This document shows positions 1 to 22,887 of a DNA stretch of 22,887 nucleotides, piece by piece. The stretch is from a virus. Positions within the stretch are counted from its first letter, which is position 1; every line of letters starts with the position of its first letter. The DNA is taken from positions 1 to 22,887 of the IMG/VR virus record IMGVR_UViG_3300025108_000409, one strand, 5' to 3'. The position numbers were made by a program, and so were the translations under genes. A model generated the notes under the pieces. The model was not told the DNA's origin and searched no databases. It saw nothing but the letters and a program-made list of their open reading frames with translations.

Positions 1-2
1 CT

Positions 3-1166
3 GTAGGTAGCATGTCTAGTTGGACAGTTAAAGATGGTACAGCATTAGGACCAGTATTAGATCAAGCAGAAGTTCAGTTTGTAGGTGATGATAAAATTAC
101 TACAAAATTAACAGATAATTCAGGTAACTATATACTTAGTGTTGATCATGATGATACAGAAAGAATAGATCAAACTAACCAGTTATCTCCAGCATTTGGA
201 GATACTTTTAAAGTAGTAGATTCTATTACACAAGATGATCAAGGACACCCTACAGAAGTAACTTTTTTAGACATTACTTTACCAACTCCAGGACCAAGTG
301 GTGCAACAGAAGCATTTAAAACAATTAAAGTAGATAATGCAATTACTACTATACCAGCTCAAGATGATGTAGTAGCTGATTCAGCAACAGATACTGTTGG
401 ATATAAAGGAGGCCGTCAGATTAGTATAACAACAAATGCAACTAATGATACAATTCAGTGGGACTATAACCGTACTTTTATTATTGGAGGTGGTCTTTTA
501 GAAGATGCTGATGGAGCACTTGGAATGGAAGAAGTAATCCTTCAAGAAACTAATTCAACCAAAAAACTAGCTAATGGAGATTCTTTTGCCGTTGAAGATG
601 TAACTTATAATGATAAAGGACAAGCAACTACAAGAGAGACTACAACATATGAATTAGATATTAGTGGTTTAGGCGGTGGTACAACAAACTGTACTTTTGG
701 TGTTGTCTTTTCAGATAAACTTGTTGGAATTTCAGGTGGTACACCAGCCCTACCTAGGCCAATTGTTCCAGTTTCTGGTACTGCATTTGGTTTTAAAAAT
801 ACTAGTGGAGAAACAAGACATTATGCTATAACTTATAGTTTAACAATTAGAGGCCAGGCTGCTGCAAATTTTTATAGATTTGAAACTGGTTTATCTGCAA
901 GTGATACACCTAACAATAGTAAAGTTCAATTAATTAACTTTCCAGTACAGGTATATGCTAATGCAGAAAGCGATTTTACAGTAACACATACTTATTATGC
1001 TGCTAATTTAAATGATCAAGAATCTATTGTTGCTACTATAAACGAAATATCAGCAGCTCTACCTTGCCCTAAAGCATTTATTGTAGCTGGTAGCATGACA
1101 GTTGTAAGTTCTTCATGTGAAGGAGCAACTGAAGGTACTATAGGTCTACCAGGTAGAGAAGATTAA
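3..1166 (+). CDS. Phage tail/fibre-like structural protein, 5'-truncated by window edge
   Basis: The frame is open from the first bases of the window. The ATG at position 12 is preceded by in-frame Val-Gly-Ser codons and by no ribosome-binding signal, so the true start probably lies upstream. The visible part (about 384 aa) is rich in Thr, Asn, Gly and Val and predicted beta-rich, with no membrane segment. Two copies of a module of about 35 aa are visible, near residues 59-92 and 184-217 counted from that ATG. Both follow the pattern G-D-x-F-x-V-x-D ... D-x-G-x-x-T and end in an alternating Thr/hydrophobic strand. Such modules are common in phage fibres and baseplate-associated proteins. The C-terminal 165 aa form a different beta-rich domain that could be receptor-facing. 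The role is inferred from composition, repeats and position at the end of a plus-strand block. Confidence 0.6.
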   Translation, partial: VGSMSSWTVKDGTALGPVLDQAEVQFVGDDKITTKLTDNSGNYILSVDHDDTERIDQTNQLSPAFGDTFKVVDSITQDDQGHPTEVTFLDITLPTPGPSGATEAFKTIKVDNAITTIPAQDDVVADSATDTVGYKGGRQISITTNATNDTIQWDYNRTFIIGGGLLEDADGALGMEEVILQETNSTKKLANGDSFAVEDVTYNDKGQATTRETTTYELDISGLGGGTTNCTFGVVFSDKLVGISGGTPALPRPIVPVSGTAFGFKNTSGETRHYAITYSLTIRGQAAANFYRFETGLSASDTPNNSKVQLINFPVQVYANAESDFTVTHTYYAANLNDQESIVATINEISAALPCPKAFIVAGSMTVVSSSCEGATEGTIGLPGRED

Positions 1167-1168
1167 TA

Positions 1169-1459
1169 ATGGCAAAGAAAAAAGATAGTAGATTAGCAAG
1201 AGCAGGGGTCTCTGGGTTTAATAAACCTAAGAGAACCCCTTCTCATCCTAAAAAGTCTCATATTGTTGTTGCCAAAGAAGGTGATAAGATTAAGACTATC
1301 CGCTTTGGTCAAAAAGGTGCAAAGACTGCAGGTAAACCTAAAGCAGGTGAATCAGCTAAAATGAAAGCTAAACGCAAAAGCTTTAAGGCTAGACACGGTA
1401 AGAACATTAAGAAAGGTAAAATGTCTGCAGCTTACTGGGCAGACAAAGTTAAGTGGTAA
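1169..1459 (+). CDS. Small lysine-rich phage protein
   Basis: A 96-aa, very basic protein (about one third Lys/Arg) beginning two bases after the stop of the structural gene, so probably co-transcribed with it. The C-terminal half contains a block around KSFKARHGKNIKKGKMSAAY that ends in Trp. I recognise this as a recurrent small-protein family in marine and other phages, but its function is not known to me. The basic charge suggests nucleic-acid binding, for example in packaging or head maturation; this is inference only. It is the last plus-strand gene before convergence with the minus-strand block. Confidence 0.7.
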   Translation: MAKKKDSRLARAGVSGFNKPKRTPSHPKKSHIVVAKEGDKIKTIRFGQKGAKTAGKPKAGESAKMKAKRKSFKARHGKNIKKGKMSAAYWADKVKW

Positions 1460-1477
1460 TACTACTTACCCCACTTA
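1450..1477. terminator. Weak inverted repeat at the convergent gene junction
   Basis: TAAGTGG (1450-1456) and CCACTTA (1471-1477) are perfect 7-base complements around a 14-base loop. The stop codons of both converging genes fall in or next to the arms. Position suggests a bidirectional terminator, but there is no clear T-run on either side, so this is weak. Confidence 0.25.
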
Positions 1478-1926
1478 TTACGATTAACAAGCATTGATAT
1501 AATAGAATAATTAGATAGATCTATCCACGAGTCTTCTAGACTTTCATTTTTAGGATTACGATCTGACTGTACAAGATTCAGTATTCTTTGTATTTTGTCA
1601 TTGCTACGAAACCATATACCAAGCAAACTCAACTTACGGTTTTCTTTAAAATCTGTATCTTTACCAAGAGTAATATTTTGTGGTCCGTAATCTAATTGCT
1701 TCATACAAAATAATGCATACTGGTCCTGCTGTATATCTTTAAACTCTTTTGTTGTCTCAGGGTATAACTCTTCACAAAGTGCTACGGGATCTACAGTGTC
1801 TTCTTCCGCAGATTCTTTTATTCTAGATAAATTTGGTTCTTCATATAAATGATCACTGTGAGATTCTACAGTGTCTTCTTGTGTGTCACTAAACGGGTGA
1901 CCAAACGGTTCTATTTTTTTATTCAT
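1462..1926 (-). CDS. Hypothetical protein
   Basis: I chose the start giving MNKKIEPFG. Its ATG overlaps the stop of the upstream gene in the arrangement ATGAATAA, typical of translational coupling. A longer in-frame form starting at 1959 would overlap that gene by 41 bases. The 154-aa product is soluble, with an acidic, Glu/Asp/Ser-rich N-terminal third and a more ordered C-terminal half containing Trp-Phe-Arg and a final NKWGK. No recognised domain. It is the promoter-distal last gene of the minus-strand block and converges on the structural genes. Confidence 0.6.
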   Translation of the reverse strand: MNKKIEPFGHPFSDTQEDTVESHSDHLYEEPNLSRIKESAEEDTVDPVALCEELYPETTKEFKDIQQDQYALFCMKQLDYGPQNITLGKDTDFKENRKLSLLGIWFRSNDKIQRILNLVQSDRNPKNESLEDSWIDLSNYSIISMLVNRNKWGK

Positions 1927-2158
1927 CTTTAATATGTTTATTTTTACTTTGTCTAACATTGGCTTTTTCTATTAAGTGTAAATGATATGCAAGCTCTGAA
2001 GTTTTTTTAAGTTTGCTATAATACTTGTCAATACGCTGATCAAGCTTACGTGACTTATGTAAACCGTATACATTGGGTTTTGCCTTGTATTCTAGTTCAT
2101 CTAGTCTTCCCTTTAGATACTGTACTTCTAATAGTACGTGGAGTTCTTGCTCTTTCAT
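1919..2158 (-). CDS. Small predicted coiled-coil protein
   Basis: 79 aa, strongly helical and charged, with heptad-like Leu/Tyr spacing in the first 30 residues (LEVQYLKGRLDELEY) and a Lys-rich second half. No recognised family. Its ATG overlaps the TGA of the tiny membrane protein upstream (ATGA), and its own stop overlaps the next start, so three short genes form a coupled string. A structural or adaptor role is possible, but nothing in the sequence fixes it. Confidence 0.6.
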   Translation of the reverse strand: MKEQELHVLLEVQYLKGRLDELEYKAKPNVYGLHKSRKLDQRIDKYYSKLKKTSELAYHLHLIEKANVRQSKNKHIKDE

Positions 2159-2253
2159 ACTACAAGGTTATATAAAAAATTAAATAATAACAAAGAAATA
2201 CTTAATATTACTGACCAGGCGGCAACAGCCATCCAATTAAATTTATTTTTCAT
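2155..2253 (-). CDS. 32-aa single-pass membrane microprotein
   Basis: Reading down from the ATG at 2253 gives a 32-residue product. A short basic, aromatic N-terminus (MKNKFNW) is followed by about 23 hydrophobic residues including VAAWSVILSISLLLFNF, a convincing transmembrane helix with the positive end probably inside. The TGA overlaps the ATG of the following coiled-coil gene in an ATGA arrangement, the same coupling seen throughout this block, which argues for real translation. The leader is A/T-rich without a Shine-Dalgarno sequence, as at other starts here. Function unknown; small phage membrane proteins include holin-like, superinfection-exclusion and host-takeover proteins, but the sequence does not choose between these. 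Confidence 0.6.
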   Translation of the reverse strand: MKNKFNWMAVAAWSVILSISLLLFNFLYNLVV

Positions 2254-2269
2254 AATTTAAGTTTTAAAT

Positions 2270-2316
2270 GAGAGGGCTGCCGGAAATTACAAAAACCGGC
2301 AGCATTGGTTCCTCTC
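2270..2316 (-). other. Strong two-part RNA hairpin between two microprotein genes
   Basis: GCTGCCGG (2276-2283) and CCGGCAGC (2296-2303) form a perfect 8-bp GC-rich stem around a 12-base loop. The outer arms GAGAGG (2270-2275) and CCTCTC (2311-2316) pair too, leaving a 7-base one-sided bulge. The element stands out in an AT-rich background. No real U-run follows on the transcribed minus strand, so it is not a textbook terminator; it may act in RNA processing, stability or partial termination. The distal arm overlaps the TAG of the 24-aa gene. Confidence 0.6.
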
Positions 2317-2390
2317 TAATTATCAGAGCTATTTATAGCAAATGCTATTAATAAGACTCCTAATATGAGATATAGTATTGTATATTGCAT
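2316..2390 (-). CDS. 24-aa membrane microprotein
   Basis: The ATG at 2390 lies two bases after the stop of the DUF932-like gene and opens a 24-residue frame. Residues 4-19, around ILYLILGVLLIAFAI, are almost entirely hydrophobic, followed by a polar NSSDN tail. It could form a short single transmembrane helix. Support comes from tight spacing to the upstream gene and from the similar 32-aa membrane protein just downstream. The frame is short enough to be chance. No family recognised. Confidence 0.45.
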   Translation of the reverse strand: MQYTILYLILGVLLIAFAINSSDN

Positions 2391-2392
2391 AC

Positions 2393-3253
2393 TTATAAAG
2401 TAAAAGAATAATCTTCTACTTTTACTTCTATCTCCTCTTCTTTAGCAACATCAAACAAACCAAATTGACCGGGGTCTATAGGTTGTACAGTGTCTTGTTG
2501 TTTAATACCCATCTGACCTAATACATCAACAACCATGAAATCATGAAACTTTTGTGTATCACTTAACCAAGATCTTGGGTGAGACTTTTTAAGAGCATGC
2601 GTTACATGATTATAAAAAGCCCATGCATTATCTGCATCACAATTATAGTCATAAGAAGGGTCCTTCATCTCTGATTTAACAGTAGTTATCTGAGAAACAT
2701 CAAGTATCTCTTTATCTACATATAGTCTTCCTAATAACTCTGCTTGCTCTTTATTGCTTAATACTACTTGTCTTAAAGAATCTCTGTCATCTAATATCTT
2801 TTGATAGTATTTTTCAGCATTCTTAATTTGATTTGATATTTGCATTTTAACTTCGTAGTCTGCAGAACCTGTATGCTTTCTTGCAAAATTCATCATGTCC
2901 CCGGAAACCATTCCGTTATTACAAACCATAACATATCCACCAATAGCACATTGAAATCGGATAGTTTTATTATAGGAGTTTGTCCATCCAAACATCATTC
3001 CTAATTCTGTCTCAGATTTAATCTGATCACTCATATGTACAGAAGGCTCTATGTAATAGATACCTTGTGCAACACTAGCATTAACACTAGCTCTGTAAAG
3101 TTCACTCTTTACATTGAAACCACTGGCATTCAACATGTTAAGTGTGTTTTCTATAATGTCCTTATGTGAAATTACAGTGTATGTATCCCCATGGGACGGC
3201 AGTGGAGCATTCTCCAAATAGTGTCTTGTAGACTCTTTAATTAACTTTGGCAT
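2393..3253 (-). CDS. DUF932-like phage/plasmid protein
   Basis: 286 aa. The central part resembles the DUF932/DUF3871 type of phage and plasmid proteins: GWTNSYNKTIRFQCAIGGYV followed by VCNNGMVSGD (about residues 89-119), which corresponds to the 'NSxDGS...G..V.VC.NG' core I associate with that family, then a KHT motif. A helical middle region and the segment NAWAFYNHVTHAL follow, and the C-terminus is acidic. The biochemical role of DUF932 proteins is not established to my knowledge. A good Bacteroidota-type promoter lies directly upstream, making this the likely first gene of the leftmost minus-strand transcript. Family assignment is from memory of motifs. Confidence 0.65.
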   Translation of the reverse strand: MPKLIKESTRHYLENAPLPSHGDTYTVISHKDIIENTLNMLNASGFNVKSELYRASVNASVAQGIYYIEPSVHMSDQIKSETELGMMFGWTNSYNKTIRFQCAIGGYVMVCNNGMVSGDMMNFARKHTGSADYEVKMQISNQIKNAEKYYQKILDDRDSLRQVVLSNKEQAELLGRLYVDKEILDVSQITTVKSEMKDPSYDYNCDADNAWAFYNHVTHALKKSHPRSWLSDTQKFHDFMVVDVLGQMGIKQQDTVQPIDPGQFGLFDVAKEEEIEVKVEDYSFTL

Positions 3254-3271
3254 ATTTAAATTTATAAAGTG

Positions 3272-3303
3272 TAAATATAATAAATATTGCTTTAGAAAAC
3301 AAA
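3272..3303 (-). promoter_or_regulatory. Candidate Bacteroidota-type promoter for the DUF932-like gene
   Basis: Read on the minus strand: TTTG (-33 element, 3303-3300), a 20-base spacer, then TATATTTA (-7 element, 3279-3272), against the consensus TTTG-N19-21-TAnnTTTG; one mismatch in the last base of the -7 box. It sits 19 bases upstream of the ATG at 3253, in a 50-base intergenic gap. Confidence 0.5.
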
Positions 3304-4137
3304 TTAAAAGATATATCTAATTGTATTTAAATCAAAATACTTAGAATAGGTCTCTTTAAAGTAACCTAATAATCTTGTTTTATGTTCTAAAGGATATCTC
3401 ATAACTCCTGACTTGTTCTTGACTTCATAAGAACGTCTCATAAGTTCTTGAGCTTCTGGTGTTGTTTTAGCCATTTGATTTGGATGATTAGTTAATGCAA
3501 TAACTTCACATTTATTTTCTCCGGCTATGTCCTTAACCTGTTGAAATAGGTTATCATACTCTTCCACCCAACCAGGATAAAAGACTAGAGGACTATAATT
3601 TAAATGTACTTCCCAACCTAAAGCTTTAAGCCTGTTAATGTCATGTATACGGCTCAAAATACTTGACATCTTAGGTTCTAAGATATCTGAATACTTCTGA
3701 GGCATAAGACTAACGCGTACCCGTGGTGGTTTATTAAAGTGATTTACATCTAACTTTAACAATCCTGGATACTTAGTGGCCATTGTACTGTTAAGTTGTG
3801 AATGATTATCATAACGTTTTAGATAATCAATCAAAGGTTCTGGCATATGTTTTTGCATTAATACTAAGTCTGTATTACATGCAACATCTACCATAGTATA
3901 TATAGGGTCTTGTTGATCTGGGACTTTGATATAATCTTTTTCCCACTCTACAACAGATTGAAATATCTGATCAACATTTGTATTAACAAAAACTCTAGTA
4001 CCGTTGTAACGTGACATATAACAATAAGTGTTTACACAGCCACCAAAACATCCGTAGATTAAATTTGGGGCTATGCAATTTGCACTGTTATTGTTGTCTT
4101 TGGTAATTAAAGTTTTTGTCTTTTGTTCCTTAATCAA
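3304..4137 (-). CDS. Radical SAM protein of the spore photoproduct lyase (SPL)-like type
   Basis: 277 aa. Residues 28-41 contain YGCFGGCVNTYCYM, a Cys30-X3-Cys34-X4-Cys39 cluster where the canonical radical SAM pattern is CX3CX2C. The later sequence VSLMPQKYSDILEPKMSS and the run through NYSPLVFYPGWVEEYDNL (about residues 141-191) match the conserved SPL body. VDVACNTD (Cys87) aligns, from memory, with the region of the SPL hydrogen-donor cysteine. SPL splits the thymine dimer 'spore photoproduct' using a 4Fe-4S cluster and SAM, so DNA photodamage repair is the leading inference. The start codon is TTG, overlapping the TGA of the mazG-like gene (TTGA), with no ATG before the Cys cluster. At 277 aa it is shorter than typical SPL (about 340 aa). 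Confidence 0.75.
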   Translation of the reverse strand: MIKEQKTKTLITKDNNNSANCIAPNLIYGCFGGCVNTYCYMSRYNGTRVFVNTNVDQIFQSVVEWEKDYIKVPDQQDPIYTMVDVACNTDLVLMQKHMPEPLIDYLKRYDNHSQLNSTMATKYPGLLKLDVNHFNKPPRVRVSLMPQKYSDILEPKMSSILSRIHDINRLKALGWEVHLNYSPLVFYPGWVEEYDNLFQQVKDIAGENKCEVIALTNHPNQMAKTTPEAQELMRRSYEVKNKSGVMRYPLEHKTRLLGYFKETYSKYFDLNTIRYIF

Positions 4138-4436
4138 TTGTCTTTGACAAATTGACCGTTAACCATCTTACCTGTACGTTTTGAGATAACGTCATAAGCC
4201 GATTTGAGGCAATATTCTAAAGATACATTCTGCATCTTAGCCTGAATAATCAAGGTGACCATAATATCACCCATAGCATCAACAATCTCTTCACGGTCAT
4301 CAGCATTGATAGCCGTGCAGAGCTCAGTTGTTTCTTCTAATGTCTTCAACGCTTGGGCCATTGGTGTGGCTTTGTCAAAAATACCTTTTTCTTCTGCCCA
4401 GCTTTCTACTGCACATTCTAATTCAAAATAATCCAT
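4134..4436 (-). CDS. MazG-like nucleotide pyrophosphohydrolase
   Basis: 100 aa, all-alpha. It carries the MazG signature: LKTLEETTELCTAI (about residues 29-42, EExxE metal-binding helix) followed by EEIVDAMGDIMVTLIIQAKM (about residues 49-68, with the second acidic set E...D). MazG enzymes hydrolyse NTPs or dNTPs to NMP and pyrophosphate; in phages they are thought to adjust the nucleotide pool or alarmone signalling. Its TGA overlaps the TTG start of the SPL-like gene, and it begins three bases after the PhoH-like gene, so all three should be co-expressed. Single-domain length is normal for phage MazG. Confidence 0.85.
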   Translation of the reverse strand: MDYFELECAVESWAEEKGIFDKATPMAQALKTLEETTELCTAINADDREEIVDAMGDIMVTLIIQAKMQNVSLEYCLKSAYDVISKRTGKMVNGQFVKDN

Positions 4437-4439
4437 ATG

Positions 4440-5102
4440 TTAGTTATTAATAAGTAATTCTAATACCTCTGTTAATGATTCATGTCTGTGGTTATCTTCT
4501 AATACCACTTTATATACATGCTTTGAGCTCACAATTTTTGCAACTTCATTGATAGCAGAGTAATTTTTATCCTTCAAATCTATTTGTTGATTATCACCAC
4601 AAAATATCATCATAGAATCTTTTCCTAATCTACTTAAAGCCATAGAAAACTGAGACCTTGTTAAGTTCTGAAACTCATCTACTATTACAACAGAATTGTC
4701 AAACGTTCTTCCTCTAAAATGAGACAAGGAAACTAATTCTATTTGTTCTTCAGCTTCAAGCTTCTCTAAAAGCTCAGGTTTGTTATAGACCTTACGCATA
4801 TTAGATTTAATAGGAACTAACCAAGGCTCCATCTTCTCTTTCTCAGACCCAGGTAAAAAACCATTATCTTCTGTTGCCACCGTTGGCCTTGTGATAATGA
4901 TTTTATTATACTGTCTTTTAAAAAATTGATCTAATGCAACTTGGACAGCAAGTAGTGTTTTACCACTACCTGCATTGCCATGTACAAAACTAAAAGGATG
5001 TTTGAGCATTTGCTCTTTTGCAACCTTTTGTTCTTCTGATAATGTAATACTAAATCTAATTGATCCTTTTGGAGGTCTCTTTGTCATATTTGTTTTTGCC
5101 AT
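4440..5102 (-). CDS. phoH: PhoH-like ATPase
   Basis: 220 aa, P-loop ATPase of the PhoH family. Walker A is GNAGSGKT (residues 42-49) and Walker B is VVIVDEFQN (residues 138-146). A 'TRPTV' block near residue 71 and the C-terminal DNHRH segment complete the helicase-like core. PhoH is one of the commonest auxiliary genes in marine phages; its function in infection is unresolved, with an RNA/DNA helicase-related ATPase role likely. Its ATG overlaps the TAA of the DNA polymerase gene by one base (TAATG), indicating coupling. Length is normal for the phage form, which lacks the PIN domain of some cellular homologues. Confidence 0.88.
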   Translation of the reverse strand: MAKTNMTKRPPKGSIRFSITLSEEQKVAKEQMLKHPFSFVHGNAGSGKTLLAVQVALDQFFKRQYNKIIITRPTVATEDNGFLPGSEKEKMEPWLVPIKSNMRKVYNKPELLEKLEAEEQIELVSLSHFRGRTFDNSVVIVDEFQNLTRSQFSMALSRLGKDSMMIFCGDNQQIDLKDKNYSAINEVAKIVSSKHVYKVVLEDNHRHESLTEVLELLINN

Positions 5103-7093
5103 TAAAATAGTGTTAACTGATTACGACTTACATCAAGAATGGTATCAATTTCTTTTTCAATAGCATCCAGATAATAAGTCTTATTGATGTCATAACTTTC
5201 CCACTTAGGCTCAATCTTCATCTTATTATACACAGTTTGCAACCAACGTCCAGCTTCAAGTTGTATCTCTCTACCATCTGTTTTGTTGACTTTAGTAATC
5301 TTTACGCCAGCTTTAGATATATAGTATCTATTTATCTTTTGTAAGTCATGACTAATTAACTCTGAACCTTTAATAGATTTAGCAACTTGTTTCCAATCAC
5401 CTTTTGATTTACCGCCTATACAATAATCTAAGATATTTTTGTTTTCTGACAAATAATCTTGAGGCATTTTATCATGAATAAAGTAATTAAATATTGCTTT
5501 AGGTATAATTAATTTGGATTTATTCTTATGCAAAGCTAATCCAAAGAAATCAAATCTACCTTTCATCTTTGTTGGTGCAAAATAAAATTTATCTCCTGAA
5601 ACTTTAAACTTATAATGAGGATTTTTTCTTTTTATATCACGCCAGGTGGTTATATCTACTTGCTTATAATTGTTAAGGCCAATATAGTTATTACAACCGG
5701 CTATAACAAGCTTTTGATATTCATCATGTTCTAGCTGTAAATTAGTAAGCAACTCCCATTCTTTGCAAATACCTAAATAGTCATCAATATACTTTCTTGG
5801 TATTCTTGTTTCTAAACCATCAGTGTTATGTATAATTGCTACAGCTTCAGGAATTCTTTCCATTATCATTTCATATAACATCATCAAGCTTAACTGGCCG
5901 TTGATTGTTATTCTCATAGTTAACTCTGGATCATAAAAGAAACTGTTCTTATCATTACTAAGACCAAAAGTACTGTTCAAGATAATCTTATAAACATAAT
6001 TCATAGGATTACTTTTAGGTATCTTCTTACGTTCTTCAAAGAACCATTCATACTGATCACAAAATTCACTTGCTGGAAAATGTCCAGGTGCCCAACCATT
6101 TCTAATAACTAAATTAGGATAGAAGGATGTAACATCTGAAGACATAATAACTGTATCTTCATCTGATTCATAAACACCATTCTTATTTGCACCATGTACA
6201 CCGCCTACACCAAAGTCTGTTTTAACATTCTTATAAGTAACTGAATACTTAAATGCACCTTTAAGATTATCAGGGTCTAACTCTACAGCTTTAAATCTAT
6301 TTAGAAGCTGGTTAAACTCTGGAGATGCAAAAGAGATGTATGGTAATATTATGTCTTCAAATTTTATAACACTACGGTAAGTCCTCATTTGTTTAAGGTC
6401 TCGTTTTTGAATGTTAAGTTTCTCTGACATATAGTAACCAAACAGCTCTTTACTTATACGAGGCTCAGAAGCACTATACAGGTTTATATTATAAGTGTTA
6501 GTTAACTCTTTTCTTAGTTTAATTAAATCTGTGGATCTATTAAATATTTCTTTTGTAGATCTAACATCATTTATATTATACTCAAGTACTGTGTTTATTT
6601 CCTCTATAGTCTTAATCTCTGATTCATGATGGATTGGCATATCTAAAATATTATCCCAGTCCATGCTGTATTGTATCCACTTTAAACTAGAACGCTTGGC
6701 AGGATTATCCCAGTGATGCATTTTAAATAAATCTATTTGACCTATCTTCATCTTCCACTGCGGGTAATCCATAAACTCTTTCTTATTGGATTTGTCTATA
6801 CAATACTGTGCATATTTGTAAAGAATATTAGCAATTTGACATGCTGGTAATTCTTTCCATAAGTAATGGTTGTCTATTATATATTGAGTAATCTGACCAT
6901 CAAAGGCTAAACCGTTGTATGATATATGCCACTCTTTATTCTTAAAGTTTTGTTCAAGAAAATCTATAAACTCATCAAAATCATTTCTTAGATCATGAAC
7001 AACAAAGACTTTTGTCTCATTAGTCTTATAGTGTTCAAATACCCCGGTGAAACAATTAGATAAAGTTTCATAGTCCATTACCCAATGCTTCAT
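5102..7093 (-). CDS. Family B DNA polymerase with 3'-5' exonuclease
   Basis: 663 aa, a compact replicative polymerase. The N-terminal proofreading exonuclease is complete: Asp7-x-Glu9 (Exo I), YNGLAFDGQ with Asn60 and Asp65 (Exo II) and YNINDVRST with Tyr172 and Asp176 (Exo III). The polymerase domain has motif A SSDVTSFYPNLV (catalytic Asp320), motif B KIILNSTFG (residues 369-377) and motif C IHNTDGLE (residues 421-428). Motif C normally reads YGDTDS; here the first Asp is Asn423 while Asp425 is kept. The palm-to-fingers section is short. The start overlaps the stop of the small Fis-like gene (ATGA), and the stop overlaps the phoH start. It is almost certainly the phage replicase. Active despite the motif C change is my inference from the intact remainder. 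Confidence 0.9.
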   Translation of the reverse strand: MKHWVMDYETLSNCFTGVFEHYKTNETKVFVVHDLRNDFDEFIDFLEQNFKNKEWHISYNGLAFDGQITQYIIDNHYLWKELPACQIANILYKYAQYCIDKSNKKEFMDYPQWKMKIGQIDLFKMHHWDNPAKRSSLKWIQYSMDWDNILDMPIHHESEIKTIEEINTVLEYNINDVRSTKEIFNRSTDLIKLRKELTNTYNINLYSASEPRISKELFGYYMSEKLNIQKRDLKQMRTYRSVIKFEDIILPYISFASPEFNQLLNRFKAVELDPDNLKGAFKYSVTYKNVKTDFGVGGVHGANKNGVYESDEDTVIMSSDVTSFYPNLVIRNGWAPGHFPASEFCDQYEWFFEERKKIPKSNPMNYVYKIILNSTFGLSNDKNSFFYDPELTMRITINGQLSLMMLYEMIMERIPEAVAIIHNTDGLETRIPRKYIDDYLGICKEWELLTNLQLEHDEYQKLVIAGCNNYIGLNNYKQVDITTWRDIKRKNPHYKFKVSGDKFYFAPTKMKGRFDFFGLALHKNKSKLIIPKAIFNYFIHDKMPQDYLSENKNILDYCIGGKSKGDWKQVAKSIKGSELISHDLQKINRYYISKAGVKITKVNKTDGREIQLEAGRWLQTVYNKMKIEPKWESYDINKTYYLDAIEKEIDTILDVSRNQLTLF

Positions 7094-7236
7094 TCTTTTT
7101 TCTTTTTAAGTTTATCTTTAAATGTGTGTAAAGTTCTATCAGTAATACCTAAAGCTTTAGCTGCACTTCTTACTGTTTTATGTTTCTTGAGAGCTAGAGT
7201 CATTATTCTCTCTCTCATTTGTATTAATGTTTCCAT
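7090..7236 (-). CDS. Small Fis-like (HTH_8-type) DNA-binding protein
   Basis: A 48-aa frame out of phase with its upstream neighbour. Residues 17-41, including KHKTVRSAAKALGITDRTL, are a clear Fis/NtrC C-terminal helix-turn-helix: an ALKKHK helix, then the A-A-x-x-L-G-I-x-x-x-T-L core. A Lys-rich tail follows (KDKLKKKKE). Such a domain alone would bind DNA as a dimer. Its TGA overlaps the polymerase ATG (ATGA), supporting translation and coupling. I took the ATG at 7236; in-frame ATGs at 7218 and 7203 would shorten the overlap with the preceding gene (59 bases as given). It could regulate phage promoters or architecture near an origin. Confidence 0.7.
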   Translation of the reverse strand: METLIQMRERIMTLALKKHKTVRSAAKALGITDRTLHTFKDKLKKKKE

Positions 7237-7510
7237 CTTTATAGTTTTTAAGTGCAACTACTTTAGCTTCTAATATTAAATCCATAATACTATCATAGAT
7301 ACTTTCTACTGCTTCAGGAGATCCTTCCCGCTCTAACTTTTTATTTATCTCTCTCTCATATAAGTCAACTGTTTTGATCACATGTTTGATCTTTTGTTTG
7401 ACTTGTTGCGTATGTATATACTGTAACCCGTGTGCAAGTTCACCCATACACTTGGTCATAGCAAATAGGATGTTGACATCCATTATTTCTTCTTCTGTTA
7501 ATTTAGCCAT
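7178..7510 (-). CDS. Hypothetical helical protein
   Basis: 110 aa, mostly helical, with a polar disordered tail rich in Asn, Ser and Glu. The tail is the part encoded in the overlap with the small Fis-like gene. Residues 1-60 contain Met-rich amphipathic helices (DVNILFAMTKCMGELAHGL) and a Lys-rich helix. No family recognised. It is the first gene after the hairpin terminator at 7528-7560 and heads the polymerase-PhoH-MazG-SPL gene string. No convincing promoter is visible in the short leader, so expression may come from read-through or an unrecognised promoter. Confidence 0.6.
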   Translation of the reverse strand: MAKLTEEEIMDVNILFAMTKCMGELAHGLQYIHTQQVKQKIKHVIKTVDLYEREINKKLEREGSPEAVESIYDSIMDLILEAKVVALKNYKDGNINTNERENNDSSSQET

Positions 7511-7527
7511 ATAAATAGATTAGAGCC

Positions 7528-7560
7528 AAAAAAAGCCCAAATCAATGAGCTTCTTTTTTT
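7528..7560 (-). terminator. Rho-independent terminator after the 140-aa gene
   Basis: On the minus strand AAGCTCA, a 6-base loop and TGGGCTT form a stem with one G.U pair. The stem can extend through flanking A and T runs and is followed by a run of seven T. It lies within 60 bases of the stop at 7584 and would insulate the polymerase gene string from the genes upstream. Confidence 0.7.
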
Positions 7561-7583
7561 AAGAATAGTAGTAATTGGAGGAA

Positions 7584-8006
7584 CTACTGTCCTGGTAATA
7601 TAATATTAGAGGTCTTGGTCTCATTTAAATCTACTTCTAAGAATTCTGTGTATTTAAATGATGATGCATTTACCGCAAATAATTCTACAAAAGTTTTTAT
7701 ATCTTCTTTGTCATTGATATAATACTCTTGAAATGTATTTATATTAACTCTATGTTCTTTAACAGTCTTACCTGTTTGTTGATTTGGAACTTTAAGTCTA
7801 ATAGGTTGACCGTCATCATTAAGACGTGGTAACATATGAAAAGAGTCCTTCTTTTCTTTACCAATAACAGCTAAGATACCTGAGCTGGGGTCAAACATTG
7901 CTTCTACGTATGGTGAGTCTACGCTCACTGGAATCAAACTAAAAGATCTTGCATTTCTAAATACAGAATTTACAAGCATCATATTATTTCCTAAACTATT
8001 TGCCAT
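7584..8006 (-). CDS. Hypothetical protein
   Basis: 140 aa, mixed alpha/beta. The segment VEAMFDPSSGILAVIGKEKKDSFHMLPRLNDD (residues about 34-65) looks like a beta-hairpin fold with a central Gly. The C-terminus is acidic and ends in ILPGQ. No transmembrane segment and no recognised domain. It is followed by a good hairpin terminator, so it ends a transcript. A -7-like TATCTTTG lies 32-39 bases upstream of the ATG, but without a good -33 element. Confidence 0.6.
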   Translation of the reverse strand: MANSLGNNMMLVNSVFRNARSFSLIPVSVDSPYVEAMFDPSSGILAVIGKEKKDSFHMLPRLNDDGQPIRLKVPNQQTGKTVKEHRVNINTFQEYYINDKEDIKTFVELFAVNASSFKYTEFLEVDLNETKTSNIILPGQ

Positions 8007-8025
8007 TTGATTTTGTTATTTGATT

Positions 8026-8607
8026 TTAGTATTTGTCCAAAGATATAGAATTATTTTTAAATAACTCTATTTCCTGTGGCACATTTTCATTTATTGTTTC
8101 TTTTTCTAAGTCTGGTTTTGAACATAATTCATAAACATTTTCTATCAGTTCTAACTCCACGCCTAATGCCTCAGCATATATTTCATGAAATTCATCTGGT
8201 TTAAGAAAACTTTTTACATAATCTGCTATATTACCCACACCTCCAAAGAAATCTTTGATAGTTCTTTTAGTATCTATACTAAATTTAGAGTATTTACCTT
8301 CTACAAAAGAATCAAAATCATGTTTGTATCTATTCATATTAAATACATAAACATGTTTATTATCACCTAAATTAAAATAAGCTTCTATTAATGGATGATT
8401 TGTTAAAAATCTTTCTTGAAAATTTAAAAACTCAATACTCATTTCAGCGTTATACAGACACATAAATTTTCTATCATTTATATGATACAGTTTGTCCCAG
8501 CAAACATAAGTTTGTTCCGGGACAAAATCTATACCTTTTTTTAGATTAAGTAAAGGATATAAAAATACTTTACTCTTTTGAAAATATTGTGTGTAAACAC
8601 CTGCCAT
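8026..8607 (-). CDS. Hypothetical protein
   Basis: 193 aa, aromatic-rich (many Phe and Tyr), soluble, alpha/beta. Features include YFQKSKVFLYPLLNLKKG near the N-terminus, a FFGGVGNIADYVKSFLKPDE segment near the middle and an acidic helical C-terminus. No recognised family or catalytic motif. It starts one base after the stop of the PD-(D/E)XK nuclease gene and precedes the 140-aa gene by 19 bases, so these three probably share a transcript. The tight linkage to the nuclease hints at a DNA-metabolism role, not shown by the sequence. Confidence 0.6.
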   Translation of the reverse strand: MAGVYTQYFQKSKVFLYPLLNLKKGIDFVPEQTYVCWDKLYHINDRKFMCLYNAEMSIEFLNFQERFLTNHPLIEAYFNLGDNKHVYVFNMNRYKHDFDSFVEGKYSKFSIDTKRTIKDFFGGVGNIADYVKSFLKPDEFHEIYAEALGVELELIENVYELCSKPDLEKETINENVPQEIELFKNNSISLDKY

Positions 8608-8608
8608 A

Positions 8609-9592
8609 CTATAATGTAACCTTTTTTACTAAGAATTCATAAGGCAAGCTATATTCTCTTTCTTGATAATGGAAGTCTGCCATAGACAATGCTTCCTGTA
8701 AACCTTGTGTCCAATAAGACAATGTCTCTGGACTAACGTCAAAGACGTACACTTGCTGATAACTATCTATAACAACAAATTTATAAATAATTTTGTAATC
8801 TTTTTGGTCATCAGACAAGTTTTCCCAAACTAGTTTACAATAAATAGCAGCTTGTAACCAATATTTATAGAACTCTACAGTTTCTTTAAAATCAGAAATT
8901 GATTTGCTTGTTGTTTTAAGGTCACAAACAGTTACAAGCTTTTCATTATCATCTATTTTATAGAAGTCTACTATTCCTTTTAAACCATATGTTTTATCTT
9001 TAAGTTTACAAGACAAGTATTCTTCTGCATAAGTATGTATAGGATCTAAATCAAAATCTGTTTGTGTATTACTAAACAGCTCCATTACGTCTTTGTTAGC
9101 TTTAATAACTTCTGCCTTTGCTGTGCAATCAAACAATGTATCTTGATTTATAACATCTACATTACTGTTAGATAAGAACTCCCAGTAGGGCTCATAGTCA
9201 GACACTTTAATCTTTTTAACTCTAGCCTCATCTAACTTCAAAGACTGATAAAGATTAAATTCTTTCAATGTAGAAAGTATAATATCATCTTCTATGTCCT
9301 CAATTGTATCTGAGTCTGTATAAAGAGTTAAATTTTTAAGTACTTTTCTAATATTGTCAGACGGTGCTTTACCCGGTACAATACTAAACTTCTCTTTTAA
9401 GTTCTCTGGTTCAAACACTAAGCAATGAACAAGCTTACCTTCAACTAAGTACTTGTCAGTTTTAATTTCTTTGTCTTTTAATATATAGTCCTTGTAAAAC
9501 AGGGACGGTGAAAATAATAATCTATTAAGTGAAGAATAACTAAATGAAAAATCTTTTCCATAAAATTCATCTTCTTTTATTTTATCTATCAT
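8609..9592 (-). CDS. PD-(D/E)XK exonuclease, RecB/RecE-like
   Basis: 327 aa. The opening SYSSLNRLLFSPSLFYKDY (residues 19-37) is the conserved lead helix of phage RecB/RecE-like nucleases, followed by a GKLVHCLVFEPE helix with His56. The catalytic motif is GIVDF (Asp209) then CDLKTT (Asp224-x-Lys226), with the trailing Q-x-x-x-Y motif YWLQAAIYCK (Gln247, Tyr251). No iron-sulphur cysteines of the Cas4/AddB type are visible. These enzymes resect DNA ends, usually to feed an annealing protein. The Sak4-like ATPase and SSB candidate at 17-18.4 kb would be natural partners. The start overlaps the 64-aa gene by four bases (ATGA). Confidence 0.85.
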   Translation of the reverse strand: MIDKIKEDEFYGKDFSFSYSSLNRLLFSPSLFYKDYILKDKEIKTDKYLVEGKLVHCLVFEPENLKEKFSIVPGKAPSDNIRKVLKNLTLYTDSDTIEDIEDDIILSTLKEFNLYQSLKLDEARVKKIKVSDYEPYWEFLSNSNVDVINQDTLFDCTAKAEVIKANKDVMELFSNTQTDFDLDPIHTYAEEYLSCKLKDKTYGLKGIVDFYKIDDNEKLVTVCDLKTTSKSISDFKETVEFYKYWLQAAIYCKLVWENLSDDQKDYKIIYKFVVIDSYQQVYVFDVSPETLSYWTQGLQEALSMADFHYQEREYSLPYEFLVKKVTL

Positions 9593-9783
9593 AAGTTTTT
9601 TATAAAATTAGCTCTTGCTAATACCTGATCTCCAGGTTTAATAGGATGTGTATATAAACAATAATTTATATCCACCCATCCTTCATTAGTCTCAAGCATG
9701 TTATTATGTCTTTTTATTACTGTAGCCGCTACTCTAACTACGTTCTCATTCCATTTTAAATAATCCGGCTTTGTATCATCCAT
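9589..9783 (-). CDS. Small hypothetical beta-rich protein
   Basis: 64 aa. The sequence alternates short beta strands (VVRVAATVIKRH, GWVDINYCLY) and ends with KPGDQVLARANFIKNL, a pattern resembling a small SH3- or OB-like barrel. No known family. Coupled by ATGA to the nuclease gene downstream. Its 65-base leader carries a hairpin (9805-9825) that pairs better on the transcribed strand, a possible translational or attenuation control. An accessory to the nuclease is plausible from position only. Confidence 0.55.
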   Translation of the reverse strand: MDDTKPDYLKWNENVVRVAATVIKRHNNMLETNEGWVDINYCLYTHPIKPGDQVLARANFIKNL

Positions 9784-9804
9784 GTTTTAGTTTTAGAGTA
9801 AGGA

Positions 9805-9825
9805 GGGGACTCAATATGAGCCCCC
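9805..9825 (-). other. Leader hairpin upstream of the 64-aa gene
   Basis: On the minus strand GGGGGCTCA, loop TAT and TGAGTCCCC form a 9-bp stem with one G.U pair; on the plus strand that pair would be an A/C mismatch, so the structure suits leftward RNA. No U-run follows, making simple termination unlikely. It ends about 22 bases before the ATG at 9783. Confidence 0.45.
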
Positions 9826-9847
9826 ACAATTATGGCAATAATTACCC

Positions 9848-10966
9848 TTACAATTTTATTAATTCTTCTTCAATCTCTGACATGAAAAAATCATTATTTT
9901 TCTTTAGATTATCTATGTATTTAGGATTGATTTTAATTGCATCTAAATTTATTTTAAATACACTATCATCAGATAAAGCCATAGACTTTTTAAGAACATT
10001 ATGAAATGCATAACGTGCAACTTCAGTAAAAGCAAACTCAGTAAATTTATCTTTACTAATTAATGTTTTTAGATACTGTTCATAATATCCACCATAAGAA
10101 GCATTATTTCTAGGGACAAACGCCTCAAGAGATTTTCTCATTGTTTTTACATTAACATTGTTCCAGTTCCTGGTGTCCTTCAGATAATCATAATAAAAGT
10201 AAAACAACATAGATACATAATCATATGACTTTGTTAAGTTACAGTTAGCAAGTAATTCTAGTGCTAAAGACCTATTTTCTTTATCATCTGACTTAATCAT
10301 AGACCGAGTACTAATATACTCCTTTTTATCAATTACATGTAAGTCTTCATATGTAAAGTCTGTAACTAAAGTATCCAATATAAGATTATTATAAGTAGAA
10401 ATATTTGTAAACTGTTCCTCAAACTCAGGCTTAATATAATAATAATTGCTAATAAGTTCATTAAAGCTACCATCATTAGTCAAATTAGGCAAAGATGATT
10501 TATAATAATGTTGAAACTTTAGCTCTACATAATCATCATCCTTTACTGTATTTAATGCATTGATTATACTATCAAAACACTCTGTTGTAAAATGTTGCTT
10601 ATGAGAAGCCATCTCCGTAATAACATTCTTTACCTCATATAGACTATACCAAGAGTAATCACTCATGCTTTTTTGATATTTGTGAGATACAATTAAGTAA
10701 TCTGCTTTATCAATGTTCCTGGTAAGCTTGACATCAAACTTATCTTTTAATAGATCCATTTTTTGTCTAGGTAAATCCAACTTTGGAAACCTATATAATA
10801 CTTTATCTTGCAGATCTTGTGACTTTATAGTTTGATAAGTCACACCATTTATTTCTGGTTTATCTGGATGATAACTTGATAGAAATATTACTGGATCATT
10901 TATTTGAACTGAATCATATAAACTACCACCATCACTTTTAATTTTTAGTCTTAATATCTTCTTCAT
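9848..10966 (-). CDS. Unknown protein, probable paralogue of the next gene upstream
   Basis: 372 aa, soluble, Asp/Lys/Tyr-rich. Residues 55-95 (KVLYRFPKLDLPRQ ... LTRNIDKADYLIVSH) parallel KKAFLLPRSPV ... LTNDYESADLLLTH in the gene immediately upstream. A second parallel is SLALELLANCNLTKSY here with AIAGMMLPTIDYTKNY there. The first block looks like a Rossmann-like strand-helix-strand with a conserved ADhhhhH end. No nucleotide-binding or catalytic motif is evident and I recognise no family. The gene overlaps its paralogue by 29 bases and stands downstream of the MoxR ATPase and VWA genes, suggesting a shared complex. Confidence 0.6.
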   Translation of the reverse strand: MKKILRLKIKSDGGSLYDSVQINDPVIFLSSYHPDKPEINGVTYQTIKSQDLQDKVLYRFPKLDLPRQKMDLLKDKFDVKLTRNIDKADYLIVSHKYQKSMSDYSWYSLYEVKNVITEMASHKQHFTTECFDSIINALNTVKDDDYVELKFQHYYKSSLPNLTNDGSFNELISNYYYIKPEFEEQFTNISTYNNLILDTLVTDFTYEDLHVIDKKEYISTRSMIKSDDKENRSLALELLANCNLTKSYDYVSMLFYFYYDYLKDTRNWNNVNVKTMRKSLEAFVPRNNASYGGYYEQYLKTLISKDKFTEFAFTEVARYAFHNVLKKSMALSDDSVFKINLDAIKINPKYIDNLKKNNDFFMSEIEEELIKL

Positions 10967-12014
10967 TTAATTTTATTTTTAAATATTTTCTGTATTCTGG
11001 TTTTACTTCAACTTTAAATACATATAAATCTCTGTTATGTATACTTATCTCTTTTCTTACTAGAGGTTCTAAATGTCTAAAAGAAACTGCATCAAGTTTT
11101 TCTTCTTCCTCTAGCCAAAGTATCATGTCTTGTGCACTCTTGCGTGCAAAAAGATCATAGTTAGACTTGTCAATCCAATATTGTATATCTTTATTTCTAT
11201 TAAAGTGATACATTTTATATTCAGTCTGTCTAGCAAGTTCCCATAGTAAGTGATAATTTTTTGTATAATCTATAGTAGGTAACATCATACCCGCAATAGC
11301 CAAATCATCTCCTGTTGTATTCATTTGATTCACTAAATCTTTTAATACATCTTCAGTTAACTCCTGCTTATTAGCGGACTCACATACAACAGTATCTACA
11401 TCAATAACGCTAAGGGTTCCTATTTCAATCTTATAAGCAAGATTTACAGCTAAACCAGTAATAAGCCATTGGTCATATATACTTTCTAAAATACTTAGAT
11501 TGTTTCTATTAACAGTATCTCTTATCTTATCATGATATATAACAGGATTTCCTGTTGTTTTAGAATACTGATGAGTAACGTTTGAACTAAAGTATGCTGT
11601 ATTATCATCATTAAAAGATTCATAATTCCAAAGCTTTGCAAGCATTAATGTTGACTTTATTGTTTCACCATGTTCACATCTTTCTGAAATATCTCCATGA
11701 GTCAGCAGCAAATCAGCTGATTCATAGTCATTAGTTAATACAATACCGTGTTCTTTACACGCAGCTCTTACTCTATCAATAGATACAGGTGATCTTGGTA
11801 ACAGAAAAGCTTTTTTGCAAGCTTTAAAAGTTGTAGAATCTACCGTATCTGTAGTTATTATGTTTCCTATTTTCTCATATGTTGTTTGATCTTCTGTTAG
11901 CAGAACTGTATTTACTTCGGTGTTTGAAGCAACTCCATAACTAGGAGCTGCTTCAAGACCAAAGTGTTGAACTGCATCAGTGTCAAAATCTTGATATACT
12001 GATTTATTTGCCAT
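10938..12014 (-). CDS. Unknown protein, paralogue pair member next to the MoxR ATPase
   Basis: 358 aa. An N-terminal low-structure stretch of about 60 residues precedes the conserved block at residues 67-106, ending in ESADLLLTH. A mid-section DTVVCESANKQ (residues 207-217) and the DDLAIAGMMLPTIDYTKNYHL block (236-256) follow, then a charged C-terminus. No recognised domain or catalytic signature. It starts one base after the MoxR-type ATPase stop and overlaps the downstream paralogue by 29 bases. A substrate, adaptor or scaffold for the ATPase/VWA pair is the working inference; a DNA-processing subunit is also possible. Confidence 0.6.
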   Translation of the reverse strand: MANKSVYQDFDTDAVQHFGLEAAPSYGVASNTEVNTVLLTEDQTTYEKIGNIITTDTVDSTTFKACKKAFLLPRSPVSIDRVRAACKEHGIVLTNDYESADLLLTHGDISERCEHGETIKSTLMLAKLWNYESFNDDNTAYFSSNVTHQYSKTTGNPVIYHDKIRDTVNRNNLSILESIYDQWLITGLAVNLAYKIEIGTLSVIDVDTVVCESANKQELTEDVLKDLVNQMNTTGDDLAIAGMMLPTIDYTKNYHLLWELARQTEYKMYHFNRNKDIQYWIDKSNYDLFARKSAQDMILWLEEEEKLDAVSFRHLEPLVRKEISIHNRDLYVFKVEVKPEYRKYLKIKLNEEDIKTKN

Positions 12015-12015
12015 T

Positions 12016-13281
12016 TTACTTCATTGTCATTTTGATGATATCTGGATTCATCATCATTTTATTAAACTTCTGTTTGTTACCGTTAAATATGGTACGTACA
12101 ATTAAATACTTTAAATCATTTGTAAAGTAATCTTTTGTACATAAAGAGATAAGACGGTCACTAATCTTTTTAGTAACAGTATTCTCTTTAGAGTATACAA
12201 CTGCAAAGTTTCCTAAACGTGTTGCTAATGTAGATGCAATATCTGCACGGTATGTGTCATCTTGACCAACACAACCTCTAAGCTCACCCAATATATATTG
12301 CTCATTATCATGAGTCAACAAATCTGTAGGTGTAACCAGCTTATCCAGTTTGTTATTAATAAAGGTTGTAAACATAGAAGCAAATGTATCTCCTACACTA
12401 CCTTCACCAATCATCTGAACCATACTTAAGTTATCTTCAAAACTATCAAAACTTGATATTGCATTAAAGAATGTAGTAATGGACCTTGCATTAGTTTCTT
12501 GTGTAACTAATTCTGGATGAAGTAACAAAAAGTTAATACATCTAGTGTCAATACCTGCTTCTTCTGCCCAACGAGCCCAAACATTAACATCAAACTTAAG
12601 ATTAGCTGTAATATATCTAGTCTTCTGTGCACTATCTACACTGTTAACCATATAGTCTCCGTTATCTGGATTTGCTGTTAAAATAATATGCCAATCTTTT
12701 GGTAAAGACCAAGAGATATAAGTCTGACGGTCTACTAATTCCATAACTGCTTGTATAAAACGTACATCTGCACGATTCCAGTCATCTAACAGTAGTATAC
12801 CACCATCTTTAGCATCTGCAATCCATTCTGGAGCACAGTATGACATTCTATTTTTGCCTGTCATCTTGTAACCATTCTTTAGATAGTCAGCAACTGCTAA
12901 TTCATCAACCCAAGAACCTACCTTTTTTGTAATAGTAGTATTCATAGAGGCTAAGTCTTTAGATGCTGCACTTCTTTGAGCAGCTGTATAAGACAAATCA
13001 TCTACTTTCTTAATGGTCTTTTCTTTGTACATCTGAAACTGACGTACAGGAAATCCAACTAAGTCACCCAGCTCTTCTATCTGAGCTAAATTAAGCTTAA
13101 CAAACTTTAATTTGTTTTCTGTAGCTAAATCTACAATAGTAGACGTCTTACCAATACCTGATTCACCCACTATCTCTGTTGCTACAGGAAGTTTTCCTTG
13201 CTGTTGTAAGAATCTGTTGTTGTTTATGATGTGGTTTACAAAATCTTTTGCCTCATCAATATTTAAATTTACTTGTGCCAT
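12016..13281 (-). CDS. MoxR-type AAA+ ATPase
   Basis: 421 aa. Walker A is GESGIGKTS (residues 39-47), Walker B is GGILLLDDWNRA (161-172) and sensor 1 is IILTANPDN (199-207). The order and the 'DDWNRAD' box are those of MoxR-type AAA+ proteins, which form hexamers and work with VWA-domain partners to remodel proteins or insert metals. The insertion between Walker A and B (about residues 82-145, Lys-rich) is long. The gene lies nine bases downstream of the VWA/metallopeptidase gene, the classic MoxR-VWA arrangement. The target in phage infection is unknown. The P-loop Gly, Lys and Thr are all present, so ATP hydrolysis is expected. Confidence 0.85.
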   Translation of the reverse strand: MAQVNLNIDEAKDFVNHIINNNRFLQQQGKLPVATEIVGESGIGKTSTIVDLATENKLKFVKLNLAQIEELGDLVGFPVRQFQMYKEKTIKKVDDLSYTAAQRSAASKDLASMNTTITKKVGSWVDELAVADYLKNGYKMTGKNRMSYCAPEWIADAKDGGILLLDDWNRADVRFIQAVMELVDRQTYISWSLPKDWHIILTANPDNGDYMVNSVDSAQKTRYITANLKFDVNVWARWAEEAGIDTRCINFLLLHPELVTQETNARSITTFFNAISSFDSFEDNLSMVQMIGEGSVGDTFASMFTTFINNKLDKLVTPTDLLTHDNEQYILGELRGCVGQDDTYRADIASTLATRLGNFAVVYSKENTVTKKISDRLISLCTKDYFTNDLKYLIVRTIFNGNKQKFNKMMMNPDIIKMTMK

Positions 13282-13290
13282 AATTGCTTT

Positions 13291-14451
13291 TTAGTTTAAT
13301 TTTATTACTTTTCCTGGTAACTCATCATTCATTCCTGAAACGCTGCTTAACACCCATAAAGTGTTTTTAGGACAGTCATCCGGGGAATATGCTTCACCAT
13401 CTGTTAAATATACTAGGGCCGTATACCGCCCATGCTCATTGTAATGATCTATTACAGGTTGGAAGCTTGTACCTCCTCTACCTTTTATGCCAAGATCTTT
13501 TTTAGGATTGAAATCTTCAACCGAACGTAATACTGTATCACATTGTGCTATTGTTATTTTATGTCCGGTTTTATGCATATGCACAAGCTCATTCATAAAC
13601 TCCTCTAACTCACTTGTTGATACAGAACCAGATGTGTCTATACCTACAAGTATGTGATTTTTAAATTTAATTTTAAGACCTGGATTTGCTGAATAACGTT
13701 TATTGTATTTACGTCTAAGCTTCTTAGTGTAAATAACAGTAGAGTTACCAACAAACCTTCTTAAATAACCTTTCCAATCAAATTTAGCAGGTTCTACATA
13801 ACGAAGTCTAGAAACAAGTTCAGATAACTCACCTGGTATAGTACCACATCTTTTTTCTGTCTGTTCTGCTACTTCTTTAATTTGATGTTCTATTTGTTTT
13901 TCTATTAGCTTTTTATCTGCTTCAGATAAATCATCAAACTCATCCCATGTAGTATGGTCATATGGACTATCACCGTTCATATTATTAAGAAGATTATTAA
14001 GAGAAGGACATTGACCTTCATCTTGGGCTTCTTGTAGGAGTTCATAGTATTTATCTGTACCAGCTTTTACAGGTAGCTTTAAATCAGCAAATGTTTCTAA
14101 AGTTAATCCACCTTCTGGTAGATATTCTGAATCTATGTACTGATTAATTTCTAAGTCTGCCGCTATATTAAATAACTTTTTGTCATTATATCTATCTCTA
14201 GTTATTAAATGACCAAAACTTATGTGTAATAATTCATGTTTTAACAATCCTATTCTATGTTCTAAACTTAAATTAGAAAAGAAATCAGGATTTATTGATA
14301 ACTGTGCACCAATGCCTTGTTTACTAACACCTGCTGTAGGTATATCTTTTCTAAAAGTTTTATTTAACCCAACTAAAAAGAGCCCATAAAAGGGCTCTTG
14401 TAGTATGAGTGTTTTACTTGCTTTTGCAAGTGAATCTGCTATTTTTACCAT
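13291..14451 (-). CDS. VWA-domain protein with N-terminal metallopeptidase-like motif (DUF2201-like)
   Basis: 386 aa. The N-terminal region has KHELLHISFGHL (His72-Glu-x-x-His76), a zincin-type site, with NIAADLEIN following as a possible third-ligand helix. The C-terminal VWA domain carries a MIDAS motif GIDTSGSVS (Asp272, Ser274, Ser276), GGTSF (Thr328) and YLTDGEA (Asp351). This architecture matches the DUF2201/'putative metallopeptidase' family that pairs with MoxR ATPases. Next to the MoxR gene it probably forms an ATPase-VWA chaperone-like machine; whether it cleaves peptides is open. A terminator-like hairpin (14378-14399) lies inside the first 75 coding bases. Confidence 0.85.
   Translation of the reverse strand: MVKIADSLAKASKTLILQEPFYGLFLVGLNKTFRKDIPTAGVSKQGIGAQLSINPDFFSNLSLEHRIGLLKHELLHISFGHLITRDRYNDKKLFNIAADLEINQYIDSEYLPEGGLTLETFADLKLPVKAGTDKYYELLQEAQDEGQCPSLNNLLNNMNGDSPYDHTTWDEFDDLSEADKKLIEKQIEHQIKEVAEQTEKRCGTIPGELSELVSRLRYVEPAKFDWKGYLRRFVGNSTVIYTKKLRRKYNKRYSANPGLKIKFKNHILVGIDTSGSVSTSELEEFMNELVHMHKTGHKITIAQCDTVLRSVEDFNPKKDLGIKGRGGTSFQPVIDHYNEHGRYTALVYLTDGEAYSPDDCPKNTLWVLSSVSGMNDELPGKVIKLN
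14374..14399 (-). terminator. Intragenic terminator-like hairpin near the start of the VWA gene
   Basis: On the minus strand AAGAGCCC, loop TTTTAT, GGGCTCTT forms a perfect 8-bp stem followed by a T-run (TTTTTA when counted from the stem end). It begins about 52 bases after the ATG at 14451, within codons for QEPFYGLFL. Form fits an intrinsic terminator or attenuator; chance within coding sequence is the alternative. Confidence 0.4.
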
Positions 14452-14876
14452 GTTATATTTAATTTAATGTCATCTATCCAAGGAAATTTAACTACTTCAC
14501 GGATTGTTGATATCCATTCATTATCAAACTGTGATTTAAAAATCTTCTTTGCTTCTAAATCATTTGTATAGTGAGATGAAATTGTATTATATAACTTATC
14601 CCAACTAAGATCTACTGCTTGAATAGGACTTCCCCATCTTCTTTCTAGTGTAACTTTATATTCACTAAATAATTCTAATTCAAGTATGTCTTTATTTATT
14701 TCTAAGATTTTCTCTCTTGTTTCCTTTGGTGCCATCTTAGCTAGCAACAATACATAAATAGGATCTAGATTAAGATTATCTATATTTGATAAACCTATGC
14801 TTACATCTTCTTTTACAGATGAATTTAATAATTGCTTTATTCCTATAAAATCTGATATTTTAAATTCCATTACCAT
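14445..14876 (-). CDS. Hypothetical protein
   Basis: 143 aa, helical, acidic, with a terminal segment rich in Ile/Trp (FPWIDDIKLNITW). Two candidate starts, ATG at 14876 and at 14870, differ by two codons. It overlaps the VWA gene start by seven bases, so translational coupling to the VWA/MoxR module is likely. No recognised family. The tight overlap makes it a candidate accessory component of that module, but sequence alone shows no function. Confidence 0.6.
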   Translation of the reverse strand: MVMEFKISDFIGIKQLLNSSVKEDVSIGLSNIDNLNLDPIYVLLLAKMAPKETREKILEINKDILELELFSEYKVTLERRWGSPIQAVDLSWDKLYNTISSHYTNDLEAKKIFKSQFDNEWISTIREVVKFPWIDDIKLNITW

Positions 14877-14878
14877 AA

Positions 14879-15226
14879 TTAATCATTTATTTTTAAAGTC
14901 TTAGACATCCAATGTGGTTTGTTCTTTCTATTCATATGAACTATCCACTCTTTTGCAGAAGGTATGTAATTATTACAGTCTTCTTTGACATGTTGCTCAC
15001 CAACATATCTTGTATATACAGTTTTACCATCTGAATTTGTAAAACTTTCTCCAAATATTTTTTCTGATTCAAAAATTCCTTCAGAGTGGTGACGATAAAG
15101 TCTATGAATACTATGACCCATCCATTTTTTGGTTTCATCAAACCAGTTATGTATGTCCATGTAATCTTCAACTTTACCACCCCATTTTCTGACAGAACTT
15201 TTGCAGTGTAATAAAGGATGTGCCAT
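14879..15226 (-). CDS. Conserved small protein, DUF6915-like
   Basis: 115 aa. The pattern HPLLHCKSSVRKWGG, then HNWFDETKKWMG, RHHSEGIFESEKIFG, NSDGKTVYTRYVGEQHVKED and a final Trp-containing segment matches a widespread family of about 110-aa proteins that I recall as DUF6915 (number from memory). The many conserved His residues (His3, the RHHSEG pair and the EQH motif) could bind a metal, giving an HD-like helical site, though this is not established. It directly follows the DUF6878-like gene (TAATG overlap). Function unknown; a conserved domestic enzyme co-opted by the phage is possible. Confidence 0.7.
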   Translation of the reverse strand: MAHPLLHCKSSVRKWGGKVEDYMDIHNWFDETKKWMGHSIHRLYRHHSEGIFESEKIFGESFTNSDGKTVYTRYVGEQHVKEDCNNYIPSAKEWIVHMNRKNKPHWMSKTLKIND

Positions 15227-15609
15227 TATATGAATAAGTATTCATCTGACCAATCATAGTCTTCTGTAGTACGTTGGCTATAAGTTAAATCATAAGTTTT
15301 TTTATAAACATCTATTTCTAAATGTCCAAAACCACCTTCATTATTAACCCAATCTCCAACCGCATCAACTTTCTCATTAATTATTTGCCAAGCTATATCT
15401 TTAAATAATTCTACTGAGCCTTCATCTATTTTTGTTTCTATCATAGAACTGATGTCTTCACCCTTTCTTTGAAACAAGACGTCATCTACGTCACCACTAT
15501 CTCCAGAGCCTGAAAACTCTATATATATACTATCAACTCCTAGATCTTTTACTTTTGTTACTAGAAGAACCTGCGTCAGCTGTTTTTTTATTTTTTGATC
15601 TCTTTCCAT
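15226..15609 (-). CDS. Conserved small protein, DUF6878-like
   Basis: 127 aa. IYIEFSGSGDSGDVDDV (about residues 28-44) and WVNNEGGFGHLEIDVYKKTYDLTYSQR (about 86-112) fit a family I recall as DUF6878, whose members share an 'EFdGSGDSG' strand-turn and a 'WENNEGGfG' motif. Both are acidic/Gly-rich and could be a small binding fold. The first 26 codons overlap the end of the RusA-like gene in another frame (77 bases), yet the family motifs start well after that, so the ATG at 15609 is plausible. Its stop overlaps the next ATG. Function unknown. Confidence 0.65.
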   Translation of the reverse strand: MERDQKIKKQLTQVLLVTKVKDLGVDSIYIEFSGSGDSGDVDDVLFQRKGEDISSMIETKIDEGSVELFKDIAWQIINEKVDAVGDWVNNEGGFGHLEIDVYKKTYDLTYSQRTTEDYDWSDEYLFI

Positions 15610-15988
15610 CTTTAAAATTATTCTCTTTTAATATTTCTATATAAACACCAGGATTGTCTTTGTCATACACATAATCATAAAACATAGGATTTATGTTATC
15701 TGCATTGTCATCTTCAATCCATTCATGTTTGGTCATATCATCTTGTACAGTTTGTGCAGGATTGATATAATCAAACTTATGACGGGAACCCCTAATAAAT
15801 GTAAAACCAATTTTGACAGGAAGTTTATACTTCTTAAGTTCTTTTTGGAACTCAGGAGCATATTTCTGATAATACTCTTTTGTATTCTTACGGTAGTTTA
15901 CAACAGTTTTACTTGCTATAAAATACTTACCTGTCCATCTGCGCCCATTTTTTGAGCTTGGTACATTACCGGGTATAAACCACTTCAT
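15533..15988 (-). CDS. rusA: RusA-like Holliday junction resolvase
   Basis: 151 aa. The N-terminal FIPGNVPSSKNGRRW (residues 4-18) and the acidic block KFDYINPAQTVQDDM then WIEDDNADNINP (about 71-101) correspond to the RusA pattern 'G..PS.N' and 'D.DN..K...DaL......DD'. Acidic residues Asp73, Asp83, Asp84, Asp93 and Asp94 can form the metal site. RusA dimers cut four-way junctions, here presumably resolving replication and recombination intermediates before packaging. The C-terminal 25 residues are Lys/Ser-rich and disordered, and are encoded where the next gene overlaps. Two bases separate its upstream end from the primase stop. Confidence 0.8.
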   Translation of the reverse strand: MKWFIPGNVPSSKNGRRWTGKYFIASKTVVNYRKNTKEYYQKYAPEFQKELKKYKLPVKIGFTFIRGSRHKFDYINPAQTVQDDMTKHEWIEDDNADNINPMFYDYVYDKDNPGVYIEILKENNFKDGKRSKNKKTADAGSSSNKSKRSRS

Positions 15989-15989
15989 A

Positions 15990-16967
15990 TTATTTATTTA
16001 AGGTTAACCTCAATAGAGGCTTCAGTTCCTTATGTACAGTTTCAAAGCCGTGTTTTTGCATAGCATCTGATATATCTTTGCAAATAGATAATGCACATCC
16101 TTGAATATTATATGTTTTTGCATATGCTTCAATGGCTTTTTTACCTGCGTCATCATTGTCAAATAAAGTAATTACTTTTTTGTATTTTTTCTTTAAATTT
16201 TCAATGATGTAAGGTTTGATTAATGTATTCTCACTATTAGGAGCTATGACTTCTATATTGTAACCCATACCTTTTAGACACATTGCATCTTTTAAAGATG
16301 AACATATAACTAAATATGGATTATTGTATGTTAGCTGGTCATAACCTTGAACATGATTGTTAATATTATAAAACTTATGTTTATCACTTCTTGGTTGATA
16401 TAATTTAATTACATCACCATCAGCAGTAAAGTAACCATATGTCATGGGCTTCTTAAACTTAGCTTTATCTATTTTACCATCCTGATCTCTTAACATTGTG
16501 AAATACTCTATAGGTCTAACGTTATAAGTTTTCAGCATTGTAGCACCAATCCTAAATGAAAGCCAATACTTTGCATCATTATCAGTAAAATCTCTTGTCT
16601 GAATATGATCCATAGTCCACTTTGCACTTGGATTTAAAGTGATTAATTCTACTTCTCCGTTCTTGACATACTCATTGTAGTCTTGAATCATTTTACCAAC
16701 AGCTTGGTTATAGTTAAAATTAAACATCTTCATTATAAGATCTATTTTACCACCGGATACACCAGTAGAAAAATCTTTAAATTTATATTGCTTAATCTTT
16801 CTATCTACGTAGACAACAAAACTAGGTGTTCTCTCTGTTGGATTAAATATAGACTTAATCTTTACATCCTGGCCTGTAAGTTTTTCAGATATATTTAAAT
16901 AATACTGAAATACCCAATAGCTTGGTATGCTTTCTATACTTATAATAAGATTTTTAGTGCTGAACAT
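15990..16967 (-). CDS. DnaG-type primase-like TOPRIM protein with divergent motifs
   Basis: 325 aa. The N-terminal part (FNPTERTPSFVVYVD, then KFKDFSTGVSGGKIDLIM, residues 41-79) has the outline of a CHC2 zinc-binding domain, but the Cys/His ligands are absent. The TOPRIM domain follows: YLVICSSLKDAMCL (residues 218-231), then IAPNSEN, then VITLFDNDDAGKKA (265-278) with the D-x-D pair Asp270/Asp272. The TOPRIM Glu (normally xEGxxD) is replaced by Ser. It probably makes primers for the replicase, though an inactive or regulatory form cannot be excluded. It sits just beyond the terminator at 16972-16997, so transcription must pass that signal or begin nearby. Confidence 0.75.
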   Translation of the reverse strand: MFSTKNLIISIESIPSYWVFQYYLNISEKLTGQDVKIKSIFNPTERTPSFVVYVDRKIKQYKFKDFSTGVSGGKIDLIMKMFNFNYNQAVGKMIQDYNEYVKNGEVELITLNPSAKWTMDHIQTRDFTDNDAKYWLSFRIGATMLKTYNVRPIEYFTMLRDQDGKIDKAKFKKPMTYGYFTADGDVIKLYQPRSDKHKFYNINNHVQGYDQLTYNNPYLVICSSLKDAMCLKGMGYNIEVIAPNSENTLIKPYIIENLKKKYKKVITLFDNDDAGKKAIEAYAKTYNIQGCALSICKDISDAMQKHGFETVHKELKPLLRLTLNK

Positions 16968-16971
16968 ATAA

Positions 16972-16997
16972 TAAAAAGGGAGACCCGAAGGCCTCCC
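16972..16997 (-). terminator. Rho-independent terminator after the putative SSB gene
   Basis: On the minus strand GGGAGGCC, tetraloop TTCG and GGTCTCCC form an 8-bp stem with one G.U pair, followed by TTTTTATT. UUCG is an extra-stable loop. The element lies between the stop at 17007 and the primase ATG at 16967. Partial read-through may set primase levels below SSB. Confidence 0.88.
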
Positions 16998-17006
16998 ATA
17001 TATTTA

Positions 17007-17693
17007 TTAAAGGTCAAAATCATCACCACCGACAGTAGATGTTGATGGTTCAAATGTGTTATTTGAATTTCCAGTAGAAGCTGCTGTTCTATTTTTAACT
17101 GGGATGATATGCTCATCTCTGTTAAATGTAGTCAACTTACTGTTCTCAACATTTACATCTTCAAATGGTACTCCTGATTGATTACGTTTTGGTAAGAAGA
17201 ACTGGAGGTTAATATAACCTTCTTTGTTTTCCCACTCACGTCCTGCAATACAGAAGTTATAGTAAGTGTCACCACTTAGTATATTATTAGCTGATGTTAC
17301 AAACTCTTCAATAGTGTTTGCTTCAATAGCATCTAACTCACTACGTTTATTTTGCTGCTCTGCCATGAATATCAATGATTTCATGATTTCTGCATCTCTA
17401 CTAATTTCTCTACCGCTTGGTAAAGTTGCATCAGCAAAAGCATAACGTTGAAAAGATACTCTACCTACTTGACCTGCATAACGTGGGCCATTAGGATTAT
17501 TAACATCATGTAAAAAACCATCAAAGTCTCCTTTAATTGCTTCTGATTCTACATTAATCTGTAGATCATATGCATTACTATCATAAGGAGGTGTGTGTAA
17601 TTTAATTGAATTAATTTTTAGTAATTGATTACCTGCATCAATAACTGGTTTAGTTTTTCCGCTTCCGGCTGACATGTCTTTTGTACTTAACAT
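17007..17693 (-). CDS. Putative single-stranded DNA-binding protein
   Basis: 228 aa. A beta-rich body (LLKINSIKLHTPPYDSNAYD, then VGRVSFQRYAF, and YINLQFFLPKR near residues 160-170) is followed by a Ser/Thr/Asn-rich linker from about residue 195 and an acidic hydrophobic tip GGDDFDL. This layout, core plus flexible linker plus acidic tip, is the hallmark of SSB proteins, whose tips recruit repair factors. It sits next to the Sak4-like ATPase and ahead of primase, as in other phage replication modules. High expression is suggested by the strong terminator just after it. An alternative start is Met7 (17675). No standard SSB signature is visible, so the call is inference. Confidence 0.6.
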   Translation of the reverse strand: MLSTKDMSAGSGKTKPVIDAGNQLLKINSIKLHTPPYDSNAYDLQINVESEAIKGDFDGFLHDVNNPNGPRYAGQVGRVSFQRYAFADATLPSGREISRDAEIMKSLIFMAEQQNKRSELDAIEANTIEEFVTSANNILSGDTYYNFCIAGREWENKEGYINLQFFLPKRNQSGVPFEDVNVENSKLTTFNRDEHIIPVKNRTAASTGNSNNTFEPSTSTVGGDDFDL

Positions 17694-17724
17694 TTTTGTT
17701 GATTTTAAAATTTAACTTTGATTA

Positions 17725-18411
17725 TTATTCATTCTCGTATGCATTGATAGCATCTCTGACATATTGTAGATCATTAGGAATATATTCACTACTAAACATG
17801 TCCATTGGTGATTTACAGGTATTTTCTCCATTGTTTTGTGTTTCAAAACCATAGTGTAAGCTACCATCATCTTCTTTACGGACTTTACCAAACAATACAA
17901 TAGAAAATAAACCTTCTAAAGTAAGGGCATTGTCAATCATTTTCCCAACAGTTTTTGCTTTAATCTTACGATGTCCATTAATATCTGTTGATTCTTCTGA
18001 ATGTGTTAGGAAGAATGTATACAGATCTTCTCTCAAGTCTTTGGGAAGTTTTGCAACTTGAGCAAGGTTAGCAGCAATCTGAGTAAATTTATCATAGCCT
18101 TTTTCATTAGCTTTATCAAAATACTCAAAGCTTGACATGTATTGCCAATCATCAATAACTAAGTTTTTGATGTGTGGCATTTTATCACTCACATGCTGCA
18201 TTGCTTTATAAACTCCTGGGCCACTTGATACACTTATCATGTTACCTGCTGGATTTGATTTATCCAAAGGAGTATATTTACTTTTCCACCCTTTAAAAGG
18301 TAAGGGTTTATTAGCAATATTAATTATAACTGTTTCTTTAGGATTTAAATTCCTAATTGAGGTTGATTTACCTGAGCCTGACTCAGCAATTACTAAAACA
18401 CTTTGTGCCAT
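17725..18411 (-). CDS. Sak4-like RecA-fold ATPase
   Basis: 228 aa. Walker A is AESGSGKST at residues 9-17 and Walker B is NLVIDDWQYM (residues 83-92, Asp87/Asp88). TFFLTHSEE (near 129-137) resembles the following strand of the RecA core. Length and the short N-terminus fit Sak4-type phage proteins (AAA_24), which assist strand annealing or exchange together with SSB. The C-terminal FGFET-like and DMFSSEYIPNDL region closes the fold. It lies two bases downstream of the 180-aa gene and 32 bases upstream of the SSB candidate, supporting a recombination module with the PD-(D/E)XK nuclease. Confidence 0.75.
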   Translation of the reverse strand: MAQSVLVIAESGSGKSTSIRNLNPKETVIINIANKPLPFKGWKSKYTPLDKSNPAGNMISVSSGPGVYKAMQHVSDKMPHIKNLVIDDWQYMSSFEYFDKANEKGYDKFTQIAANLAQVAKLPKDLREDLYTFFLTHSEESTDINGHRKIKAKTVGKMIDNALTLEGLFSIVLFGKVRKEDDGSLHYGFETQNNGENTCKSPMDMFSSEYIPNDLQYVRDAINAYENE

Positions 18412-18412
18412 A

Positions 18413-18955
18413 CTATTTATTTAGTTTATTTTCAATTTTATTTAATATTTCCGCTATCTTATTTAGTGCTTGCACAATTCCTTCTGATTGAACGTTATCA
18501 TCCGGATTTGGTAGATCCGCTATTCTATCAGCAGAATCAAAAATAGTGTTTTTTACATTACTTTGCACTACGTCACTAACTATTTTTAGTTCAGAGACGG
18601 GTATCAAATGTCTTTGGAATCCACTATTACTTTCTACCAACTCATACTCTTCTTTCCAATGAGGATTGTATGGATGCAGATAAAGACTCCGTTTTGGATC
18701 TTCAGCTATATAATCTATACTTACAAATTCTGTATAAATATCTTTGTTTCTTTCTAATTCACTTGGAAAGAAACTAACATGTAATTCATCCTTGCCAGGT
18801 GGCCTGTATGCCATCTTAGGTATATATGATGCATTTATAACACCTTCTGTTTGAAAATAATCTTCATGTTGTTCTCTTAGTTCTTTTACTAACTTTTTTC
18901 TTTGTTCTGGAGTCATTTTAAATTTATTAACTGAATATTCTTTTGTTGTTATCAT
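18413..18955 (-). CDS. Hypothetical protein with C-terminal helix
   Basis: 180 aa. A charged N-terminal helix (TPEQRKKLVKELREQHEDYF) leads into a beta-rich middle that includes ELHVSFFPSELERNK and YLHPYNPHW, and ends with a helix EGIVQALNKIAEILNKIENKLNK with coiled-coil heptads that could oligomerise. No recognised family. The ATG overlaps the end of the helicase gene by four bases (ATGA), and its stop is two bases from the Sak4-like gene. Position suggests an accessory of replication or recombination; the sequence gives no further clue. Confidence 0.6.
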   Translation of the reverse strand: MITTKEYSVNKFKMTPEQRKKLVKELREQHEDYFQTEGVINASYIPKMAYRPPGKDELHVSFFPSELERNKDIYTEFVSIDYIAEDPKRSLYLHPYNPHWKEEYELVESNSGFQRHLIPVSELKIVSDVVQSNVKNTIFDSADRIADLPNPDDNVQSEGIVQALNKIAEILNKIENKLNK

Positions 18956-19908
18956 CTTCTTTCTTCTTGTGGAGGAGTTGCCATTTCTGCTATTTCCATT
19001 TTTTCAAACATAGCTTTAAAGAAACTCATCCTAGTGTCACCATTACGTGCTTTAAGAAAGTGTAATACTAAAGTTCTATCATCTTCAATCAAATACCTGT
19101 CAGGTCCATATAATCTTATCTTCTGCTTTGCTGGTCTGTTTATACCTATTAAGGTATCCGCATGTTGCAACATTGCATCTGATCCAAATATATCTGATTC
19201 AAGAATATAATTACCGTATTTACCTTGCTGTGCACGATCTGGATTATCAATATTTCTATTTAATTGAGATAAAGCAATAAACATACATGGATACTCACGT
19301 TTAGTTTGTGTAAAGAATTCACCTAACTCAAATAGCATATCTAAACTGCTATTTTGATATGGTGCTCTCTTTACTAACATAGTATGATCTAATGTTATTA
19401 TTGTTTTTTTCCCTTTATGCTTATTCATATACTGATCAATCTGCTCACGCATCTGATTTACAGTCATTGGTCTAGATACAATATCTACAGGATACTTTAC
19501 TCTTTCTTTTGCATATTGATGACATGCATTAAGAACATCTGTAGTTAATGTACTACCGGCACTACATAACTCTTTGTATGTTTTACCAGTTATAGAACTA
19601 AACTCACGGAGAGCAGAAGTTCTACCTACCATCTCAAACTGAAACTCTAATACTCTAAAATCATCATCTGGATTTAAAGTAAAAGACTCTCTTATAATTT
19701 GATCTTTAATAAGTGTTTTACCTGAACCAGGTCTACCACCTATTACCGTCAAAGTATTCCATTCTAAACCATCAGTAGTAGCATCATTAAACTTAGGCCA
19801 AGGTGTATAAATTGATTTTTCTTCACCATTGGCACGTTTGTACATATACTTTAGGGCATCATTAAAGGCAGCATACTGCCCAACCCATCCTTCTGTTGGT
19901 TTGCTCAT
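18952..19908 (-). CDS. DnaB-type replicative helicase, ATPase domain only
   Basis: 318 aa. Walker A is GGRPGSGKT (residues 57-65), followed by the RecA-like core with IITLDHTMLVK near the Walker B position (around residues 174-184) and the hallmark block FIALSQLNRNIDNP (about 218-231) of DnaB-type helicases. The domain closes with TLIGINRPAKQK. The N-terminal helicase domain of bacterial DnaB is absent, so it may load differently. It lies directly after a 51-aa gene and the winged-helix gene, and starts with an ATGA overlap. It should unwind DNA at the fork with the primase and polymerase of this window. Confidence 0.85.
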   Translation of the reverse strand: MSKPTEGWVGQYAAFNDALKYMYKRANGEEKSIYTPWPKFNDATTDGLEWNTLTVIGGRPGSGKTLIKDQIIRESFTLNPDDDFRVLEFQFEMVGRTSALREFSSITGKTYKELCSAGSTLTTDVLNACHQYAKERVKYPVDIVSRPMTVNQMREQIDQYMNKHKGKKTIITLDHTMLVKRAPYQNSSLDMLFELGEFFTQTKREYPCMFIALSQLNRNIDNPDRAQQGKYGNYILESDIFGSDAMLQHADTLIGINRPAKQKIRLYGPDRYLIEDDRTLVLHFLKARNGDTRMSFFKAMFEKMEIAEMATPPQEERR

Positions 19909-20060
19909 TTCTCTATTATGTGTATAATACTTTCTACATTATCAATACTTGCTTCACATGACTTGCTATCCGGAACCCATGTGCCATCTCTAAGCATTTG
20001 AAAATCTTCTAGTATTTGGTTTAATTTATATAGTACTTCATTAATTTCTTCTGGTGTCAT
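19905..20060 (-). CDS. 51-aa protein between the winged-helix and helicase genes
   Basis: An intact reading frame of 51 aa with ATGA overlaps at both ends: its ATG overlaps the TGA of the upstream winged-helix gene, and its own TGA overlaps the helicase ATG. It fills what would otherwise be a gap of about 150 bases in a densely packed block. The product is acidic and helical, starting TPEEINEVLYKLNQILEDF and ending SIDNVESIIHIIEK, with one Cys. No domain recognised. A helicase-loading or adaptor role is suggested by position only. Confidence 0.7.
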   Translation of the reverse strand: MTPEEINEVLYKLNQILEDFQMLRDGTWVPDSKSCEASIDNVESIIHIIEK

Positions 20061-20650
20061 ACAACTTTTTCTTTAAATTTGTGAATCTCTGTTTCTACAC
20101 CATCTACTATCATATCACAATAGTCAGCCAGTGCACTAGTTTTAACCTTATGTTTGTCTTGTTTAGCTATAAAATATTGGCTAGTAGACATATACATATA
20201 ATTATTACTCCTATATTCATTCACATACATCTTAGTTGCTTTAATAACAGCTTGCCAGTCATGATCATATGTTTCAAAGAACCATCTAAATGATTCTCCA
20301 AGAGCTTTAACGTTTTGTCTAGCTGGTTTACCGTGTGGTAATTTACCAGCAGGAAATATTGTTCTATATTGTTCAATCATTTGGCTATAGTCTTTACCCA
20401 TAAGTTGGATATTAGTCTTTTTTTTAGCCTTAACGAAATAGTTATCTAGTTTTATTATAAGCTTCTTGGCTTTTGGTGTAAGTTTATATATAGATTCCTC
20501 TTTTACAAGAAATCCTTGTTTAATTAGATTAGGTATCTCCTTATCAGAGCTCAACGAAGGAACTGATGTCTTTTCCTTCATGCTGTAAAGCATCAGCATC
20601 TGATTTGGTGTTATCTTCTCCAGTATTATTTTCTGAAAGAGTTCCCACAT
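20057..20650 (-). CDS. Winged-helix protein, possible replication initiator or helicase loader
   Basis: 197 aa. Residues 13-66 (ITPNQMLMLYSMKE, then a recognition-type segment, then KQGFLVKEESIYKLTPKAKKL) form a MarR-like winged helix-turn-helix. The C-terminal part (FRWFFETYDHDWQAVIKATK through the STSQYFIAKQDK segment) resembles the C-terminal region of phage replisome organisers. Start: the ATG at 20650 makes a 107-base overlap with the DnaA-like gene, but the winged helix begins almost at once, so a shorter start is unlikely. It precedes the 51-aa gene and helicase by ATGA overlaps, fitting a helicase-loading cassette. Confidence 0.65.
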   Translation of the reverse strand: MWELFQKIILEKITPNQMLMLYSMKEKTSVPSLSSDKEIPNLIKQGFLVKEESIYKLTPKAKKLIIKLDNYFVKAKKKTNIQLMGKDYSQMIEQYRTIFPAGKLPHGKPARQNVKALGESFRWFFETYDHDWQAVIKATKMYVNEYRSNNYMYMSTSQYFIAKQDKHKVKTSALADYCDMIVDGVETEIHKFKEKVV

Positions 20651-21065
20651 AAGTTATTATTTTTTGGTTTGCTGTTGATAAACATACTTCAAATTCATGA
20701 TATCCAACATATAAGTAATCTTCACAAACTTTTATAGAATGAATGGCAGTAGCATGATTTCTTTTAATAAATACAGCTGTTTCACTTTTTCTATATCCAT
20801 ACTTAGTTATTGCTAAATAGAAATAAATTTGTCTCATCATAGTAACCGGTCTTATCCGTGTTCTTACTGATAGACTGTCTATGTATTTATACTCAGGATA
20901 AATTTCATGCAATGTTTGAAGACAAAAGCCTTCAATGGCATTTAAACTCAATATAGTATTATCTTGTTGGAAAAATAAATGCACATCTATACCATACTTG
21001 TTAAAGAATCTTCTTTTGAATCTAGTAACATCCTTTAGTATGTTAACTGTTTGTTTATTAGTCAT
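20544..21065 (-). CDS. DnaA domain IV-like origin-binding protein
   Basis: 173 aa from the ATG at 21065. Residues 66-119 (RTRIRPVTMMRQIYFYLA, then KSETAVFIKRNHATAIHSIK and EDYL) match the DnaA C-terminal DNA-binding domain; KRNHATAIHSIK corresponds to the signature GRDHTTVLHAxxK that reads DnaA boxes. The AAA+ ATPase domain of DnaA is missing. I prefer this start to a TTG eight codons upstream because a promoter's -7 element occupies that TTG, leaving a leader of about 17 bases before the ATG. Likely binds the phage origin and with the winged-helix protein recruits the helicase. The C-terminal tail is acidic and overlaps the next gene. Confidence 0.7.
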   Translation of the reverse strand: MTNKQTVNILKDVTRFKRRFFNKYGIDVHLFFQQDNTILSLNAIEGFCLQTLHEIYPEYKYIDSLSVRTRIRPVTMMRQIYFYLAITKYGYRKSETAVFIKRNHATAIHSIKVCEDYLYVGYHEFEVCLSTANQKIITYVGTLSENNTGEDNTKSDADALQHEGKDISSFVEL

Positions 21066-21086
21066 TTGTATATTTTTCTGGGGTAT

Positions 21087-21117
21087 CAAAGTTAATAAAA
21101 TTTTACCAATTAATCAA
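21087..21117 (-). promoter_or_regulatory. Candidate Bacteroidota-type promoter for the initiator cassette
   Basis: On the minus strand TTG (21117-21115), a 20-base spacer and TAACTTTG (21094-21087), an exact match to TAnnTTTG. It overlaps the 3' end of the UDG gene and precedes the ATG at 21065 by about 21 bases. Transcription from here would exclude a TTG start at 21089. Confidence 0.6.
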
Positions 21118-21804
21118 GGTTTCTCCTCTCTGTTTTAACATCTGATTGATATTTAAGAAGAGGTTTTTATCATCCCAAACTCCACCTTTATAAGCTGCTG
21201 CTGCAGGGTGAACTACCTGTATGATATCATGATTTGGTAAAAGCTTCTGCCATTCTTGAGCCTTCTTACCTAACAAAACTACTATAAGTCTATTAGGATA
21301 AGAGTTCAATGAATTTAGAAGACCAGTGGTAAAGGTATGCCATAATGAATAATGGCTACCTATTTTATTTATTTCTACAGTCAATGCAGTATTTAACATT
21401 AAAACGCCTTGATTGGCCCATCTTGTTAAGTCAGGGTTTCTATCAAAGTTAGGATACTGTTTCTCTATAGAATTAAATATGTGTCTTAATGATGGTTGTT
21501 CCTTCATTGTATTACTACAACTAAATGATATACCATCAGCAACTCCAAGTTGCGGATAAGGGTCTTGTCCTATAAATACAACTTTTGTATTTTCATAAGA
21601 ACATTCTACAAAAGATTTAAACCAGTCTTTCATTGGTGGTGTAAACCTTTTACCTTCATCTACAAACTTGACTAGTTTACCAAGTGTATTATAAAAACTC
21701 TCAGAGTTTAAATAAGGAATGAGAATTTCTCCCCATCCAGTGTTTTGCACTTGATGTTTTAACGCATCTACCTTTTCAGGAAGATTAATTGTAACTTTAT
21801 TCAT
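21103..21804 (-). CDS. ung: Uracil-DNA glycosylase, family 1
   Basis: 233 aa. Motif I is FIGQDPYPQLGVADGISFS (residues 77-95) with the catalytic-water Asp81; the usual His after GQDPY is Pro. WANQGVLMLNTALTV (129-143) is the family 1 uracil-pocket strand. The leucine-loop motif reads HPAAAAYKGG (199-208) instead of HPSPLS, retaining catalytic His199. The enzyme removes uracil from DNA, so it may excise deaminated cytosine or host-derived uracil from phage DNA. It is preceded by a divergent plus-strand gene and hosts the initiator promoter in its 3' end. Overall length and order are normal for Ung. Confidence 0.9.
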   Translation of the reverse strand: MNKVTINLPEKVDALKHQVQNTGWGEILIPYLNSESFYNTLGKLVKFVDEGKRFTPPMKDWFKSFVECSYENTKVVFIGQDPYPQLGVADGISFSCSNTMKEQPSLRHIFNSIEKQYPNFDRNPDLTRWANQGVLMLNTALTVEINKIGSHYSLWHTFTTGLLNSLNSYPNRLIVVLLGKKAQEWQKLLPNHDIIQVVHPAAAAYKGGVWDDKNLFLNINQMLKQRGETLINW

Positions 21805-21819
21805 AATTTATTATATTTG
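21789..21819 (+). promoter_or_regulatory. Candidate Bacteroidota-type promoter of the lone plus-strand gene
   Basis: TTG (21789-21791), a 20-base spacer (21792-21811) and TATATTTG (21812-21819), an exact match to the TAnnTTTG -7 box. It lies 21 bases before the ATG at 21840, overlapping the start of the divergent UDG gene. Confidence 0.65.
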
Positions 21820-21839
21820 CTTTTATAAAATGAAATGTT

Positions 21840-22268
21840 ATGAGTTATAAAAATGGAATAGTATACGATCTCACAAAGAATATTAAAGACTTAGAAATAA
21901 ACACAGGGTTTATAATGGGTCTTAATGATATTCTCTTATATTGGATGACTAATATACTTCCTGATGTAGCAAAATTACCTGCTACCTTAGAAAAATTTAA
22001 AACAATTATTACATCCGAAGATCCTAGTAAAGAACACATTACACTTTCTGTTGAAGAAAAGATGTTATATACTCTCTATGCATTGCAAATGCTTCTTAAG
22101 CAAAAAGCTAAAGAACAAAATCTTGAGCTTGAATCTAAAACAGAAGTAACAGAAGAAAACTTAAAAGAATATTTAGCATCATTTGTAGATAAAACTATAG
22201 ATGGAAATAAAGATCCAAAAAGTGCTCTTTCTGATATAATGACTGTGATTAATAATAAATCATCTTAG
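21840..22268 (+). CDS. Hypothetical protein, lone plus-strand gene in the replication region
   Basis: 142 aa, helical, acidic. It opens with MSYKNGIVYDLTKNIKDLEI, followed by an amphipathic helix GLNDILLYWMTNILPDVAKL and a long helical region with a Lys/Glu-rich centre (LKQKAKEQNLELESK). No recognised family. It is the only plus-strand gene between 1.46 kb and the right edge, with its own promoter directly upstream, and overlaps the converging gene at 22260 by nine bases. A regulator or early anti-host protein is possible from this isolation, not from sequence. Confidence 0.65.
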   Translation: MSYKNGIVYDLTKNIKDLEINTGFIMGLNDILLYWMTNILPDVAKLPATLEKFKTIITSEDPSKEHITLSVEEKMLYTLYALQMLLKQKAKEQNLELESKTEVTEENLKEYLASFVDKTIDGNKDPKSALSDIMTVINNKSS

Positions 22269-22646
22269 ATTCATATTACTAAATTCTCCTATTTCTATAC
22301 ATGCTTGTATTGCTAGATTTAATTCAGCTTTATCACATTGCGCAAAGGACTTGCAGTACTCTGAATTATTTTTCATAAAACAAAGACCTGCTTGTCTCTT
22401 CACTTGGAGTTTAACTTCATTAAATGTATAACCAATTTCATTAGCAATTTCTCTACACATAGCGTGTATTCTTGCTAACTGAGCATTACTCCCTTTTACT
22501 TCATCTGATATACTAACAAACATTTCAACTTTAGCACCTTCTGGTGCATTAGCTAAAAAATTATTCATTCTTGATTCATTAGCTTTTACAGGATAGTGTA
22601 TTTTACCATCCTTAATTATACCGTTTATGCTTATATTATTCTTCAT
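22260..22646 (-). CDS. Possible NinB/Orf-like recombination mediator
   Basis: 128 aa. The middle (KGSNAQLARIHAMCREIANEIGYTF, then VKLQVKRQAGLCF) and the SFAQCDKAELNLAIQACIEIGE segment (about residues 99-120) recall lambda NinB/Orf, which helps load recombinases on SSB-coated DNA: a conserved 'R/K-S...Q......I...G' helix, a Lys-rich helix and a closing 'KS...E+..lI' helix. The fit is partial and from memory. Its ATG overlaps the end of the upstream gene by 11 bases. An unknown conserved phage protein is the alternative. Confidence 0.45.
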   Translation of the reverse strand: MKNNISINGIIKDGKIHYPVKANESRMNNFLANAPEGAKVEMFVSISDEVKGSNAQLARIHAMCREIANEIGYTFNEVKLQVKRQAGLCFMKNNSEYCKSFAQCDKAELNLAIQACIEIGEFSNMNLR

Positions 22647-22887
22647 GTGTTTCTAATATTCTATCTTCAAAGTCTTCTTCAAGAAGGTTCATTACATCTA
22701 CTGATACAAAATTACCTATTCTATCCCTAGTGTTATACCATACATGATATACTTCAACACTTGGTCCATAACCTGGTGTACCTGGATCTCCATTAGAATC
22801 ATACCACTGGTCTGGTTCTCCTGGATCATAAGAATACTGTATAGTTACACTTTCTCCTGAATCTGTTATTAAATCTATTTCTCTCAT
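22636..22887 (-). CDS. Hypothetical acidic protein at the window edge
   Basis: 83 aa from an ATG occupying the last three bases of the window; whether the true start lies beyond the edge cannot be seen. The product is acidic and rich in Asp, Gly, Pro and Tyr, with a Gly/Pro/Asp block (DSNGDPGTPGYGP, residues 30-42) followed by VEVYHVWYNTRDRIG and an acidic C-terminus. No recognised family. It is coupled to the NinB-like gene by an 11-base overlap. Confidence 0.5.
   Translation of the reverse strand: MREIDLITDSGESVTIQYSYDPGEPDQWYDSNGDPGTPGYGPSVEVYHVWYNTRDRIGNFVSVDVMNLLEEDFEDRILETHEE

Follow-up and report, generated by a model that had tools for sequence, protein, structure and literature searches.

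RavA-ViaA, CoxD-CoxE and NorQ-NorD each combine a motor with a VWA cofactor for particular complexes, as the module described here may do; their clients are bacterial enzymes, and to our knowledge none of them has a fused zincin domain. The MoxR-VWA systems that have been studied in detail each work on specific client complexes, and MoxR-VWA ternary conflict systems, in which a third dedicated component joins MoxR and VWA, occur in multicellular bacteria (PMC7159879). Jumbo phages also carry a MoxR and metallopeptidase-VWA pair, and for group 2.2 of these phages a role of the pair in virion assembly or maturation was proposed, the Acidianus two-tailed virus serving as the precedent; the passages of that article consulted here describe the same two proteins and the same domain fusion as here, and no related partner family (Iyer et al., 2021; PMC7824862). 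In N4-like phages, the core genes gp24 and gp25 encode an AAA+ ATPase/vWFA pair (PMC4193335; PMC7650795), which in N4 belongs to middle transcription (PMC4193335).

Here, we analysed a MoxR-VWA module in a window of 22,887 nucleotides (the whole stretch of DNA studied), which, on the evidence of its relatives, is part of the genome of a marine phage of the crAss-like (Crassvirales) type. TerL is absent from the window, and the Crassvirales markers come from one relative, G001 (117,829 bp), in which TerL (4.9e-63) and the major head protein (6.6e-31) were recognised, the best matches of TerL being crAss-like phages, and which has a 4,988-aa ORF and two opposed gene blocks; relatives of this phage reach about 118 kb. 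Assigning a host from the MAG bins in which the module occurs (Pseudomonadales, Campylobacteraceae) was given up because the binning was too weak. The module consists of five genes:

9848..10966, minus strand: gene of the 372-aa partner (ORF)
10938..12014, minus strand: gene of the 358-aa partner (ORF; no family match; found with MoxR except at contig ends)
12016..13281, minus strand: gene of the MoxR-type AAA+ ATPase, 421 aa (ORF; phrog_1297)
13291..14451, minus strand: zincin-VWA gene (DUF2201_N + DUF2201), 386 aa (ORF; Pfam)
14445..14876, minus strand: gene of the 143-aa partner (ORF; homologues directly upstream of VWA across the clade)

All of these ORFs were exactly as the original prediction had given them, with spacings in transcription order of -7 (143/VWA), +9 (VWA/MoxR), +1 (MoxR/358) and -29 (358/372). 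The order and strand of all five genes were the same in 269 of 300 fetched loci, a set that includes overlapping contigs, so that some loci were counted more than once, and nearly all exceptions were cut by contig edges. The block is thus real and not a chance arrangement. As had been noted, it lies in a phage replication block: it does not stand alone as an operon but sits within a series of replication genes, flanked by primase/RusA and exonuclease/PolB, and the head and tail genes are on the other strand. No counterpart of the module was present in other Crassvirales whose replication genes are similar, and a sigma-70 scan of the region gave no excess over shuffles.

The 421-aa ATPase contains a Walker A motif (GESGIGKT, residues 39-46), a Walker B motif (LLLDDWNRA, residues 163-171), sensor-1 N204, the arginine-finger-type R222 and a clade-specific insert at roughly residues 94-149. 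The second acid of Walker B is Asp, where most relatives have Glu, and this could weaken hydrolysis. The protein matched the PHROG family phrog_1297 (ATPase, 3.3e-33), its match to Pfam AAA_5 was below the cut-off, and it could be aligned with the ATPases of N4, AR9, S-TIM5 and a Moorella phage. Its profile reached annotated phage MoxR proteins (S-TIM5 MoxR-like ATPase, 1.1e-15; AR9, 3e-11), and a VWA-domain gene adjoins its gene, as in the MoxR family.

The presence of HExxH and MIDAS motifs in the VWA protein was also confirmed. Two Pfam domains were above the curated cut-off in this 386-aa protein, DUF2201_N (PF13203, 'putative metallopeptidase', 5e-21) and the VWA-like DUF2201 (PF09967, 1.2e-14), and the protein is present in 433 phage records. 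Its PHROG match, phrog_1314 (4.8e-64), is labelled 'HNH endonuclease', which we judged a mislabel since it conflicts with the DUF2201 domains. Three features were located in its gene:

14224..14238, minus strand: HELLH zinc-site motif, VWA residues 72-76 (direct reading; predicted site)
13624..13638, minus strand: MIDAS motif DTSGS, VWA residues 272-276 (direct reading)
14378..14399, minus strand: terminator-like hairpin within the VWA gene near its start, AAGAGCCC-loop-GGGCTCTT followed by a T run

H72, E73 and H76 of the first motif are invariant out to N4 gp25, AR9 g029 and S-TIM5, and H81, N95 and D99 downstream of it are invariant over very distant phages. Similarly, D272, S274 and S276 of the MIDAS motif are invariant out to N4 gp25, AR9 and S-TIM5, while GGT (326-328) and TDG are conserved to N4 gp25, AR9 g029 and S-TIM5, D351 of TDG being invariant. 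The hairpin lies 53 nt inside the gene, and codon usage, a pair test and a fold z-score speak for it. Its stem is kept through rare codons (CCC 87% vs 8% usage, GGG 97% vs 11%, CTC 65% vs 3%), its fold z-score is -5.6, and the pattern was present in 276 of 363 loci.

That the 358- and 372-aa proteins are paralogues had been a guess, and it was borne out: the two are remote full-length paralogues. Plain blastp between them was marginal, but their profile-profile score of 35.0 was above all 60 column-shuffled decoys (maximum 22.6), and their AlphaFold models (pLDDT 87 for the 358-aa and 88.5 for the 372-aa protein) have strands and helices in the same order. In addition, a helical motif of about 45 aa is common to the 143-, 358- and 372-aa proteins:

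14742..14864, minus strand: shared helical motif, 143-aa protein residues 5-45 (profile comparison)
10202..10336, minus strand: shared helical motif, 372-aa protein residues 211-255 (profile comparison)
11241..11363, minus strand: shared helical motif, 358-aa protein residues 218-258 (profile comparison; weakest of the three)
10980..11084, minus strand: conserved C-terminal stretch of the 358-aa partner, residues 311-345 (conservation vs pLDDT)

For this motif, the 143-aa protein scored 40.3 against the 372-aa family (decoys at most 18.4), and the 143-aa profile found the 372-aa protein within a single genome (1.7e-4). The shared motif thus puts the 143-aa gene, by sequence comparison, in the same partner family; its homologues are 83-157 aa long, most of them about 100. 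The description of two dedicated unknown proteins was accordingly right in that the 358- and 372-aa proteins are related and MoxR-linked, but incomplete. In its AlphaFold model, the 358-aa protein has an N-terminal alpha/beta part with BRCT-like topology and a C-terminal helical part, and its residues 311-340 are among the most conserved stretches (0.85-0.86), yet pLDDT is 54-59 at residues 321-340.

BRCT membership of the N-terminal parts of the 358- and 372-aa proteins, hinted at by a sequence pattern and by Foldseek, was dropped, and these parts are called BRCT-like in topology only. Pfam BRCT gave weak matches in 7 of 45 partner members (best E 0.017), and Foldseek matched PARP1 BRCT over 40-59 columns with E above 0.1 (probability 0.90/0.85 for the 372-aa and 0.69/0.72 for the 358-aa protein). 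Profile comparison gave no support: against 32 bacterial BRCT domains, the hhalign probability was 0.7% for the 358-aa and 0.2% for the 372-aa protein, and the 358-aa family did no better than decoys. Furthermore, the partner proteins matched no known PHROG or Pfam family; no Pfam domain was above the cut-off in them, and among their Pfam matches no known effector domain was found. Another difference from the ternary conflict systems is that the module here is phage-encoded. Partner homologues were found neither in 50,697 phage records, divergent queries included, nor in nine reference genomes of crAss-like phages and phages related to them, and no solved structure matched the partners by sequence.

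The MoxR/zincin-VWA pair itself is already known in phages and occurs in hundreds of phage genomes; the novelty lies in the third component. Earlier descriptions of the pair in phages were missing from the original prediction. The partner genes never occurred without MoxR except at contig ends, whereas MoxR/VWA without them was common. The pair occurs with no such partners in N4, pVa5 and S-TIM5: in N4, whose gp24/gp25, like those of other Schitoviridae, are homologous to the pair here with conserved motifs, dCTP deaminase comes next after gp25; about 6 kb separate the two genes of pVa5; and in S-TIM5 the pair is beside Hsp20 and structural genes. Compared with the pair as described in jumbo phages, this locus has three linked related partners and lies in a replication block. 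The PBS1-like (Takahashivirus) phages AR9, PBS1 and Goe21 have the pair followed by tandem paralogues, as here, with two in AR9, where an early promoter is annotated just before the ATPase gene, two plus two remnants in PBS1 and five contiguous copies in Goe21. These paralogues have a conserved C-terminus in common and vary from 2 to 5 copies, but profile comparison of the AR9/PBS1 genes with the partners here gave no homology, and on this comparison the PBS1-like jumbo phages appear to have acquired theirs independently.

Across the clade, median identity was 85% for MoxR and 72% for VWA, against yardsticks of 86% for DnaB and 73% for PolB, and 53, 37 and 35% for the 358-, 143- and 372-aa proteins. 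Median dN/dS was 0.063 for MoxR, 0.097 for VWA, 0.216 for the 358-aa, 0.295 for the 143-aa and 0.351 for the 372-aa protein. The partners thus evolve 3-6 times faster than the motor and VWA and rank with the fastest-changing genes around them, although all medians are well below 1, with no sign of positive selection across whole genes.

Gene content, motifs, partner relatedness, near-obligatory linkage and the rate difference were obtained directly. From these, we tentatively favour the reading that the module is a phage AAA+ remodelling and probably proteolytic machine with dedicated adaptor-type partners that would choose its targets. By analogy with known MoxR-VWA systems, the ATPase ring would pull on or remodel a target, and the VWA protein would dock on the ring and grip the target through its MIDAS site; the zincin domain may cut it. 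The 143-, 358- and 372-aa partners would attach via conserved patches (the shared helical motif and the 358-aa C-terminal segment), and their variable parts may choose the targets, which would most likely be host proteins encountered at an early stage of infection. The intact, conserved active-site motifs argue for a machine, and the collinearity of the five genes, the mutual relatedness of the partners and the same layout in the unrelated PBS1-like lineage argue for dedicated partners. The conserved MoxR-VWA core against variable partners suggests that these are more likely adaptors than clients, and the replication-gene position here, the AR9 early promoter and the N4 middle transcription are in keeping with a role during infection. 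What tells against this reading is that N4, pVa5 and S-TIM5 do without such partners, and that the Walker B Asp could make hydrolysis weaker.

It is possible, if somewhat unlikely, that the 358- and 372-aa proteins, and with them the 143-aa protein, are instead dedicated clients, a phage complex that needs MoxR-VWA for assembly, activation or loading, as with RavA-ViaA, CoxD-CoxE and NorQ-NorD. Service to particular client complexes is what well-studied systems of this type do (PMC7159879), the partners are near-strictly linked to the pair, full-length paralogy suggests a heterodimer, and the conserved but poorly modelled 358-aa tail could be an engagement tag. Fast change of the partners fits a client role or relaxed constraint as well, but it is unusual for the client of a conserved motor, and the varying copy number of the analogous genes among near PBS1-like relatives would be surprising in a complex whose make-up is fixed. 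The original prediction was that the module could be a protein-remodelling machine acting on host or phage replication proteins; no result demonstrates that it acts on replication proteins as such. A machine that remodels products of the gene run in which it lies, either the phage replisome or recombination complexes, is unlikely: MoxR is as conserved as DnaB and the module sits among the replication genes, but neighbourhood by itself is weak evidence in phages, other Crassvirales with similar genes do without the module, and no domain in common with replisome proteins was found.

A chaperone and processing protease for structural proteins, as has been proposed for this domain architecture in group 2.2 jumbo phages (PMC7824862), would agree with the surroundings of the S-TIM5 pair. 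This role is nevertheless quite improbable for a module in the replication block whose strand is not that of the head and tail genes, with N4 homologues that are middle genes and with the ATPase gene of AR9 preceded by an early promoter. Finally, the metallopeptidase might be catalytically idle and the module a pure remodeller or regulator without proteolysis. MIDAS proteins often merely bind, and the Walker B Asp points the same way, but the invariance of HELLH, H81, N95 and D99 over very distant phages makes this very improbable.

Returning to the adaptor-equipped machine, a wider and rather doubtful proposal is that phage MoxR/zincin-VWA machines repeatedly recruited families of swappable adaptors, tandem paralogues that host pressure causes to diversify. 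Marine crAss-like phages and PBS1-like phages would each have reached this on their own, giving a retargetable AAA+ protease for takeover or counter-defence. MoxR/zincin-VWA pairs belong to the core gene set of N4-like phages, hundreds of phages carry one, and the partner-locked lineages give a handle on their job: by pull-down, the partners should lead to the targets of the machine. If the adaptor reading is true, these phages would encode an AAA+ protease whose specificity can be changed.

All five open reading frames of the original prediction lie on the minus strand of the window (9848-14876) at exactly the positions claimed. The 421-aa protein belongs to the MoxR-type AAA+ ATPases of phages; its version in this clade has Asp in place of the usual Glu of Walker B and an insert at about 94-149. 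The 386-aa protein combines a DUF2201_N zincin domain with a DUF2201 VWA domain, and its HELLH and MIDAS residues are invariant as far as N4 gp25, AR9 and S-TIM5. Its family, phrog_1314, is labelled 'HNH endonuclease' in PHROGs and many phage records; the proteins are zincin-VWA fusions. The co-occurrence of the five families, suggested as a check in the original prediction, was found in 269 of 300 fetched loci (several contigs being represented more than once), always in identical order and strand. Most of the 31 exceptions lie at a contig edge; the 143-aa gene was not recognisable in six loci from two contigs, and in two loci from one contig the MoxR frame was broken and the VWA and 143-aa genes were not recognised. 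In nine reference crAss-like or related phages, neither the VWA protein nor the 358/372-aa pair was found, and the ATPase profile gave a weak match (2.1e-4) in one.

The virus record holding the window is 22,887 bp long; the module DNA also occurs on an IMG/VR contig of 69 kb, and relatives reach 114-118 kb. In one of these (G001, 117,829 bp) the genes form two opposed blocks, one ORF runs to 4,988 aa, and the TerL has crAss-like phages as its database relatives among the matches listed; on these features we read the window phage as a putative marine, deep-branching crAss-like virus. At L327 (WLWP01000004.1) and L328 the module lies on contigs assigned to Pseudomonadales and Campylobacteraceae MAGs; phage contigs were probably swept into these bins, whose taxonomy is therefore not evidence for the host. 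The block containing the module also holds DnaB, Sak4, primase, RusA, exonuclease and PolB, and two nearby features are:
14879-15226, minus strand: DUF6915 protein, immediately upstream of the 143-aa gene (~80% identical where found, which was in only 19 of 77 loci)
16978-16997, minus strand: terminator-like hairpin between a 228-aa gene (17007-17693) and the primase gene
This hairpin recurs in G001 with a changed sequence and suggests a boundary between transcripts.

Database searches with the 358- and 372-aa proteins matched no family and no phage record. Their mutual similarity was marginal by plain blastp, and their profile-profile alignment scored 35.0 (best of 60 column shuffles, 22.6), with the C-terminal halves alone above all decoys and the N-terminal halves above 59 of 60. 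Because AlphaFold models (pLDDT 87 and 88.5, respectively) also place their elements in the same order, the two are remote full-length paralogues, as had been predicted. A motif of ~45 residues is common to the 143-aa and 372-aa families (40.3; decoys at most 18.4) and matches the 358-aa family more weakly (24.0; decoys at most 20.7), thus linking all three partners. Foldseek searches against viral models returned four proteins at E below 3e-5: two belong to a single podovirus and the others to a crAss-like virus and an uncultured phage. The modelled partner fold therefore probably extends beyond this clade.

Median identity to the window was 85% for MoxR, 72% for VWA, 53% for the 358-aa, 37% for the 143-aa and 35% for the 372-aa protein (yardsticks: DnaB 86%, PolB 73%), and median dN/dS was 0.063, 0.097, 0.216, 0.295 and 0.351, respectively. 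The partners are under constraint, yet their rate of change is about 3-6 times that of the motor.

A further hairpin lies within the module:
14378-14399, minus strand: terminator-like hairpin (stem and T run) inside the VWA coding region
It is located 53 nt into the VWA gene, about 46 nt past the 143-aa stop, and its stem is kept in almost all relatives through codons rare elsewhere in that gene (CCC, GGG, CTC). Predicted stability was -11.3 kcal/mol, against a mean of -4.5 kcal/mol for synonymous re-encodings, and paired cells and covariation exceeded all 500 shuffles, although the 33 sequences contain just three double changes. This candidate attenuator may limit transcription into VWA-MoxR-358-372.

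The layout recurs in PBS1-like jumbo phages, where the pair is also followed by tandem paralogues, although these are unrelated to the partners in the window (no homology found). Two follow the pair in AR9, two plus two gene remnants in PBS1, and five in a row with one more further on in Goe21; a conserved C-terminus is common to all. The arrays behind MoxR/zincin-VWA lie at these loci:
L362, 11600-16556
L363, 8699-10934
L145, 7600-9444
N4 and S-TIM5 carry the pair but no genes of this kind.

Cellular MoxR-VWA systems offer an analogy: the ATPase ring would act together with the VWA protein, a MIDAS site on the latter would grip targets, and the zincin domain may cut them. The simplest reading, which we favour tentatively, is that the partners are adaptors that dock through conserved parts and face their targets with variable ones. 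Residues 311-340 of the 358-aa protein are among its most conserved, yet 321-340 are poorly modelled by AlphaFold, as would be expected of a C-terminal stretch that folds on a partner. The main rival, that the partners are the client complex of the machine, is somewhat less probable than adaptors. A role in virion assembly, proposed for the jumbo-phage pair (PMC7824862), seems improbable here, since the module sits among replication genes, an early promoter is annotated just before the AR9 ATPase gene and the N4 homologues are transcribed as middle genes (PMC4193335).

The original prediction could name no such system. The MoxR/zincin-VWA pair is already known in phages; the open-licence literature searched yielded no description of three linked related partners with their rate contrast, nor of the PBS1-like parallel and the embedded hairpin.
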